In this document: positions 1-64,000 of the stretch, in pieces
Layout: each line of letters starts with the position of its first letter
How positions within the stretch are numbered: the first letter of the stretch is position 1
Assembly: GCA_018828585.1 (NCBI GenBank)
Contig: JAHJVW010000027.1
Coordinates: forward strand, 1 to 64,000
Origin: Bacteroidota bacterium
GTDB taxonomy: Bacteria; Bacteroidota; Bacteroidia; Sphingobacteriales; Sphingobacteriaceae
Direction of reading: 5' to 3'
DNA length: 64,000 nucleotides
Notes under the pieces: model-generated
What the model saw: only the letters and a program-made list of their open reading frames with translations
Database searches by the model: none
What the model was told of the DNA's origin: nothing
Position numbers and translations under genes: made by a program

Positions 1-1
1 C

Positions 2-541
2 ATAATTGCTATTATTTTTGGCTTGATCTTATTGTTATCCGCTGCGCTTTCTTTTAAAAAGAAAGATCAGATGATCCTTACTCCAGCTGGTGCTAGCAAA
101 ATGGCTAACTTTTTTAAATTAAATGGTTCTTATCCCAATGAAAAAGGAAAAGAAATTCCTTACGGAGTAACTAAAGTCATTGGCGGATTTTCAATGATGA
201 TGGTTGCAGGACTCATCTCTGGTTTATTAGGAATAGGATCAGGTGCTTTAAAAGTAGTTGCTATGGATAATTTCATGAAACTGCCTTTTAAAGTCTCCAC
301 TACAACCAGTAATTTCATGATTGGTGTGACCGCAACAGCAAGTGCTGGGATTTATTTAGAAAGAGGTTACATTGACCCTGGCTTGGCAATGCCAGTTGTC
401 TTAGGCGTATTAGCAGGAGCGTTTGTTGGCTCAAAAATTTTAGTAAATTCGGGTACTAAGGTTTTGAGAATCATATTTACATCTGTCATTATTTTTCTTG
501 CTTTTCAGATGATATATAATGGATTAACTGGTAATATATGA
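2..541 (+). CDS. Sulfite exporter TauE/SafE family transporter (3' part)
   Basis: The reading frame is open to the left edge, so the N-terminus lies outside the window; about 179 codons are present. The protein is strongly hydrophobic and carries the glycine-rich segment GLISGLLGIGSGALKV, followed by TTTSNFMIGVTATASAG, the usual second-half repeat of TauE/SafE (DUF81) permeases. Members are inner-membrane exporters of sulfite, sulfoacetate or related small anions; the substrate here cannot be read from sequence. Its stop codon overlaps the start of the DUF1634 gene (ATGA), so the two are very probably co-translated. That pairing is common for this family and supports the call. Confidence 0.85.
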   Translation: MIAIIFGLILLLSAALSFKKKDQMILTPAGASKMANFFKLNGSYPNEKGKEIPYGVTKVIGGFSMMMVAGLISGLLGIGSGALKVVAMDNFMKLPFKVSTTTSNFMIGVTATASAGIYLERGYIDPGLAMPVVLGVLAGAFVGSKILVNSGTKVLRIIFTSVIIFLAFQMIYNGLTGNI

Positions 542-927
542 GTGCTAATTCCAAAATTACAGATAAGAATTTAGAAGTAATGATGGGCAACCTGTTGAGA
601 TATGGGGTGCTTTTATCTGGCATCATCGTATTAATTGGCGGAATTATTTATTTAATCAAATACGGGAACAACAGTCCAAATTATACGCAATTTTTAGGGG
701 AACCCCGCAGTTTAACAAATGTAAAAAGCATCCTTATAGGTGTAGCAGGTTTTCATAGCCGATCAATCATTCAATTTGGCCTATTGGTTTTAATTGCCAC
801 CCCTATAGCCCGGATTTTTCTTTCTGTTATCGGCTTTATTTTAGAAAAAGATTACCTCTACATTTTCATTACACTCATTGTATTATCAGTAGTGATGTTT
901 AGCTTATTTAGTGGCTCCGCAGGTTAA
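538..927 (+). CDS. DUF1634 family membrane protein
   Basis: A 129-residue protein with three predicted membrane segments (about residues 20-40, 75-95 and 105-125). An extra-membrane stretch after the first segment contains GEPRSLTNVKSI and a conserved-looking GFHSRSIIQFGLLVLIATPIAR region. These are features I associate with DUF1634, a family usually encoded next to TauE/SafE permeases. It starts inside the stop codon of the upstream TauE gene. It is probably an accessory subunit of that transporter; the biochemical role is unknown. The gene is followed by a degraded gene, so the operon seems to end here. Confidence 0.75.
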   Translation: MSANSKITDKNLEVMMGNLLRYGVLLSGIIVLIGGIIYLIKYGNNSPNYTQFLGEPRSLTNVKSILIGVAGFHSRSIIQFGLLVLIATPIARIFLSVIGFILEKDYLYIFITLIVLSVVMFSLFSGSAG

Positions 928-991
928 AAAGCTAATTAAAATTTAACATTAACTTCATATCACTACCCTACATTAACTATAAATTTTAGAG

Positions 992-1318
992 ATGAAAAAA
1001 GCTTTTGTTTTAGTTGTAGCCTTAGCATCTATTTACGGCTGTAAAAAATGATCCACTTCTGCTGCTATACCTTGCGACCCGGCAATAAATTATTCCAAAA
1101 CTGTAAAGCCTATTTTATTAACCAATTGTACACAATCAAATTGTCATGATTGAAATAATTTAACTTCTTTGGCAAATTATGATATTGCTCATGACGGATC
1201 CTCCCAAATAAAATCAGATGCCATCAGTGGATGAATACCCAGAGGGGGGGGCCTTAACCTCAACTGATAAATCCGCTATCATTTGTTGGCTATAGATAAC
1301 GGTGCAAGAAATAATTAA
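992..1318 (+). pseudogene. Decayed cytochrome-c-like lipoprotein gene
   Basis: Translation from ATG 992 gives a lipoprotein signal (MKKAFVLVVALASIYGCKK) and then a small haem-c-like domain: VKPILLTNCTQSNCH (a C-x4-C-H site), later IPRGG, ALTSTDKSAIICW and IDNGARNN before TAA at 1316. This is the layout of the short cytochrome-c-type lipoproteins frequent in Bacteroidota. The frame is broken by three in-frame TGA codons (1049, 1151, 1232). There is also a one-base shift at a run of eight G (1244-1251) and a two-base shift after the Trp codon (1290-1291), which restores the first frame. Every family hallmark is still readable, so the decay looks recent. The 3' end overlaps the convergent DinB gene by a few bases. 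Sequencing error cannot be excluded for the G run, but not easily for three stops. Confidence 0.8.
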
Positions 1319-1770
1319 ACCAACTTTTTTAAACTCATGATAATACCCCCATGTACGCCATCATGCCATAACAAGAAATTAATGCTTTCTTCTATGGTGT
1401 TCATATCTATACCCATTGACTGTCTCCATGAAGGGTTTTGAGCAAATAAATTATCGTTATAATCCTTTTCCCATTGATCAATAGTACTTAAAAATAAGTC
1501 TTTGTACTGATTGATTTGTTCGTCATCTACAAACAGCGGAGGCACTGTTCCAGGTTTAAAGTTTTCGAAAGCAGCTTCATCAATCAGCATAGGATGCCCT
1601 CCTCTCTTATAACAAACCCCTTGTTGTGCAGCAATCATATGTGCTAAATTCCAGATGATATTATTATTAAAACCTGCTGGTATTCTATTCAATTGTTCGG
1701 ATGATAAACCTTCTATATAAGCTAATAAGGTTTTACGTGTGGTTCTATTAATTTCAAATTGCTTTTTCAT
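1315..1770 (-). CDS. DinB family protein
   Basis: A 151-residue protein with the four-helix DinB/YfiT-like pattern. An early helix contains NIIWNLAHMI (one His) and a late one contains LLWHDGVHGGII (an H-x3-H pair), together giving the usual three-histidine metal site. The family includes damage-induced proteins and metal-dependent transferases of small thiols; which reaction applies is unknown. It lies 5 bp downstream of the diacylglycerol kinase gene on the same strand and is the last gene of the three-gene reverse group with that kinase and the cupin. Confidence 0.8.
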   Translation of the reverse strand: MKKQFEINRTTRKTLLAYIEGLSSEQLNRIPAGFNNNIIWNLAHMIAAQQGVCYKRGGHPMLIDEAAFENFKPGTVPPLFVDDEQINQYKDLFLSTIDQWEKDYNDNLFAQNPSWRQSMGIDMNTIEESINFLLWHDGVHGGIIMSLKKLV

Positions 1771-1775
1771 ATCGT

Positions 1776-2153
1776 TTAAATAAGCACCAATAGTTTAGGT
1801 AGAAAAATAAGTAAGCCAATCATAACAGAGACTATTGCACTTAAAATAACTGCTGCTGCCGCTAAATCTTTGATGACCTTAATTTTAGGATGTTTTTCTG
1901 GAGAAATAAAATCAGCGATATTTTCAATACTCGTATTGATGATTTCTGTTATAAAAACCAAACCAATCACCAATATTACCGCCACCCATTCTATTGCACT
2001 GATTTTTAAAATAAATCCTGCTAAAATAGCAAATATGGCTATAAACAAATGCACTCTGGCATTATGCTCCTCTTTAAAAAGGATTTTCAATCCATTAAAG
2101 GCATATGGAAAGCTTTTAATTCGATCTAATAAAGAAAACTTTTTATTTGTCAT
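1776..2153 (-). CDS. dgkA: Diacylglycerol kinase family protein
   Basis: A small integral membrane kinase of about 125 residues with three membrane helices. It carries the DgkA signature: FITEIINTSIENIADFIS (the E-x2-N-T-x2-E-x3-D core) followed by HPKIKVIKDLAAAAVI. The family phosphorylates diacylglycerol or undecaprenol with ATP; in Bacteroidota either lipid is possible, so the substrate is left open. I place the start at ATG 2153; a GTG at 2156 directly after the cupin stop codon is an alternative adding one residue. It is tightly packed between the cupin and DinB genes, suggesting one transcript. Confidence 0.85.
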   Translation of the reverse strand: MTNKKFSLLDRIKSFPYAFNGLKILFKEEHNARVHLFIAIFAILAGFILKISAIEWVAVILVIGLVFITEIINTSIENIADFISPEKHPKIKVIKDLAAAAVILSAIVSVMIGLLIFLPKLLVLI

Positions 2154-2156
2154 CAC

Positions 2157-2516
2157 TTAAATCTTTTTCAAATGCTCCTGAGTCAATGCGCTTTTGGCAT
2201 TTCCTGTATTCAGCGTACTGGCAGGCTCAAATAACATCACAGAAACCTCATTTTCGGCAACCGGCTTATGCTCCACTCCTTTTGGTACAATGATAAAATC
2301 GCCAGCTTTTAGCGGAACAACTTTATCCCTGAATTCCATTTTAAATTCCCCATCAATAACTAAAAACATTTCATCTTCATTTTCATGATGATGCCAAACA
2401 AACTCACCCTTAAATTTCACCAATTTAACTTCTTGTCCGTTTAATTCACCCACAATTCTAGGGTTCCAATAGTCAGAGAACTGTTTTAGTTTTTGCGAAA
2501 TATTAATCTTTTCCAT
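2157..2516 (-). CDS. Cupin domain protein
   Basis: A 119-residue single-domain cupin. Motif 1 is readable as FVWHHHENEDEMFLVIDGEF (His cluster, Glu, then Gly) and motif 2 as GDFIIVPKGVEHKPVA, giving the His/Glu metal ligands of the beta-barrel. Small cupins of this type include isomerases, dioxygenases and sensors, and the substrate is not evident. It is the first gene of the reverse group cupin-dgkA-dinB; the genes abut. It is divergent from cydA, with the promoters of both in the 143 bp between. Confidence 0.8.
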   Translation of the reverse strand: MEKINISQKLKQFSDYWNPRIVGELNGQEVKLVKFKGEFVWHHHENEDEMFLVIDGEFKMEFRDKVVPLKAGDFIIVPKGVEHKPVAENEVSVMLFEPASTLNTGNAKSALTQEHLKKI

Positions 2517-2628
2517 CCTTATTTTTTCCTAAAGTTATAAATCTCAATTACAATTATGAAAACACAATTCAGAATCACTTTAAATTATATTAGATTTTGA
2601 TTTTAAGCTTTAGTTATTATCAATTCAC

Positions 2629-2636
2629 TAAATTTG
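2629..2636 (+). promoter_or_regulatory. -7 promoter element upstream of cydA
   Basis: TAAATTTG matches the Bacteroidota -7 consensus TAnnTTTG. A TTTAG at about 2609 lies 20 bp upstream, in the place of the -33 TTTG element. Transcription would start near 2643, 17 bp before the cydA start codon. Assigned by motif only. Confidence 0.5.
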
Positions 2637-2659
2637 TGTAACAAAAAAATCGCATTTAG

Positions 2660-3985
2660 ATGGATGATTTTATAGCAGCTAGGTCACAAATGGCCCTTTC
2701 ACTAGGTTTTCACATTATTTTCTCTTGTATTGGCATGGTAATGCCATTTTTTATGGCTGTTTCTCATTACCTCTTTTTAAAAACCAATGAGGTAATGTAT
2801 CGCAATATCACCAAAGCATGGAGTAAAGGAGTTGCTATTTTCTTTGCTACTGGAGCAGTCTCAGGCACCGTATTATCTTTTGAATTAGGACTTTTATGGC
2901 CAAAGTTCATGGAACATGCTGGTCCAATCTTCGGGATGCCTTTTTCTTTAGAAGGCACCGCTTTTTTTATCGAAGCCATTGCCTTAGGTTTTTATTTATA
3001 TGGTTGGGATCGATTTAATAAATGGTTTCATTGGTTTACTGGTGTGATAGTAGGGATCAGTGGTTTAGCTTCTGGGATTTTGGTAGTAGCGGCAAACGCC
3101 TGGATGAATAACCCTGCTGGATTCGATTTTATAGATGGTAAATACTTAAACATAGATCCGATTAAAGCCATGTTTAACGATGCCTGGTTCTCCCAAGCGC
3201 TTCACATGAGCATTGCCGCATTTGCAGCCACAGGTTTTGCCGTAGCTGGCGTTCACGCTTTCATGATATTAAAAAAGCAAAATGTTGCTTTTCACACCAA
3301 ATCTTTTAGAATTGCAGCTATTTTCGGTGCTGTAGCGGCAGTGCTTCAGCCTTTAAGTGGTGATATTTCAGCTAAATTCATTGCAAAATCTCAGCCCGCT
3401 AAATTGGCAGCAATGGAAGCTCATTTTCATACCCAAAAAGCAGCACCCTTAATTATTGGGGGTATACCCGATATTAAAAATGAAAAAGTAGATGGTGCGC
3501 TCAGAATTCCTGGAATGCTCAGCTTTATGGTAAATGGAGATTTTGATTCTGAAGTGAAGGGTTTAGACCAAATTCCGAAAGAAGATCAACCGCCAGTTGC
3601 CGTTACGCATTATGCATTTCAATTGATGGTAGGGTTAGGAATGCTGATGATGGGCATTGCATTAGCCTTTTTTATCGCATTATGGCGCAAAAAAAGTTGG
3701 TTAAGTCAGAAATGGTTATTATGGCTCTTCACCTTAGCCACACCCTTAGGTTTTATTGCGGTAGAAGCAGGCTGGATAGTAACTGAAGTTGGTCGCCAAC
3801 CGTGGATTATACAAGGAATCATGAGAACTAAAGACGCTGTTACACCCATGCCCGGCATCCAATATTCATTCTATCTTTTCTCTGCAGTTTATGTTTCCTT
3901 ATCACTTATTGTAATTTTTATGCTGTACCGACAAATTAAAATGGTTCCAAAAATTTATGATATTCCAAATAATCCTAAAATGTAA
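2660..3985 (+). CDS. cydA: Cytochrome bd ubiquinol oxidase subunit I
   Basis: This is the catalytic, haem-carrying subunit of the bd-type terminal oxidase, which oxidises quinol and reduces oxygen at the inner membrane with high affinity. The 441 residues show about nine membrane helices. Visible haem ligands and hallmarks are H18 (LGFHIIFS), E99 and E105 in the second helix pair, H182 (QALHMS) and the GRQPW motif at 378-382. The periplasmic Q-loop (about 240-315) is short, so the protein is about 80 residues shorter than E. coli CydA. cydB begins 3 bp after its stop codon. No cydX or cydDC is seen nearby. Confidence 0.96.
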   Translation: MDDFIAARSQMALSLGFHIIFSCIGMVMPFFMAVSHYLFLKTNEVMYRNITKAWSKGVAIFFATGAVSGTVLSFELGLLWPKFMEHAGPIFGMPFSLEGTAFFIEAIALGFYLYGWDRFNKWFHWFTGVIVGISGLASGILVVAANAWMNNPAGFDFIDGKYLNIDPIKAMFNDAWFSQALHMSIAAFAATGFAVAGVHAFMILKKQNVAFHTKSFRIAAIFGAVAAVLQPLSGDISAKFIAKSQPAKLAAMEAHFHTQKAAPLIIGGIPDIKNEKVDGALRIPGMLSFMVNGDFDSEVKGLDQIPKEDQPPVAVTHYAFQLMVGLGMLMMGIALAFFIALWRKKSWLSQKWLLWLFTLATPLGFIAVEAGWIVTEVGRQPWIIQGIMRTKDAVTPMPGIQYSFYLFSAVYVSLSLIVIFMLYRQIKMVPKIYDIPNNPKM

Positions 3986-3988
3986 GCC

Positions 3989-5011
3989 ATGTTATACGTT
4001 GTAATACTATTTTTATGGATAGCCATTTTACTATACCTTGTTTTAGGTGGAGCTGATTTTGGCGCAGGAATTTTGGAGCTTTTTACTTCTGATAAGAATA
4101 AAGACAAAACTCGAAAAACCATGTACCGAGCAATCGGACCTATTTGGGAAGCCAACCACATGTGGCTCATCATTACGATCGTAATTTTATTTGTGGGCTT
4201 TCCACAGATTTATACCACCATGTCTATTTACTTACATATTCCTTTATTGCTCATGTTGATGGGAATTATTGCTAGAGGAACTGCTTTCACATTTAGACAT
4301 TACGACGCAGTTAAAGATGAAATGCAAATAGTTTATAATAAAATATTTGTTTACTCAAGTTTCATCACGCCATTTTTCTTAGGTATAATAGCTGGTAGTG
4401 CAGTTACCAGACGAATTGACCCAAACGCTAATAATTTTTTAGATGCCTATATATTTAGCTGGCTAAATGTTTTTTCTCTGGCAGTAGGCCTATTTACAGT
4501 GGCTATTTGTGGTTTTCTGGCGGCAGTATTCATCATTGGTCAAACACCAGACATGACCGAGAGAAAACGTTTCATCCGTAAAGCCAAAACTTTCAATATT
4601 GCAGCGGTACTAGCCGGCGGTTTGGTTTTTATCGCTTCCCTTTACGAAAAAATCCCTTTACTTAATTGGGTATTCGATAACCCTGTGGGGATAACCGCAT
4701 TCTCTTTAGCAACACTTTCAGTCATTTATCTTTGGCGTATTTGGAGTACCGATAAAACTAATCTTATGCGGGCATTGGCTGGCTTTCAAGTCACCATGAT
4801 TTTACTGATTACCACTTGGAAACATTATCCAAACATCATATTATTAAAAGGCGGTGGATATTTATCATTAATTGAGGAACGTGGAAATGATAAAACCATA
4901 GCTGCTTTAGGTTGGGCCTTGTTGTTAGGTAGCTTATTTATTTTACCGTCTTTGTTTTACCTGATTTATAGTTTCCAAAAAACTAAAGAAGAAGCTTTAA
5001 GAAATCATTAA
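3989..5011 (+). CDS. cydB: Cytochrome bd ubiquinol oxidase subunit II
   Basis: The second subunit of the bd oxidase, 340 residues with about eight membrane helices. The N-terminal helix contains LGGADFGAGILEL, and GPIWEANHMWLI follows near residue 50; both are diagnostic of CydB. The subunit has a structural role and takes part in the quinol and oxygen pathways of the complex. It forms a two-gene operon with cydA (3 bp spacing). The 160 bp after it carry no gene before the convergent MFS gene, and I see no strong hairpin there. Confidence 0.96.
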   Translation: MLYVVILFLWIAILLYLVLGGADFGAGILELFTSDKNKDKTRKTMYRAIGPIWEANHMWLIITIVILFVGFPQIYTTMSIYLHIPLLLMLMGIIARGTAFTFRHYDAVKDEMQIVYNKIFVYSSFITPFFLGIIAGSAVTRRIDPNANNFLDAYIFSWLNVFSLAVGLFTVAICGFLAAVFIIGQTPDMTERKRFIRKAKTFNIAAVLAGGLVFIASLYEKIPLLNWVFDNPVGITAFSLATLSVIYLWRIWSTDKTNLMRALAGFQVTMILLITTWKHYPNIILLKGGGYLSLIEERGNDKTIAALGWALLLGSLFILPSLFYLIYSFQKTKEEALRNH

Positions 5012-5171
5012 AAAAGCAATAGCTTCTATTCTCTATATCGGATTTCTACAACAAATATCAACCTCGTAGCCAACACCTTGCAGATGTATGATTGTAAAAG
5101 CTGGGCAATCCCGTAATGACAAGCATTACAGAAAATTTTATAAAAACATCAAATGAATTTGAATAATAAGA

Positions 5172-6398
5172 TTAGTTAACCCCTACTTTAACCCGTTTAT
5201 TTAAATTGTAAATGATATACATGATGATGACGGATAATACCGTTAGGATCAAATAGCTATAACTCAAATGAGCTTCATCTTTTGCGGGTAAACCCTGAAT
5301 GATGAAATAGCTAAGAAAAGAAACTAAAACGTAGGTTAAACCTCCGGTTAGTCCGCTAGAGATCCCTGCATTTTTAGGAAACCGACTTAAGCAATAGGTA
5401 AAGTAATTGTTAAAGGTAAAACCTGCCGCGGCATGAATGAGGAAAGCAAAGCCAATTAGCGAATAAATATTGGTAACAAAGTTTAAACTCAAAATCATGA
5501 ACAATACAAAGCTGATTTGGAAGGTGATATTGAATGATAACCTTTTAATGAACGGTTTATTGATGGTGGCTTTACCGATGAAGCCGCCTATCATCCATGC
5601 GATACCTAAAATAAGAGCACTATAACCGGCATAAACTACAGATAAGTTAAAATGGTGTTCAATAATAAAAGGACCTGTCATGTTAAAAATCATGACGGTA
5701 GAATAGGCTAACCCCAGCATCACAATACCCAAGCTGAAACTCGTGGTTCGAATCATTTCTTTATAAACAGCGGTGATTTTACCTAAATGGAATTCGTTAA
5801 AATGCCGCAAAGTTTCGCCACTAAATAGGTATTCTAAAACGGCCATTACGATTGAGAGAATAGCCAAGAAATAAAAGTTAGATTCCCAACCAAACAGCTG
5901 CTCTAAATAACCACCGATAAATGGTGCGATGATAGGTCCCGAGGACCAGATGATGGTGAACAAACTGAGGTAATGCTTGAGTTTTTCGCCCTCAAACAAA
6001 TCTACAAAATATGCCCTTTTAGAAACTACAATGGCACTTACGGTAATGCCGTGTACAATCCTCATTAAATAAATGAGGTAGATGTCATGCGTGTTGGCTA
6101 CCACCAGGCAGGAAAAAAACAAAACCACCAGAGAAACCAAACTGATTTTATAACGGCCAAAACTATCTAATAAACTGCCAATAAAAAGCTGAGAAATACC
6201 ATAACTGATAAGGAAAAAACTGAGCGTGAGTTGTACCTGAATTTCGCTGACCTGCAAACCTTTAGACATATGAGGCAATGAAGGTAAGTAAATGTCGGTG
6301 ACAAATCCCGATAAAGGAATTAAAGCAAAAGCCAAAACGGTAGCAATACCTTTATTTTTTTCTTTGATGTAATTTTTCTGAGTAATGGGAGCTAACAT
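5172..6398 (-). CDS. MFS transporter, Bcr/CflA drug-efflux type
   Basis: A 408-residue carrier with twelve predicted membrane helices. The opening segment LIPLSGFVTDIYLPSLPHMS is characteristic of Bcr/CflA-type exporters, as is the motif-A region GSLLDSFGRYKISL between helices 2 and 3. The family exports bicyclomycin, chloramphenicol, sulfonamides or dipeptides by proton antiport; the substrate is unknown. It stands alone, convergent with cydB and divergent from the exonuclease gene. A good promoter lies about 60 bp upstream of its start. Confidence 0.85.
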   Translation of the reverse strand: MLAPITQKNYIKEKNKGIATVLAFALIPLSGFVTDIYLPSLPHMSKGLQVSEIQVQLTLSFFLISYGISQLFIGSLLDSFGRYKISLVSLVVLFFSCLVVANTHDIYLIYLMRIVHGITVSAIVVSKRAYFVDLFEGEKLKHYLSLFTIIWSSGPIIAPFIGGYLEQLFGWESNFYFLAILSIVMAVLEYLFSGETLRHFNEFHLGKITAVYKEMIRTTSFSLGIVMLGLAYSTVMIFNMTGPFIIEHHFNLSVVYAGYSALILGIAWMIGGFIGKATINKPFIKRLSFNITFQISFVLFMILSLNFVTNIYSLIGFAFLIHAAAGFTFNNYFTYCLSRFPKNAGISSGLTGGLTYVLVSFLSYFIIQGLPAKDEAHLSYSYLILTVLSVIIMYIIYNLNKRVKVGVN

Positions 6399-6457
6399 TT
6401 ATGTAGAAAACATTTTACTATAACGACTATCTAAAAGCAATATATTTTATAATGTGG

Positions 6458-6487
6458 CAAAAGTACATGTTTAAACTCCTGTTCAAA
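6458..6487 (-). promoter_or_regulatory. Promoter for the MFS transporter gene
   Basis: On the reverse strand TACTTTTG (6465-6458) fits the -7 consensus TAnnTTTG exactly, and TTTG (6487-6484) lies 22 bp further upstream as the -33 element. The expected transcript start is near 6450, about 50 bp before the ATG. Motif match only. Confidence 0.55.
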
Positions 6488-6645
6488 TTTAAATTTTAAA
6501 TGTCTCAATATTATGACCTAATTCTTAAAAAGAACTTTCTAAGAATGACTCCTGATTTTTAAAAGAAGCTAAATAAATGTTTAAAAAAAATTAAAACATC
6601 AGAGCATATTTAATATTTTAGAGCAAATAAGCTTAAATTCACCTT

Positions 6646-7350
6646 ATGCTTCAACAACTCGACCTACAAAACGTTTTAGTTCTTGATATTGAAACGGTTC
6701 CACAGTTTTCTTCTTTTGACGAGCTGCCCGAAAACCTACAGAAATTATGGGATTTAAAAACCCGTTTTCAGCGTAAGGAACAGGAAACGCCAGATGACTT
6801 TTATCAGCGAGCAGGTATTTGGGCAGAGTTTGGAAAAATCATCTGCATCTCTGTCGGGATTTTTAAAAATAACCAAAGCTTTAGGGTGAAATCTTTTTAC
6901 AGTCATGATGAGAATGAGCTATTAGCGGATTTTATTAAATTATTAAACAGTCAACCCGCTCAATTAATTTTATGTGCACACAATGGAAAAGAATTCGACT
7001 TTCCTTATTTATGTCGTAGAATGTTAATTAATAACTTAGAAATACCTGCTCAATTAAATATTGCGGGTAAGAAACCTTGGGAGATCAATCATTTAGATAC
7101 CATGGAATTATGGAAGTTTGGTGATTATAAAAATTACACTTCTTTAAATTTATTAGCAGCCATATTCAATATTCCCACCCCAAAAGATGATATTGACGGC
7201 AGCATAGTGGGTAGCGTATATTGGTTAGAAAACGATTTGGAAAGAATCAGAATCTACTGCCAGAAAGATGTCATCACCACCGCCCGACTGTTGCAAAGAT
7301 TTAAAGGATTACCTTTCTTAACTGATGAACAAATTACTTTTATAGATTAA
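6646..7350 (+). CDS. 3'-5' exonuclease, DnaQ/PolB-exonuclease fold
   Basis: A 234-residue protein of the DNA_pol_B_exo2 type. The exonuclease motifs are visible: VLDIETVPQ at residues 12-20 (D-x-E), LCAHNGKEFDFPYL in the middle (Exo II with Asp) and YCQKDVITTARLL near residue 210 (Exo III, Y-x3-D). All four acidic metal ligands are therefore present and the enzyme should be active on single-stranded DNA or RNA ends. The cellular role is unknown. Its stop codon shares one base with the ATG of the ABC ATPase gene, giving a translationally coupled pair whose functional link is not obvious. Confidence 0.8.
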   Translation: MLQQLDLQNVLVLDIETVPQFSSFDELPENLQKLWDLKTRFQRKEQETPDDFYQRAGIWAEFGKIICISVGIFKNNQSFRVKSFYSHDENELLADFIKLLNSQPAQLILCAHNGKEFDFPYLCRRMLINNLEIPAQLNIAGKKPWEINHLDTMELWKFGDYKNYTSLNLLAAIFNIPTPKDDIDGSIVGSVYWLENDLERIRIYCQKDVITTARLLQRFKGLPFLTDEQITFID

Positions 7351-9083
7351 TGTCTTTACTTAAGGTTGAAAACCTAAATATTCATTTCAAAACAGAAGAT
7401 GGCGATTTTCATGCCGTCAAAGGGATTAACCTAGCGCTGAAAAAAGGTGAAATTATAGGGCTGGTTGGAGAATCTGGCTCGGGAAAATCGGTCAGTTCTT
7501 TGGCTTTGATGCGCTTGTTAGATAAAAATTCGCGTACGGAAGGTAAAGTATTTTTCGAGGGGACCAACCTGCTCGATTTATCTGAAAAAGAAATGCAGGC
7601 TTATCGTGGTAACAGAATCGCCATGATTTTTCAGGAGCCTATGACATCTTTAAATCCTGTGATCACCTGCGGTAAACAAGTGGCAGAAACCATCCTGATT
7701 CATCAGAAAAAAGATAAGCAATCTGCAAAACAAAAAACCATTCAGCTTTTTCAGGAAGTGAAGCTGCCCGATCCTGAGTATATCTACGATAAATACCCTC
7801 ATGAACTTTCGGGTGGGCAAAAACAAAGGGTAATGATCGCTATGGCGCTGGCTTGCGATCCTGCTGTTTTAATTGCTGATGAGCCTACCACAGCTTTAGA
7901 TGTAACCGTACAAAAAAGTATTTTAGATTTACTTTTTAAGCTAAAGACCGAACGTAACATGAGTTTGATTTTCATTTCTCATGATTTAGGGGTGATAGGC
8001 GAAATAGCTGACCAAGTTTTGGTGATGTATAAAGGAGAAATTGTTGAACATGGAAATATCGAGCAAGTTTTTCTAAATCCACAGCATCCTTATACCAGAG
8101 GCTTACTGTCTTGTAGGCCTTCACCCGAGCTGCAACTTTCTAGGTTACCCGTTATCAATGATTTCATTTTATTCGAGAATGGAAAAATGGAAAGCTCGGG
8201 CTTGGTAATTGATAAGCTAAAACAACAGTATCAGATAGACCCCTCCACCATCTTATCTAAAAGAGAAAAGCTTTATCAACAAGAACCTTTATTACAGGTA
8301 AAAGATTTAAAGACTTGGTTTTCTAAAAAAGGCGATTGGTGGAAGAAGGAGAAAGAATTTGTAAAAGCAGTTGATGAAGTGAGTTTTGAGGTTTTCCCGG
8401 GCGAGACTTTTGGTTTAGTAGGCGAATCAGGTTGTGGAAAAACAACCTTGAGCAGGACCATTCTAAAATTGATAGAACCTACTTCAGGTGAAATCTTATT
8501 TAATGGACAAAACATCAGTGAACTAACGGCCAAAGAAATGCGTCCACTTAGAAAAGACATCCAAATTATCTTTCAAGATCCTTACTCCTCTTTAAACCCA
8601 ATTAAAACCATTGGCGACGCATTAACCGAACCCTTATTGGTACATCAAATTTTCAAAAATCAAAAAGAAAGAAAAGATTTTGTGATCGACCTGATGGAGA
8701 AAGTAGGCTTAACCGCGGCACAGTTTAACCGTTACCCACACGAGTTTTCGGGTGGACAAAGACAAAGAGTGGTAATTGCGAGGGCTTTATCTTTACAACC
8801 TAAGCTCATCATTTGTGATGAATCGGTTTCTGCTTTAGATGTTTCTGTACAAGCACAAGTACTCAACTTATTAAAAGATTTACAACAGCAATTTAACCTG
8901 ACTTATATTTTTATTTCACACGATATGGCGGTGGTAAAACACATGGCGGATAGAATGATGGTGATGAACAAAGGGAAAATCGAAGAATTAGGTTATCCAG
9001 AAGATATTTATAATCATCCGCAAAAAGAATATACCCAGAAATTAGTAAATGCAATCCCAAAAGGAATTTTTGCGAAAATATAA
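7350..9083 (+). CDS. ABC transporter ATP-binding protein, DppD-DppF-type fusion
   Basis: Two complete nucleotide-binding domains in 577 residues. Domain 1 has Walker A GESGSGKS (about 40-47), signature LSGGQKQR and Walker B VLIADEP. Domain 2 has Walker A GESGCGKT (about 354-361), signature FSGGQRQR and Walker B LIICDES, in which the catalytic Glu follows the Asp and Pro is replaced by Ser. A peptide-transporter-type C-terminal extension (HPYTRGLL) follows domain 1. The arrangement matches YejF/GsiA-like ATPases that energise dipeptide, oligopeptide or glutathione uptake. No permease or binding protein is adjacent, so partners must be elsewhere. Confidence 0.88.
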   Translation: MSLLKVENLNIHFKTEDGDFHAVKGINLALKKGEIIGLVGESGSGKSVSSLALMRLLDKNSRTEGKVFFEGTNLLDLSEKEMQAYRGNRIAMIFQEPMTSLNPVITCGKQVAETILIHQKKDKQSAKQKTIQLFQEVKLPDPEYIYDKYPHELSGGQKQRVMIAMALACDPAVLIADEPTTALDVTVQKSILDLLFKLKTERNMSLIFISHDLGVIGEIADQVLVMYKGEIVEHGNIEQVFLNPQHPYTRGLLSCRPSPELQLSRLPVINDFILFENGKMESSGLVIDKLKQQYQIDPSTILSKREKLYQQEPLLQVKDLKTWFSKKGDWWKKEKEFVKAVDEVSFEVFPGETFGLVGESGCGKTTLSRTILKLIEPTSGEILFNGQNISELTAKEMRPLRKDIQIIFQDPYSSLNPIKTIGDALTEPLLVHQIFKNQKERKDFVIDLMEKVGLTAAQFNRYPHEFSGGQRQRVVIARALSLQPKLIICDESVSALDVSVQAQVLNLLKDLQQQFNLTYIFISHDMAVVKHMADRMMVMNKGKIEELGYPEDIYNHPQKEYTQKLVNAIPKGIFAKI

Positions 9084-9116
9084 AACTAAACGGCAGGCTT
9101 ATTGCTTAAATATAGT

Positions 9117-9785
9117 ATGGCAAATTATAAAGTAAAAATTACAGAAGTCACTCCTGTAGTATCAAAAGTATTTAGAATTAGAACAGAAAAACCAGCGAAT
9201 TACAAATTTATTCCTGGTCAAGCTACAGAGATTTCTTTACAATATGATGGATGGAAAAATGAGAAACGTCCGTTTACTTTCACGAGTTTACCAAAAGATA
9301 AATTTTTAGAGTTTACCATTAAAACTTATGCAGACCATGAAGGGGTAACCAAAAGGATTGCGACTGTGGGTGCTGGTGATGAATTCGAAATTGGTGACTC
9401 TTGGGGTGCTATAGAATATAAAGGTGAAGGTGTTTTTATTGCAGGCGGGGCGGGAGTTACTCCTTTCCTTTCTATTTTCAGAGATTTAAATCAAAAAGGT
9501 CAGTTGGGCAATAATCAACTTTTTTGTTCTAATCAGTTTGAAGATGAAATCATCTGCTTTGAGGAATTAAAAAGCTTATTGGGTGGAAAATTCATCAATA
9601 CCATCACCAAACAGAAAGATCCTGATCTGCCAACGGGTAGAATTGACAAACAGTTTTTGATGAATCACATCAAAGATTTTAAGCAGCAATTTTATGTTTG
9701 TGGTCCTGAAGGTTTTAATCATGCTATTCTTAAAAATCTAAAGGAACTAGGTGCAAGTCCCGAAGCTTTAGTTTTCGAGCAATAA
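9117..9785 (+). CDS. FAD-dependent oxidoreductase, ferredoxin-NADP reductase family
   Basis: A 222-residue reductase of the FNR fold. The FAD-binding segment is RPFTFTSLP (R-x-F-T-x-T/S), the NAD(P) segment begins at GGAGVTPFLSIF, and the C-terminal nucleotide motif is FYVCGPEGFN. It would pass electrons between NAD(P)H and a flavodoxin, ferredoxin or similar carrier; there is no iron-sulfur domain. I choose ATG 9117 because the only earlier in-frame start is a TTG at 9102 that adds a non-homologous five residues. It stands 33 bp after the ABC ATPase gene and may be co-transcribed. Confidence 0.82.
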   Translation: MANYKVKITEVTPVVSKVFRIRTEKPANYKFIPGQATEISLQYDGWKNEKRPFTFTSLPKDKFLEFTIKTYADHEGVTKRIATVGAGDEFEIGDSWGAIEYKGEGVFIAGGAGVTPFLSIFRDLNQKGQLGNNQLFCSNQFEDEIICFEELKSLLGGKFINTITKQKDPDLPTGRIDKQFLMNHIKDFKQQFYVCGPEGFNHAILKNLKELGASPEALVFEQ

Positions 9786-9861
9786 AGAATTGTAACAAGT
9801 TGATAAAGGCTTTCTGTTTGTAACACATTTACATTAAATTTAAGCTCATTAAAATATTTTC

Positions 9862-11016
9862 ATGAGCTTAAATTTTAAATACGCTTCTCTCCTATTTTTA
9901 ATTTCCCTTTGCTGTTTCCAGCTGGTTAATGCACAAAATCTTTATTACCCAGATGCCAATTGGGAACATAAATCTCCAAAAGAAGTAAAGATGAATGCTG
10001 TTTTAGTGGATAGCGCTAAAAACTTTGCGCTGCACCATGAAATTAATTTAGATAAAGATTTAAGAACTGCACTCTATAAATCATGGAATTTCGAACCTGG
10101 TTATCATATCCAAGGTCCAGTAAGGGAAAGAGGAAATGCCGCTGGAGTGATCATCAAAAATGGCTATATCATTTCGCAATGGGGAGATGTTGACCGAGTA
10201 GACATGACATTCAGCTGTACCAAAAGCTACCTTTCAACCTTAGCAGGATTGGCTTTGGATGACCATTTAATCAAAAACATAGATGATAAAGTAAGGAATT
10301 ATGTATGGGATGATAAATTTGAAGGGGAACATAATGCTAAAATTACTTGGAGGCATTTATTAACACAATCCTCAGATTGGAGCGGACAACTTTTTAGCAC
10401 TTATGATTGGGCAGATAGACCTCCAAAAACCGGTGGAATTGACGATTGGAAGAACAGAAAGCTAAACGAACCGGGCACTTTCTTTAAATACAATGATGTA
10501 CGCGTAAACCTAACTGCTTTTTCTCTTTTACAGATTTGGCGGAAACCCTTACCACAAGTTTTACAGGATAGAATTATGGATCCTATCGGCGCTTCCACTA
10601 CTTGGCGTTGGTATGGTTATGATGATGCTTTCGTGAATGTTGGCGGCGTAATGACACAATCGGTTAGTGGCGGAGGTCATCATGGTGGGGGATTATTCAT
10701 CAACACTTTAGACCATGCCCGTTTTGGTCTACTCTTCGATAGAATGGGTAAATGGAAAAACCAACAATTGGTTTCTGCTAATTGGGTAAATAGTGTAAAT
10801 CAACCCTCGACAGCTAATAAATCTTACGGTTTAATGTGGTGGACCAATCAGCAAAATGATTTAGGAAATGTATCTAAAGATATTTATTATGCGGCTGGTT
10901 ACGGTGGAAATTACATTGTGATAGATCATGAACATGATTTGGTGATGGTGTTGCGATGGATGGACAACAAAAAGCTGAATGATTTTATTGCGATTGTGGA
11001 GAGTGCTTTGGAATAA
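9862..11016 (+). CDS. Secreted serine hydrolase, beta-lactamase class C family
   Basis: A 384-residue protein with a Sec signal peptide ending near residue 24 (LVNAQ). The catalytic S-x-x-K is SCTK at 118-121 (MTFSCTKSYLS). The second motif is Y210-N-D, in place of the usual Y-x-N, and glycine-rich HHGGGLF and YAAGYGGN stretches line the later active-site strand. The family covers esterases, D-amino-acid peptidases and penicillin-recognising enzymes. The sequence does not tell which, but nothing points specifically to antibiotic resistance. It is probably periplasmic and has its own transcript. Confidence 0.85.
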   Translation: MSLNFKYASLLFLISLCCFQLVNAQNLYYPDANWEHKSPKEVKMNAVLVDSAKNFALHHEINLDKDLRTALYKSWNFEPGYHIQGPVRERGNAAGVIIKNGYIISQWGDVDRVDMTFSCTKSYLSTLAGLALDDHLIKNIDDKVRNYVWDDKFEGEHNAKITWRHLLTQSSDWSGQLFSTYDWADRPPKTGGIDDWKNRKLNEPGTFFKYNDVRVNLTAFSLLQIWRKPLPQVLQDRIMDPIGASTTWRWYGYDDAFVNVGGVMTQSVSGGGHHGGGLFINTLDHARFGLLFDRMGKWKNQQLVSANWVNSVNQPSTANKSYGLMWWTNQQNDLGNVSKDIYYAAGYGGNYIVIDHEHDLVMVLRWMDNKKLNDFIAIVESALE

Positions 11017-11062
11017 TTATCATCATTTGTAAGGATTTTGTACTTTTAATAAAAAATAATTC

Positions 11063-11299
11063 ATGGGAGTTTTAGAAATTAGACAAGAGATTCTAAATCA
11101 GTTAGATTATATTGAGGATATTTCGTTTTTAAAAGCCATTAAATCATTAGTAGAGTCTAAAGCAAAAGATGGCGTTTACATTCTTTCTGACGAACAAAAA
11201 GAAAGAATCTACCAAGCGAGACTTCAATTTTTAAATAATGAAACAATTGATAATCAAATTGTTGAAGAAGAAATTGAGTTGTGGCTAAAATCAAAGTAG
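11063..11299 (+). CDS. Antitoxin of a RelBE/ParDE-type pair
   Basis: A 78-residue, charged, helix-rich protein with an N-terminal MGVLEIRQEILNQLDYIED and a middle YILSDEQKERIYQARLQF. It has no membrane segment. Small antitoxins of this form precede ParE/RelE toxins in Bacteroidota; the N-terminal half is the likely DNA-binding and dimerising part and the acidic C-terminal half (IVEEEIELWLKS) wraps the toxin. The downstream toxin gene overlaps its last 19 bases. It remains intact although the toxin is truncated. Confidence 0.7.
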   Translation: MGVLEIRQEILNQLDYIEDISFLKAIKSLVESKAKDGVYILSDEQKERIYQARLQFLNNETIDNQIVEEEIELWLKSK

Positions 11300-11541
11300 C
11301 ATGGTCTGTTGAAGCAAAACAAGACCTATACGATATTTTGGAATTCTATCTGTTTAGAAATGGTAATGCTAATTATAGCAAAAAATTAAGCCAAAATATT
11401 TTTAGTTCAATTCAAAATTTAATTAAAAATCCATTCCTTGGAAGACCAACGGAGCTACAAAATGTAAGAGCTTTAATAAAAGATGATTATGAAATCATTT
11501 ACGAAAAATTAGAACAAGTTATTCTAATCATCATGGTATGA
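11281..11541 (+). CDS. ParE/RelE-family toxin, C-terminally truncated by a stop codon
   Basis: Starts at GTG 11281 inside the antitoxin gene and gives 86 residues with the ParE/RelE fold pattern: WSVEAKQDLYDILEFYLFRNG, then FSSIQNLIKNPFLGRPT, VRALIKDDYEIIYEK and VILIIMV. In relatives the last strand reads like I-x-x-V-W-D-x-R-Q-N-P. Here TGA (11539-11541) sits exactly where the Trp codon TGG is expected, and the same frame continues DSRQNPLKKD to TAA at 11590-11592. A single G-to-A change has therefore removed 17 residues including the conserved tail. Toxicity is probably reduced or lost. The neighbouring antitoxin is complete. Confidence 0.78.
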   Translation: MAKIKVAWSVEAKQDLYDILEFYLFRNGNANYSKKLSQNIFSSIQNLIKNPFLGRPTELQNVRALIKDDYEIIYEKLEQVILIIMV

Positions 11542-11625
11542 GATTCTAGACAAAATCCATTGAAAAAAGATTTAATTCAACGAAAAGAATAAATCTATTC
11601 CTGCATTCGGGATAGAAAGGATTTA

Positions 11626-11646
11626 GTCCCGATATAAAATCGGGAC
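11626..11646. repeat. Intergenic hairpin of an interspersed repeat type
   Basis: GTCCCGAT (11626-11633) and ATCGGGAC (11639-11646) form a perfect 8-bp stem with a 5-base loop. The following segment up to about 11690 contains further short inverted pieces such as CACTGAAGTG. GC content is higher than the surroundings. This looks like an interspersed palindromic repeat downstream of the toxin gene and could also act as a terminator, though no T run follows. Confidence 0.5.
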
Positions 11647-11776
11647 CCAAGCGAAGCGTAGCCCTGCACTGAAGTGAACCCCGAACCCAAAAAATGATAT
11701 TAAAGAATTGTTAAATGAGCGATTTTAGAAACATAATCTCTATTTTGAGCTTTAATATAAAATATCACAATTAAGC

Positions 11777-13909
11777 ATGTCGAATCATCAAGGAAACCCT
11801 GTTAAACAAGTATTATTAGAGCTCATCTCAAATGTTTTTGAAGCATCTGGAAACAAACCTTTAAACTATCGACAGGTAGCGACAAAGTTGAATATTATTG
11901 ATCCTGCATCAAGAGCAACAATTTTGGAGATTTTGGAAGACGAAACCATCAATGGCGTATTTTTAGAGACTAGCAAAGGGAAATATCAAATGCATGAGGT
12001 GAAAGCCTTTTTGACAGGTAAAATCTCGATGGCCAATGATGGCTCGGCCTTTTTAATCCCCGATGATGAGTTTGAAAAAGACATTTATATTGGTCCACGT
12101 AAGTTACGTACGGCTTTACATGGCGATAAAGTAAAGCTGCATGTCTATGAAAGCAGTAAAGGCAAACGAAAAGAGGGTGAGGTAGTAGATATTACGGAAA
12201 GAGCTAAAATGGAGTTTACTGGGATTGTAAAACTCTCTCAACATTTTGCCTTTTTCATTCCTGATGACCGTAAAATGCTCCATGATATTTTCATTCCTTT
12301 AGAAGATTTAAATGGGGCTAAAAATGGCGTAAAAGCTTTAGCAAGAATAGTGGATTGGCCAGCTGGAGCAAAAAATCCCGTTGGTATCATCAAAAGCATC
12401 CTTGGTAAACAAGGAGAAAATAATACAGAAATGAACGCCATTCTGGCGGAATATGGTTTCCCTTTATCTTTTCCTGAAGAGGTTGAAAAAGAGGCTCAAG
12501 CCATCTCTACAGACATTACAAAAGAAGAAATTGCCAAGCGTAGAGATTTCAGAAAAATCTTAACTTTTACCATCGACCCTTTTGATGCCAAAGATTTTGA
12601 CGATGCCATTTCATTCCAAAAATTACCCAATGGTAATTATGAGATAGGTGTTCACATTGCAGATGTTTCTCATTACCTCATTACAGATACGGCTTTAGAT
12701 AAAGAAGCTTATGACCGTGGAACTTCGGTCTATTTGGTAGATCGCGTAATCCCGATGTTGCCTGAAAATCTTTCTAACGGATTATGTTCCTTACGTCCGA
12801 AAGAAGAAAAATTATGTTTTTCGGCAGTGTTTGAAATGGACGAACAAGCCAATGTAATCAATGAATGGTTTGGAAAAACGGTGATTTACTCCGACAGAAG
12901 ATTTGCTTATGAAGAAGTACAGGAAATCATCGAAAATAAAGCTGGAGAATATGCAGACGAGATTTTGAAGTTGAATGAACTGGCTTATCATTTAAGAGAG
13001 CGTAAATTTAAGCATGGTGCCATCAGTTTTGAGTCTACAGAAGTAAAATTTAAATTAGATGAAACTGGAAAACCTGTGGGTGTTTATGTGAAAGAGCGTA
13101 AAGATGCCCATAAGTTAATCGAAGATTATATGCTTTTGGCGAACAGAAAAGTAGCCGAATTTATAGCTAAAAAAGGAAAAGGAAAGCATAAATATACCTT
13201 TGTGTATCGGGCTCACGATTCGCCGAAACCAGAAAGCTTGAAAAACTTCGCTGAGTTTGCTTTAAAATTCGGACATAAGATTTCTACAAAATCTGATAGA
13301 GATACCGCTCGCTCCTTAAACAAATTAATGGCAGACGTAGAAGGAACCAAAGAACAAAACGTATTGACATCTTTAGCCATCCGTTCTATGGCGAAAGCCA
13401 TTTATACCACTAAAAGTAGTAGCCATTATGGTTTGGCTTTCGATTTTTATACCCACTTCACCTCTCCTATTCGTCGTTATCCTGATGTGATGGTGCATCG
13501 CCTGTTAGAACATTATTTGAATGGTGGCGATAATGTAAATGCTGAGCATTATGAAAAAATGTGTCAGCATGCCTCCCAAATGGAGAAAAAAGCGGCAGAT
13601 GCCGAAAGAGCTTCTATTAAATACAAACAAGCCGAGTACCTACAAGACAATATTGGAAATATTTATGCAGGAATCATCTCTGGCGTAACTGAATGGGGAA
13701 TGTATGTAGAGATTGAAGAGAATAAATGTGAAGGTATGATTCGGTTACGAGATATTTCTGATGATTTTTACACTTTAGATGAAAAAAACTACTGTATTGT
13801 TGGTCAGCGTAAAAAGCGGAAATACCAATTAGGTGATGAAGTAAAAATTAAAGTAAAACGAGTTGATTTAGGCAAAAGACAGATAGATTTTAGTTTAGTA
13901 ATAGATTGA
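11777..13909 (+). CDS. rnr: Ribonuclease R
   Basis: A 710-residue processive 3'-5' exoribonuclease that degrades structured RNA. In order there is an N-terminal winged-helix segment (about 1-70), cold-shock OB domains (about 75-230), and the RNB catalytic domain starting near 250. The RNB domain contains DPFDAKDFDDAISF, whose Asp residues bind the catalytic magnesium, and HFTSPIRRYPDVMVH. A C-terminal S1 domain covers about 625-708 (GIISGVTEWGMYVEIEE). Length agrees with the Bacteroidota family. Its TGA stop is immediately followed by ATTTGAAGATTTGAAAAT-type simple sequence. Confidence 0.94.
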   Translation: MSNHQGNPVKQVLLELISNVFEASGNKPLNYRQVATKLNIIDPASRATILEILEDETINGVFLETSKGKYQMHEVKAFLTGKISMANDGSAFLIPDDEFEKDIYIGPRKLRTALHGDKVKLHVYESSKGKRKEGEVVDITERAKMEFTGIVKLSQHFAFFIPDDRKMLHDIFIPLEDLNGAKNGVKALARIVDWPAGAKNPVGIIKSILGKQGENNTEMNAILAEYGFPLSFPEEVEKEAQAISTDITKEEIAKRRDFRKILTFTIDPFDAKDFDDAISFQKLPNGNYEIGVHIADVSHYLITDTALDKEAYDRGTSVYLVDRVIPMLPENLSNGLCSLRPKEEKLCFSAVFEMDEQANVINEWFGKTVIYSDRRFAYEEVQEIIENKAGEYADEILKLNELAYHLRERKFKHGAISFESTEVKFKLDETGKPVGVYVKERKDAHKLIEDYMLLANRKVAEFIAKKGKGKHKYTFVYRAHDSPKPESLKNFAEFALKFGHKISTKSDRDTARSLNKLMADVEGTKEQNVLTSLAIRSMAKAIYTTKSSSHYGLAFDFYTHFTSPIRRYPDVMVHRLLEHYLNGGDNVNAEHYEKMCQHASQMEKKAADAERASIKYKQAEYLQDNIGNIYAGIISGVTEWGMYVEIEENKCEGMIRLRDISDDFYTLDEKNYCIVGQRKKRKYQLGDEVKIKVKRVDLGKRQIDFSLVID

Positions 13910-14067
13910 TTTGAAGATTTGAAAATTAAATGATTTGACGATGATTTATCTAATCGAATAATAGTTCTTAAAATTGATCTTATCTAACCGTAGAAGACAA
14001 TACAGAATTTGAAATCTGAATAAAAACGTATTTACGCTATACTCATTACTGAATACATTATACTAAT

Positions 14068-15042
14068 ATGCACAGCATACAAGAACTTCAACAAATTATT
14101 GACCAAGCGGTTAAAGATACCACTTATCCATCCGAGCCTAAAGAATTATACGAACCTATCTCCTATTTAATGGCTTTGGGTGGTAAAAGATTAAGACCAG
14201 CGATGGTTTTAATGGCAACGGATTTATTTGGTGGAGACATCCAAGAAGCTTTAGCGCCTGCTTTGGCTGTTGAACTCTTCCATAATTTCACTTTGATGCA
14301 TGATGACATTATGGATAAGGCGCCTTTGAGAAGAGGTCAACCTACCGTTCATGCGAAATGGAATGAAGCAGTTGCTATTCTTTCTGGGGATGTGATGTTT
14401 GTGAAAGCCTATAAGATGATGATTCAGGTTAAACCTGATATTCTTTCACCGGTTTTAGAAGTCTTTAATCAAACGGCAGTTGGCGTTTGTGAAGGTCAAC
14501 AAATTGATATGAATTTCGAGCGTAGAGCCGAAGTGAGCATCCCAGAGTACGTTGAAATGATTCGTTTAAAAACTGCCGTTTTAGTAGGTGGCGCTTTAAA
14601 AATTGGTGCTTTAATAGGTAATGCTTCAGAAAAAGACGCACAATTATTATATGAGTTTGGAGAAAATTTAGGCATTGCCTTCCAGTTACAAGATGATATC
14701 TTAGATGTTTACGGCGATCCTGAAAAGTTTGGTAAACAAGTAGGCGGAGACATCATCTCTAACAAAAAGACCTTCTTATTAATTAAAGCACTAGAACTAG
14801 CAGAAGGTGAAACTGCTAAATCATTGAATCATTGGCTAAACCTAACCCAGTTTGATGCGGAAGCAAAAGTAAAAGCAGTAAGGACTATTTATGATGTATT
14901 AGGGATACGAGAATTATCAGAAAGCATCATGCTAGCTTATGCTGATAAAGCTACTTCTTCTTTTAATGGAATTAACATTCCAGAAAATAACAAAACTACC
15001 CTATTATCTTTTGCCAATTTATTGATCAAAAGAGAAAATTAG
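14068..15042 (+). CDS. Polyprenyl diphosphate synthase (long-chain type)
   Basis: A 324-residue trans-isoprenyl diphosphate synthase that condenses isopentenyl diphosphate onto allylic diphosphates. The first aspartate-rich motif is DDIMD at 79-83 with RRG following, and the second is DDILD at 209-213. GGKRLRP (38-44) is the substrate-binding segment. In this phylum such enzymes make the side chain of menaquinone or act as farnesyl/octaprenyl synthases; chain length cannot be fixed from the motifs alone. It is separated from rnr by 158 bp of AT-rich sequence with no gene. Confidence 0.9.
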   Translation: MHSIQELQQIIDQAVKDTTYPSEPKELYEPISYLMALGGKRLRPAMVLMATDLFGGDIQEALAPALAVELFHNFTLMHDDIMDKAPLRRGQPTVHAKWNEAVAILSGDVMFVKAYKMMIQVKPDILSPVLEVFNQTAVGVCEGQQIDMNFERRAEVSIPEYVEMIRLKTAVLVGGALKIGALIGNASEKDAQLLYEFGENLGIAFQLQDDILDVYGDPEKFGKQVGGDIISNKKTFLLIKALELAEGETAKSLNHWLNLTQFDAEAKVKAVRTIYDVLGIRELSESIMLAYADKATSSFNGINIPENNKTTLLSFANLLIKREN

Positions 15043-15218
15043 ATCTTAAAATTTGAAAATACTTAATTTACCATTTAGATCCATGTTTTGAATTCTAAAT
15101 TCATAAACATAAAAAGCTTAAAATATAAAATATCTAGTTTATGAGATTACATAATAGTTGTATGAGTGTCTAAACCTATTTCATATACGAAGAGGCTTAC
15201 AAACCAAACACAAAAAAA

Positions 15219-15250
15219 ATAAGTCCCTGATTAAAAAATCAGGGACTTAT
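15219..15250 (-). terminator. Terminator of the first susC-susD operon
   Basis: A perfect 14-bp stem, ATAAGTCCCTGATT (15219-15232) with its complement at 15237-15250, around an AAAA loop. On the reverse strand it is followed by eight T residues (15218-15211 complement). It lies 28 bp after the susD stop codon. Confidence 0.88.
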
Positions 15251-15277
15251 AAAAAACAATTCAAATCCTATCTAATT

Positions 15278-16729
15278 CTATAAATCAAACCACATTTTAT
15301 CTGTGAATACAGGTTGTGGATTAGGGATATTTGGATTTGCTGTAATTTCACTATTAGGTAATGGATATCTCCTAATTAGTGGTCCAGCAGGTGCTCCTAC
15401 AGGCAATGTTAAGGCAGGAACTTCATTTCCGCTTGGTCCAGAACGTCTCCATTGAACAAAAGATTCTAATGGTCTATCCATCAAATCTACCCATTGCTGG
15501 ATATGAATTTCTTTAACTGGATCAGTAGCCGTTGAAAGATTGGTCAATTGAGTACTCATGTAAGCCTGAACTGCTGTTGCATCAGATTCATAAAAATCCA
15601 TAGAAGCTTTAACTCCTTGAGCAAAATATTGCTGAGCGGTAACTAAATTTTTTGGTACTCCTAAACCTCTTGCGTATGCTTCTGCTTCTAGCAACGAAAT
15701 TTCTTGATAAGAAAAAATTACCGATGGAGCATTTTTACGATTTAAATATGCACTAATTAAAGAAGCTGTACCATCTGCTTCCTCTTCAGTATCCACTGCT
15801 TTGTATGTGGTAGCTTTAGGTCCCTTATCGAAGAATTTTGGAATTCTAGGATCATTTTTAGGCTGCATAAAATCGAATACATTCTTATTTGCAAAGAACC
15901 ACTGGTTTTCACCATTAGTATATTGTTTGAATAGTCTATATTTAGGATTTTCTTGATTTGTTGCGGTATAGTAAGGAAACAATTCGTTATCAGCTGCTGA
16001 TGAAATCATGCTTGAAGGATTAGCTAATAAAGTACCAATTGCCGCAGCTTTAGTAGGATCCTTATCTACCATTACCATTAAGGTTTTAAATTTAATAGAG
16101 TTAGCCAATTTTGTCCACTTGGACATGTCTCCTTTATAAAAAACATCATAGTCAGTAATTTTTAATGGACTTGTTACATCAATTTGAGAAATAGCTTCAT
16201 TACAAAGACTTATAACACCTTCTAAAACATCTTTTTGGTTATCATAGTGAGGGGACGGAAATTTATCAGGTTGATAAGCTTCTGAAAATGGAATATCACC
16301 AAACAATGTTGTTGTCTCATAAAGTAATTGAGCTAATACAATTTTACATTGCGCAGCTGCATTCTTATTAGGTGTAGTTGCGCTTTCAGCAGCTTTAATT
16401 GCTAACTTAAGGTTATTTCCACCATTTGTATAATACGTATTCCATGTGTTACCAGTAGAATATGGACTGATATCATATACGTTTCCTGCGCCCCATCCAT
16501 AGTTTCCACCACTAGCTACACTTTGATCCATTAACATTACTGGAATCTGTACGTCTCCACCATTTTTTGCGGCATCCCAAGCAGTTAAAGCATATCCAAA
16601 CAGTAATTTTGGTTCAACCTTAGTAGCTGTATACGGGTTCGTATTAATATCTAATGTCTTCTTACATGAAGATACTCCAATAGCCAGAGTTAAGGCTAAA
16701 GAATAAATTATTTTATTTCTAAATTTCAT
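15278..16729 (-). CDS. SusD/RagB-like outer-membrane lipoprotein (SusD-like_2 type), pair 1
   Basis: A 483-residue surface lipoprotein. The signal peptide ends in a lipobox (GVSSC, Cys about residue 22) followed by KKTLDINTNPYTAT, a start typical of the SusD-like_2 subfamily. The body is alpha-helical with TPR-like segments, and the C-terminus contains the family's RRYPLPNSEI and NPQPVFTDKMWFDL. It caps the partner TonB-dependent barrel encoded just upstream (11 bp gap) and binds its ligand at the cell surface. This subfamily is divergent from classic glycan-binding SusD, and the ligand is unknown. A strong terminator follows. Confidence 0.9.
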   Translation of the reverse strand: MKFRNKIIYSLALTLAIGVSSCKKTLDINTNPYTATKVEPKLLFGYALTAWDAAKNGGDVQIPVMLMDQSVASGGNYGWGAGNVYDISPYSTGNTWNTYYTNGGNNLKLAIKAAESATTPNKNAAAQCKIVLAQLLYETTTLFGDIPFSEAYQPDKFPSPHYDNQKDVLEGVISLCNEAISQIDVTSPLKITDYDVFYKGDMSKWTKLANSIKFKTLMVMVDKDPTKAAAIGTLLANPSSMISSAADNELFPYYTATNQENPKYRLFKQYTNGENQWFFANKNVFDFMQPKNDPRIPKFFDKGPKATTYKAVDTEEEADGTASLISAYLNRKNAPSVIFSYQEISLLEAEAYARGLGVPKNLVTAQQYFAQGVKASMDFYESDATAVQAYMSTQLTNLSTATDPVKEIHIQQWVDLMDRPLESFVQWRRSGPSGNEVPALTLPVGAPAGPLIRRYPLPNSEITANPNIPNPQPVFTDKMWFDL

Positions 16730-16740
16730 AACTGTTTTGT

Positions 16741-19700
16741 TTAAAATGATAACCTTAAATTTAGACCAAAAGAGCGAGTAGACGGTACGCTATTAAATTC
16801 AACGCCTTCACCTGTACTTCCTGCTCCAAAAAAGTTAAGTTCCGGATCAACATGAGGTACTTTACTCTTAATCAACCACAAGTTTCTACCCTCAACACCA
16901 ATAGTAGCAGATCTGATACCTGTTTTAGCACTAAATAATGAAGATGGTAAGGTGTAAGAAAATCTTATTTCTCTTAACTTTACATACGAAGCATCAAAAA
17001 TATTTGCCTCAGTATTAGATGTTTGGTAATTCTGCTGCCAAAATTGTTGAAAATTAACTTCTTTAGTATTAGGAGTAAAATTACCTGATTTATCTTTAAT
17101 AACACCTGGATCTACAAAGTTAGCTCTATTACCGCCAGTTTCAGCTGCTAAACCTGAGGTCCTTAAACCTGCAGCTGTACCTGAGTAAAATACACCACCT
17201 TGTCTGAAATCAACAAGACCGCTCAAACTAAAGTTTTTATAACTAAAGGAGTTATTAATACCCATTGTCCAATCAGGATAAAGGTTTCCTATAAATTTGT
17301 TTGCCTCTACTAGTCTCAAACCGTTATTGGGGTTAATAATGAATTGACCATCTGGAGCTCTTTGAAACTTAGTACCATATAATCCAAATGACTCTCCAAC
17401 TTTTGCTTTAATTTGTAATCCACTGTAACCGCTAGCTAAAGAGTATTCTTTAACTCCATCTATTAATTCAGTTACTTTTTGTTTGTTCTTAGAGTAATTT
17501 ACGTTAATATCCCAAGAAAAGTTTTTTACTTTAACTGGTACTAAATTTAAAGCAACCTCAATTCCCTCATTTGATATAGTACCCGCATTTAACGATTTAA
17601 GGCTGTACCCTGTTGAAGGTGCTACTGAAATCGAAATCAACTGATTTTTAGTAGCAGTATTATAGTAGTTAAAATCTAAGCCAATTCTATTATTTAAAAA
17701 TTTCAATTCAGTACCAACTTCGTATGAATTTTGTTTCTGTGGAACTAGATTAGCATTTGGTAGAGTTCCTGGTCCTCTGAATGCTGTTGTTATAGCCCCT
17801 AATGGGAAAGCATTTAAACTGCCAATATACTGTAGGAACACTGTTGAAACAGGAAAGTATTGAAAATCTAATCCATAAGGACCTGTATCACTACCTACTT
17901 GAGCATAACTTGCTCTTAATTTACCGAAACTCAACCATTTATACTTCCCTGTTTTACTTAGTAAATCAGAAAAAACAAATGAAGAACTTACAGATGGATA
18001 AAAGTATGATCTACTATCTACAGGCAAAGTTGAAGACCAGTCATTTCTTCCCGTAACATCTAAGAATAAATAATTCTTATAACTTAAACTTAAGTTTCCA
18101 TAAGCACCCAACAACCTTTGTTTAGAAAAACCGATACTTGGCGTTGTACTGCTTGCGTTAGTATAAGTATATAATTGATCTATGGTTAAATCAGTAGCTG
18201 CAACATCAGAAGATTGAATTTGTCTTTCGTTATAGTTACCACCTAGAATCAATTTTAAATTAATATCCTTAACAATATTGTCCTTAGAAAAAGTAGCTAA
18301 GAAATCATCATTAATTTGGCGATAAAAGATATCTGTATTATTAAATTTACCATTGGCAAATCCAGCAGTTCCTTTTCTTGTAAATGACGCTCTTTTCTCG
18401 TCATAAATATCTCCACCCAAATTATTTGTTAGCGTTAGAAAATCATAAGGCTTATACTCTAAAGTATAAGTACCGTAAAATCTATCAACTGTATTGTTAT
18501 TTTGGTTATAGTTGATGATCCAAAAAGGATTATTACCAGTTTTATCAGTACTTAAAAAAGTTTGATTACCTGTAACAGGGTCTTGATAGTTAGCTTTTAA
18601 TTTGTTAATATCAACAACTCTTGGTAAGCCAAAAATTGTAGCACTTAGCACATTACTGTTGTTAGAACTTTGCGCAGGTCTTCCATCAGCCTTGATACGA
18701 CTATAAGTACCTGAAAATCTTGATGATAGTTTGTCGTTAAATTTTCTACCTGCATTTAAGGAAAGATTATACCTATCCAAAGTACTCTTTGGTATGATAC
18801 CATTTTCATTTACACTAGAAAAACTAAATCTATAATCAGATTTTTCATCACCACCAGAAAAGGCAATATTATTAGTATAAGAAGACCCTGTTTTAAAGAA
18901 ATCCTTAACATTATTAGGATATGCTTGTAGCGTTACTTGATCTCCATTAAAATCAGTAAATTTTTGATTTTGAACATCTGCAATTTTTGGTCCCCAACCA
19001 TTAGTATATTTTAAATTGTAAGCACCAAAATTTCCCTGAGCATACTGATTTTGAAAATCTGGAAGCACTAATGCATTATCAAATCTTACAGAACTATTCA
19101 CTGATATAGAAGTGGGAGAATTCTTCTTTCCTTTTTTAGTGGTAATAATAACAGCACCATCTTTTGCTCTAGATCCATATAAAGCAGTAGCAGCTGCACC
19201 TTTTAATATGGTCATAGATTCTATATCATCCGAACTTAAATCTCCAATTCTGTTACCATAATCGACATTATTAGAAATTGTTCCTCCAGCGGCATTACCA
19301 TTATCAAGTGGAGTACCATCCACGATAAATAATACATTACTTCCGTTCAATGAATTCACTCCTCTGATTACAATCTTAGTTGACCCACCCAAAGTACCAG
19401 ATTGTGAATTAATTCTAACACCAGCTGCTTTACCAGCAATAGCATTTAAAACGTTAGCATCTCTTGCTGTGGTTAATTCATCAGATTTTATAACTGATGC
19501 TCCATAACCTAAAGATTTTTGATCCCTAGTAATACCTACAGCTGTAACAACAACCTCAGATAATTGCTTAGAATCTGTCTCTAAAATTACATTTACAACT
19601 GATCTGGCGCCTATTGCTATAGTCTGTGGGTTAAATCCTACATAGGATACCTCTAAATTTTTAGCATCTGTAGGAACATTAATAGCAAAATTCCCATTTG

Positions 19701-19869
19701 CATCTGTTTGTGTACCTAATTTTGTTCCAGTAACTTTGACTGAAACGCCCGGTAATGGTAGGCCGTCTTCTTTGGCGGTGACCTTACCAGTAATTCTTTT
19801 GTCTTGTGCAATAGCAACGCTGGCAAGCATCAGACAAACCAAGAAAATACTTAGTAGTTTTTGTTTCAT
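16741..19869 (-). CDS. SusC/RagA-family TonB-linked outer-membrane transporter, pair 1
   Basis: A 1042-residue TonB-dependent receptor. It has a signal peptide (to about residue 21), a carboxypeptidase-regulatory-like domain (about 24-100, GKVTAKEDGLPLPGVSVKV), then the SusC plug opening at LSEVVVTAVG and containing VRINSQSGTLGG and VIRGVNSLNG, with DGAVIITTKKGK near residue 240. The barrel follows and ends in FGLNLRLSF with a terminal Phe. There is no N-terminal STN domain, so regulation through an anti-sigma factor is not indicated. It imports ligand captured by the downstream SusD. The first 70 residues and the leader are almost shared with the other two SusC proteins here. Confidence 0.95.
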   Translation of the reverse strand: MKQKLLSIFLVCLMLASVAIAQDKRITGKVTAKEDGLPLPGVSVKVTGTKLGTQTDANGNFAINVPTDAKNLEVSYVGFNPQTIAIGARSVVNVILETDSKQLSEVVVTAVGITRDQKSLGYGASVIKSDELTTARDANVLNAIAGKAAGVRINSQSGTLGGSTKIVIRGVNSLNGSNVLFIVDGTPLDNGNAAGGTISNNVDYGNRIGDLSSDDIESMTILKGAAATALYGSRAKDGAVIITTKKGKKNSPTSISVNSSVRFDNALVLPDFQNQYAQGNFGAYNLKYTNGWGPKIADVQNQKFTDFNGDQVTLQAYPNNVKDFFKTGSSYTNNIAFSGGDEKSDYRFSFSSVNENGIIPKSTLDRYNLSLNAGRKFNDKLSSRFSGTYSRIKADGRPAQSSNNSNVLSATIFGLPRVVDINKLKANYQDPVTGNQTFLSTDKTGNNPFWIINYNQNNNTVDRFYGTYTLEYKPYDFLTLTNNLGGDIYDEKRASFTRKGTAGFANGKFNNTDIFYRQINDDFLATFSKDNIVKDINLKLILGGNYNERQIQSSDVAATDLTIDQLYTYTNASSTTPSIGFSKQRLLGAYGNLSLSYKNYLFLDVTGRNDWSSTLPVDSRSYFYPSVSSSFVFSDLLSKTGKYKWLSFGKLRASYAQVGSDTGPYGLDFQYFPVSTVFLQYIGSLNAFPLGAITTAFRGPGTLPNANLVPQKQNSYEVGTELKFLNNRIGLDFNYYNTATKNQLISISVAPSTGYSLKSLNAGTISNEGIEVALNLVPVKVKNFSWDINVNYSKNKQKVTELIDGVKEYSLASGYSGLQIKAKVGESFGLYGTKFQRAPDGQFIINPNNGLRLVEANKFIGNLYPDWTMGINNSFSYKNFSLSGLVDFRQGGVFYSGTAAGLRTSGLAAETGGNRANFVDPGVIKDKSGNFTPNTKEVNFQQFWQQNYQTSNTEANIFDASYVKLREIRFSYTLPSSLFSAKTGIRSATIGVEGRNLWLIKSKVPHVDPELNFFGAGSTGEGVEFNSVPSTRSFGLNLRLSF

Positions 19870-20222
19870 GTGTGTTTTTGTTTTGGTTAATTGTTGTGTG
19901 TGATACTAGATTGTAAAACTTTTCCTTGTAGACTTATAAGTTCAACCATAATTTAAAACCTAATTTCTTGATAAAAAATTAAAATTCATAATTTCTTCAC
20001 AATTAGAGGATGTAATAAACACCATATTTCAGATGTTTCATCATGTAAAGATTCATCTTTCAAGTAAAATAGTTGCCGTAATTACAGCTTATAGTATGTT
20101 TTAATGGTAATTAATATTTTGAAGATCCTTTAAGTAACTTAATCATTACAATAATTAAAAAATCAAACTCAACTAATAAGTAACAAAAAAATAGAGTAAT
20201 CGAGAAAGAAATAGTTGGCAAA
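19870..20222. other. Gene-free spacer with the leader of susC 1
   Basis: No coding sequence is seen. The part next to susC 1 forms its 5' leader; read on the reverse strand it contains AAAGTTTTACAATCTAG, CACACACAAC and CCAAAACAAAAACAC just before the ATG. The same blocks precede susC 2. The rest, to the terminator of pair 2, is AT-rich with no recognisable structure. Confidence 0.6.
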
Positions 20223-20256
20223 AAAACCTCCTCAGAAAATTTTCTGAGGAGGTTTT
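20223..20256 (-). terminator. Terminator of the second susC-susD operon
   Basis: A 34-base perfect palindrome centred between 20239 and 20240, with core CCTCCTCAG / CTGAGGAGG. It can fold as a long stem with a small AT loop. It begins 22 bp after the susD 2 stop codon and is followed on the reverse strand by a T run. The core resembles the terminator of pair 3 (CCTCTTCAG / CTGAAGAGG). Confidence 0.85.
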
Positions 20257-20278
20257 AAAAAGTATTGAAATTGAAGAA

Positions 20279-21682
20279 TTAATATCCAGTATTTTGTGTA
20301 ATTACACCTCCACTATTTAAAACTTCTCTTTGAGGTATTGGCCATAAAGCTCTGAATGGTTCAGAAACTATAGAAGAAGCTAATCCATTCCTTCTTAAGT
20401 CAAACCAATAATGCCCTTCGTGAGCAAACTCTAATCTATCTTCTTTAATGATTTGAGTTAAAATATCAGAAGGTAAAAGAGCAACATAATCAGCTAAGCC
20501 AGCTCTATTTCTAATCTTATTTACATCACTTAAAGCCCCAGCAATATCAGGGGTGCTCTTTTTTATCCTAGCTTCCGCTCTTATCAAGTACATTTCGGCT
20601 ATTCTAATCATGGTAACATCATCAGCACCTGTTGAAATCCTTGTATATTTTAAAGTAGTTTTTGCTGGAGATGCTGCATAATTAACTGGCTTTCTAACGT
20701 CTCCAGTTTCATGCGCATTGTTTAAAGCTGCTGACGCATTGATTTCGTTTCTTCCACCGCGATTGGTAGGATAATAAAAGAAAGCAATTCCATTAGAGTT
20801 CTGCGCATCAAACTGTAATTCGAAAACAGATTCTGCAGTATTTTGAGTTAACCAAATATTTGAATACGTTGCTCCTGGTTGTAAGGCGTAAGAAGTTGAA
20901 CTAATGACTGCGGAAGCCATAGTCTCTGCCATTGCATAATCACCCATGTATAATGCTACCCTAGCTTTAACGGCTTTTGCAGCATCTTTTCCAAATCTAC
21001 CAGTAAGCTTGTTCGAATAAGAAGCTGCTGCTATCGCATCATCTAAATCCTTATTAATTTGAGTATAGACTTGAGCTTCTGTTGATCTAGCAACAGGAGT
21101 CGCATCAGCTTCAACCAAAGTAGGCTGTAAAATGATAGGCACACCTACACCTCCCGATTTATTATAACCTGAATTAGAACCGCCCCATAGCCTTAGTAAA
21201 TCAAAATAAACCAATGCTCTAATTACTTTTGCCTCTGCTAAAGAAGCATCCTTATTTAAGGCCCCATCTTTAATATTTGGTATCGCAGCAATCAATGTAT
21301 TTGCTCTGTTTATAGTTGCGTACATGGAATTCCACATATTGACTACTTCGGCGTTATCTGCTAATATCAAACCATTAGCAATAGAAGAGAAAGAAGGGAA
21401 AGTACCGGTATGCGTAATTGAGCCAGCATACAAATCTGTTAATGCCCAGTATCTTAAACCATAATAATTACCATTTTGGAAACCACCCCCTGTTACAGAA
21501 GTAGATGATGCAGTCTGTCCATAAATACCTAATAAACCCGATTTAACACTTGCTGCATCAGTATATGCCGTGGTTGCATCTAAAGCTGCTTGAGGCTTTT
21601 GGTTCAGATAATCATCTTTACAAGACGATACGAGTATTACCCCGGATAGAACCAATGTTTTAATTATATTTTTAATTTTCAT
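20279..21682 (-). CDS. SusD/RagB family outer-membrane lipoprotein, pair 2
   Basis: A 467-residue lipoprotein with lipobox VSSC (Cys about 21) followed by KDDYLNQKPQAALD, the standard opening of RagB/SusD proteins. TPR-like helices include AKVIRALVYFDLLRLWGG and RIAEMYLIRAEARIK, both hallmarks of the family. The C-terminal segment EFAHEGHYWFDLRRNG and LWPIPQREV is also diagnostic. It is encoded 11 bp after susC 2 and should form the lid of that transporter. Nothing adjacent identifies the nutrient. Confidence 0.93.
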   Translation of the reverse strand: MKIKNIIKTLVLSGVILVSSCKDDYLNQKPQAALDATTAYTDAASVKSGLLGIYGQTASSTSVTGGGFQNGNYYGLRYWALTDLYAGSITHTGTFPSFSSIANGLILADNAEVVNMWNSMYATINRANTLIAAIPNIKDGALNKDASLAEAKVIRALVYFDLLRLWGGSNSGYNKSGGVGVPIILQPTLVEADATPVARSTEAQVYTQINKDLDDAIAAASYSNKLTGRFGKDAAKAVKARVALYMGDYAMAETMASAVISSTSYALQPGATYSNIWLTQNTAESVFELQFDAQNSNGIAFFYYPTNRGGRNEINASAALNNAHETGDVRKPVNYAASPAKTTLKYTRISTGADDVTMIRIAEMYLIRAEARIKKSTPDIAGALSDVNKIRNRAGLADYVALLPSDILTQIIKEDRLEFAHEGHYWFDLRRNGLASSIVSEPFRALWPIPQREVLNSGGVITQNTGY

Positions 21683-21692
21683 GTTTTTAAAT

Positions 21693-24600
21693 TTAGAATC
21701 CTAGATTAATACCAAATGTGTAGGTTTTTCCTTGTGGAAAAGTTAAGAAATCAGTTCCTGGAGCTAAGTTAGTATCAGAAAAAGTACTCACCTCAGGATC
21801 AAATCCAGAATATTTAGTGATCGTAAATAAGTTTTGAGAAGCTACGTAAAGTCTTAATGACCTCACTTTTAATTTACTCACCAAAGCCTTATTGAACGAA
21901 TATCCTAAGCTGATATTCTTCATTCTTAAGTAAGAACCATCTTCCAAAAATCTGGTTGAAGTTCTTCTGTTTGTATTTGGATCTCCAAAGACAGCTCTTG
22001 GTAAATTGGTATTAGTATTTGTAGGTGTCCATCTATTTAAAATGGTAGCATACTGTCCAAAAATACTATTCATACCTTCAGCAAAAGCTCTTGTATTGTT
22101 ATAGATGCTATTACCACCAATGTATTGAGCAAAAGCACTAAAATCAAAACCTTTGTAATTTAAAGTGGTAGTGATACCTCCATAATACTTAGGTAAGCCT
22201 TGACCTATAATTTCCTGATCGGCAGAGGTAATGACACCATCGCCATTTAAATCAGCAAATTGAATATCTCCAGCCCTAGTGGCATTACTTTGTTTTGGAG
22301 CGGCAGCTACTTCGGCATCTGATTGGAAAATACCAACTACTCTATAACCTCTAAAAGAACCTACTGATTCTCCTTCTTGCACCCAAGAAGCAAATCCAGC
22401 ACCAAACGGAGCGCCTTCAAGTTTAGTAATTTTGTTTTTAACTATTGAAATGTTGGCCCCTAAGTTCCAAGTTAAATTCTTGTTACGAACAATATCACCG
22501 TTTAAAGCTAATTCTAAACCTTTATTATCCATACTACCTAGGTTTTTAGAGATAGATAAAAAGCCAGAACTACCTACTAAAGGTCTATTTTGTAATAATT
22601 TATCGGTCTTTTTATCATAGTAATCAGCAGTAAAATTCAATCTGTCTTTAAAAAGTCCTAGATCAAGTCCAAAATCTAGGGTAGTTGCATTTTCCCAAGT
22701 TAAATCAGGGTTACCTAATTGATTTGGTGATAAGCCCGGAGATTGCAAATAATTGGCTCCTCCTGCGACTAAAGCTAGGGATGTGAAATTACCGATTTCT
22801 TGATTTCCTGTAATACCATAACTAGCTCTTAACTTTAAGTTGGAAACCGACTTTAGATTTTTCATGAAATTTTCTTCAGTTACTCTCCATGCTACCGATC
22901 CTGCTGGGAATGTACCATAACGCTTATTGGCTCCAAAACGTGACGATCCATCAATACGAACTGAACCACTTACAATATATTTGTTCTTGTAAGAATAATT
23001 TAAACGAGATAGGTAAGAAACTAAACCGTATGAAGTACCACTAGAAGAAGCATCTGTTTTAACAGCACCTGCAGAAAGTCTTTTAATATCATTACCAGGA
23101 AAACCAGTTGCAGATCCAAATAGTGACTCAAAATTAGATTTTTGAAAAGTTATACCTCCTAAAACTGTTAAGGAATGATCACCAAAAGTTTTGTTAAAAG
23201 TTAAGATGTTTTCGTTGATGAAATTAATTTCTTGATTTTGACCCTCTGCATCAGATCCATTTGCTCCTGCACCTACGTTAGTAGTTGTTGGATAGAATCT
23301 TCTATCCTTAGAGGTTAAGTAGTCAATACCAAAAGTTGTTTTGAATTTTAAGCTTGGGATGATGGTATATTCTCCAAATGTATTAGCCAATAAACGGGTG
23401 TTAGTGGCATAAAAAGTAGGCTCTAAAGCTGATGCTACTGGATTATCTATAGATGATAAAGGATCTTTACCATACGTTCCATCAGCATTACGAACAGGGA
23501 TAGTAGGCGCCAATAATATAGCTGCACTTACTACACCATAAATGTTATTATCATTATTTGTTCTATCTGATTTTGAGCTAGAAAAATAAGAAGAAACACC
23601 TACTTTAAATTTATCACTTACTTGATTATCTAAATTTACTTTTCCGCTGTATCTTTTGTAATTAGACCCTATAACAATACCGTCTTGGTTAAAATAATTA
23701 CCAGAAACATAGAATTTAGTTTTATCAGACCCACCTCTTAAAGATAAGTCATAGTTTTGTTGAGGTGCGGTTTGAAAAATTTCATCTTGCCAAACTGTGG
23801 TTTTCGCATTTGCTGGATTTGGATCTAAACCAAAAGCAGAAGCATCTAAACCAAATCTGTTTTTTAATTCCTCATTAAGGAAAGTGATGTATTCTGGTCC
23901 TGTAAGTGTTGGGATTTTTTTTCTAGGGCTTTGTGTACCATAGTACGAATTGAAATTAATTTGTGTAGTTTCATTCTTACCTCTTTTGGTGGTAATTAAA
24001 ACAACTCCATTTGCAGCTCTTGAACCGTAGATAGCAGCAGCAGCAGCATCTTTTAACACTTCTAAAGATTCAATATCGTTTGGATTGATGTCAGACAAAG
24101 AATTTGTTAACTGACCACCCGCTCCTAGTTGAGTATATGAACCTGTATTTATTGGAATACCATCAACTACATATAAAGGCTGATTACTTCCACTTAATGA
24201 GGATAGACCTCTAATTCTTACAGATATACCTCCGCCTGGAGTACCTGAAGCTTGAGTTACCTGAACACCAGCAGCCCGACCTTGTAAAGCTTGTTCAGTA
24301 GATAGTAAAGGAGCATCTTTAATTTCTTGAGCGCCAATAGATACTTGGCTACCTGTAATTAAAGCTTTGGATTGCTCGCCATAACCTACTACTACAACTT
24401 CAGAAAGTTGTTTAGCATCATTCTCAAGTGATACATTGATCACAGTTTTGTTTCCAATAGAGATTATTTGTGATAAAAAACCAATGTAGGAAACTTCAAT
24501 GCTTTTAGAACCTACCGGTACACTTATGGAGAAATTTCCACTTGCATCTGTTTGAGTTCCTGTTTTTGTTCCAGTTACTTTAACTGAAACCCCTGGTAAT

Positions 24601-24713
24601 GGTAAGCCATCTTCTCTAGAGGTCACCCTACCAGTAATTCTCTTGTCTTGCGCCAATGCGGTACTCGCCAACATTACACAAAGCAATAAAATGCTTAGTA
24701 ATTTTTGTTTCAT
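21693..24713 (-). CDS. SusC/RagA-family TonB-linked outer-membrane transporter, pair 2
   Basis: A 1006-residue receptor with signal peptide (to about residue 21), carboxypeptidase-regulatory-like domain (24-100), and a plug with LSEVVVVGYGEQ, QGRAAGVQVTQASG and IRGLSSLSGSNQPLYVVDG, the SusC-specific signature. The barrel ends FGINLGF. It has no STN domain. It is divergent from the 3-hydroxybutyryl-CoA dehydrogenase gene, with 153 bp between the two starts. The N-terminal 70 residues are very close to the pair 3 protein, but the plug and barrel differ, so the ligands probably differ as well. Confidence 0.95.
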   Translation of the reverse strand: MKQKLLSILLLCVMLASTALAQDKRITGRVTSREDGLPLPGVSVKVTGTKTGTQTDASGNFSISVPVGSKSIEVSYIGFLSQIISIGNKTVINVSLENDAKQLSEVVVVGYGEQSKALITGSQVSIGAQEIKDAPLLSTEQALQGRAAGVQVTQASGTPGGGISVRIRGLSSLSGSNQPLYVVDGIPINTGSYTQLGAGGQLTNSLSDINPNDIESLEVLKDAAAAAIYGSRAANGVVLITTKRGKNETTQINFNSYYGTQSPRKKIPTLTGPEYITFLNEELKNRFGLDASAFGLDPNPANAKTTVWQDEIFQTAPQQNYDLSLRGGSDKTKFYVSGNYFNQDGIVIGSNYKRYSGKVNLDNQVSDKFKVGVSSYFSSSKSDRTNNDNNIYGVVSAAILLAPTIPVRNADGTYGKDPLSSIDNPVASALEPTFYATNTRLLANTFGEYTIIPSLKFKTTFGIDYLTSKDRRFYPTTTNVGAGANGSDAEGQNQEINFINENILTFNKTFGDHSLTVLGGITFQKSNFESLFGSATGFPGNDIKRLSAGAVKTDASSSGTSYGLVSYLSRLNYSYKNKYIVSGSVRIDGSSRFGANKRYGTFPAGSVAWRVTEENFMKNLKSVSNLKLRASYGITGNQEIGNFTSLALVAGGANYLQSPGLSPNQLGNPDLTWENATTLDFGLDLGLFKDRLNFTADYYDKKTDKLLQNRPLVGSSGFLSISKNLGSMDNKGLELALNGDIVRNKNLTWNLGANISIVKNKITKLEGAPFGAGFASWVQEGESVGSFRGYRVVGIFQSDAEVAAAPKQSNATRAGDIQFADLNGDGVITSADQEIIGQGLPKYYGGITTTLNYKGFDFSAFAQYIGGNSIYNNTRAFAEGMNSIFGQYATILNRWTPTNTNTNLPRAVFGDPNTNRRTSTRFLEDGSYLRMKNISLGYSFNKALVSKLKVRSLRLYVASQNLFTITKYSGFDPEVSTFSDTNLAPGTDFLTFPQGKTYTFGINLGF

Positions 24714-24866
24714 GCGTTTTTTTGTTTTAGTTAAAATTTGTGTGTGGTATTGAGTTGTAAAACTTTATACCTTTGTTAAATTAATATTAAAGAATTACTT
24801 ATTTCAAAGTGCAATCTATTCAAAATAAAAATAATTACATAAAATTTCACCTCAAATTAGCATAAA

Positions 24867-25766
24867 ATGTATCAAAGTATTAAAAATGTTGCAATCATAG
24901 GATCAGGAACCATGGGAAATGGAATTGCCCATTCATTTTCTCAAAGCGGGTTTTTGGTTTCTCTAATTGATATCAACCAAGAAAATTTAGATAAAGGAAT
25001 TCTAACAATTTCTAAAAATATTGACAGACAGATTACAAAAGGTGTTGTAACAGCTAATGAGCGGGATGAAATATTAGCAAAGATAAATTGTACCATTGAT
25101 TTAAAGGCTGGTGTAAAAAATGCAGATCTTGTGATTGAAGCGGCATCTGAAAATATTGATATCAAACTTAAAATCTTTAAAGATTTAAGCGAGTTTACAA
25201 AACCAGATGCGATTCTAGCTACCAATACCTCCTCCATATCTATTACTAAAATAGCTGCTGTAACCCATAAACCAGACAAGGTTATAGGAATGCATTTCAT
25301 GAATCCTGTACCAGTGATGAAGTTGGTAGAAGTGATTCGTGGTTATGCAACTTCAGATGAGGTGACCAACACCATTATGGAGCTTTCCAAAACATTAGGA
25401 AAATCTCCTGTAGAAGTCAACGACTATCCCGGCTTTGTAGCTAACCGCATTTTAATGCCCATGATTAATGAAGCGATTTACTCCTTATATGAAGGTGTTG
25501 CTGGGGTAAATGAAATTGATACGGTGATGAAATTAGGGATGGCTCATCCAATGGGACCACTTCAGTTGGCTGATTTTATCGGCTTAGATGTTTGTCTTTC
25601 TATTATGAATGTCTTGTATGATGGATTTGGAAACCCTAAATATGCCCCATGCCCTCTTTTAGTAAATATGGTGACTGCAGGAAAGAAAGGCGTAAAATCT
25701 GGTGAAGGATTTTATGTTTACGGACATGGCACCAAAGAATTGATAGTCGCAGATAAATTTAAATAG
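24867..25766 (+). CDS. hbd: 3-hydroxybutyryl-CoA dehydrogenase
   Basis: A 299-residue NAD-dependent 3-hydroxyacyl-CoA dehydrogenase converting acetoacetyl-CoA and 3-hydroxybutyryl-CoA. The Rossmann motif is GSGTMGNGIAHSF (from residue 12). The catalytic segment contains MHFMNPVPVMKLVEVIRG (His-Glu pair), and NDYPGFVANRILMPMINEA begins the helical dimerisation domain, with HPMGPLQLADFIGLD after it. It is a single-domain enzyme with no hydratase fusion. It stands alone between two reverse-strand SusCD pairs. Its last codons are followed directly by the TTCATGG-type repeats. Confidence 0.92.
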   Translation: MYQSIKNVAIIGSGTMGNGIAHSFSQSGFLVSLIDINQENLDKGILTISKNIDRQITKGVVTANERDEILAKINCTIDLKAGVKNADLVIEAASENIDIKLKIFKDLSEFTKPDAILATNTSSISITKIAAVTHKPDKVIGMHFMNPVPVMKLVEVIRGYATSDEVTNTIMELSKTLGKSPVEVNDYPGFVANRILMPMINEAIYSLYEGVAGVNEIDTVMKLGMAHPMGPLQLADFIGLDVCLSIMNVLYDGFGNPKYAPCPLLVNMVTAGKKGVKSGEGFYVYGHGTKELIVADKFK

Positions 25767-25886
25767 GAAACAGTTGATAGTTCATGGATGATAGTTGATA
25801 GCGAATAGTTCTTAGCTTATAGTTTATAGACCATGGACTATTGACTATGAACCATCATCCATGTTCCATGAACCATTTAAAATCAA
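25767..25886. repeat. TTCATGG/GATGGTTGATAG repeat cluster after hbd
   Basis: Begins at the first base after the hbd stop codon and contains degenerate units such as GTTGATAGTTCATGGATGATAG and inverted copies such as CTATGAACCATCATCCATG. The same unit family occurs at 31.3, 34.8 and 38.4 kb. Imperfect inverted copies could fold as a hairpin. Confidence 0.7.
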
Positions 25887-25955
25887 CATCCTCTCAGGCA
25901 TCTCAATTCCTAACAATTCATTACGCTTCCAATTTATGATTGTTGAAATCGCTTG
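25887..25955 (-). pseudogene. Short remnant resembling the 3' end of argS
   Basis: Read on the reverse strand, 25916-25887 encodes LLGIEMPERM, identical to the last ten residues of the ArgS encoded at 31.5 kb. The DNA differs at four of 30 positions, and all four are synonymous third-codon positions. There is no stop after the final Met codon, and the upstream residues (ISTIINWKRNE) no longer resemble ArgS. It sits beside the repeat cluster in the same order as the real argS end. I read it as the leftover of a diverged argS copy or of a duplicated junction. Confidence 0.55.
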
Positions 25956-26013
25956 TAAACATTCGCCAAAAAATTAATTTCGAAAGATTGTTAATCTTTT
26001 TATTTGAAAGCAT

Positions 26014-26050
26014 AAAAAAGCCTCTTCAGGAAATTCTGAAGAGGTTTTTT
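26014..26050 (-). terminator. Terminator of the third susC-susD operon
   Basis: CCTCTTCAG (26021-26029) pairs with CTGAAGAGG (26036-26044) around a 6-base loop. Six A on the left and six T on the right make it a possible bidirectional terminator. It lies 25 bp after the susD 3 stop codon. Confidence 0.85.
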
Positions 26051-26068
26051 ACTTAAAATAATTAATCC

Positions 26069-27577
26069 CTATGGATTTTGCTGACTAGCACTAATACCTG
26101 AATTGGCGTCAATCTCATCTTGAGGAATCAAGAATTGCCAAATAGGATCGCCTGCTGGTACAAAGTCGGTACCTGATAATGCAGCAATTTCAGCAGCACC
26201 AATATTAGGTATTCCTCTTCTATCCAAATTTTGATTTAATCTTTTTAAATCTAAGAATCTAAATCCTTCACCCCAAAGCTCCACTCTTCTGTAATTCAAA
26301 ATCTCGTCGATTAAAGCTGCTCCTGTTTTGGTAGAAACTAACGCATTAGGGTCTCTTTTTGAATTTAAGGCTAATAACGTTGTTTTAGCATTTGCTTCTT
26401 GACCTGGAGTTTTTGCATAAGCTTCCGCTAAAATTAAATACATTTCGGCCGATCTCATTAAAGGCACATCTCCCAATGTTGGAGCGCCTTTAACCTTAAT
26501 GGCAAATTTACGACTCATGTAAGGCTGTCTTCTAAAACTAGTAGTAGGTAATGGGAAATTTGTAGCGGTAGGATTTGGTTCCCACATTTTTTTCCTCACA
26601 TCAGTGGCTGGAATAAAATCATACAATAATGAATTTATTCTCTTAGGATTACCTCTCATGAAAGAGGTATTTGCATCATAAGCAATTTGTGAAAAGAAAG
26701 ATCCGAATTGATCTGCCTGATCAGGGATTGGCATAGAGGCAAACATGTATTCAGAAAGAATAGTTGCATCATTAAACCCCGATTGATAGGCTGTTGCAGA
26801 CATCAAAGGAAATAGATTGCTATCAATCACCTCTTTTGAGTATTTAATTGCATTGGGATAATCTTGCATGGTTAACGCAACTCTGGCTCTTAAACCTTTG
26901 GTTACAGAAAGGTTTACATGACTTTGATTGGCTCTTGTAGTAACGTTTAAGGCAATTGCATCATCCAAATCTTTCACAATTTGAGTGTAAACCTCTTCTA
27001 CAGTTGCTCGTGGTTTGTTGGTATCTGTAGATTTTATTAAGATAGGAACACCTAATTGCGTATTTGGCTTTGAGGCTGCATCATATCTTTTACCAAACAT
27101 TTGAACTAAAAAATAATGACTGTAGGCTCTTAAAGTTAAAGCCTCTGCCTTGATTCTCTTCTTATCCGCATCAGGACCTGAAGCTGCATCTATGTTATCG
27201 ATGATAAAGTTTGCATTACCAATCATTCTGTAAAATATACGATAAGAATAAGTCAACATAGAATTAGTAACAGATCGATGTCTTAACCATGAACCTTCTG
27301 ATGAATACCAGTTAGATGAAGAAATATGTAAATCTTCTCCTAAAAATTCCATGTTTAATAATATACCACCCACACCTGGTCTATTTTGAACACCTTCATT
27401 TCTTTGGAACATGTATCTGTAGATACCATTCAAGGCTACATCTGCATTGGCTGTGGTGGTAAATACTGCTGAATTATCTACTGCATCTGTTGGCGCAGTT
27501 TCTAAATAGTCCTTTTTACAAGAACTTACACTCAGGAAAAATATTCCCAGTGATAAAAATAATATTTTCTTTTTCAT
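26069..27577 (-). CDS. SusD/RagB family outer-membrane lipoprotein, pair 3
   Basis: A 502-residue lipoprotein. The signal peptide ends at VSSC (Cys about 20), followed by KKDYLETAPTDAVDNSAVF. TPR-like helices contain AEALTLRAYSHYFLVQMFGKRY and RSAEMYLILAEAYAKTPG, and the C-terminal domain has NYRRVELWGEGFRFLDLKRLN and WQFLIPQDEID, which are hallmarks of SusD_RagB. It is encoded 11 bp after susC 3 and completes the third transporter. It is not closely alike to the SusD of pair 2 outside the family motifs. Confidence 0.93.
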   Translation of the reverse strand: MKKKILFLSLGIFFLSVSSCKKDYLETAPTDAVDNSAVFTTTANADVALNGIYRYMFQRNEGVQNRPGVGGILLNMEFLGEDLHISSSNWYSSEGSWLRHRSVTNSMLTYSYRIFYRMIGNANFIIDNIDAASGPDADKKRIKAEALTLRAYSHYFLVQMFGKRYDAASKPNTQLGVPILIKSTDTNKPRATVEEVYTQIVKDLDDAIALNVTTRANQSHVNLSVTKGLRARVALTMQDYPNAIKYSKEVIDSNLFPLMSATAYQSGFNDATILSEYMFASMPIPDQADQFGSFFSQIAYDANTSFMRGNPKRINSLLYDFIPATDVRKKMWEPNPTATNFPLPTTSFRRQPYMSRKFAIKVKGAPTLGDVPLMRSAEMYLILAEAYAKTPGQEANAKTTLLALNSKRDPNALVSTKTGAALIDEILNYRRVELWGEGFRFLDLKRLNQNLDRRGIPNIGAAEIAALSGTDFVPAGDPIWQFLIPQDEIDANSGISASQQNP

Positions 27578-27588
27578 CGTATTTTAAA

Positions 27589-30500
27589 TTATAAATTAAC
27601 CCCTAAACCAAAAGTAATGGTACGGCTTGGTAAGTAAGTGTTATTATTCAATCCATTGAAAGACTCCACAGGATTTAAACCTCTTCTTTTTGATGCTAAA
27701 CCTAGGTTTTCACCTGCCATAAATATCCTAACTCCACTTAAATCTAATTTGCTTATTAATTTCTTAGGGAGTCTGTAAGCTAAGTTAACATTCGTTAAAC
27801 TAATGTAAGAAGCATCAATCAGAAATCTATTTGATTCTCCGTTAAAGACACTGGTTCTTCTGATATCTAATCTTGGAATGGTAGAAGTTGTATTGGCCTC
27901 TGTCCAAGAATTTAAAGCATCTTTATGTAATGATCCTCCATAAGAAACCCCCAATAATCTTTGATAAACAGAATCATAGAACTTACCACCAATTTGATAA
28001 TTTACTAAGAATGATAACTGAAGGCTTTTGTAACTAAACGTATTGGTGAATGAACCAAATACATCAGGAATTGCAGTTCCGCTGTAAGCGAACTTTGCAT
28101 TATTAATATCAGTAGTTACTTGTTGACCATTCACTGTTCTTAAAGAAGAGGTTACACCATCAGCTGGAATAAATAATGCAGCACCATCAGCAGGGTCTAC
28201 ACCATAATATTGACGAAGGTAGAACTGATAAATATCTTGCCCTGCTTCATATCTTTTGGTGCCGCTAAGAATAGTTGGTGTTTCTTCAGGCAACTTAGTA
28301 ATCTCGTTTTTGAACGATGAAGTATTGGTTAATAAGTTCCATTTGAAATTCTTCATACTCAAAACATCACCTCCTAATTGTAATTCGATACCCTTATTGG
28401 TCATGGTACCAATATTCTTTCTAAACGAAGTAACTGGATCTGATAAAGGTTGTGGAACAGAGAATAGTAAATCTTTAGATCCCCTGTTAAATACTTCCAG
28501 CTCTCCAAATAATCTGTTCTTAAATAAAGAAAAAGATACACCTACGTTCAGGGTATTTATAGTTTCCCATTTTAGATTTGGAGATGCGGCAGTAGCCAAT
28601 AAGATACCTGGTTGATTACCATTATTGTATCCTAAATCATAAAATGCCTGATAATTATAATAACCTCCTAAATTATCGTTACCTACCTCACCATAAGAAG
28701 CCTTTAATCTCAGGTCATCAATCCAACTCATTTTCTCTAAAAATTTCTCTTTAGACAGTGACCATGAAGCGCCAACCGAGAAAAAAGTACCAAATCTTGC
28801 CGCTTTAGAGAACCTAGAAGAGCCATCTCTTCTTACAGATCCTTCTAAAAAGTATTTCTCATCATAATTATAAGTCAACCTACTTAAATAAGATTCTACT
28901 CTGTAATTATCTTGAGATCCACCTGCGCCATAGGGAGTCACAAAGTTTGCAAGCTGTGTATTACCTGATAATATTTGGTTTACTTTAGAGCTATTGTTGC
29001 TTGTGAATTGTAGGTCATAATTCTCATGCGCTGCTAAAGCACTAAAACTATGTTTGTTAATAATTTTGCTATAAGATAACAACTGATTAAAGGTATAAGA
29101 TCTGGTTAATGAACTGTTTCTAGATGCCAAGCCATGAAATCCAGCACCATCACCAACTATCGGATTTCTAAATGTTTCATCATCAGAATTACGCAGATCG
29201 ATATTTACACTAGGTTTAAAAGTAAAATCTTTCAGAAATTTGATTTCAGCAAAAGTTCTCGCATTTAAAGCGACTCTCTTATTGAGGACATCATTTAATA
29301 AGGTTTCATAAACAACGTTTCTGCCTCCACTTGCTCCAGAAGGTCTATTAACAGCTCCAGGATGTTCTCCGTAATCATAATATTGTTGTCCTGTTGCAGC
29401 ATTGATCACGGGTTGTCCTGTTGCATCATAAGCTCTAACCGGATAAATTGGACCTATATTTCTAGCAAATTGAAATATATTAATGAAACTATTTGCATTA
29501 CCAGTTGCGGCATCTAAGGCTAAATTTCCGTTACTTAAGCTTCCAGATAAATTTAAACCAGTTTTTAACCAGCTCTTCACTTGTGAATTTACATTTATCC
29601 TTGCATTAAATCTTCGGAAATCTGATTTCTCAATGTATCCTTTATCATCTAAATAACCCAAAGAAATATAAAAATCAGATTTTCCATTATTACCACTAAT
29701 ACTCGTGTTTAAATTTGTTCTTTTTCCTACCCTTTGAATGGGTGCATACCAATCGAAATCATTGTATAATAAAGAGGCACTAGGATTTAGCTTGCCATCA
29801 GTTCCTACTATTTGATTGTTAGCAACATTGAAAGGATTATAAATTAATTGTGATTGAACGGTGTTAGAAGCCTGAGTTGCTGCAGCAGCTGGACTTAAGC
29901 CTGTACCCGAAGAAGGATAAACCAAACTATTTCTATAGGCTTGCCATATAGCTGGATAATAATCCAATGTGCTCACTCTGTCATATTCAGGAACACCTCT
30001 TTCAGAAAAACCTTGATTCAAATCAACATTAAATTGTGGTTCTCCTAATTTACCTCTCTTGGTGGTAATGATGATCACTCCATTTGCACCTCTAGCACCA
30101 TACAATGCTGATGATGATGCATCTTTCAATAAGGATACACTTTCAATATCATTAGGATTAATATCTCCCAAATCACCATCATAAACTGAACCATCTAACA
30201 CATAAAGGGGTGAATTTGATGCAGAGATGGAGCCAAAACCTCTAATTCTTACAGCAGAACTAGATCCTGGTTGACCGTTTCCTCCATTGACTTGGATACC
30301 GGGCGCAACCCCTTGTAAAACATTAGAAATATTTGTTACCACTCTGTTTTCAATGGCATCAGCGTTTAAAGTCGCTACGGAACCCGTAATAGCTTCCTTT
30401 TTTTGTGTACCATAAGCGACCACAACAACTTCTGATAATTGCTTAGCGTCAGTTACTAATGCAGCGTTAATGGCTGTCTTTCCTCCAATGGCGATGGTTT

Positions 30501-30744
30501 GAGAAATGAAACCAATAAACGAAATCTCTAAACTTTTAGAACTTTCTGGAACGATAATAGAATAGTTTCCATTAGCGTCTGTTTGTGTTCCTAATTTTGT
30601 TCCAGTTACTTTAACTGAAACTCCTGGTAATGGTGAACCATCATCTTTGGCGGTCACCTTTCCATTAATTCTTTTGTCTTGCGCCAATGCAGTACTAACC
30701 AGCATTACACAAAGCAATAAAATGCTTAGTAATTTTTGTTTCAT
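27589..30744 (-). CDS. SusC/RagA-family TonB-linked outer-membrane transporter, pair 3
   Basis: A 1051-residue receptor: signal peptide to about residue 21, carboxypeptidase-regulatory-like domain (24-100), SusC plug with LSEVVVVAYGTQKKEAITGS, VAPGIQVNGGNGQPG, IRGFGSISASNSPLYVLDG and ANGVIIITTKRGK, then the barrel. The barrel ends TFGLGVNL, so the C-terminal residue is Leu and not the aromatic residue usual for outer-membrane barrels and present in the other two SusC proteins here. There is no STN domain. The leader keeps the CCAAAACAAAAACAC block seen at the other susC genes. Confidence 0.95.
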   Translation of the reverse strand: MKQKLLSILLLCVMLVSTALAQDKRINGKVTAKDDGSPLPGVSVKVTGTKLGTQTDANGNYSIIVPESSKSLEISFIGFISQTIAIGGKTAINAALVTDAKQLSEVVVVAYGTQKKEAITGSVATLNADAIENRVVTNISNVLQGVAPGIQVNGGNGQPGSSSAVRIRGFGSISASNSPLYVLDGSVYDGDLGDINPNDIESVSLLKDASSSALYGARGANGVIIITTKRGKLGEPQFNVDLNQGFSERGVPEYDRVSTLDYYPAIWQAYRNSLVYPSSGTGLSPAAAATQASNTVQSQLIYNPFNVANNQIVGTDGKLNPSASLLYNDFDWYAPIQRVGKRTNLNTSISGNNGKSDFYISLGYLDDKGYIEKSDFRRFNARINVNSQVKSWLKTGLNLSGSLSNGNLALDAATGNANSFINIFQFARNIGPIYPVRAYDATGQPVINAATGQQYYDYGEHPGAVNRPSGASGGRNVVYETLLNDVLNKRVALNARTFAEIKFLKDFTFKPSVNIDLRNSDDETFRNPIVGDGAGFHGLASRNSSLTRSYTFNQLLSYSKIINKHSFSALAAHENYDLQFTSNNSSKVNQILSGNTQLANFVTPYGAGGSQDNYRVESYLSRLTYNYDEKYFLEGSVRRDGSSRFSKAARFGTFFSVGASWSLSKEKFLEKMSWIDDLRLKASYGEVGNDNLGGYYNYQAFYDLGYNNGNQPGILLATAASPNLKWETINTLNVGVSFSLFKNRLFGELEVFNRGSKDLLFSVPQPLSDPVTSFRKNIGTMTNKGIELQLGGDVLSMKNFKWNLLTNTSSFKNEITKLPEETPTILSGTKRYEAGQDIYQFYLRQYYGVDPADGAALFIPADGVTSSLRTVNGQQVTTDINNAKFAYSGTAIPDVFGSFTNTFSYKSLQLSFLVNYQIGGKFYDSVYQRLLGVSYGGSLHKDALNSWTEANTTSTIPRLDIRRTSVFNGESNRFLIDASYISLTNVNLAYRLPKKLISKLDLSGVRIFMAGENLGLASKRRGLNPVESFNGLNNNTYLPSRTITFGLGVNL

Positions 30745-31061
30745 GTGTTTTTGTTTTGGTTAAAAATTTAATTGAATTTTTTTGATTAAGCTTTATAAAT
30801 TTATCATAGACTACCTAAAGTTTAATCGATAATTAATTACCAAAGTCTTAAAAAAAAAGTAAAATTTCATATTAAATTCACGGTTAAATAATATTTAAAA
30901 ATTATAAATGATTTGAAATAAAAATTTCAGTCATATTATTGTCATCGAATAAACCACAACAGATAATAAGGAAGGGGATTTTTTGATATTTTTAAGATTT
31001 ATAAAGGTGCTTTTTTAGCACTCTTAAAATACACGAAGTAACACAATCGTGACAGTACCTA
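30745..31061. other. Gene-free spacer with the leader of susC 3
   Basis: AT-rich, without a convincing coding region. The first 50 bases are the leader of susC 3 and include the shared block found before all three susC starts. A small GTGCT-T5-AGCAC hairpin lies near 31008-31022. Nothing else is recognised. Confidence 0.5.
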
Positions 31062-31258
31062 AAAAATTTAGATCGTCAAATTGATAAAGAAATAGCTCAA
31101 TTTAAGAGGATGAGAATAGTCGAGCGAGGTGAGAGTTATTACGTTAAATTTAAAAGAAAGATTGAAGAGTACAGCTCTAATTATAGAACTATTTAAAAGA
31201 AACTTCATTTGAAGATATTGATGTTATATCTAAAATTCAAAGATTTAATTGCAGTTGA
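31062..31258 (+). pseudogene. Possible decayed coding fragment
   Basis: One frame reads LDRQIDKEIAQFKRMRIVERG and continues ESYYVKFKRKIEEYSSNY to a TAA at 31194. The next frame continues plausibly with LKETSFEDIDVISKIQRFNCS to a TGA at 31256. Residue composition looks protein-like across a single frameshift near 31190. No start codon with an upstream signal is obvious except ATG 31110. I do not recognise a family. The alternative is chance open frames in AT-rich DNA. Confidence 0.25.
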
Positions 31259-31264
31259 TAAATT

Positions 31265-31455
31265 TAATTAGCTCATGGCTGATGGTTTGATAGTTCATGG
31301 TTAATGGTTTGATAGTTCATGGATGATGGTTAATAGTTCATGGATGATGGTTAATAGCTCATGGATGATGGTTGATAGTTCATGGCTGATGGTTGATAGT
31401 TCATGGTTGATAGTTCATAGGTTAGTCTATGAACCATCAGCCATGAACTATAAGA
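31265..31455. repeat. TTCATGG/GATGGTTGATAG repeat cluster downstream of argS
   Basis: About six to seven imperfect 21-bp units such as GTTCATGGATGATGGTTAATA run in direct orientation, ending 11 bp from the argS stop codon. The 20-bp arms at 31375-31394 and 31432-31451 are exact inverse copies of each other (ATAGTTCATGG... and its complement), and a further five bases pair with one mismatch. They would form a stable hairpin at the 3' end of the argS transcript. The cluster is the largest of the four in the window. Confidence 0.8.
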
Positions 31456-31465
31456 CCTCTCTAAA

Positions 31466-33238
31466 CTACATCCTCTCTGGCATTTCAATACCTAATAAAG
31501 ACATGGCTTTGTTGAGCGTTAATGCAGTATGATGGGAAAGCTTTAATCTGAATACTTTTAGATCCTCTTCTTCTACCTTCAAAATACTTTCTGTTTGATA
31601 GAATTTGTTGTACACTTTAGCTAAATCGTAAGCAAAGTTTGCAATTGCTGCAGGATTATGATCGTCTGCAGCTAATTTGATTAAATCAGGGTATTTACTT
31701 AATAGCTGAATCAACTCTAATTCTGTTTCTGTCAGTGATTCTGACTTTTTAATTACAATTTTTCCTAAATCCTTTTCAGCTTTGCTTAAAATGGATTTAA
31801 TACGAGCATGGGTGTATTGTATAAAAGGTCCTGTGTTCCCTTGGAAATCGATGGACTCTTTTGGGTCGAATAATAAACGCTTTCTAGGTTCTACCTTTAA
31901 AAGGAAATATTTTAAAGCACCTAAACCAATCATTCTGTAAAGGTTCTCTTTTTCTGATTCTTCAAAATGATCCACTTTACCCAACTCCTCTGTCTTAGCT
32001 TTGGCCGTTTGCTTCATCTCTTCTATTAAATCGTCCGCGTCTACCACAGTTCCTTCTCTAGATTTCATTTTTCCCGATGGTAGATCCACCATTCCGTAAG
32101 ACAGATGATATAAGCCCTTTGCCCAGCTTTTTCCCAACTTATCTAAAATCAGGAATAATACTTTGAAGTGATAATCCTGCTCGTTCCCTACCACATAAAT
32201 AGACTGCTGCATTTTAAAATCATCATACTTCAATTGTGCAGTTCCTAAATCTTGGGTGATATAAACAGAAGTACCATCCGCTCTGCGAACCAATTTTTCA
32301 TCTAAGCCATCGGCTGTTAAATCTATCCAAACAGAACCATCCTCCTTTTTAAAGAAAACACCTTTAGACAAACCTTCCTCGACAATATCTTTCCCTAATA
32401 AATAGGTATTAGACTCATAATAATATTGATCAAAATCTACCCCTAAAGAAGTATAAGTTTTCTGAAAACCCGCATACACCCAACCATTCATCTTTTTCCA
32501 AAGCGTAATCACTGCTTCGTCACCTGCCTCCCATTTTTGTAGCATGGCTTGTGCTTCCAAAATCAGCGGCGCTTGTTTCTTAGCTTCTTCTTCGGTTTTA
32601 CCTTCCGTTTTTAAAGCTTCTATCTCTTTTTTATAGTGTTGATCAAAAATCACATAGTATTTCCCCACCAAATGGTCACCTTTTAAACCAGTAGATTCAG
32701 GCGTTTCTCCTTTACCATACCTTTGCCAAGCCAGCATCGATTTGCAAATGTGGATTCCTCGATCGTTTACCAAATTAGCTTTGATGACTTCATAACCCGC
32801 GGCTTTTAAGATTTCCGCAACTGAATAACCTAATAAGTTATTACGGATATGCCCTAAATGCAGCGGCTTATTGGTATTTGGAGAAGAATATTCTACCATT
32901 ACCTTTTCTCCATTTGCAGGCAGTTGTCCAAAATTGGACATGGAAATAGGGTTTTGAAATATTCCTAACCAGTAAGCATCACTTAAAACAATATTTAAAA
33001 AACCTTTAATTACATTGAAATCGGCCACCTCTTCCAACTGAATTTTTAGATACTCTCCTATTAAACGGGCAGTTTCTTCAGGAGATTTTTTGGTATATCT
33101 TACAAAAGGAAAAACGACGAAAGTCAAATGACCCTTAAATTCTTTTTTTGTTTGCTCCAGATTAATCTGTTCTTCAGCGACTTGCGCTTCAAAAATAGTT
33201 TGGAAAGCCTTCGAAATGGCCTGATTTAAAAAATTCAT
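31466..33238 (-). CDS. argS: Arginine--tRNA ligase
   Basis: A 590-residue class I aminoacyl-tRNA synthetase that charges tRNA-Arg. It has an N-terminal arginyl-specific domain (about 1-100), then PLHLGHIRNN (the HIGH motif) near residue 125 after MVEYSSPNTNK. The KMSKS-type site is GKMKSREGTVV near residue 390, and the C-terminal anticodon-binding domain contains GPFIQYTHARIKSIL and ends LLGIEMPERM, a usual ArgS terminus. Length is normal. It is divergent from the arginine deiminase gene, and its 3' end carries the large repeat hairpin. Confidence 0.96.
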   Translation of the reverse strand: MNFLNQAISKAFQTIFEAQVAEEQINLEQTKKEFKGHLTFVVFPFVRYTKKSPEETARLIGEYLKIQLEEVADFNVIKGFLNIVLSDAYWLGIFQNPISMSNFGQLPANGEKVMVEYSSPNTNKPLHLGHIRNNLLGYSVAEILKAAGYEVIKANLVNDRGIHICKSMLAWQRYGKGETPESTGLKGDHLVGKYYVIFDQHYKKEIEALKTEGKTEEEAKKQAPLILEAQAMLQKWEAGDEAVITLWKKMNGWVYAGFQKTYTSLGVDFDQYYYESNTYLLGKDIVEEGLSKGVFFKKEDGSVWIDLTADGLDEKLVRRADGTSVYITQDLGTAQLKYDDFKMQQSIYVVGNEQDYHFKVLFLILDKLGKSWAKGLYHLSYGMVDLPSGKMKSREGTVVDADDLIEEMKQTAKAKTEELGKVDHFEESEKENLYRMIGLGALKYFLLKVEPRKRLLFDPKESIDFQGNTGPFIQYTHARIKSILSKAEKDLGKIVIKKSESLTETELELIQLLSKYPDLIKLAADDHNPAAIANFAYDLAKVYNKFYQTESILKVEEEDLKVFRLKLSHHTALTLNKAMSLLGIEMPERM

Positions 33239-33324
33239 ACGGCAAAAATAATTAATATTGCCTTCATCTCTAGAATTTAAAATTGAATTAAATTCTGATA
33301 GCTTTGTAAATCAATTATCCTTTT

Positions 33325-34770
33325 ATGCTAACAAATACGAAAGATTTTAAAGTTAATGTAGGTTCAGAAATAGGAACTTTACGATGTCTGTTGGTCCACA
33401 GTCCTGATAGCGGACTTGGAAAAGTGGTGCCTTCTAAGGCTCAGGATTGGCTTTTTGAAGACATTGTTCACCTAGAAACCATCCGTAAAGACGAGTACGA
33501 TTACTATTTAAAACTACTTTTATACTTTTTAGATCCCCAAAAAATCAAAGGCAAATTAAAGGATTTAGATACAGATGAATCTAGAAGCTTCTACAAACCT
33601 CATCATCCTCAATTTCATAATTCTACCAAAGTGGTGGAGCTACAGAAGCTCTTAGCCGATATTTTAACAGATGAAGAAATAAAAAACAAACTGGTTTCTT
33701 CTGTTTGTGCCATTGAAGGCTGTACTTATAAGTTACAAAGCGAATTAATTGCAACTTCTCCAACTGATTTAGCTAAAATCATCATCTCAGGATCAATAGA
33801 TTCTGAAAGGATGATCTTCGCCCCTATTCCAAACTTCATCTTCACCCGTGATATTGGAATTACCATCAATAACCACATACTTTTAAATAAACCCGCCAAG
33901 AAAGCCCGTTCTCGTGAAACTTTATTGGCTCGATATATTTTCTTTAATCACCCATTATTTGCGAATTATAGAGATAAGGTGATTGAAATCCCTGACTCAT
34001 TACAACATTTTCTTCGCCCTGGAGAAGAGAACGAACAAAAAAGTACTTTAGAAGGTGGTGATGTAATGGTAGTGAGCAAAAATCATTTATTGATTGGCTT
34101 TAGCGAAAGAACATCGGCAAGTGCCATCAGTGATACCATAAAAATTCTTTTTGAAAAAGATGTGGTACAAAAAGTGTCAGTAGTAAAAATTCCACATAAG
34201 CGAGATTTTATGCATGTGGATACTGTTTTTACTCAAGTGAAAAGAAACATGTGGGTAATCCTTCATTCGATAGGTAAAATAGATAAACGTGGGGATGGCT
34301 CTGAACCTATTGATCATTTGGTAGAAGATGAACCTGTAGATAAAACAGAAGTGACGCAATTCATCAAAGGTCAAATTCACCAACCTAGAAAGTTCGAATC
34401 GGTAGAGGCTTTATTGGAAGATATCAGCATTACTGATTTAAAATCGAAAGAGATAGTTCAGTTTATTTACTCTGGAAATCAAGAATTCCCTTACGATTCC
34501 CGCGAACAATGGACAGATTCTTGTAACCTTTTAGCATTAAAAGAAGGGGTGGTTTTGGGTTACGATAGAAACGACCACACCATAAAAGCATTTAAAGCAA
34601 AAGGATTCGACGTCATTCATGTCACTGATTTATTGCAGAAATTTGAAAGTGGAGAATTAAGTCCCGAAACTTTAGAGAATACTTTCATCACCATGCCTTC
34701 AGCAGAGCTTTCAAGAGCAAGAGGTGGTTTTCATTGCATGAGTATGCCGATATTAAGAGACGAGATTTAA
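33325..34770 (+). CDS. Arginine deiminase family protein
   Basis: A 481-residue member of the guanidino-modifying fold. Motifs of arginine deiminase are all present: FTRD at 173-176, EGGDV at 243-247, catalytic His-x-Asp at H297/D299 (MHVDTVF) and catalytic Cys C471 in GGFHCMSMP. It would hydrolyse arginine to citrulline and ammonia in the cytoplasm. It is longer than ArcA of about 410 residues, with extra helical sequence between 60 and 130 and between 320 and 380. It is divergent from argS and starts the group with CtlX and arginine decarboxylase, which supports an arginine substrate. Confidence 0.85.
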   Translation: MLTNTKDFKVNVGSEIGTLRCLLVHSPDSGLGKVVPSKAQDWLFEDIVHLETIRKDEYDYYLKLLLYFLDPQKIKGKLKDLDTDESRSFYKPHHPQFHNSTKVVELQKLLADILTDEEIKNKLVSSVCAIEGCTYKLQSELIATSPTDLAKIIISGSIDSERMIFAPIPNFIFTRDIGITINNHILLNKPAKKARSRETLLARYIFFNHPLFANYRDKVIEIPDSLQHFLRPGEENEQKSTLEGGDVMVVSKNHLLIGFSERTSASAISDTIKILFEKDVVQKVSVVKIPHKRDFMHVDTVFTQVKRNMWVILHSIGKIDKRGDGSEPIDHLVEDEPVDKTEVTQFIKGQIHQPRKFESVEALLEDISITDLKSKEIVQFIYSGNQEFPYDSREQWTDSCNLLALKEGVVLGYDRNDHTIKAFKAKGFDVIHVTDLLQKFESGELSPETLENTFITMPSAELSRARGGFHCMSMPILRDEI

Positions 34771-34890
34771 GATGGTTCATAGGTGATGGCTAATGGTTCA
34801 TGGCCAATCGCAAATGAGAAATAGCTCATAGACTAAGATCCATAAACAAATTACCATGATCCATGAACAATAAGCCAATTACCATAAGCT
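34771..34890. repeat. TTCATGG/GATGG repeat cluster between the deiminase gene and ctlX
   Basis: Starts at the first base after the deiminase stop codon with GATGGTTCATAGGTGATGG and continues with degraded units and inverted forms (CCATGATCCATGAAC) up to just before ctlX. It belongs to the same family as the clusters at 25.8, 31.3 and 38.4 kb. Confidence 0.65.
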
Positions 34891-34897
34891 AAAAAAA

Positions 34898-35812
34898 ATG
34901 CAAACCACATCCCACTTATTAATGATTCGTCCAGTTGCTTTTGGATTAAATATCCAAACAGCCGATAGTAATGCCTTCCAAAATAAATCTGCATCGCAAG
35001 AAAAAGTTCAGGAAAAAGCTTTGGAAGAGTTTGATAATTTTGTAGCCAAACTTCGTGGTGTTGGAATTGATGTTACCGTGATTGAAGACACGCCAAATCC
35101 CCATACACCAGATTCTATCTTTCCAAACAATTGGATTTCTTTTCATGAAGATGGCAGTATTTACCTCTATCCTATGCAGGCAGAAAATCGTCGTTTAGAA
35201 CGCAGAGAAGATTTAATTGATCATTTAAGCGAAAATTTCAACATCACAGAAATTAATGATCTTTCCTTTACAGAAGAAAATGGTGAATATCTTGAAGGAA
35301 CAGGATCTTTGGTTTTAGACCGAGAAAATAAACTGGCTTATGCTTGTTTGTCTATCCGTACGCAAGAAAAAGTGTTAGATATTTTTACCAAAGAAAGCGG
35401 CTTTGAAGCCATCACTTTTCACGCAGTTGACCAAAATGGAATGGCCATTTACCATACCAATGTGATGATGTGTGTTGGCGATGCTTTTGTAGTGATCTGT
35501 TTAGATTCCATTCCTGATCATAAAGAAAAGGCGAAAGTTGTAAAAGCGATTAAAGATTCTCGAAAAGAAATGATAGAAATTTCATTAGATCAGATGAATC
35601 AATTTGCAGGAAATATGCTGCAAGTGAAAAACAAAGAAGATAAAAGCTTTTTGATCATGAGTGCCAGAGCACATCAAGCGCTAAATCAGCAACAATTAGA
35701 TAAAATTGCAAAATACGCAGAGATTTTATCTTCTTCATTAACCACTATTGAAGATAATGGCGGAGGAAGTGCCCGATGTATGATGGCCGAGATTCATTTA
35801 CCACGTCTCTAA
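34898..35812 (+). CDS. ctlX: Citrulline utilization hydrolase CtlX
   Basis: A 304-residue amidinotransferase-fold hydrolase. It has the CtlX hallmarks: an N-terminal LLMIRPVAFGLNIQT, the FPNNWISFH segment near residue 78, an EGTGSLVLDRENKLAYACLS stretch, His in YHTNVMMCVG and the catalytic Cys C294 in GGGSARCMMAEIH. CtlX proteins have been linked to citrulline breakdown, giving ornithine, ammonia and CO2. Placed after arginine deiminase, it would complete a two-step path from arginine to ornithine. The start is an ATG 7 bp after the repeat cluster. Confidence 0.85.
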   Translation: MQTTSHLLMIRPVAFGLNIQTADSNAFQNKSASQEKVQEKALEEFDNFVAKLRGVGIDVTVIEDTPNPHTPDSIFPNNWISFHEDGSIYLYPMQAENRRLERREDLIDHLSENFNITEINDLSFTEENGEYLEGTGSLVLDRENKLAYACLSIRTQEKVLDIFTKESGFEAITFHAVDQNGMAIYHTNVMMCVGDAFVVICLDSIPDHKEKAKVVKAIKDSRKEMIEISLDQMNQFAGNMLQVKNKEDKSFLIMSARAHQALNQQQLDKIAKYAEILSSSLTTIEDNGGGSARCMMAEIHLPRL

Positions 35813-35954
35813 TTTTTTGAACGAATAAATTCTGAAATAAATTCAGCGTGATAAATTAAAGGATTACAAGTTAATAAAACAGATATTCGTAAAAAGTTAT
35901 TAACCCTTTTATATTATCATAATTTAATTACATTTTTGCGAAAATTATTTAAGA

Positions 35955-37346
35955 ATGCAGAGCTACGAAGAATTTCTTGACCTTAGTGTTGGCTTCCCGC
36001 AGGAAGGTTTTGATATTATTGACGATGAATTATATTTCCATGATTTGAATCTGATGGAAATGATTGAAACTTATGGTACACCCTTAAGATTCACCTATTT
36101 ACCCATCATTAGCAAGAAAATTCAACAGGCGAAAATCCTTTTTCAAACCGCTATTCTTAAAAATAATTATCGAGGCACCTATAAATATTGCTATTGTACC
36201 AAAAGCTCGCATTTCCGTCACATTGTGGAGGAAGCTTTAAAAAATGATATTCACCTAGAAACATCGTCGGCTTTTGATATGCCCATGATTGATGCATTAG
36301 AGAAAAAAGGCTCACTTACCAAAGATGTAACTGTCATTTGCAATGGTTTTAAAACTTTTCAATACAAGCAATACATCATCGATATGTTGCATGATGGTTT
36401 TACCAATATCATTCCTGTTTTAGACAATAAAGAAGAGTTTAACCTTTACGACGATGAGATTGACATCGATACGCCTTGTAATTTAGGAATTAGAATAGCT
36501 GCTGAAGAACAACCAGATTCGCAATTCTATACCTCCAGATTAGGCGTTAGACAAGAAGATGTGATTGATTTTTACAACAATAAAATCATTGGGAATTCGA
36601 ATTTCAAAGTTAAATTACTTCATTTCTTCATTAATTCTGGAATTACAGATACGCCATATTACTGGAACGAATTAGAAAAATATGTGACGCTATATTGCAA
36701 ATTCAAAAAAATCAACCCTGATTTAGACACTTTAGACATCGGTGGCGGAATGCCTTTTAAAGATTCTTTGGTATTTGATTTCGATTATGAATACATGATC
36801 AACGAAATCATCAAGCGTATCAAAGAAATTTGTGCAGAGCATGAGGTGATGGAGCCAGATATCATTACCGAATTTGGTAAATATACCGTTGCCGAAGCAT
36901 CAGGAATTTTATATAAAGTTTTAGGGCGTAAACAACAGAACGACCGCGAAAAATGGTTAATGTTAGATGGTTCTTTCATCACCAATTTACCGGATATTTG
37001 GGCCATGAACCAGCGCTATGTGTTGTTACCCATTAACAATTGGGATAGCGAATACGAAAGGGTAAACTTAGGCGGCATTACTTGCGATGGACAAGATTAT
37101 TACAATCAAGAAGCACATGTGGGCAACGTTTTTATGCCTAAAACACGTAAAGTACAATTTTTGGGTTTCTTCCATACAGGCGCTTATCAAGAGGTGTTAA
37201 GTGGTTATGGCGGAATCCATCATTGCTTGCTTCCATCTCCAAAACATGTCATCATTCGCAGAAACCGTGATGAGACTTTCAACTACGAGGTTTTTGGGGA
37301 AGAGCAGAATAGTAAGCAGGTAATGAAGATTTTGGGTTACTTATAA
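35955..37346 (+). CDS. Arginine decarboxylase (PLP-dependent, fold type III)
   Basis: A 463-residue decarboxylase with an alanine-racemase-like TIM barrel and a C-terminal beta domain. The PLP lysine lies in YKYCYCTKSSHFRHI (about residues 77-91), LDIGGGMPF is the phosphate-binding glycine loop, and the C-terminal domain has the MLDGSFITNLPD and GGITCDGQDYY segments. Bacteroidota enzymes of this form are annotated as biosynthetic arginine decarboxylase and make agmatine for polyamine synthesis. They are shorter than E. coli SpeA. Its position after two arginine-using hydrolases supports the substrate. It likely has its own promoter in the 142 bp upstream. Confidence 0.85.
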   Translation: MQSYEEFLDLSVGFPQEGFDIIDDELYFHDLNLMEMIETYGTPLRFTYLPIISKKIQQAKILFQTAILKNNYRGTYKYCYCTKSSHFRHIVEEALKNDIHLETSSAFDMPMIDALEKKGSLTKDVTVICNGFKTFQYKQYIIDMLHDGFTNIIPVLDNKEEFNLYDDEIDIDTPCNLGIRIAAEEQPDSQFYTSRLGVRQEDVIDFYNNKIIGNSNFKVKLLHFFINSGITDTPYYWNELEKYVTLYCKFKKINPDLDTLDIGGGMPFKDSLVFDFDYEYMINEIIKRIKEICAEHEVMEPDIITEFGKYTVAEASGILYKVLGRKQQNDREKWLMLDGSFITNLPDIWAMNQRYVLLPINNWDSEYERVNLGGITCDGQDYYNQEAHVGNVFMPKTRKVQFLGFFHTGAYQEVLSGYGGIHHCLLPSPKHVIIRRNRDETFNYEVFGEEQNSKQVMKILGYL

Positions 37347-37364
37347 CTAACAAAGTTCCTGTTC

Positions 37365-38351
37365 ATGAGAAAATCTTTTCTAGAGCTTCACCATGAATTC
37401 GAAAGAGTTTTATTGAACTTAGGCTTTTCGCCTGAAAGAGCCGATGCTTGTGCGCAAATTTTCACTCAAAATAGTTGCGACGGCGTTTATTCGCATGGCT
37501 TAAACCGTTTCCCTGTATTTATAGGTGATATTAAAAAAGGATACATAGATATTCATGCATCACCAAAACTGGTGAAAAGTATGGGGGTGATCGAACAATG
37601 GGACGGACAATTGGGTCTCGGAGTGTTAAATGCTCAATTCTGTATGCAAAGGGCGATTGAATTGGCTAAACAAAACGGAATGGGTTGCGTGGCTTTAAAA
37701 AACACCAACCATTGGATGCGTGGCGGTACCTATGGCTGGCAAGCTGCGGATGCTGGTTGTATCGGGATCAACTTCACCAATACCATTGGCATTATGCCTC
37801 CTTGGGGTGGTAAATCACCCGCAATTGGCAACAACCCGCTCATCATAGCAGTTCCTCGCAAAGAAGGTCACATCGTCTTAGATATGGCCATGTCGCAATT
37901 CTCCTACGGTAAAATGCAGGAAGCAGAACTGAAAAATCAGGAGCTCCCCTATTTTGGCGGTTATGACAATGCTGACCAACTCACTAGAGATCCAAAAATC
38001 ATTCAGCAAAATAAACGCTCCTTGCCCATAGGTTTTTGGAAAGGATCTGGCTTAGCCATGATGTTGGATCTATTGGCAACTTTGCTCAGCGGAGGAAAAT
38101 CAACCGGAGCAATCACCCAAACCGGAGAAGAAAAAGGTGTTTCACAAGTTTATATCTGTTTTGATTTAGAAACCTACGAAAATAGCGAAGCTTTAATTAA
38201 TCAGATTTTAACCTTTACCAACTCGGCAGATAAAATAAACGATGCTGAAATTACTTATCCTGGTGAACGTACGCTGCAAACCCGAAAATACAACCTTGCA
38301 AACGGCATTCCAGTGGATGAGAAAATGTGGGCGGTTTTGCTTTCGTTATAA
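37365..38351 (+). CDS. yiaK: Ldh_2-family dehydrogenase, 3-dehydro-L-gulonate 2-dehydrogenase type
   Basis: A 328-residue NAD(P)-dependent oxidoreductase of the malate/L-lactate dehydrogenase 2 family, which lacks a Rossmann fold. Hallmarks are SHGLNRFPVFIGDIKKGYI (about 42-60), GMGCVALKNTNHWMRGGTYGW, NFTNTIGIMPPWGGK, IGNNPLIIAVP and LPIGFWKGSGLAMMLDLLA. The tryptophan-rich NHWMRGG and PPWGG segments fit the YiaK subgroup, which reduces 2,3-diketo-L-gulonate. No other genes of L-ascorbate or gulonate use are adjacent, so the physiological substrate is uncertain. It starts 18 bp after the arginine decarboxylase gene, probably in one transcript. Confidence 0.85.
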   Translation: MRKSFLELHHEFERVLLNLGFSPERADACAQIFTQNSCDGVYSHGLNRFPVFIGDIKKGYIDIHASPKLVKSMGVIEQWDGQLGLGVLNAQFCMQRAIELAKQNGMGCVALKNTNHWMRGGTYGWQAADAGCIGINFTNTIGIMPPWGGKSPAIGNNPLIIAVPRKEGHIVLDMAMSQFSYGKMQEAELKNQELPYFGGYDNADQLTRDPKIIQQNKRSLPIGFWKGSGLAMMLDLLATLLSGGKSTGAITQTGEEKGVSQVYICFDLETYENSEALINQILTFTNSADKINDAEITYPGERTLQTRKYNLANGIPVDEKMWAVLLSL

Positions 38352-38425
38352 ATGGTTCATGGTTGATGGAGGATGGTTGATGGAGGATGGTTGATGGGAG
38401 ATAGTTGATGGTTGATGGAGGATAG
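38352..38425. repeat. ATGGTTGATGGAGG repeat cluster after yiaK
   Basis: Begins at the first base after the yiaK stop codon (ATGGTTCATGGTTGATGG) and then has three to four near-perfect 16-bp units of GGTTGATGGAGGATGG type. It is related to the other clusters, but with an AGGATGG variant and fewer inverted pieces. Confidence 0.7.
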
Positions 38426-38510
38426 TAGTTTTAAGTACTGCTTAATCTTGAATCTTATGTCTAGATTCTTGCATCTTTCTATCCTTACTCTTTAATCCTT
38501 CATCCAACAC

Positions 38511-38891
38511 TCACTCTTCAAAATCCGAGTACAAAACTTTTCCATTTAGAATAACCTCGTGTATGCCCAGGGTACTGGTCATCGGGCTAAACTTTGTAAA
38601 AAAGCTCGGTTTAGTAATATATAAGGTCACCTTGTTTCCTACCAAAGCTTGACGCAAAGCATCCACACTCAAGTCTTTTTTCAGACCCTCACCAATGTAA
38701 AAAATCCCTCTAACCCCTTGTAAACTAATCGTGATATCTTTCAGTCCATTTTCGTTAACATAGCTAACGATTCCTTGCTTCATCTCTGAATTCTCAGGAC
38801 TGGCTTTTTGTGGGATAATGGCAAAAACAACCAAACTAATGATCCCTAAAAAGACAAAAATGGGGAGATAGATTTTAATCAGATTTTTCAT
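38511..38891 (-). CDS. Hypothetical membrane-anchored protein
   Basis: A 126-residue protein with one N-terminal membrane helix (about residues 7-27) and a soluble, probably periplasmic, domain with alternating hydrophobic residues (GIVSYVNENGLKDITISLQG, NKVTLYITKPS, IHEVILNGKVLYSD), suggesting a small beta-rich fold. I do not recognise the family. It stands alone, convergent with yiaK across a repeat cluster. Start ATG 38891 is supported by the hydrophobic segment directly after it. Confidence 0.6.
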   Translation of the reverse strand: MKNLIKIYLPIFVFLGIISLVVFAIIPQKASPENSEMKQGIVSYVNENGLKDITISLQGVRGIFYIGEGLKKDLSVDALRQALVGNKVTLYITKPSFFTKFSPMTSTLGIHEVILNGKVLYSDFEE

Positions 38892-39055
38892 GGGATAGGT
38901 ATTGAAATTTAAAGCATTAAGATAGCAAATTTTGATTTGAAAACCAATACTTTCCTTCTGAAAATTAAAGGCTAGCCTTTCTGATGACTTACAAAAAACG
39001 GGCTCCTATTAGAGGTTATACTTCGCTTTTATTCCTATTTTTTCATCAAATAAAA

Positions 39056-39082
39056 AAAGGGCGCTTTATAAAAACGCCCTTT
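39056..39082 (-). terminator. Terminator of the DUF4382 lipoprotein gene
   Basis: AAAGGGCG (39056-39063) pairs with CGCCCTTT (39075-39082). On the reverse strand the stem is followed by a T run (complement of 39058-39052). It lies 23 bp after the stop codon. Confidence 0.8.
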
Positions 39083-39105
39083 CTGTTAAAATTAATGTAT
39101 GCTTA

Positions 39106-39864
39106 TTAATTCAAAGCAACTGTACCCATATTAGTGACCGTACCTTTGGTTACCGCTACATTGGTAATCGACTTGTTAATGTAGGGAGCCGAGGTTTCAA
39201 AATTTACTTTATAAGAACCTTCTGGCATACCATTAAAATAATATTTACCTGTGGCATCAATAATGGTACCTACGGTATCTACACCTGATATGGCATAAAT
39301 TTTAGGTGATGATGCGATTGGCGTTACAAAACCTGTAATAGCACCAGACACCGCTTGCGGAATAGCTCTAATCACTGGTTTTAAAATATATTTTCCGTTA
39401 CCAGTTTGTACAATTGATTTAGCAGCATCAAAATCTAATAATAAAGTATAGGCAACACCATCTAATAATTCCTCTTGTACTTTCAATTTTACTCCAGACG
39501 TTTGACCGCTTGGTGTAGTTAAATCATAATTTACGCCTCCAATTCTTACATAATTACCAGTTGGTTCTAAAACCAATCTTACTTCTTTCAATGTTCCAGA
39601 AGGAATCGTTTGAGATGCAATTAAAGTATCTCTACCGTTTCTAAACTTCAAGATATCAAAAGCCTTGCTACCCACATTAAGGGTAACATCTCCTCCGGAG
39701 GTCTTTACATTTATTTCTTTAACATTTAGCACAACGGCATCGTAATTTCCTGGACCATCAGTAATCTTGACATTCATTGTTGTATTACTAGAAGAGCTAC
39801 TCTTCTGGCAAGCTGTTAATCCCATTAACAAACCTGCAAACGATAATATCAATATTCTTTTCAT
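39106..39864 (-). CDS. DUF4382 domain lipoprotein
   Basis: A 252-residue lipoprotein. The lipobox is LTAC (Cys 19), followed by a serine-rich linker, then a DUF4382 domain (about 28-165). This shows MNVKITDGPGNYDAVVLNVKEINV, FDILKFRNGRDTLIASQTIPSG and VKLKVQEELLDGVAYTLLLDFD, all typical of the family. The C-terminal part (about 170-252) looks like a carboxypeptidase-regulatory-like beta domain (SGAITGFVTP, GTIIDATGKYYFNGMPEGSY). It is presumably anchored in the outer or inner membrane; the function is unknown. It is a single-gene unit with its own terminator. Confidence 0.85.
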   Translation of the reverse strand: MKRILILSFAGLLMGLTACQKSSSSSNTTMNVKITDGPGNYDAVVLNVKEINVKTSGGDVTLNVGSKAFDILKFRNGRDTLIASQTIPSGTLKEVRLVLEPTGNYVRIGGVNYDLTTPSGQTSGVKLKVQEELLDGVAYTLLLDFDAAKSIVQTGNGKYILKPVIRAIPQAVSGAITGFVTPIASSPKIYAISGVDTVGTIIDATGKYYFNGMPEGSYKVNFETSAPYINKSITNVAVTKGTVTNMGTVALN

Positions 39865-40285
39865 TTCGCGTTTTTATTTTGTTTGATGAGGCTAATTCGA
39901 ATACTGTGCCAAAAAAAGAATTTTTGATGCCTTACGCTTTAATAATTAAATTATTGTTGGAAGTAGAAACTATTAAAAATTAGCATCGGTTCATCATACG
40001 ATCAAACAAGGCAGAACGAAGGATGAGTATAGTCATAAGCAAGGATAAAACTCATTAAAAACTATTTTTTAAGCTAAAAAACAACCAATAAAGTAGATTT
40101 AAAAAGGCTTTCTTTTAGAATTCTTCGGGATTTGTTTTAGTGCGCTTTTAGAAACACCCCTATTTCTAAAAGAAATCTAAAAGCAGGTAAGAACGAGGTA
40201 AGAAGAAGGTGGGGAGATTAAAATGCAATACGTAATTTGTTGTGGCAGCTATTTTTCTTTAGTTTTAAAACATATCATCTAACTA
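39865..40285. other. Gene-free spacer with a small hairpin
   Basis: No gene is seen in this 421-bp divergent region between the DUF4382 gene and the secreted-protein gene. A 9-bp perfect hairpin, TTTTAGAAA (40146-40154) with TTTCTAAAA (40163-40171), has no T run and may be a decayed repeat. A direct repeat AGGTAAGAA occurs twice near 40185-40205. Confidence 0.5.
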
Positions 40286-40693
40286 ATGAAAAGAATATTC
40301 ATGCTTCTTGCGATTTCATCATTGATGATTTCAAAAATATACTCACAGCAAACTAAAAGTATTCATTTAACAGCATTTGATTTAACAGAAATTCCTGATT
40401 CACTAATGGGTTCTTCTTGTGTTTATTCAGCTTCGAAAGTGCAACATGACGCTAATAAATTTCTCTTTTTCGACGACCTAAATGGGACATGTATCATAAA
40501 AATAGACCATCAAATTATTATTATAAAAGCCAAAGAGAATAAATACACCTATGGAGACTATACCATCTATATCCAAAAAGAAAATAAAATAGCTGAGTTA
40601 GATGAGGGATTTATTTTGAATGCCGAATTAGTCATCATAGACCGAAAAGGGAATAAGGTGATTAGAAAAGTTTATGGGAGTTGTGGAAGTTGA
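40286..40693 (+). CDS. Hypothetical secreted protein
   Basis: A 135-residue protein with a Sec signal peptide (MKRIFMLLAISSLMISKIYS, cleavage about residue 20-21). The mature part is beta-rich, with two Cys (SSCVYSAS and GTCIIKID) that could form a disulfide and a third near the end (GSCGS). No family is recognised. It lies next to the restriction-modification operon but in opposite orientation and shows no nuclease or helicase signs, so a link is not suggested. Confidence 0.6.
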   Translation: MKRIFMLLAISSLMISKIYSQQTKSIHLTAFDLTEIPDSLMGSSCVYSASKVQHDANKFLFFDDLNGTCIIKIDHQIIIIKAKENKYTYGDYTIYIQKENKIAELDEGFILNAELVIIDRKGNKVIRKVYGSCGS

Positions 40694-40922
40694 GTTTAAA
40701 GTATCAAGTTGACTCACCAACATTTCTCAAGTTTATTTAAGGACTTAGGTTGTTTAAGCTTTAATAAACAATGTTGAAAATTTTAAAATTAGTATCCGCT
40801 TCAAGTATGATTGGTCGTTTAGTAAAAATAAAATTATCCTGAATTAGGCAATTGTACTTTCAAACTTTATTCAAGTTATTCTATTTAAAAATATTATCAG
40901 TACAAAACAAATGCAAAATGGA

Positions 40923-41996
40923 TTATTTAAAACGGATTTGTAAGTTTAGTTTAAAATAATATTGTCCGTCTTCTTCATAGATTTTACCAAAATCGTGTCT
41001 TGTACTGCTGGCTGTTTCAAGTTTTGTGTTTGCGAATAAATAGTTCTCAAATTGATTTCGATTATATATATGGTAGCATAAAACCTCGCCATTTTCTTTC
41101 ACAATTAAATAACCACCTGTTGCATCATATAATCCAGTCCAAACTTTTGAGGGTGTCATCCCCAAGGCCACGTCGGTTAGAAAACGTTTTATTTTGTATT
41201 CATAAAATGTATGAGAAAACTGGTTGTCGAAGTTTAAAGGATTCGAACTATTAATAGATTCCGTTATGTCCTTTATAGAATTTAATGGAGTAGTGAAAAA
41301 AGTCTTTAAAGTTTCAGAAACTATATTTGGTAAAAGGCTATCAATAAGTACGAGATTGTTTTTAAAAACATCTTGCTGAGGTGTAATAAATTTCAGTTTA
41401 CCTCCAGCATTTTTTATTGCTTCAATTCTGTCTTTTATCTTGCTTTTTGTGTCAATTTCATTAATGGATTTTATTTCCTTATTGTTTGGTCTAAACCCTA
41501 AAATTTGATAAATAAAATTTGTTGTTTTGCCAGCATTTAAAAGGGTTGCGTCTCCACCAATTTGAGATTTTATACTAAAACCTAACTCAGCTTGTTGATT
41601 AATTTTCTGATCGTGAATTACAATTCTTATGTCAGTTTTTGAAGAAGATTTTGCTTTTAAAGTCTTACAATTTAAAGAACCCATAAAAGCTTCTGTTTCA
41701 GGAATACTGAAAGTCCCTTTTGAAGATTTTATTTTAGATAATAGCTTTGATGATTGTTCAATAAAAGTTTTGATTGGGATTCTTAATTCTTCTTTTCCAC
41801 CAGATATGATAATCAAATCTGCATCGATTTCGTATTCATAATTACTACCGCTTTCGGTACGAATAATTTTAATTATAGGATAAAAAAGTTCTTCTATTTT
41901 ATTTAAATCCTCATCTCCACCAAATAGTTGTTTGTCGCCTAACAACTTAAATAAAGCATAAATCTCGCTCCATTCGCCTTTATTTCCTGTTATCAT
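40923..41996 (-). CDS. HpaII-family type II restriction endonuclease
   Basis: A 357-residue protein matching the HpaII endonuclease family in overall sequence and length (HpaII itself is of nearly the same size). Readable family stretches are GNKGEWSEIYALFKLL at the N-terminus, ELGFSIKSQIGGDATLLNA (candidate metal-binding core with Glu and Lys), FLTDVALGMTPSKVWTGLYDATGGYL and RHDFGKIYEEDGQYYFKLNLQIRF. HpaII cuts CCGG; the same site is expected here because the adjacent methyltransferase is also of HpaII type. Its first 17 bases overlap the methyltransferase gene, so translation is coupled. Confidence 0.9.
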   Translation of the reverse strand: MITGNKGEWSEIYALFKLLGDKQLFGGDEDLNKIEELFYPIIKIIRTESGSNYEYEIDADLIIISGGKEELRIPIKTFIEQSSKLLSKIKSSKGTFSIPETEAFMGSLNCKTLKAKSSSKTDIRIVIHDQKINQQAELGFSIKSQIGGDATLLNAGKTTNFIYQILGFRPNNKEIKSINEIDTKSKIKDRIEAIKNAGGKLKFITPQQDVFKNNLVLIDSLLPNIVSETLKTFFTTPLNSIKDITESINSSNPLNFDNQFSHTFYEYKIKRFLTDVALGMTPSKVWTGLYDATGGYLIVKENGEVLCYHIYNRNQFENYLFANTKLETASSTRHDFGKIYEEDGQYYFKLNLQIRFK

Positions 41997-43212
41997 TGAT
42001 TTTTATTCCAATTAATTTTAAGATATTTTCTGCTGTTGCTCGAATTGCAGGAACTGCAACCGAATTCCCAAATTGTTTATAGGCAGAAGCGTCCGCAACT
42101 GGGATTTTATATTTATCAGGAAAGCCTTGAAGTCTTGCCCATTCTCTTGGAGTCATTTTTCTGATTCCTTCTCTATTTACTGTTCCTTTAATGTGAGTTG
42201 TTGGTGTGTAATCTGTAATTCTGTGATCTAAAACCAAATTTCTTTCTCTGCCCATTCCACCCACAACGATTGCATTTGCAATTCCATGGTCAGGAATAAT
42301 TTCATAACCAAAACCATTTCCTTTATTTGCGTGTCGTTCTTTGTGATTGATTAAAGTCTGAAAATATTGAGTTGAAAGATAATATTTGGTCGGAACTACA
42401 TTTTCTTCTCTAATGTCTGCAAATTTCACTTCCTCTTCGGTCGGTTTTGGGTAATGAAATTCAGTTACATTTTGGTCAGCTCTAAAACCTACAATATAAA
42501 TTCTTTCACGATTTTGAGGAACTCCAAAATCTTTTGCGTTTACAACTTTTGGTTCGGGAACAAAATAACCAAGGTCATTTCTTAAAACGTTTAGAATGGT
42601 TTCAAGTGTTTTTCCTTTGTCATGATTTCTCAAGCCTTTTACGTTTTCTAGAAAAATTGCTTTTGGTTTTTTTTCTTTAATGATTTCGGCTACGTCAAAA
42701 AACAAAGTTCCTCTAGTGTCATCAAAACCACCACGTTTTCCAGCAATAGAAAATGCTTGACAAGGAAAACCAGCACATAAAACTTCAAAACCGTCTGGAA
42801 TAAATTCTTTAGTTTCTTTTTTAGTAATGTCCCCAAAAGGAACTTCTCCAAAATTTACTCTATACGTTTTTTGTGCTTCTTTGTCCCATTCAGAACTAAA
42901 AATACATCTCCCTTCTAATTCTTGTAAAGCCATTCTAAAACCTCCAATACCAGCAAAAAGATCTATAAATGTGAATTTTTCAGTTCCTTTTTTTGGTCCT
43001 AAGAAAGGAGCTTTTTTTTCAAAAATCTCAGTCTGTAAAGCATTGTATACTTCAGGTGTCTCTTCAAAATAATTTTGAAAGATTAATTCTGCTCCTTTAG
43101 CATAAACACTTTCAGAATTATGTAAATGATGGGTTAATACTGCTTGATCCATTAAAGAAAGTGATTCCAAATATGATTTACTTTCTTTTTTTGAAGATTT
43201 CTTTAGTTTCAT
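41980..43212 (-). CDS. DNA (cytosine-5)-methyltransferase, HpaII type
   Basis: A 410-residue C5 methyltransferase with all main motifs: I, DLFAGIGGFRMAL (84-96); IV, GFPCQAFS with catalytic Cys 151; VI, ENVKGL; VIII, QNRERIYIVGF; and X, QFGNSVAVPAI. Between VIII and X lies the target-recognition region, which reads like that of M.HpaII as I remember it (KERHANKGNGFGYEIIPD, VVGGMGRERNLV), so CCGG is the probable target. An N-terminal extension of about 75 residues precedes motif I. It is expressed from the controller operon and overlaps both neighbours (4 bp with the controller, 17 bp with the endonuclease). Confidence 0.93.
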   Translation of the reverse strand: MKLKKSSKKESKSYLESLSLMDQAVLTHHLHNSESVYAKGAELIFQNYFEETPEVYNALQTEIFEKKAPFLGPKKGTEKFTFIDLFAGIGGFRMALQELEGRCIFSSEWDKEAQKTYRVNFGEVPFGDITKKETKEFIPDGFEVLCAGFPCQAFSIAGKRGGFDDTRGTLFFDVAEIIKEKKPKAIFLENVKGLRNHDKGKTLETILNVLRNDLGYFVPEPKVVNAKDFGVPQNRERIYIVGFRADQNVTEFHYPKPTEEEVKFADIREENVVPTKYYLSTQYFQTLINHKERHANKGNGFGYEIIPDHGIANAIVVGGMGRERNLVLDHRITDYTPTTHIKGTVNREGIRKMTPREWARLQGFPDKYKIPVADASAYKQFGNSVAVPAIRATAENILKLIGIKINDNRK

Positions 43213-43442
43213 TTTTCAACCCCCTTTGAAAAAATATCGTGGTTGAAAAATTCTTTTACACTTATTTCAAGAGCTAAAACTATTTTCTCTAAATTTATAA
43301 CAGATATATTTCTCTTCCCATTTTCAACTTCATTTACATAGGTTTTGTCAAGGTTAGCTTTAAATGCCAATACCTCTTGGGTTAAGCTCAACCCCTTCCT
43401 TAACTCCTTAATTCTTAGACCTATTTTTTCCCTTATATCCAT
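43209..43442 (-). CDS. HTH controller protein of the restriction-modification operon
   Basis: A 77-residue XRE-type helix-turn-helix protein: LRIKELRKGLSLTQEVLAF, then NLDKTYVNEVENGKRNISVINLEKIVLAL. Size and position fit C proteins that first activate and then repress type II restriction-modification operons by binding C-boxes upstream of their own gene. Matching C-boxes are present at 43465-43490. Its TGA stop overlaps the methyltransferase ATG (ATGA). The start codon is only 23 bp from the proximal C-box, suggesting a leaderless or very short-leader transcript, as is known for this class. Confidence 0.85.
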   Translation of the reverse strand: MDIREKIGLRIKELRKGLSLTQEVLAFKANLDKTYVNEVENGKRNISVINLEKIVLALEISVKEFFNHDIFSKGVEK

Positions 43443-43464
43443 TGCGGAAATCTAAGATCAATTC

Positions 43465-43490
43465 GACTATAAGTCAATCGGATATAAGTG
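43465..43490 (-). promoter_or_regulatory. C-box operators for the controller protein
   Basis: GACTATAAGTC (43465-43475) is a perfect GACT-N3-AGTC C-box. GGATATAAGTG (43480-43490) is a degenerate second copy, with centres 15 bp apart. This is the paired distal and proximal operator layout known for C-protein promoters. Read on the coding strand the order is the weaker box, four bases, then the perfect box, then the controller gene. Confidence 0.8.
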
Positions 43491-43559
43491 AACTTTTAAG
43501 AATGTTAATAATTTTTTAAATGTCCTTCACTAAGTCAATTAAATCAGAAGGTTAATCAA

Positions 43560-43650
43560 AGCCAGTGAATCGCCCCACGGAGATCATCACGTCGTTGCAC
43601 TCCTCATGATGACGTGGTAAAATGAAAGGATGAATCATGATGACGCAAGC
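43560..43650. repeat. Fragment of an interspersed repeat upstream of gldA
   Basis: The region holds CATGATGACG twice (near 43606 and 43636) and a CACGTC...GACGTG inverse pair, within unusually GC-rich sequence for a spacer. It resembles the GATGACG/GTTGC-type interspersed repeats common in this group of bacteria. It separates the restriction operon from gldA. Confidence 0.4.
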
Positions 43651-43762
43651 AACAAAATAAATACCTTCATCATTATTTGGATTAACTCAAAATTTATAGC
43701 TTTGAGCAACGTTTTTAAAAAAGCTTTTGGCCTTCCGCTAACAGCATTAAGCATTCTAAAAA

Positions 43763-44473
43763 TTGAGTATCAGCGTAAACGCATTAAGCAAAACTTACGG
43801 AACACAAAAAGCAGTAGATGGCATTTCATTTGAAGCGACATCAGGAAAAATTTTAGGCTTTCTGGGTCCGAATGGAGCAGGGAAATCTACCACCATGAAA
43901 ATGCTGACTTGCTTTTTACCACAAACTGCCGGACAAGCATCTGTTTGCGGTTTTGATATTGCTACGCAGTCTTTAGATGTCAGAAAAAGCATCGGCTATT
44001 TGCCCGAGAGTAACCCGCTGTACCACGAAATGTATGTGAAAGAGTTCTTAAACTTTGTGGGCGAAACTTATCAGGTAGCGAATTTAAAATCGAGAATTGA
44101 AGAGGTCATTTTAGCGACGGGCTTAGGGCAAGAGCAGCATAAGAAAATCGGGCAATTGTCTAAAGGCTATAAACAAAGGGTAGGTTTGGCGCAAGCCATT
44201 ATCCACGACCCTAAAGTGTTGATTTTAGACGAACCAACATCGGGTTTAGACCCCAATCAATTGATAGAAATCAGAAAGCTGATCAAAGAGTTGGGTAAAA
44301 CCAAAACGGTGATCCTTTCTACACACATCATGCAGGAGGTGGAAGCCATTTGCGATGAGGTCATCATCATTCATAAAGGTAAAATTGTAGCCAACGATTC
44401 GTTGAAAGGATTGCTAGAAAAGCATCAGCAAAAATCGCTGGAACCTATATTTATTAAACTCACTAAAGACTAA
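43763..44473 (+). CDS. gldA: ABC transporter ATP-binding protein GldA
   Basis: A 236-residue ATPase. Walker A is GPNGAGKST (about 36-44), the signature is LSKGYKQRVGLAQ, Walker B is VLILDEPTSGLDP and the H-loop is STH. The N-terminus ISVNALSKTYGTQKAVDGISF fits GldA. The start is a TTG at 43763; no ATG lies in a suitable place. GldA works with GldF and GldG, encoded just downstream, as an ABC complex needed for gliding and protein secretion in flavobacteria; in non-gliding relatives the role is unclear. The order gldA-x-gldF-gldG implies one operon. Confidence 0.9.
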   Translation: MSISVNALSKTYGTQKAVDGISFEATSGKILGFLGPNGAGKSTTMKMLTCFLPQTAGQASVCGFDIATQSLDVRKSIGYLPESNPLYHEMYVKEFLNFVGETYQVANLKSRIEEVILATGLGQEQHKKIGQLSKGYKQRVGLAQAIIHDPKVLILDEPTSGLDPNQLIEIRKLIKELGKTKTVILSTHIMQEVEAICDEVIIIHKGKIVANDSLKGLLEKHQQKSLEPIFIKLTKD

Positions 44474-44476
44474 ACT

Positions 44477-44878
44477 TTGAGCCTTAAAAATATCATCTTA
44501 TTAAAATTCATCAGTCTGTTTTTATTACTGGCTTATTTCACCACTTATGCGTGGATTTCCTTTTTGTTTTTACTGAGCGAATTGTATGCGCCTTTTAAAA
44601 ATAGCATCATTTCTTTCGAGACGATGGTGATTGCCTTTTGTGTTTCGGTGATATTTTTGACCATTTACAAAGGTAAAAACAAACAATTTATGCAGATACT
44701 GGCGCAAGATATCATTATTTTGGTGTTGGCTGTTCCGATGGTTTCGACCCTCTTAGATCTATTGAAAATGGGAATGGATGATAAAGGAAATGTACTATTT
44801 GCGATCTTAACGATCATGATCGTGACAGTGGGCATCATGACTTTTAACGATTGGAAAAAACTCAAACAGCAAGCCTAA
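44477..44878 (+). CDS. Hypothetical membrane protein between gldA and gldF
   Basis: A 133-residue protein with four predicted membrane helices (about residues 5-30, 45-63, 72-92, 104-122) and a basic C-terminus (WKKLKQQA). It starts at a TTG 4 bp after the gldA stop and ends directly before the gldF ATG, so it is translated within the gld operon. I do not recognise a family. Its place suggests an accessory membrane subunit of the GldAFG complex, which is inference from position only. Confidence 0.6.
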   Translation: MSLKNIILLKFISLFLLLAYFTTYAWISFLFLLSELYAPFKNSIISFETMVIAFCVSVIFLTIYKGKNKQFMQILAQDIIILVLAVPMVSTLLDLLKMGMDDKGNVLFAILTIMIVTVGIMTFNDWKKLKQQA

Positions 44879-45607
44879 ATGCTAGCCATTTATAAAAAAG
44901 AACTCTACTCCTATTTCAGCTCCTTGGTGGCTTACATCACCATTGGGATTTTCTTGGTGGTGCTGAGCTTGTTCCTTTGGGTGTTCCCCGATAGCAGCAT
45001 TTTAGAATATGGCTATGCCAGTTTGGAAAGTATGTTTAGTACCATTCCATATTTATTCATGTTCCTCATTCCGGCCATCACCATGCGCTCTTTAGCCGAA
45101 GAAAAAAGAGAAGGAACTTTTGAATTGTTAGCCACAAGACCACTCACTGATTGGCAAATCGTTGGTGGTAAATACCTGGCTGCCTTAACTTTAGTTTTAT
45201 TCTCGTTAATCCCAACCCTAGTTTATTATATTTCTGTTTATCAGTTAGGAGTAGTGAAAGGCAATATCGATAGTGGCGCCGTAATTGGTTCGTATATCGG
45301 CTTATTTTTGTTAGGTGCCGCTTTTGTGGCGCTCGGGATTTTCGCATCTGCCATCACCAAAAATCAAATCATTGCTTTTGCCATTGCGGTATTTTTAAGC
45401 TTTATCGCTTTCAGCGGATTTGATTCTGCTAGTCAGATTTTATCCTTGCAACAATTCGACAGCATTTTGATTAATTTAGGTATCAATGCGCATTATCAAT
45501 CTATCAGTCGTGGCGTTTTAGACACCCGAGATTTAATTTACTTTTTGAGTTTCATTGGGCTTTTTCTTTTAATCACTAAAACAATTTTAGGAGGCAGGAA
45601 ATGGTAA
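44879..45607 (+). CDS. gldF: Gliding motility ABC transporter permease GldF
   Basis: A 242-residue permease of the ABC-2 type with six membrane helices. MLAIYKKELYSYFSSLVAYI at the N-terminus, FLIPAITMRSLAEEKREGTFELLATRPLTDWQIVGGKYLA (about 62-100) and the hydrophobic C-terminal half are typical of GldF. It forms the membrane channel for the GldA ATPase. Its last seven bases overlap the start of gldG. Confidence 0.9.
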   Translation: MLAIYKKELYSYFSSLVAYITIGIFLVVLSLFLWVFPDSSILEYGYASLESMFSTIPYLFMFLIPAITMRSLAEEKREGTFELLATRPLTDWQIVGGKYLAALTLVLFSLIPTLVYYISVYQLGVVKGNIDSGAVIGSYIGLFLLGAAFVALGIFASAITKNQIIAFAIAVFLSFIAFSGFDSASQILSLQQFDSILINLGINAHYQSISRGVLDTRDLIYFLSFIGLFLLITKTILGGRKW

Positions 45608-47295
45608 ATCTTCAGAAAAAACGAGATTTAACACAGCTATTTATATTTTTAGCTGCCATCATCGGCATCAATGTTTTATCCAACTTAGCTTTTACCCGGT
45701 TTGATTTCACCAAGGAAAAGCGTTACACCATCTCTCCTATTACCATCCAAATTCTCGAGCATTTAAAAGAACCGGTTACCATTCAGGTTTATTTGGAAGG
45801 TGAATTCCCGTCAGGATTTAAACGATTGCGGAACGCCACCAAAGATTTATTGAGCGATTATAAAGCTTACGCTGGCAACAAGCTCAATTTTGAGTTTATA
45901 GACCCCATAGCTGGCAAAAATCAGCAGGAGCAGGAAGCCGTTTATAACCAAATGACGCAGAAAGGTATTGAACCTACCAATTTAAGTGTGAAGACCGCAT
46001 CGGGCTTGACCCAAAAAGTCATTTATCCAGTTGCTGAAGTGAGTGCTGGAGCAAATAGCATGGCGGTTAAATTGTTGCAAACCCGTATGGGCAGCAGTCC
46101 AGAAGAGGTATTGAATAACTCGGTCCAGAATTTAGAGTATGCTTTCTCTTCGGCCATTAAAAAAGTAAGTGCTGGTGGTAAACCACGTGTGGGCTTTACC
46201 GAAGGGCATGGCGAATTAAGTGATTTGGAATTGCAGGACGCCCTGAAGAGTTTAACTGAGGGCTATGAAGCTGGAAGAATTAATCTAAATACAATGACTT
46301 ATGCCGGTTTAGATAAACTCAAAGTGATGGTGATTGCGAAACCAGCGACTGAATTCTCTGAGTTAGAAAAGTATAAAATCGACCAATTTCTAATGCATGG
46401 TGGCAAAATCATCTGGACCATTGATCAGGTAAATGCTGACTTAGATAGCATGAGAAGATCTCAAGGAGCTGAGCAATTGGCTTTCCAAAAGAAACTCAAC
46501 TTAGATGATCAATTGTTTACTTACGGCGTTAGAATCAATTATGATTTGGTTGGCGACATGAATTGTGCTCAAATCCCAGTAAGTGTGGGACAAGTGGGTG
46601 GGCAGGCTCAAATTCAAATGGTTCCTTGGCTATTTTTTCCTTTAATCTTGCCGGTAAGCAATCATCCGATGATTAAAAATTTAGATGCGATTAAAACAGC
46701 ATTCGTCAACACCCTAGATACGATTGGAACCAAAGGAACACAAAAAACGATCTTATTGACCACCTCTCCATTTAATCGCGAATTAGATGCCCCTACCATT
46801 ATTTCTTTGGACATGATTGAGGACACACCCGATCCAAAGCGTTTTCAAAGTGTGCCAAAGCCTGTATGTGTTTTACTGGAAGGAACTTTTAAATCAAATT
46901 TCTTAAACAGAGCGGTACCACAAGGTATTTCTGATTTTCCAGCTCCTTTAGAGAAAAGCAAATTCACTAAAATGCTCGTTTTTAGCGATGGTGATATTTT
47001 CAAAAATCAAATCAGCGAAAAAGATGGCTCGGCATTTCCATTAGGTTATGACCGATACACCCAACAGACCTATGGAAATAAGACCTTTTTGTTAAATGCC
47101 ATTGATTATTTAACAGATGATTCGGGCTTAATTGCGCTGCGTTCTAAAGAAATTAAACTAAGATTGTTAGATAAAGGCAAATTAGTAGCCCAAAAAACGA
47201 CTTGGCAATTGATAAATACCTTAATTCCACTGATAATGTTAGTACTTTTCGGAATTTTTCAACATATTTATCGTAAGCGAAAGTATGCAGCTTAA
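45601..47295 (+). CDS. gldG: Gliding motility-associated ABC transporter substrate-binding protein GldG
   Basis: A 564-residue protein with an N-terminal membrane helix (about residues 12-30), a large extracytoplasmic part and a C-terminal membrane helix (about 540-558) before the basic tail. FTRFDFTKEKRYTISPITIQIL and TIQVYLEGEFPSGFKRLRNATKDLLSDY are characteristic of GldG and the related DUF4350-like ABC accessory proteins. It is the third component of the GldAFG transporter. dnaN follows 47 bp downstream with its own promoter-like sequence. Confidence 0.9.
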   Translation: MVNLQKKRDLTQLFIFLAAIIGINVLSNLAFTRFDFTKEKRYTISPITIQILEHLKEPVTIQVYLEGEFPSGFKRLRNATKDLLSDYKAYAGNKLNFEFIDPIAGKNQQEQEAVYNQMTQKGIEPTNLSVKTASGLTQKVIYPVAEVSAGANSMAVKLLQTRMGSSPEEVLNNSVQNLEYAFSSAIKKVSAGGKPRVGFTEGHGELSDLELQDALKSLTEGYEAGRINLNTMTYAGLDKLKVMVIAKPATEFSELEKYKIDQFLMHGGKIIWTIDQVNADLDSMRRSQGAEQLAFQKKLNLDDQLFTYGVRINYDLVGDMNCAQIPVSVGQVGGQAQIQMVPWLFFPLILPVSNHPMIKNLDAIKTAFVNTLDTIGTKGTQKTILLTTSPFNRELDAPTIISLDMIEDTPDPKRFQSVPKPVCVLLEGTFKSNFLNRAVPQGISDFPAPLEKSKFTKMLVFSDGDIFKNQISEKDGSAFPLGYDRYTQQTYGNKTFLLNAIDYLTDDSGLIALRSKEIKLRLLDKGKLVAQKTTWQLINTLIPLIMLVLFGIFQHIYRKRKYAA

Positions 47296-47301
47296 AATTT
47301 A

Positions 47302-47309
47302 TATTTTTG
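47302..47309 (+). promoter_or_regulatory. -7-like element upstream of dnaN
   Basis: TATTTTTG matches TAnnTTTG and lies 34 bp before the dnaN start. No clear -33 element is seen, because the upstream positions fall in the gldG coding sequence. Read-through from the gld operon is also possible. Confidence 0.35.
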
Positions 47310-47342
47310 TTTTTTAAAAGTAAACAATACTAAAACGATAAG

Positions 47343-48467
47343 ATGAGATTCATTGTTTCTACGTCAACATTATTAAAGCATTTACAAGCCGTAAGCGGAG
47401 CATTAAGCAATAGTGCAGTTTTACCTATCTTGGAAAACTTTCTATTCGAGATTAAAGACTCCAGCCTAACCATTTCCGCCACTGACTTACAGACCAGTAT
47501 GACGACCTCTGTAGCTGTGGAGTCTAAAGAAAGCGGAAAGATTGCGGTACCTTCTAAAATCTTATTAGACACCTTGAAAACATTGCCAGAGCAGCCTATA
47601 TCTTTTTCTGTAGATGATAAAACTTTTGCAATCGAAATTAGTGCAGGTGACGGTAAATATCGCTTAAGCGGAGAGAATGGAGAAGATTTTCCTAAAATCC
47701 CTGTGGTTGACAATGCATCATCCGTAAATTTGCCAGCATCCGTTTTAGCGGAAGCCATCAACAAAACCATTTTTGCGGTCAGTAACGATGAGTTACGCCC
47801 AGCAATGACCGGTGTTTTCTGCCAGTTATCTCCTCAAAATGTGACTTTTGTTGCTACAGACGCTCATAAATTGGTGAGGTATAGAAGAAACGATGCCAAA
47901 GCAGATTCAGCAACGTCTTTCATCTTACCTAAAAAAGCTTTGAACTTGTTAAAGTCTTCATTACCATCTGAAGACCTGAATGTTTCCATTGAATATAACT
48001 CCACCAGTGCTTTCTTTAAGTTTGCAAACATTCACTTGATTTGTCGTTTAATTGATGAACGTTACCCTGATTACGATGCGGTAATTCCTCAAAACAATCC
48101 TAACAAATTAACTTTAGACCGTGGCTTATTTTTAAATTGTTTAAAGCGTGTGGTTATTTTCGCGAATAAAACAACGCATCAGGTTCGTTTAAAAATCACA
48201 GGTAGCGAATTAAATATTTCATCAGAAGATATTGATTTCGCGAATGAAGCACATGAAAGAATTGGTTGCCAATTTGATGGTGAAGATATGGAAATCGGCT
48301 TCAACGCGAAGTTCTTGATTGAAATGCTGAATAACCTTTCTGGAGAGGAAATTACTATTGAAATGAGTACCCCAAATAGAGCAGGCTTATTATTCCCAAG
48401 CATTAAAGACGAAAACGAGGACATCTTGATGTTGGTGATGCCAGTCATGTTAAATAACTATGCTTAA
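47343..48467 (+). CDS. dnaN: DNA polymerase III subunit beta (sliding clamp)
   Basis: A 374-residue ring-forming clamp that holds DNA polymerase III on DNA. The three repeated clamp domains are evident: MRFIVSTSTLLKHLQAVSGAL at the start, VLAEAINKTIFAVSNDELRPAMTGVF opening domain 2 and FLNCLKRVVIFANKTTHQVRLK opening domain 3. FVATDAHKLVRYRR and the C-terminal VMPVMLNNYA, which lines the partner-peptide groove, are highly characteristic. It is not near dnaA or gyrB, so the replication origin is not indicated here. A hairpin follows the gene. Confidence 0.96.
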   Translation: MRFIVSTSTLLKHLQAVSGALSNSAVLPILENFLFEIKDSSLTISATDLQTSMTTSVAVESKESGKIAVPSKILLDTLKTLPEQPISFSVDDKTFAIEISAGDGKYRLSGENGEDFPKIPVVDNASSVNLPASVLAEAINKTIFAVSNDELRPAMTGVFCQLSPQNVTFVATDAHKLVRYRRNDAKADSATSFILPKKALNLLKSSLPSEDLNVSIEYNSTSAFFKFANIHLICRLIDERYPDYDAVIPQNNPNKLTLDRGLFLNCLKRVVIFANKTTHQVRLKITGSELNISSEDIDFANEAHERIGCQFDGEDMEIGFNAKFLIEMLNNLSGEEITIEMSTPNRAGLLFPSIKDENEDILMLVMPVMLNNYA

Positions 48468-48488
48468 AATAAAATTCAATAAATGGAG

Positions 48489-48514
48489 ATGGCTTGGTAT
48501 CAAAACCGAGCCAT
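48489..48514 (+). terminator. Hairpin after dnaN
   Basis: ATGGCTTGGT (48489-48498) pairs with ACCGAGCCAT (48505-48514), with one G-T pair, around a 6-base loop. It lies 21 bp after the dnaN stop; only a short T-rich stretch follows. Confidence 0.65.
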
Positions 48515-48539
48515 TTCCGTTTAATAGGAAAGCAGTTGC

Positions 48540-49247
48540 ATGAAAATTAAATTTTATCCATTATTTACTTTATTAATTACTGTTATTTCTAGCACTTTAT
48601 GGATGAGTTGCAGTGATACTACTCCAATTTTAACCTTTGGAGAAAGCAAAATAAGAATTATTAACGCAGCTCCAGATGCTGGAAATATCAAACTATACGC
48701 TAATGATAGCCTAAAAACACCAAATGGTTTAAGCTTTGGTCAGTCAACCGACTTCACCAATATTTCTGGAGGTATAAATAAATTTTTAGTAAAAAATAAT
48801 GATCAGAGTATTGAGAAAAGTAGACTTAATTTCAAATTAGACACCAATAAAAAATACACATTTTTTATTGCAGGTGGTGTGACAAAAGATTCATTGACTT
48901 ATGTTTCGCTCAAAGATAATTTAACCGTTCTTACAGATACTACTGCAAAAATTCGTCTCGTAAATCTAGTTCCAAGCTCCCCCTTTCTAGACCTCATATT
49001 CTCTAAAGACAGTACAGAAAATCTCGCTTCATTTTCTAACATTAATTTTAAATCTGGCACCGATTATAAGCAATTTAAACCCGGAATCTATTTCTTAAAA
49101 GTAAGAGAGAGCGGTAATAAAATTGATTTATTAAACGTCCCTAACTTTAAGATTGAAGCTAAAAAGATTTATACGCTTTGGTTAAAGGGTTACATCAATG
49201 GTAGTGGAAATCAGGCTTTGGACGCTCAAATATTAAAAGATAATTAG
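48540..49247 (+). CDS. DUF4397 domain lipoprotein
   Basis: A 235-residue lipoprotein with lipobox WMSC (Cys about residue 24). The mature protein starts with IRIINAAPDAGNIKLYANDSL and contains a second, similar module KIRLVNLVPSSPFLDLIF, the repeated beta-sandwich unit of DUF4397. Proteins of this family are surface or periplasmic beta proteins of unknown role in Bacteroidota. It is 24 bp upstream of the next small gene and may be co-transcribed with it. Confidence 0.8.
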   Translation: MKIKFYPLFTLLITVISSTLWMSCSDTTPILTFGESKIRIINAAPDAGNIKLYANDSLKTPNGLSFGQSTDFTNISGGINKFLVKNNDQSIEKSRLNFKLDTNKKYTFFIAGGVTKDSLTYVSLKDNLTVLTDTTAKIRLVNLVPSSPFLDLIFSKDSTENLASFSNINFKSGTDYKQFKPGIYFLKVRESGNKIDLLNVPNFKIEAKKIYTLWLKGYINGSGNQALDAQILKDN

Positions 49248-49270
49248 AAATTAAAAATTAGCATCATCAA

Positions 49271-49570
49271 ATGGCCAACAAAACATCTCAGCATATATTA
49301 AATACCTCAGCCACTTTATTGGGATTTTGTTTATTCGTCATCACCTCGTTACATAGTAACAATTACTCTTCTACTAGTTTAATAGACGACTTCACTTCTG
49401 TAGTATCGTTATTTTTGATTTTTTCTTGTTTGCTATCTTTCTACGCTATCCAAACTAGAGATGAAGTACGGTCTTTAAAGATGGAGAAAGTTGCTGAATA
49501 CTTGTTCGGATTTGCGCTATTAGGGATACTCACCATTATTATTTTGCTCTTTTTTGATATCATCAACTAG
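49271..49570 (+). CDS. Hypothetical small membrane protein
   Basis: A 99-residue protein with three hydrophobic segments (about residues 10-27, 40-60 and 76-97) separated by a charged loop (QTRDEVRSLKMEKVAE). No family is recognised. It follows the DUF4397 lipoprotein gene by 24 bp and is convergent with the CoA-transferase genes. Confidence 0.6.
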   Translation: MANKTSQHILNTSATLLGFCLFVITSLHSNNYSSTSLIDDFTSVVSLFLIFSCLLSFYAIQTRDEVRSLKMEKVAEYLFGFALLGILTIIILLFFDIIN

Positions 49571-49584
49571 ATGAGTGATGCTGT

Positions 49585-50238
49585 TTACAGAATCATCTCA
49601 GAAATATCCCCAGCGATAACTAATTTTCCTAAAGTTGCTTTCTTTATCTCCTCAACGCTTACTCCTGGTGCTCTTTCCAAAAGATGAAAAGCACCGTCTT
49701 TCACTTCATAAACACCTAATTCAGTCACTATCTTTTTCACACAATTCACACCCGTTAAAGGCAAAGAACAGGCTTTTAACAATTTTGATTCCCCATGCTT
49801 ATTCACTTGTTGCATGGCTACGATGATATTTTGTGCGGATGCCACTAAATCCATTGCTCCACCCATCCCTTTCACCATTTTACCTGGGATTTTCCAGTTG
49901 GCAATATCTCCATTTTCCGAAACTTCCATCGCTCCTAAAATGGTTAAATCCACTTTCCCTGCTCTGATCATTCCAAAACTTAAAGCCGAATCGAATGTCG
50001 ATGAACCTGGCAAAGTGGTAATGGTTTGCTTACCCGCATTAATTAAATCAGCATCTTCTTGTCCATCTATTGGAAAAGGTCCCATACCTAACAACCCATT
50101 TTCTGATTGTAAAACCACAGAAATTCCATCTGGGATATAATTGGCCACTAAAGTGGGAATTCCAATTCCTAAATTCACATACATGCCATCTTGTACTTCT
50201 TTGGCTATTCTTTTGGCGATTCCGTTTTTATCAAGCAT
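49585..50238 (-). CDS. scoB: 3-oxoacid CoA-transferase subunit B
   Basis: A 217-residue subunit of the type I CoA-transferase that moves CoA between succinyl-CoA (or acetyl-CoA) and acetoacetate. It has YVNLGIGIPTLVANYIP near residue 20 and the catalytic glutamate in SENGLLGMGPFP (about 51). MVKGMGGAMDLV and the C-terminal LERAPGVSVEEIKKAT are typical as well. It lies 4 bp after subunit A. Together with the hbd product elsewhere in the window it fits ketone-body or short-chain acid metabolism. Confidence 0.92.
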   Translation of the reverse strand: MLDKNGIAKRIAKEVQDGMYVNLGIGIPTLVANYIPDGISVVLQSENGLLGMGPFPIDGQEDADLINAGKQTITTLPGSSTFDSALSFGMIRAGKVDLTILGAMEVSENGDIANWKIPGKMVKGMGGAMDLVASAQNIIVAMQQVNKHGESKLLKACSLPLTGVNCVKKIVTELGVYEVKDGAFHLLERAPGVSVEEIKKATLGKLVIAGDISEMIL

Positions 50239-50242
50239 TTCG

Positions 50243-50941
50243 TTAAGATTTTGGAGTTACAGTTCGTTGTTCAATTCTTTTCTCATAATTGCTTCCTTGA
50301 AAAATACGGTGAACGTATATTCCAGGCGTGTGAATTTGATCGGGATCTAATTCACCAGCGGGCACCAATTCCTCTACCTCGGCGATGGTGATTTTTCCAC
50401 CCATTGCCATTACTGGATTAAAGTTTCGAGCAGTAGATTTGTAAATCAAATTACCCATGGTATCGCCTTTCCAAGCTTTCACAATAGCAAAATCGGCTTC
50501 AAAAGCCATCTCCATTAAATAATCTTTACCGTTAAAATTTCGTACTTCTTTTCCTTCAGCAACCTCTGTTCCTACACCAGCAGGTGTAAAAATAGCAGGC
50601 ATTCCGTAACCAGCAGCCATACAGCGTGTAGCTAATGTTCCTTGTGGAATCAATTCTACTTCTAACTCGCCACTTAACAGTTGTCTTTCAAACTCGGCGT
50701 TTTCGCCAACATAAGAAGAAATCATTTTCTTTACCTGTTTTCCTTGCAACATCAATCCAATACCAAAATCATCAACACCTGCATTATTAGAGATACAAGT
50801 GAGATTTTTAGTCCCTTTTTTCACAAGGGCTGTGATACAATTTTCAGGGATTCCGCATAAACCAAAGCCGCCAAGCATCAAAGTCATTCCGTCTTCAATG
50901 TCACGAACTGCTTCTTCAGCATTTTTAATTACTTTATTCAT
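50243..50941 (-). CDS. scoA: 3-oxoacid CoA-transferase subunit A
   Basis: A 232-residue alpha subunit. Hallmarks are [17 protein letters not shown] (CoA-binding GGFG-x-x-G-x-P, about 24-40), [47 protein letters not shown] and [15 protein letters not shown]. The 4-bp gap to subunit B indicates an operon. Succinyl-CoA:acetoacetate transferase is the most probable activity, though acetate-acetoacetate transfer (AtoDA) cannot be excluded from sequence. Confidence 0.92.
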
Positions 50942-51001
50942 GTTTAATAATTGGTTGAATCACGAAGATATCATTTAGAAACGTATCTTCTATAAGAATG
51001 T

Positions 51002-53365
51002 TTATTGAAGATAAACATAGGTGATGCCATCACCACCTCTATCTACATGTTCATCTTCCATTTTGTTTACCTGTGAATAGCCTTTTAAATAGTTTCTGAT
51101 CAGCTTTCTTAAAATTCCGTCACCTTTTCCATGGATAATTTTAAAATTTGAGAAGCCAAACATCACCGCTCTATCGAAATAACGTTCCAACTCAGCCAAA
51201 GCTTCTTCTCCTCTTTTACCTCTTAAATCTATTTCAGGAGAAAAAGAAGCTGCAGAGTCATTAAAGGTGGAGGTTCCAAAAGTTTTTACAGCCTTTGGTA
51301 CGTTTTTATTACTCACTTTTTCTACTCTTTTCTTTTTCACCACAGATCGGAGCTCTCCAAAGGCCACAATCAAATTATCTTTTGCCACTTCTAACACCTG
51401 TGCTAAATTCTCAGAATCTAACATCTTCACCCAATCACCAACTATGATCTCTTCGTTTGCTTTAGTTTTGGGAGCAACCAAAGGCTTTACCTCGTTCTTC
51501 TTTAACTCGGTTTGTAGATTTGCCCTTAAATCTTGTGTCTTTATCTTATCCGCTTTTGATTCTTTGATTTCGGCAATAGTATTTTCTACCAATTTATTGG
51601 CACTTTTGATGATTTGTTGCGCTTCTTGTTTCGCTTCTCTAATCAGGTTTCGCTTATTCTCATCATAATAAGTTTTCAGTTGCTCATTTTCTGCTAAAAG
51701 CGATTGGTACTTTCGTTTTTGCTTCTCAAACTCCACTTTACTTTCATAAACTTCCTTTTTCTCCCGCTCTAAATCCACTAAAAGTGTATCTACTTTTCTT
51801 TGTTGAACACTAATTTTACTCTTAGCCAAATCAATCAAATGTTTGGATAAACCTATTTTTTGGGCAATCTCGAATGCATAAGAACTTCCGGGTTTACCCA
51901 TCTCTAAACGATATAAGGGTTGCAAATGCTCGTTATCAAAAATCATGGAGCCATTCTCTAAACCGGCGGTATCATTGGCAAATAATTTTAAATTAGAATA
52001 GTGGGTGGTAATGACACCGAATGATTTTTTACGGTTAAGTTCTTCCAATACCGCTTCGGCAATGGGCCCACCAAAAAGTGGATCTGTTCCTGTTCCAAAT
52101 TCATCAATCAAAACCAAAGTTTTACTGTTGGTATGTTCGGTGAAATACCTCATTTTAGAAAGGTGCGCACTGTACGTACTCAAATCACTTTCTATCGATT
52201 GATCATCGCCAATATCAGCGAAAAGTTGCTTAAAAATCCCCACTTCTGATTCTGCCGTAGCAGGAATTAATAAACCAGCCTGGACCATAATCTGCAATAA
52301 ACCCACCGTTTTCATGGCTACCGATTTTCCGCCTGCATTTGGTCCAGACACCAATAAAATTCGCACTTGATCATCTAAATGAACATTTAATGGGACCACC
52401 TCTTTTCCATTTTCTTTATGATTTAAAAGTAATAATGGATGTTTAGCATTAATGAGTTTTAAACTAGCATCTTTTAAAAGTATAGGCATTTCTGCACCTA
52501 TCTTTTGTGCAAATAATGCTTTTGCTCTTACAAAATCGAGCTTGGTTAAAAAACCATGATAAGATAACAGAATTGGAACGTAAGGTCTTAATTGATTCGT
52601 CAACTCCGTTAAAATTCTGATGATCTCTCTTCGCTTTTCAAATTCTAAATCCCTGATTTTATTGTTGAGGCTAAATACTTCTTCGGGTTCGATGAAAACC
52701 GTTTGACCTGATGCGGACTCATCATGTACAAAACCTTTCAGCTTTCGCTTATTTTCCGCTAAAATTGGGATACAGATTCTTCCTTCTCTAACGGTTAAGC
52801 TACCATCAGCAACCCAGTTGTTTTGTTGCGCATTCTTGAAAATCTGATCTATCTTTTTTCTGGCTTCTTGTTCAGCTTTGGCTATTGCCGATGTAATATC
52901 CGCTAATAATCTGGAAGCATTAGGTTTGATCTTTCCCTTTACGTCTAAAACTGCTTCTATGTGCTTTAGGATATTTTTTTCGATGGGAAGGTGTTCAAAT
53001 AGCGCTTCTAAATTTGGATATAACCCGCTCCTATCTTCGAAATATCGAATGACAGCAAAAACTGTTTGAAGTGAGCTATAAATTTGAAAAACTTCATCTT
53101 CACTTAAAAAAGTTCCCTCAATTCTAGCCTTTTCCGCTAATCGTTTAATATCAAAGAAACTTTGGATAGGTAAAGGCTGGTCGTTTTCTAAAATATTCTT
53201 AAACTCTGAAGTCTGACGTAGGAATTTGTTGATTTGATCATAGCTGCTCATGAACTGAATTTTGTCCACCATTCCCTGCCCCATCTCACTGATACAAAAA
53301 CTTTTGATTAAGTCTTTAATGTCGTCAAAACCTAATTTCTGGTAACTATTGTTTGGGTATAGCAT
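51002..53365 (-). CDS. mutS2: Endonuclease MutS2
   Basis: A 787-residue MutS-like ATPase with core and lever domains (about 1-320), Walker A GPNAGGKS at 341-348, Walker B and D-loop LVLIDEFGTGTDP near 420, a long coiled-coil (about 520-620) and a C-terminal Smr nuclease domain (about 712-787) with DLRG and HGKGDGILRKLI. It lacks the mismatch-recognition domain of MutS. Family members suppress recombination or act on stalled and collided ribosomes. It overlaps the upstream DUF4296 gene by 20 bp and is translated with it. Confidence 0.94.
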   Translation of the reverse strand: MLYPNNSYQKLGFDDIKDLIKSFCISEMGQGMVDKIQFMSSYDQINKFLRQTSEFKNILENDQPLPIQSFFDIKRLAEKARIEGTFLSEDEVFQIYSSLQTVFAVIRYFEDRSGLYPNLEALFEHLPIEKNILKHIEAVLDVKGKIKPNASRLLADITSAIAKAEQEARKKIDQIFKNAQQNNWVADGSLTVREGRICIPILAENKRKLKGFVHDESASGQTVFIEPEEVFSLNNKIRDLEFEKRREIIRILTELTNQLRPYVPILLSYHGFLTKLDFVRAKALFAQKIGAEMPILLKDASLKLINAKHPLLLLNHKENGKEVVPLNVHLDDQVRILLVSGPNAGGKSVAMKTVGLLQIMVQAGLLIPATAESEVGIFKQLFADIGDDQSIESDLSTYSAHLSKMRYFTEHTNSKTLVLIDEFGTGTDPLFGGPIAEAVLEELNRKKSFGVITTHYSNLKLFANDTAGLENGSMIFDNEHLQPLYRLEMGKPGSSYAFEIAQKIGLSKHLIDLAKSKISVQQRKVDTLLVDLEREKKEVYESKVEFEKQKRKYQSLLAENEQLKTYYDENKRNLIREAKQEAQQIIKSANKLVENTIAEIKESKADKIKTQDLRANLQTELKKNEVKPLVAPKTKANEEIIVGDWVKMLDSENLAQVLEVAKDNLIVAFGELRSVVKKKRVEKVSNKNVPKAVKTFGTSTFNDSAASFSPEIDLRGKRGEEALAELERYFDRAVMFGFSNFKIIHGKGDGILRKLIRNYLKGYSQVNKMEDEHVDRGGDGITYVYLQ

Positions 53366-53837
53366 TATTTTTTATTCTAACTCTTTCTGCACTATCAGTC
53401 TTGATTCTTTTAACATTAATCAAACTATCATTTATTTTAACTTTGACCTTATTTATACTATCAGCCTTGAATCTCTTTATATTGATTAAACTGTCCTTTC
53501 TTCTCACTGTAGATTCCATCTTGTTCAAACTATCTAACACACCATCAAACATTTTGTTGAACTCTTCGGTTTGGCGGCTGTAATAACTTAAACTCCTACT
53601 AAAAGTAGCCGAATCGATATCATATTTTTTAAAAATGTAATTATAACGGGTATGCGCCTGCATTTTCATCGTATCCTGATTTGGGATTTGATTCAGATAA
53701 GAATCTGTAATCTGAAAATCAACCATGACGTTAATCATTTTCTCTTTCTCAATAATTCCTTTTGGTGTTTGATCTTGCTGACAAGAAAACAGAAATAAAC
53801 TCAAACAAAAAAGGATAAAAATCTTTTCTTTAATCAT
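53346..53837 (-). CDS. DUF4296 domain lipoprotein
   Basis: About 163 residues from ATG 53837. An upstream ATG at 53885 would add 16 residues before the signal peptide and is less likely. Signal and lipobox (FLFSC, Cys 18) are followed by a DUF4296 helical domain: MINVMVDFQITDSYLNQI and HTRYNYIFKKYDIDSATFSRSLSYYSRQ. The C-terminal 60 residues are lysine-rich, with an imperfect repeat (KDSLINIKRFKADSINK, then NDSLINVKRIKTDSAER). The family is of unknown function and is confined largely to Bacteroidota. It overlaps mutS2 by 20 bp. Confidence 0.8.
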   Translation of the reverse strand: MIKEKIFILFCLSLFLFSCQQDQTPKGIIEKEKMINVMVDFQITDSYLNQIPNQDTMKMQAHTRYNYIFKKYDIDSATFSRSLSYYSRQTEEFNKMFDGVLDSLNKMESTVRRKDSLINIKRFKADSINKVKVKINDSLINVKRIKTDSAERVRIKNNAIPKQ

Positions 53838-53913
53838 ATTGACAAAACAAGATACTTTCTGCACCATATTTAAGGTTAATTTCACAAGTTTTCGTCTGCT
53901 TGCAAATGATTTG

Positions 53914-53921
53914 TATTTTTG
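53914..53921 (+). promoter_or_regulatory. -7 promoter element upstream of yggS
   Basis: TATTTTTG fits TAnnTTTG and lies 29 bp before the start codon. The -33 region holds only a weak TTG. Motif match only. Confidence 0.4.
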
Positions 53922-53949
53922 ACGGATAATTCTATAAAATTACGCATAA

Positions 53950-54645
53950 ATGAGCATTACTGATAATTTAAAAGCACTAAAAGAAGAGATAGAGAGCGTA
54001 AACGTAAGATTAGTAGCGGTTTCTAAAACAAAACCTAACGAAGATATTTTAGAAGCCTACCAATTAGGACAAAGAATTTTTGGCGAAAACCACGTTCAAG
54101 AACTAGTTGACAAACATGAAAGCTTACCAAAAGACATCGAATGGCATTTGGTGGGTCATTTACAAACCAATAAGGTTAAATATATCGCTCCTTTTATATC
54201 ATTAATACATTCTGTAGACAGCCTAAAACTTTTAATAGAAATCAATAAGCAAGCAATTAAAAGCGATAGAATAATTGACTGCCTTTTACAGGTTTATATA
54301 GCTGATGAGGAAACCAAATATGGTTTAGGTTACGACGAAGTCATTGAGCTTTTGGAGTCGCAAGAATTTCAGGAATTGAAAAATGTTAGGATTGTTGGTT
54401 TGATGGGAATTGCCACCAATACCGAAAACCCTAAGCAAATTAAAGAAGAGTTTTATGAATTGAAGACCTTATTTGAAGGTGTGAAATTAAGCTACTTTAA
54501 AAATGAAGCATCTTTCAAAGAGGTTTCTATGGGCATGTCTTCGGATTATAAAATAGCCTTGGAACAAGGCAGCACCTTGGTAAGAATTGGTAGTGATATC
54601 TTTGGAAAAAGAGAGATCAAACATTTTAAAAACACAGAAGAATAG
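53950..54645 (+). CDS. yggS: YggS-family PLP homeostasis protein
   Basis: A 231-residue single-domain PLP-binding TIM barrel. The PLP lysine lies in VRLVAVSKTKP (about residue 26), followed by FGENHVQELVDKHE, EWHLVGHLQTNKVKYI, GLMGIAT and SMGMSSDYKIALEQGSTLVRIGSDIFG, which are the standard marks of the family. It maintains free pyridoxal phosphate and affects amino-acid pools; no catalytic reaction is known. It begins a run of four closely packed genes that reaches the THUMP-like methyltransferase. Confidence 0.93.
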   Translation: MSITDNLKALKEEIESVNVRLVAVSKTKPNEDILEAYQLGQRIFGENHVQELVDKHESLPKDIEWHLVGHLQTNKVKYIAPFISLIHSVDSLKLLIEINKQAIKSDRIIDCLLQVYIADEETKYGLGYDEVIELLESQEFQELKNVRIVGLMGIATNTENPKQIKEEFYELKTLFEGVKLSYFKNEASFKEVSMGMSSDYKIALEQGSTLVRIGSDIFGKREIKHFKNTEE

Positions 54646-55113
54646 ATGAGTGTACAAATTAGATATGCGGTAAAAGCCGATTGCGAGCGAATGTTAGAAT
54701 TGATTAATGAATTGGCTGTTTACGAAAAAGCACCGGATGAAGTCACCGTTACATTAGCCCATTTTATGGATGCTGGTTTTGGAGAAAAACCAGTTTGGAA
54801 AGCTTTCGTAGCTGAAGTTGATGATAAAATAGAGGGGTTTTCACTTTTTTATATCCGGTATTCTACTTGGAAAGGTTGTCGTTTATACTTAGAAGATTTT
54901 ATTGTTACCGAAAAAATGCGTGGACAAGGAATTGGTAAATTACTGTTTGAAAGAACCATACAAGAAGCCAAAGAAAATAATTATGCAGGAATGGTTTGGC
55001 AAGTACTAGATTGGAATGAGCCTGCTCTTAATTTCTACCATAAATATCAATCTTATGTTGAAAGCGGTTGGTTAAATGCTTCACTTTCTAAAGAACAAAT
55101 CGCTCAGTTTTAA
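54646..55113 (+). CDS. GNAT acetyltransferase, diamine acetyltransferase-like
   Basis: A 155-residue GNAT enzyme. The acetyl-CoA loop is MRGQGIGKLLF (about 92-102). Several features follow the spermidine/spermine or thialysine acetyltransferase type: ELAVYEKAPDEV near the start, FYIRYSTWKGCRLYLEDFIV in the middle and WNEPALNFYHKYQ near the end. It would acetylate a primary amine such as a polyamine or lysine analogue. It starts at the base after the yggS stop codon and lies 3 bp upstream of aspartate kinase. Confidence 0.8.
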   Translation: MSVQIRYAVKADCERMLELINELAVYEKAPDEVTVTLAHFMDAGFGEKPVWKAFVAEVDDKIEGFSLFYIRYSTWKGCRLYLEDFIVTEKMRGQGIGKLLFERTIQEAKENNYAGMVWQVLDWNEPALNFYHKYQSYVESGWLNASLSKEQIAQF

Positions 55114-55116
55114 TTT

Positions 55117-56376
55117 ATGCAGGTATTCAAATTTGGTGGTGCATCCGTAAAAGATGCTGATGGGATTAAAAATTTAGCAGCTATTGTTAAACTTAATTTA
55201 AGTGAACCCTTGTTGATTGTGATATCAGCTATGGGTAAAACCACCAATGCTTTAGAAAAACTGACAGATAGTTATTTCTATCAAAAAGATGATATTCTTA
55301 CAGCTTTTGAAGAAGTTAAAGCTTATCATTTTCAAATATTACATCAACTTTTCTCCGATGATCAGCATCCTGTTTTTGACGAAATCAGCAATACCTTTGT
55401 AGAAATTGATTGGATTATTGAAGATGTACCGGTTGATCCTTTTGATTTTATTTACGATCAAATCGTTTCTATGGGCGAAATAGTTTCAACTCGTATTGTA
55501 AGTCATTATTTAAATTTTATAGGTATTCACAATCAATGGATAGATGCTCGCTCCTATATTCAAACCAACAACACTTATCGCGAAGCTAAAATTGATTGGA
55601 CCAAAACGGAGCACTTAATTCAAAAAGATTTATCTCGACATTTAGAAAAGCAGATTTGTATCGCCCAAGGTTTTATTGGGAATACTTCCGAGAATTTCAC
55701 CACCACATTAGGTCGCGAAGGATCTGATTTTACAGCCGCCATTTTTGCCTCTTGCTTAAATGCAAAATCTGTTACGGTTTGGAAAGATGTTCCCGGAATA
55801 TTAAATGCAGACCCGAAGCTATTTAACGATTGCATCAAATTTGATGAGCTTTCCTATACCGAAGCCATTGAAATGACTTATTATGGTGCAACGGTGATCC
55901 ATCCAAAAACCATCAAACCACTTCAAAATAAACTGATTCCGCTTTATGTAAAGCCATTTTTGGCGCCTAAAGAAAATGGAACTATTATCAAAGAAGCGCA
56001 AATTGAAATTAAAACGCCGATTGTGATTGTCAAGAAAAATCAGGTTTTGGTGACTTTAAAAACTCGCGATCTTTCTTTTATTACCGAGAATCATTTAAGA
56101 GATATTTTTAAGGCTTTCGCCGATGCCAACATCAAGGTAAATACCATGCAAATTTCTGCGCTGAGTTTTTCGGCCAGTTTTGATTTTAGAAAAGACAAGT
56201 TTGAAACTTTCCTAAATTCAGTGAAAGGTGACTTTGAAGTTCGTTTCAACAACGAATTAAAGCTGATTACCATTCGACATGCAAATGAGGAAAGCATTAA
56301 TAAATACATTCAAACCGAGGTTTTTTTAGAACAAAGAAGTCGTAATACTGCTCAATTTGTTTTGAGAGATGAATGA
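55117..56376 (+). CDS. Aspartate kinase
   Basis: A 419-residue monofunctional aspartate kinase, the first enzyme of lysine, threonine and methionine synthesis. The start is MQVFKFGGASVKDADG (K-F-G-G nucleotide loop). TTLGREGSDFTAAIFA (about 192-207) binds the phosphates, and VWKDVPGILNADPK with ELSYTEAIEMTYYGATVIHPKTI completes the kinase domain. The C-terminal third (about 300-419) corresponds to the ACT regulatory region. No dehydrogenase fusion is present. It overlaps the next gene by 8 bp. Confidence 0.92.
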   Translation: MQVFKFGGASVKDADGIKNLAAIVKLNLSEPLLIVISAMGKTTNALEKLTDSYFYQKDDILTAFEEVKAYHFQILHQLFSDDQHPVFDEISNTFVEIDWIIEDVPVDPFDFIYDQIVSMGEIVSTRIVSHYLNFIGIHNQWIDARSYIQTNNTYREAKIDWTKTEHLIQKDLSRHLEKQICIAQGFIGNTSENFTTTLGREGSDFTAAIFASCLNAKSVTVWKDVPGILNADPKLFNDCIKFDELSYTEAIEMTYYGATVIHPKTIKPLQNKLIPLYVKPFLAPKENGTIIKEAQIEIKTPIVIVKKNQVLVTLKTRDLSFITENHLRDIFKAFADANIKVNTMQISALSFSASFDFRKDKFETFLNSVKGDFEVRFNNELKLITIRHANEESINKYIQTEVFLEQRSRNTAQFVLRDE

Positions 56377-57553
56377 TTCCATCAATCCTGAAATATTAAA
56401 ACCAGCAGTTCAGGAATTCCTTCATGAGCATTTAAAAGATGATCTGCAAAAACTCATCCTAAAAGGCTCCCCTTTTCCAAACATTACGGTTCAGGAATTG
56501 GCCATTCAAATTGAAGGCAAAAATAAAAGCGAAAAGAAATTACCCACTTGGTTCAAAAGCAAAGGAATTTTGTTCCCTCCCAAATTAAATTTAGAACAAG
56601 CTAGTTCAGAGCTTACTGCTAAATACAAAGCTTCATTAATCAATAAAGGTCGATTAATAGATTTAACAGGAGGTTTTGGTATTGATGATTTTGCTTTCGC
56701 AGATAGAGCTGAAAAAGTATTTCATTGCGAAATCAACGAAACTTTATCAGCCATCGTATCAAACAATGCAAAGGTTCTGAAAAAAGACAACATCGAATTC
56801 ATCATCGGCGACAGTCAGAAATTCTTGGCAAAAACTCAAAAAGTGGAAACCATTTACGTTGATCCATCTAGAAGAGCAAACAGCGGCAGAGTTTTTCTAT
56901 TGGAAGATTGTGAACCTGATGTTTTAAAACACAAAGATTTATACCTCCAAAAAGCAGGAACCGTCATCATCAAAGCGGCACCCATGTTGGATATTTCTGC
57001 TGCAGTAAAATCACTCAAAAATGTTCAGGAAGTGCATGTGGTGAGCCTAAATAACGAGTGCAAGGAATTACTGTTTGTGCTTAAAAAAACTCCTGCAGGG
57101 TTCATCAAATATTATTGTACTTTACTAAAAGGGGATGATGTTAATGTTTACGAGTTTGATGAAAAGCAAGAAAAAACATTGGAGATTCAGCCTCAAAAAC
57201 TACAAAACTATTTGTACGAACCTGATGCTGCTATTTTAAAAGCTGGTTTTTTTAAATCCCTTTGCCCAAAATTTGGAGTGGATAAAATCCATCAGCATAG
57301 CCATTTATATACTTCTACCGAATTAAAAGCTGATTTTCCTGGTAAGATTTTTAAAGTAATGGATTCTTTCGACTTTAATCAATTTACTAAATCAAAAGCT
57401 TTGGCTAAAGCTAATGTGGTCACCCGTAATTTCAACTTAAAACCTGAGGAAATTAAAAAGCAATTTAAAATTAAAGATGGTGGCGAGGATTTTTTGTTTT
57501 TTACTACAAACTTCAAAAACAATCTAATAGTTGTTCATGCGAAAAGGGTATAA
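56369..57553 (+). CDS. THUMP-like SAM-dependent methyltransferase
   Basis: A 394-residue protein. An N-terminal helical part (about 1-90) is followed by a Rossmann methyltransferase domain: GRLIDLTGGFGIDDFAFADRA is motif I (about 93-113), FHCEINETLSAIVSNNA is motif II, and TIYVDPSRRANSGRVFLLEDCEPD is the catalytic loop. A C-terminal domain (about 310-394) corresponds to the THUMP-like fold of the family. The substrate is probably RNA, but no target is established that I know of. It is the last gene of the yggS group and is followed by a hairpin. Confidence 0.82.
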   Translation: MNDSINPEILKPAVQEFLHEHLKDDLQKLILKGSPFPNITVQELAIQIEGKNKSEKKLPTWFKSKGILFPPKLNLEQASSELTAKYKASLINKGRLIDLTGGFGIDDFAFADRAEKVFHCEINETLSAIVSNNAKVLKKDNIEFIIGDSQKFLAKTQKVETIYVDPSRRANSGRVFLLEDCEPDVLKHKDLYLQKAGTVIIKAAPMLDISAAVKSLKNVQEVHVVSLNNECKELLFVLKKTPAGFIKYYCTLLKGDDVNVYEFDEKQEKTLEIQPQKLQNYLYEPDAAILKAGFFKSLCPKFGVDKIHQHSHLYTSTELKADFPGKIFKVMDSFDFNQFTKSKALAKANVVTRNFNLKPEEIKKQFKIKDGGEDFLFFTTNFKNNLIVVHAKRV

Positions 57554-57557
57554 AACA

Positions 57558-57589
57558 AAGAAGTCCGTTGAAAAATCAACGAACTTCTT
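57558..57589 (+). terminator. Terminator after the THUMP-like methyltransferase gene
   Basis: Two 14-base arms (57558-57571 and 57576-57589) pair with a single C-A mismatch around an AAAA loop (core CGTTGA / TCAACG, outer AAGAAGT / ACTTCTT). It lies between the convergent methyltransferase and tRNA-His genes and could serve both strands. Confidence 0.8.
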
Positions 57590-57598
57590 ATTTAAAAG

Positions 57599-57673
57599 GG
57601 CGGACGATGGGGCTCGAACCCACGACCCCCGGCACCACAAACCAGTGCTCTAACCAGCTGAGCTACGACCGCC
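57599..57673 (-). tRNA. tRNA-His (anticodon GTG)
   Basis: Read on the reverse strand the cloverleaf is clear: an extra 5' G paired with C73, D-arm AGCTCAGCTGGTTAGAGC, anticodon loop TTGTGGT with GTG, and T-arm CGTGGGTTCGAGCCCCA. The additional G at position -1 is encoded, as is usual for bacterial tRNA-His. CCA is not encoded. The acceptor stem has one U-U mismatch (positions 5 and 68, window 57668 and 57604). No other tRNA lies in the window. Confidence 0.95.
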
Positions 57674-57821
57674 ATTTGTTATTGTGGAGTGCAAAATTAA
57701 TCTAATTAGCTTATTTATCAAACTTTTTAAAAAATTAATCGGCTTATTTCTTTAGTCGCCTGACTGTTTGTTAAATAAAATTAATCTCGGGCAATAGAAA
57801 GCTAAATTTATATCTTCGTAA

Positions 57822-58295
57822 ATGATTCAAATTTTTACCGATGGTGCTTCTAGTGGCAATCCAGGACCTGGCGGTTATGGGGTCATTTTACGTTCGGGAG
57901 CTCATTATAAGGAAATTAGCGAAGGTTTTAGGCTAACCACCAACAATAGAATGGAGTTGATGGCGGTGTGTGTGGGATTAGAAAGCATCAAAAAATTGAA
58001 TCAAGCCGTTACTGTTTTTTCTGATTCAAAATATGTAATTGATTCGGTAGATAAAAAGTGGGTTTTCGGCTGGGTAAAAAAAGGTTTTGCTGGAAAAAAG
58101 AATAAGGATTTATGGCTTCGATTTTTACAGAGCTATAAGTTACATCAAGTGAAATTCGTTTGGGTGAAGGGACATGCAGGCCATCCAGAAAATGAAAGAT
58201 GCGATGAATTAGCGGTATTAGCTGGTAAAAGTAAAGAGCTAAAGATTGACAGCGTTTTTGAAATGGAACATAAAAAGGTGGACGGTTTGTTATAG
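57822..58295 (+). CDS. rnhA: Ribonuclease HI
   Basis: A 157-residue enzyme that cleaves the RNA strand of RNA-DNA hybrids. The active-site residues are present: Asp in IFTDGASSGNPGPGGYG (residue 7), Glu in TTNNRMELMAV, Asp in VFSDSKYVIDSV, and the His-Asp pair in KGHAGHPENERCDELA. Length is typical. It has its own upstream region after tRNA-His, with a TATCTTCG sequence resembling a -7 element about 15 bp before the start. Confidence 0.95.
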   Translation: MIQIFTDGASSGNPGPGGYGVILRSGAHYKEISEGFRLTTNNRMELMAVCVGLESIKKLNQAVTVFSDSKYVIDSVDKKWVFGWVKKGFAGKKNKDLWLRFLQSYKLHQVKFVWVKGHAGHPENERCDELAVLAGKSKELKIDSVFEMEHKKVDGLL

Positions 58296-58682
58296 CTTTA
58301 CTGCGTAAAGCCTGTTCATCTTGTAAGTGTTTAAGAATTTCGTTATTCATTCATAACTTCCGTTAATAAGCCTAAAACTTCACCGAACAGAACATATAAG
58401 GCATTTGCCCTCATACCTTTCCGACCCTATGGCGGGCCGAGCCTAGTTACTTTTTTCCGCAAAAAGTAACCAAAAACTCTCCGCTGCGCTGCTTGCTTTG
58501 AAAGTGATTACCAATTTTTCTGATTCATTGCCGCAACCACCAAGGCGGATATAAAGCTTAGGAAAGTTCTCACATAAATATTCCTTTAATTATGAAATTA
58601 TCCTTTTTAAAAACTAAGGCAGAAAAAAACCTAATCCCCTCCCGATAGATATCAGGAATAATTTGGGGGGTACGCCCTGAAA
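58296..58682. repeat. Intergenic region with an interspersed repeat
   Basis: No gene is seen in 387 bp. A GC-rich segment GGCGGGCCGAGCCTAG leads into a perfect 10-bp hairpin, GTTACTTTTT (58446-58455) with AAAAAGTAAC (58461-58470), followed by CTCCGCTGCGCTGC. This looks like an interspersed repeat of the type scattered through related genomes. A second decayed piece (CCCCTCCCGATAGATATCAGG) lies at 58636-58656, just downstream of the fbp 3' end. Confidence 0.6.
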
Positions 58683-59711
58683 TTAAACCACTTTTAAGAT
58701 TTCTTTTGGAGAGTATTCCGCCATAAAATCTTCGGCCAATAAAACCATTTTGGTAGAACCAATAAAAATCGATTCTCTTTGGTGGATTTCGGTTACTTCA
58801 ATATCTAAAATTCGTTCGTAGCCATTGGTTGCTCTTCCCCCAGCCTGTTCTATAATAAATGCTAAAGGATTACATTCGTAAACCAATCTAAGCTTACCTT
58901 TTGGTGCGCTTGCAGTAGTTGGATAAATATAAATACCGCCTTTGATTAAGTTCCTATGCAAATCCGCAACCATAGAACCAATGTATCTTGAAGTGTATGG
59001 GCGAGCTGTAGCCTCATCTTCTACTTGGCAATATTTAATGTATCTCTTAACACCATCCGGAAAATGAACATAATTACCCTCATTGATGCTATAAATATGA
59101 CCAGTTTCAGGAATCGTAATATTTGGATGAGACAAACAAAATTCGCCAATGGATGGATCTAAGGTAAAGCCGTTTACTCCCTTTCCTGTGGTATAAACCA
59201 ACATGGTAGATGAGCCATAAACGATATAACCGGCCGCTACTTGCTCGGTTCCTTTTTGCAAAATATCTTCCACAGTGGCAGGACCCTCTTTTGATTTTCT
59301 ACGATAAATGGAGAAAGTTGTACCAACAGCAACGTTGACGTCAATATTAGAAGAACCATCTAAAGGATCTATAGCGACTACATATTTGGCATTTTTTGAA
59401 ACAGCTTTATTCAATAAAACAACTTCTTCATTTTCTTCTGATGCCACTAATGCACATTCGCCGCCCACACTTAAAGCCGAAATAAATTGCTCATTTGCAT
59501 AAACGTCTAATTTCTTTTGGGATTCACCCTGAACATTGATGTTTCCGGCTTCACCTAGTATATCCACTAAGCCAGCTTTATTAATTTCACGATTTACGAT
59601 TTTGGCGGCAATGCCAATGTCTCTTAATAAACGGGACAATTCTCCTTTTGCATAAGGGAAGTCTGTTTGTTTTTCGATTATAAATTGTCCCAGGGTTTTC
59701 ACGACCGTCAT
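58683..59711 (-). CDS. fbp: Fructose-1,6-bisphosphatase, class I
   Basis: A 342-residue phosphatase of gluconeogenesis. The class I signature is complete: [10 protein letters not shown], then [24 protein letters not shown] (metal and phosphate ligands, about 115-138), [23 protein letters not shown] and [26 protein letters not shown], which carries the catalytic metal Glu. An N-terminal helix precedes them. Length is normal. It stands 24 bp downstream of the phosphodiesterase gene and probably belongs to the same reverse-strand unit. Confidence 0.95.
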
Positions 59712-59735
59712 ATTTTACTTAGTGTACTTTTTACG

Positions 59736-60230
59736 TTATCTATCACCTAATTCTACGACGTCTAATGTATGAATTTTATTTTCAGAAATGCAAAATCTTA
59801 CCAAAGTTCTTTTTTTATGCCAGCCCTGTTTTCCTGCTGCACCGGGGTTTATATGCAAACAATTAATTTTTTTATCGAAAATAACTTTTAAAATATGAGA
59901 ATGTCCACTAATAAATAACCCTGGTGGCTTAGTGTAAATTTCTGATTTTACTTTTGGGGAATACCTATCTGGATAACCACCAATATGAGTCATCCAAACA
60001 TTGACATCTTCACACTTAAATCTTAAATGTTCAGGAAAAACTTCTCTAATTTCTTTTCCGTCAATATTACCGTAAACACCTCTTAAAGGTTTGAAGGCAG
60101 CTAATTCATCGACCAATCCCAAATTACCAAAATCGCCGGCATGCCAAATCTCATCCCGATCATCAAAATACTTGAATACGGCATCATCTAAATAACTGTG
60201 TGTGTCTGATATTAAACCAATCTTTATCAT
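59736..60230 (-). CDS. YfcE/MJ0936-family metallophosphoesterase
   Basis: A 164-residue calcineurin-like phosphodiesterase. The metal site is spelled out by GLISDTHSYLD (residues 5-15), WHAGDFGN (about 30-37), YGNIDGKEI, MTHIGGYPD, SGHSHILKV and INPGAAGKQG. Small proteins of this family hydrolyse phosphodiesters; the natural substrate is unknown. Its start overlaps the stop of the tRNA methyltransferase gene by one base, so translation is coupled. Confidence 0.88.
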   Translation of the reverse strand: MIKIGLISDTHSYLDDAVFKYFDDRDEIWHAGDFGNLGLVDELAAFKPLRGVYGNIDGKEIREVFPEHLRFKCEDVNVWMTHIGGYPDRYSPKVKSEIYTKPPGLFISGHSHILKVIFDKKINCLHINPGAAGKQGWHKKRTLVRFCISENKIHTLDVVELGDR

Positions 60231-60943
60231 TAAAATATAGTGAAGAAATTCTTTAAAGCACTAATATATTCTGGTGAATGAATTCCTTGTTTGGCATAGA
60301 TACAAAAATCATTAAAAACTAAATCAGCATTTTTGTTTTTACTAAAGCTAATGATGTGTCTAATAGTTGCCTTATCTGCATAAGAACGAATCTTATAACA
60401 CTCATTAGGATATAAGGAAAAGTCGGGAGCTAATTCTTGCAACATCAGCGATATTTCAACTGGTACGATAACTTGCAAACTTCCTTTATCGCTTAGGTGG
60501 TGATTTGCAACCCTTAATAAGTCCAAGAAAAATTGCTCGTTGGTATGTTTAGAAATATTTTTATTGTCCTTTGGAGATTTTAAGGCATTTAAAAAATAGG
60601 GTGGATTTGATACCATCAGATCATATTTATTTTGAGGATGGTGCTCAAAAAATGCTACAAAGCCAAAATGATGGGATTTTAATCGCTCATGAAATAGTGA
60701 ATGATTAAAATTTAGGCTCGCTTTTTCAAAAGCGGTTAGGTCTATATCGATTCCATCAATAATTGCATGATGGTTTCGCTGAGCCAGCATCAAAGCAATG
60801 ACTCCTGTCCCTGTTCCAATATCTATAATGGTTTTGACTTCTTCAACAGCTGCAAGAGCGCCCAATAAAACTGCATCTGTATTTATTTTCATGGGACAGT
60901 TTTCCTGATCGATTACAAACTCTTTAAAATGGAATAAAGACAT
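60230..60943 (-). CDS. tRNA1(Val) (adenine(37)-N6)-methyltransferase family protein
   Basis: About 237 residues from ATG 60943 (MSLFHFKEFVIDQENCPMKI). An alternative GTG/ATG-type start at 60958 adds five residues and is less like the family. Motif I is IIDIGTGTGVIALMLAQR, and the N6-adenine catalytic motif is VSNPPYFLN. The N-terminal CPMKINTDAVLLG is diagnostic of TrmN6/YfiC, which methylates A37 of tRNA-Val. It is the first gene of the reverse group with the phosphodiesterase and fbp. Confidence 0.88.
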   Translation of the reverse strand: MSLFHFKEFVIDQENCPMKINTDAVLLGALAAVEEVKTIIDIGTGTGVIALMLAQRNHHAIIDGIDIDLTAFEKASLNFNHSLFHERLKSHHFGFVAFFEHHPQNKYDLMVSNPPYFLNALKSPKDNKNISKHTNEQFFLDLLRVANHHLSDKGSLQVIVPVEISLMLQELAPDFSLYPNECYKIRSYADKATIRHIISFSKNKNADLVFNDFCIYAKQGIHSPEYISALKNFFTIF

Positions 60944-60958
60944 CGTCAAAATTACCAA

Positions 60959-61282
60959 TTATTATGCCCTACGAAAATGAAAATAAACAGATAGAATCCA
61001 AATAAAAATTCTTGAGTCTTAATAAGTGCCCATAAAGTTGCTATTTATGCTACCTAATATAAATAACTATCCTTTATAGATTTGATGTCATAATTATATA
61101 TTGAATCTGCATATTGTTCATTATTAAATACAGAATACTCAGTTAATTTCTAAAATTTTAATCCTAAAAATTTGATTAATAGTTCTAATGGCATTTTTGA
61201 GAGCTTTTTCATATTTGAGGAATAACTTTTGTAAGTTATTTCAAAATAATTAGCGCATAAATACCCGAGCAATATAATTTAC
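60959..61282. other. Gene-free divergent region with an inverted repeat
   Basis: AT-rich, no gene seen. A perfect 8-bp inverted repeat, AATAACTT (61221-61228) and AAGTTATT (61233-61240), lies 43 bp before the response regulator start. It could be an operator or a transcript hairpin. No other structure is recognised. Confidence 0.5.
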
Positions 61283-61666
61283 ATGGCAAATAACAAAATA
61301 CTAGTGATTGATGATGAGAGATTGATTAATAAATTTTTAGCATCAAGACTGGAAAGAGAAGCTTGGGATGTAGATACTGCAATTGATGGCATAGAGGCCA
61401 TGAATAAGATTACCCGAAATAAATATGATTTGATTCTTACCGACTTGATTATGCCCAATGTTGCAGGCTTAGAGTTGGTGATATACATTAAAAACTCAAA
61501 ACTCAATGCTGATGTACCTATAATTGTAATTTCTTCCTTGACTTCTGATAATGTAATTCTAGATGTTTTATCTATTGGAGTGGAGGAATATATTTCAAAA
61601 CCATTCTCTATGAATGTGGTAATTGCTAAGATCAAGCAAATTCTTGGGAAAAAATCTGTTGCCTAA
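61283..61666 (+). CDS. Single-domain response regulator
   Basis: A 127-residue receiver domain with no output domain. The acidic pair is D10-D11 (LVIDDERL), the phosphorylation site is D54 (LILTDLIMPN), the switch Ser/Thr is in IVISSLTSD and the conserved Lys lies in YISKPFS (about residue 107). It should act by protein-protein contact after phosphorylation; the kinase is not in view. It is 44 bp upstream of the HEAT-repeat gene and probably shares a transcript with it and the glycosyltransferase gene. Confidence 0.9.
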   Translation: MANNKILVIDDERLINKFLASRLEREAWDVDTAIDGIEAMNKITRNKYDLILTDLIMPNVAGLELVIYIKNSKLNADVPIIVISSLTSDNVILDVLSIGVEEYISKPFSMNVVIAKIKQILGKKSVA

Positions 61667-61710
61667 TCTTAGGTAGATCATTTTTTATAATAAAATAGTA
61701 CAACGCTTTT

Positions 61711-62838
61711 ATGTTCCATCCCTTCCATTGGCAACAATACCCTGTAATTATCATGATTGCGCTAGTAGTCTCATTTTTGGCCTTAGCCATGATTTTTGTT
61801 ACACTTGGAATAATCTATTTTCATAGGATTAAAACCGAGGATACAAATGAGGAAGAAGCAGCTTCAGAACTAATTATTATTGAGGAGTTAAATAAACACA
61901 TCTTACGCTATGATTCTTTAAATGAGGTTCCTGAAAAGGAATTACTAAACGTTATTAACAAACTTACAAGACTAAAGCAAAAAAGTCTGGTTTTTACAAA
62001 GGTTCTTACCAGAACTTTAATGAGTTTTAGCATACTCCTTACTGGAACAATTCAACTGGTTATCAACGCAACTTATAATCTTTTAAAACTTCAGGAAGAC
62101 ACCTTTAAAAAATTAAAGAGCAAACTTTGGTTTGTAAAAATAGAGGGGTTAAGAGAGGTGCAGGAAATAAATGATAACGATTCTATTTCACAAGTTATCA
62201 CCTTAACAAAGGATAATAATATTAATGTAAGAGTTTCAGCTTATGCTGCATTAATACAGCTTGATAGCAAGGAGAAATATAAATTTTTAGATGATGAACA
62301 AGAGACTTTAACCCTATGGCACCAGATTATCCTTACCAATGCCATGGAAAAGATAGATTCAAATGAACTCCCTGATTTTAAAAGATATTTAGGAAGCACC
62401 AATAATAGCATAGTACTATTATGTATGAAACTGATATTACATTACAACCAGCTTAACGCAGTTAGCAGCTTGATTAAACTGCTTAGCCATAAGGATGATG
62501 AAATAAGATGTTTTGTAATTCAAGCACTTGGAAAATTAAATGCAGATGAAGCAGAACAACAACTAATAGAACGTTATCCTAAAGAATCTTTAGGTAACAA
62601 AACACAGATATTGTTATCATTGGGAAATATCATAAGTCTTATCTCCCTAAAATTCTTAACAGATAAATTCATTAGAGGAGAGCATTTTGATATTCTAAAA
62701 AGCGCAGCGGAAGCTATAAATACTTTTCCGCAAGAGCTCAAAAAATTGGTTCCTATAGATTCTACTTTGTTAGATGAAAAGCAGATAACTTTAATTAAGC
62801 ATTATGAAGAACCTTTAAATTTGTATGGAAGCATTTAA
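61711..62838 (+). CDS. HEAT-repeat membrane protein
   Basis: A 375-residue protein with one N-terminal membrane helix (about residues 12-36), a charged helical stretch, a second moderately hydrophobic segment (about 95-115) and then HEAT-like helical repeats (about 130-350). Repeat units include NINVRVSAYAALIQLDSK, AVSSLIKLLSHKDDEIRCFVIQALGKL and AEQQLIERYPKESLGNKTQILLSLGN. The repeats should form a cytoplasmic scaffold. Its end overlaps the glycosyltransferase start by 14 bp, so it is probably an accessory subunit of that enzyme; this is inferred from arrangement. Confidence 0.75.
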   Translation: MFHPFHWQQYPVIIMIALVVSFLALAMIFVTLGIIYFHRIKTEDTNEEEAASELIIIEELNKHILRYDSLNEVPEKELLNVINKLTRLKQKSLVFTKVLTRTLMSFSILLTGTIQLVINATYNLLKLQEDTFKKLKSKLWFVKIEGLREVQEINDNDSISQVITLTKDNNINVRVSAYAALIQLDSKEKYKFLDDEQETLTLWHQIILTNAMEKIDSNELPDFKRYLGSTNNSIVLLCMKLILHYNQLNAVSSLIKLLSHKDDEIRCFVIQALGKLNADEAEQQLIERYPKESLGNKTQILLSLGNIISLISLKFLTDKFIRGEHFDILKSAAEAINTFPQELKKLVPIDSTLLDEKQITLIKHYEEPLNLYGSI

Positions 62839-64000
62839 AGAATGGTCACACTTCATCTTTAACAATGCAATTTATTATTATAGTGTGACTATAATGTTCA
62901 GTTATGGATTGTTGGCACTTTTTAGTCTACGGGAAATCAAAAAATACAAACAAAAAGATAATCTATTTGACTATCAGTTATTGTTAAGCTCTCCTTATTT
63001 ACCCAGTATTTCAGTTATCGCACCAGCTTTTAATGAGGGAAAGGTTATCCTTAATGGACTACAATCATTCCTTTCACTCAGCTATCCCAAGTTTGAGGTC
63101 ATCCTCGTTAATGATGGCAGTACTGATGATACTTTACAACAACTCATTGATGAATATGAACTGGTAAAGGTAGACTTTGCCTATCACGAGGTGATCAAAA
63201 CACAACCTGTTAAGCAAATTTTCAAATCAACCAACCCAGCTTATTCCAAATTGGTGGTTATCGACAAAGAAAATGGTAATAGCAAAGCGGATGCATCTAA
63301 TGCAGGGATTAATGCTGCAATTTATCCGCTATTTCTGTGTACCGATGTAGATTGTATCCTCCACAAGGACACCTTGATCAAATTGGTTAAACCATTTATA
63401 GAAGAACAAGATAGAGTCATTGCAAGTGGCGCAGCCATTAGGATCTCAAACTCTTGTGAAGTTAAAAATGGATACATCAAGAAGGTAAATGCACCCAGAC
63501 AATTTCTACCTCTTTTTCAGGAGCTAGAGTATATTAGAGCATTTATTTTGGGCAGGATGGCCTGGAGCAGTATCAATGCATTAATGCTTGTGTCTGGTGG
63601 TCTAGGCCTTTTTGATAAAGATATTGTGATAAAAGCAGGGGGCTACAATCATGTTTCTTTTGGCGAAGATATGGAACTCATCAGCAGAATGCGGATATAC
63701 ATGCATGACCATAAATTAAAATATAAGGTGCGCTACATCCCAGAATCCTTGTGCTGGACAGAAGTTCCCTCTGATATAAAAATTTTTGCTAGGCAACGTA
63801 CAAGATGGTCTAAGGGATTGGCACAAACACTATGGTTTCATAAAAAAGTAACTTTCAACCCAAAGTATAAAATATTTGGGCTCCTCACATTTCCCTACTT
63901 CATCCTATTTGAATGGCTTGCTCCTCTACTGGAATTTGGAGGAATCATATATTACATTTATCTTATTATTACAGGGCAGATTAATTGGGAATTTGCCATC
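62825..64000 (+). CDS. Family 2 glycosyltransferase (5' part, runs off the window)
   Basis: 392 codons are present and the frame stays open at the right edge. An N-terminal membrane helix (about residues 20-38) is followed by a GT-A domain: SVIAPAFNEGKVI (about 64-76), VILVNDGSTDDTL, FLCTDVDCIL (D-x-D), GGYNHVSFGEDMELISRMR and RQRTRWSKGLAQT (the Q-x-x-R-W motif). These together indicate a processive membrane glycosyltransferase that makes and exports a polysaccharide, as in poly-N-acetylglucosamine or cellulose-type synthases. Membrane helices resume near the edge. It overlaps the HEAT gene by 14 bp. Confidence 0.88.
   Translation, partial: MEAFKEWSHFIFNNAIYYYSVTIMFSYGLLALFSLREIKKYKQKDNLFDYQLLLSSPYLPSISVIAPAFNEGKVILNGLQSFLSLSYPKFEVILVNDGSTDDTLQQLIDEYELVKVDFAYHEVIKTQPVKQIFKSTNPAYSKLVVIDKENGNSKADASNAGINAAIYPLFLCTDVDCILHKDTLIKLVKPFIEEQDRVIASGAAIRISNSCEVKNGYIKKVNAPRQFLPLFQELEYIRAFILGRMAWSSINALMLVSGGLGLFDKDIVIKAGGYNHVSFGEDMELISRMRIYMHDHKLKYKVRYIPESLCWTEVPSDIKIFARQRTRWSKGLAQTLWFHKKVTFNPKYKIFGLLTFPYFILFEWLAPLLEFGGIIYYIYLIITGQINWEFAI

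What the first reader, a model, noticed from the sequence alone, without database searches (positions are those of the whole stretch)
61283..64000. Response regulator - HEAT-repeat membrane protein - processive glycosyltransferase module
The three genes are closely packed (the last two overlap by 14 bp). A stand-alone receiver domain next to a membrane-anchored HEAT scaffold and a Q-x-x-R-W glycosyltransferase suggests phosphorylation-controlled exopolysaccharide synthesis, with the HEAT protein as link. I know of no described system with this exact make-up. It continues beyond the window.
Basis: inference. Interest (0 to 1): 0.65.

Follow-up and report, generated by a model that had tools for sequence, protein, structure and literature searches.

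The report
Receiver–HEAT–synthase cassette for polysaccharide export
Three neighbouring genes that recur side by side in about a dozen bacterial phyla and in salt-loving archaea appear to be a sugar-polymer synthase with its own built-in partner protein and signalling switch, a widespread control device for which we found no published description.

Summary
The window holds an intact single-domain response regulator (REC, D54), a membrane-anchored HEAT-repeat protein and a processive family-2 glycosyltransferase (14-bp HEAT/GT overlap). Beyond the window the operon continues with a TPR/YaiO outer-membrane barrel and a DUF4838 protein. The same genome carries two more copies, each also linked to a YaiO barrel.

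In all 75 evaluable named loci fetched with the GT alone, a HEAT gene lies directly upstream of, or is fused to, the GT. REC is present in about 70. Fetched with HEAT alone, haloarchaea give GT in 10/10 and REC in 9/10; Pseudomonadota give GT in 8/8. Thirty other GT2 loci give 0 HEAT. Natural HEAT–GT fusions exist, with topology keeping both domains cytosolic. Hybrid kinases ending in Hpt can sit next to the REC. The host genome has no GGDEF protein.

Best reading: a two-component-controlled, synthase-dependent polysaccharide secretion system in which HEAT is the obligate cytosolic partner of the synthase and REC its usual input, in place of PilZ/c-di-GMP. Adjacency, fusion and fold are shown; REC–HEAT contact, phospho-gating and product are inferred. 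No description was found in the open-access literature searched.

The parts
61283..61666 (+). Stand-alone receiver (REC), 127 aa
   Evidence: Pfam Response_reg 2.1e-24; open frame
61442..61444 (+). Phospho-acceptor Asp54 of the receiver
   Evidence: 75 of 85 module receivers keep D here; 7 E, 2 N, 1 G
61711..62838 (+). Membrane-anchored HEAT protein, 375 aa
   Evidence: HEAT_2 1.7e-11; AF2 pLDDT 93.3, pTM 0.86
61744..61833 (+). N-terminal transmembrane segment (aa 12-41), uncharged before, basic after: N-out/C-in
   Evidence: hydropathy, long helix 12-68 in model
61987..62808 (+). Cytosolic alpha-solenoid (aa 93-366); conserved G112, L127, W140, A177, W203, SxNxSVV-type motif at 229-235
   Evidence: 73-sequence conservation, model
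62825..62838 (+). 14-bp overlap of HEAT and GT frames
62825..64000 (+). Processive GT2 synthase (first 392 of 478 aa; continues to contig base 64261)
   Evidence: PF13641/PF00535 hits; whole gene in L004 2825-4261
63344..63352 (+). GT D-x-D motif (DVD, D174/D176)
   Evidence: sequence; invariant in A5
63665..63670 (+). GT E281-D282 (GED; general base position)
   Evidence: invariant in A5
63794..63808 (+). GT QxxRW (QRTRW, Q324-W328)
   Evidence: Q, R, W invariant in A5

Best explanation
This is one of three copies in this genome of a conserved 'REC-HEAT-GT2' cassette that drives a synthase-dependent polysaccharide secretion system. The GT2 protein polymerises a nucleotide-sugar in the cytosol and passes the chain through its own membrane channel. 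The TPR/YaiO protein is the periplasmic scaffold and outer-membrane exit, and DUF4838 or LtaS/sulfatase-like enzymes trim or decorate the chain. The HEAT protein is an obligate partner subunit of the synthase, anchored by one transmembrane helix with its solenoid on the cytosolic face next to the catalytic domain. The receiver, phosphorylated by a kinase or Hpt phosphorelay, docks on the HEAT solenoid and switches the synthase, the job that PilZ, Alg44, PgaD or MshEN do with c-di-GMP elsewhere. Shown here: gene order, fusion, fold, topology, motifs, conservation. Inferred: HEAT-GT contact in non-fused forms, REC-HEAT docking, activation by phosphorylation, polymer identity.
For: Three copies in the genome; the only three HEAT homologues are all beside this GT, and the paralogues diverge together (copies 2-3 closest for REC 65%, HEAT 39%, GT 73%). 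Of 80 named loci fetched with the GT alone, 5 are cut by a contig end and the other 75 have HEAT directly upstream or fused. Of 29 Bacteroidota loci fetched with HEAT alone, all have GT downstream where the stretch reaches. Haloarchaea: HEAT-GT 10/10, REC 9/10; Pseudomonadota: HEAT-GT 8/8. Control: 30 other Bacteroidota GT2 loci, 0 HEAT, 1 REC, 0 YaiO. Module GTs form one branch with support 100 against the control GT2s. HEAT-GT fusions of 946-1004 aa in Spirochaetota and Clostridium-like genomes; their N-terminal half aligns with the HEAT family over 338 columns, E 7e-18, carries a further TM that keeps both domains cytosolic and folds with pTM 0.82. Where the upstream protein is multidomain, REC is mostly its C-terminal domain (GGDEF-REC, ODP-GGDEF-REC, Hpt-GGDEF-REC-REC). 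Hybrid kinases ending in Hpt precede the REC. YaiO barrels in the clusters. No GGDEF in the genome.
Against: Four clusters (L091, L093, L102, L103) have HEAT-GT without any REC nearby, and 10 of 85 receivers lack the phospho-Asp, so REC phosphorylation is not always needed. In a few clusters REC is downstream. No direct evidence for protein contact; no complex could be modelled. AF2 interdomain confidence for the fusion is known only as pTM. Promoter patterns were not informative. The polymer is unknown.
Confidence: 0.66

Rival explanations
1. HEAT is a constitutive structural or assembly subunit of the synthase (folding, oligomerisation, holding the export complex together). REC is only co-transcribed and acts elsewhere, for example as a phosphate sink or by feeding another output.
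For: HEAT-GT is invariant while REC is missing, displaced downstream or lacks its Asp in some clusters.
Against: REC is still found in about 70 of 75 clusters, in the same place in haloarchaea (9/10) as in Bacteroidota, and it is usually the HEAT-proximal domain when the upstream protein is multidomain. A bystander would not keep this position.
Confidence: 0.17
2. REC-HEAT controls where the synthase sits (pole, division site, surface contact) rather than its catalytic rate.
For: Receiver domains and alpha-solenoids commonly act as targeting or docking modules (general knowledge); receivers without Asp fit a docking role.
Against: Obligate pairing and covalent HEAT-GT fusion suggest an intimate effect on the enzyme; no localisation evidence exists.
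Confidence: 0.12
3. The product is not an exopolysaccharide but an envelope polymer carrying phosphoglycerol-type groups (teichoic-like or OPG-like), since an LtaS/MdoB-like sulfatase-fold transferase is the next gene or is fused to the GT in many clusters.
For: LtaS-like proteins follow the GT in own copies 2 and 3, and GT-LtaS fusions of 1139-1178 aa occur in Chryseobacterium, Sphingobacterium and Empedobacter.
Against: Copy 1 in the window has no such gene; YaiO/TPR outer-membrane barrels accompany most Bacteroidota clusters, which fits secretion. The control mechanism would be the same.
Confidence: 0.2
4. Chance clustering of common gene families.
For: Receivers and GT2s are abundant.
Against: Gene order kept across bacteria and archaea against 0/30 controls.
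Confidence: 0.005

Closest known systems
NfrB-NfrA (NGR) system of E. coli (PMC8669469)
   Same: Processive GT2 (DxD, QxxRW) plus TPR-rich outer-membrane pore; regulatory part joined to the GT across transmembrane helices; local control by a dedicated signalling protein.
   Different: [quoted passage not shown] no HEAT protein, no receiver. Here the genome lacks GGDEF.
BcsA/B/C/G cellulose and PgaABCD (PNAG) systems
   Same: Inner-membrane GT2 synthase, TPR plus outer-membrane barrel, periplasmic hydrolase or decorating enzyme (DUF4838; LtaS-like compared with BcsG).
   Different: No PilZ, BcsB or PgaD recognised in the operon; GT scores 113 bits on PgaC_IcaA against a cutoff of 422; control apparently by REC-HEAT.
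YaiO family outer-membrane barrel (PF19413 / TIGR04390)
   Same: The operon's fourth gene and the barrel of copy 2 score well above cutoff; copy 3's barrel is a clear homologue.
   Different: Family name says nothing about HEAT or REC control.
HEAT-repeat proteins (PBS lyase CpcE, NblB, alphaRep)
   Same: C-terminal half has canonical HEAT repeats.
   Different: TM anchor and N-terminal part not covered by solved structures; best TM-score over the query 0.51.

Membership tests
Processive GT2 synthases (HAS/BcsA/PgaC type) | NDGS, DxD, ED, QxxRW motifs plus C-terminal transmembrane helices | tested here: met
   the fold of the homologous GT half matches hyaluronan and cellulose synthases
Processive GT2 synthases (HAS/BcsA/PgaC type) | makes a long polymer | not testable with these tools
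   needs biochemistry
PgaC/IcaA PNAG synthase (TIGR03937) | score over curated cutoff 422 | tested here: not met
   113.5 bits (window copy), 134.5 (copy 2)
c-di-GMP-controlled synthase (BcsA-PilZ, NfrB-MshEN) | PilZ or MshEN domain on the synthase | tested here: not met
   no such Pfam hit on window GT or copy 2
c-di-GMP-controlled synthase (BcsA-PilZ, NfrB-MshEN) | diguanylate cyclase (GGDEF) in the genome | tested here: not met
   0 matches to PF00990, control genomes ring
Single-domain response regulator | acidic pair, phospho-Asp, Ser/Thr, Lys | tested here: met
   D10 D11 D54 S84 K106
HEAT-repeat protein | helical-hairpin repeats, Pfam HEAT_2 over cutoff | tested here: met
   44.7 bits against 27.7; solenoid model
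YaiO-type outer-membrane export partner | PF19413/TIGR04390 over cutoff next to the synthase | tested here: met
   126 bits against 23.9, 10 bp after the GT
REC-HEAT-GT2 cassette (defined here) | HEAT protein immediately upstream of or fused to a GT of the same clade | tested here: met

The most novel reading that the evidence does not exclude
An undescribed general mode of synthase control shared by Bacteria and haloarchaea: a HEAT solenoid as constitutive regulatory subunit of one GT2 clade, read out by a dedicated receiver domain (or by a receiver, sometimes without Asp, carried on GGDEF proteins). It would be the two-component counterpart of PilZ/c-di-GMP control and would explain how phyla without c-di-GMP regulate polysaccharide secretion.
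Probability: 0.45. Interest if true: 0.82.

Novelty: new variant of a known kind. Interest (0 to 1): 0.72.

Why it matters
Post-translational control of bacterial polysaccharide synthases is known chiefly through c-di-GMP. This cassette occurs in a Bacteroidota genome that lacks GGDEF proteins and in haloarchaea. It pairs a synthase obligately with a HEAT subunit and usually a receiver. If the reading is right, it gives a named, testable operon for how Bacteroidota (including Flavobacterium, Chryseobacterium and Chitinophaga) and other groups switch matrix polysaccharide on and off by phosphorelay.

Tried and rejected
PgaC/IcaA membership (113 bits against cutoff 422). c-di-GMP control (no GGDEF in genome; no PilZ or MshEN hit on the GT). 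Promoters or terminators inside the cassette: counts equal the shuffled expectation, and the Bacteroidota -33/-7 pattern has no site here. Solved-structure relative of the whole HEAT protein: only generic HEAT/ARM and designed alphaReps. REC-HEAT single-chain fusion: none among fetched loci. An alignment mixing HEAT-only rows with fusions put HEAT rows on the GT half and was discarded. Literature searches with ten word sets found no paper describing the cassette (one hit checked and irrelevant); the library lacks most subscription journals. Coevolution analysis was not run: about 100 trios for 500-900 columns is too few. AF2 coordinates and PAE were not available, so no interface is claimed.

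Full report
WHAT IS IN THE WINDOW. Three co-directional genes: REC 61283-61666, HEAT 61711-62838 and GT2 from 62825 running off the end; 44 bp between the first two, 14 bp overlap between the last two. The window is bases 1-64000 of a 106.8-kb contig. Fetching the rest shows the GT ending at contig base 64261, then a TPR-YaiO outer-membrane barrel (from the ATG at 64272 to 66173; a TTG start at 64230 is also possible) and, 5 bp on, a DUF4838/F5-F8-type-C protein (66179-68404). The receiver is complete (D54 at 61442-61444). The GT carries NDGS, DVD, GED and QRTRW and is related by sequence to hyaluronan, chondroitin and cellulose synthases. The HEAT protein models with high confidence (pLDDT 93, pTM 0.86) as a transmembrane helix running into a long helix and then a HEAT solenoid. 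Solved relatives are generic HEAT/ARM proteins matching mainly the repeat part.

THREE COPIES. The genome has exactly three HEAT homologues, each between a REC and a GT. Copy 2 lies 11 kb downstream on the same contig: a divergent GAF-histidine kinase (HisKA found just below its cutoff; no ATPase domain reached the threshold), then REC-HEAT-GT-LtaS-like sulfatase, then a convergent YaiO barrel. Copy 3, on contig C63, has REC-HEAT-GT-LtaS-like, a YaiO barrel and a PAS hybrid kinase whose C-terminus resembles Hpt by eye. Copies 2 and 3 are the closest pair for all three proteins (REC 65, HEAT 39, GT 73%; to copy 1: 37, 27, 48-50%), as expected if the three genes duplicate as a unit. In copy 3 the GT frame is broken at a run of eight T.

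CONSERVATION, TESTED FROM SEVERAL SIDES. (i) Fetched with HEAT alone in Bacteroidota: a GT follows in all loci where the stretch reaches it; in the class sample 54 of 395 genomes (51 of 339 good-quality ones) carry the HEAT protein. (ii) Fetched with the GT alone from 84,980 species genomes (a capped scan): 80 best loci; five are cut by a contig end (L055, L069, L076, L110, L111); in the other 75 HEAT is directly upstream or fused. REC lies upstream in about 65 and downstream in five more; L091, L093, L102 and L103 have none and L067 is cut upstream. (iii) Fetched with HEAT alone outside Bacteroidota: 10 of 247 genomes of the haloarchaeal phylum, HEAT-GT in 10/10 and REC upstream in 9/10; 8 of 398 genomes of the Stutzerimonas phylum, HEAT-GT in 8/8, several as REC-YaiO-HEAT-GT. 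(iv) Control: 30 best PF13641 GT2 loci of Bacteroidota: no HEAT, no YaiO, one REC. (v) The module GTs (113 rows) form one branch with support 100 against 21 control GT2s in a FastTree tree, consistent with one origin of the association. Named carriers include Flavobacterium, Chryseobacterium, Chitinophaga, Polaribacter, Bdellovibrio sp. qaytius (complete chromosome), Stutzerimonas kunmingensis, Lysobacter, Mesorhizobium, Kurthia massiliensis, Sporosarcina, Paenibacillus zeisoli, Patulibacter americanus, Terriglobia, Gemmatimonadetes, Spirochaetales, Balneolaceae and a Halobacteriales archaeon. Some of these are metagenome bins and could be mis-assigned; the isolates among them are not.

FUSIONS AND TOPOLOGY. 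Spirochaetota and Clostridium-like genomes encode HEAT-GT as one chain of 946-1004 aa (one frame, L159, runs to the end of its stretch). The N-terminal half is homologous to the HEAT family over 338 columns (E 7e-18). Separate HEAT proteins have a mostly uncharged N-terminus, one TM and a basic stretch after it: N-out, C-in. Three of the four fusions tested in the hydropathy scan place a TM at the end of the HEAT part and another before the GT, and the fourth shows the first of these; this returns the GT catalytic domain to the cytosol. So HEAT and the GT catalytic domain face each other on the cytosolic side in both forms. The 950-aa fusion models at pLDDT 87.5, pTM 0.82, suggesting a defined arrangement; no PAE was available. 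Its GT half matches hyaluronan, cellulose and chitin synthases.

THE RECEIVER. Of 85 module receivers, 75 keep the Asp, 7 have Glu, 2 Asn, 1 Gly. Most are single-domain. When multidomain, REC is usually the C-terminal domain (GGDEF-REC, ODP-lactamase-GGDEF-REC, Hpt-GGDEF-REC-REC) and directly precedes HEAT (L090 is an exception). The two Bacteroidota hybrid kinases tested upstream of the REC are HisKA-HATPase-REC-Hpt, the usual donor architecture for a stand-alone receiver. The host genome has no GGDEF protein, so here the input cannot be home-made c-di-GMP.

MECHANISM. Best explanation: HEAT is the obligate regulatory or assembly subunit of a processive synthase, and REC is its usual phosphorelay input. 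Shown: order, fusion, fold, motifs, topology. Inferred: direct REC-HEAT docking, sign and mode of regulation, product. The REC-less and Asp-less cases mean HEAT-GT is the core and REC a common but not universal input. The accessory genes (YaiO barrel; DUF4838; LtaS-like, sometimes fused to the GT) fit secretion with trimming or decoration, parallel to BcsC, BcsZ and BcsG (parallel from general knowledge).

KNOWN OR NEW. The closest described system is NfrB-NfrA, a GT2 plus TPR pore with c-di-GMP input through MshEN (PMC8669469). No paper found describes REC-HEAT-GT2, with the limit that only open-access text was searched. I rate it a new variant of synthase-dependent polysaccharide secretion, defined by a new control module.

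Noticed in passing
L005 9620-9660 (G000:C63, copy 3): GT of copy 3 is split into two frames at a run of eight T; either a real frameshift (possibly phase-variable) or a sequencing indel.
   Followed up: partly
L041, L042, L043, L044, L046, L049: The GT is fused to the LtaS/MdoB-like sulfatase-fold protein (1139-1178 aa), suggesting that the polymer is decorated as it is made.
   Followed up: partly
L079, L080, L083, L087: Two GT genes in tandem after one HEAT gene.
   Followed up: no
L098, L114, L116 upstream gene: ODP-type metallo-beta-lactamase fold fused to GGDEF and REC beside the HEAT-GT fusion.
   Followed up: partly
L104 7121-7933, L113 7085-7936, L116, L122, L159: The HEAT-proximal receiver lacks the phospho-Asp, often Glu in its place: pseudo-receiver or constitutively 'on' form.
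   Followed up: partly
L094 10325-13594 and L104 10372-13539: Protein of 1055-1089 aa directly after the GT in Bacillota, no Pfam hit; candidate export or anchoring component.
   Followed up: no
L087 (record titled Beijerinckiaceae): Cluster is of Chitinophagaceae type; the contig is probably mis-binned.
   Followed up: no
L019, L020, L067, L068, L070, L072, L073: HEAT proteins of 720-1187 aa in several flavobacterial genomes carry a long extension after the solenoid with weak further HEAT-like repeats.
   Followed up: partly
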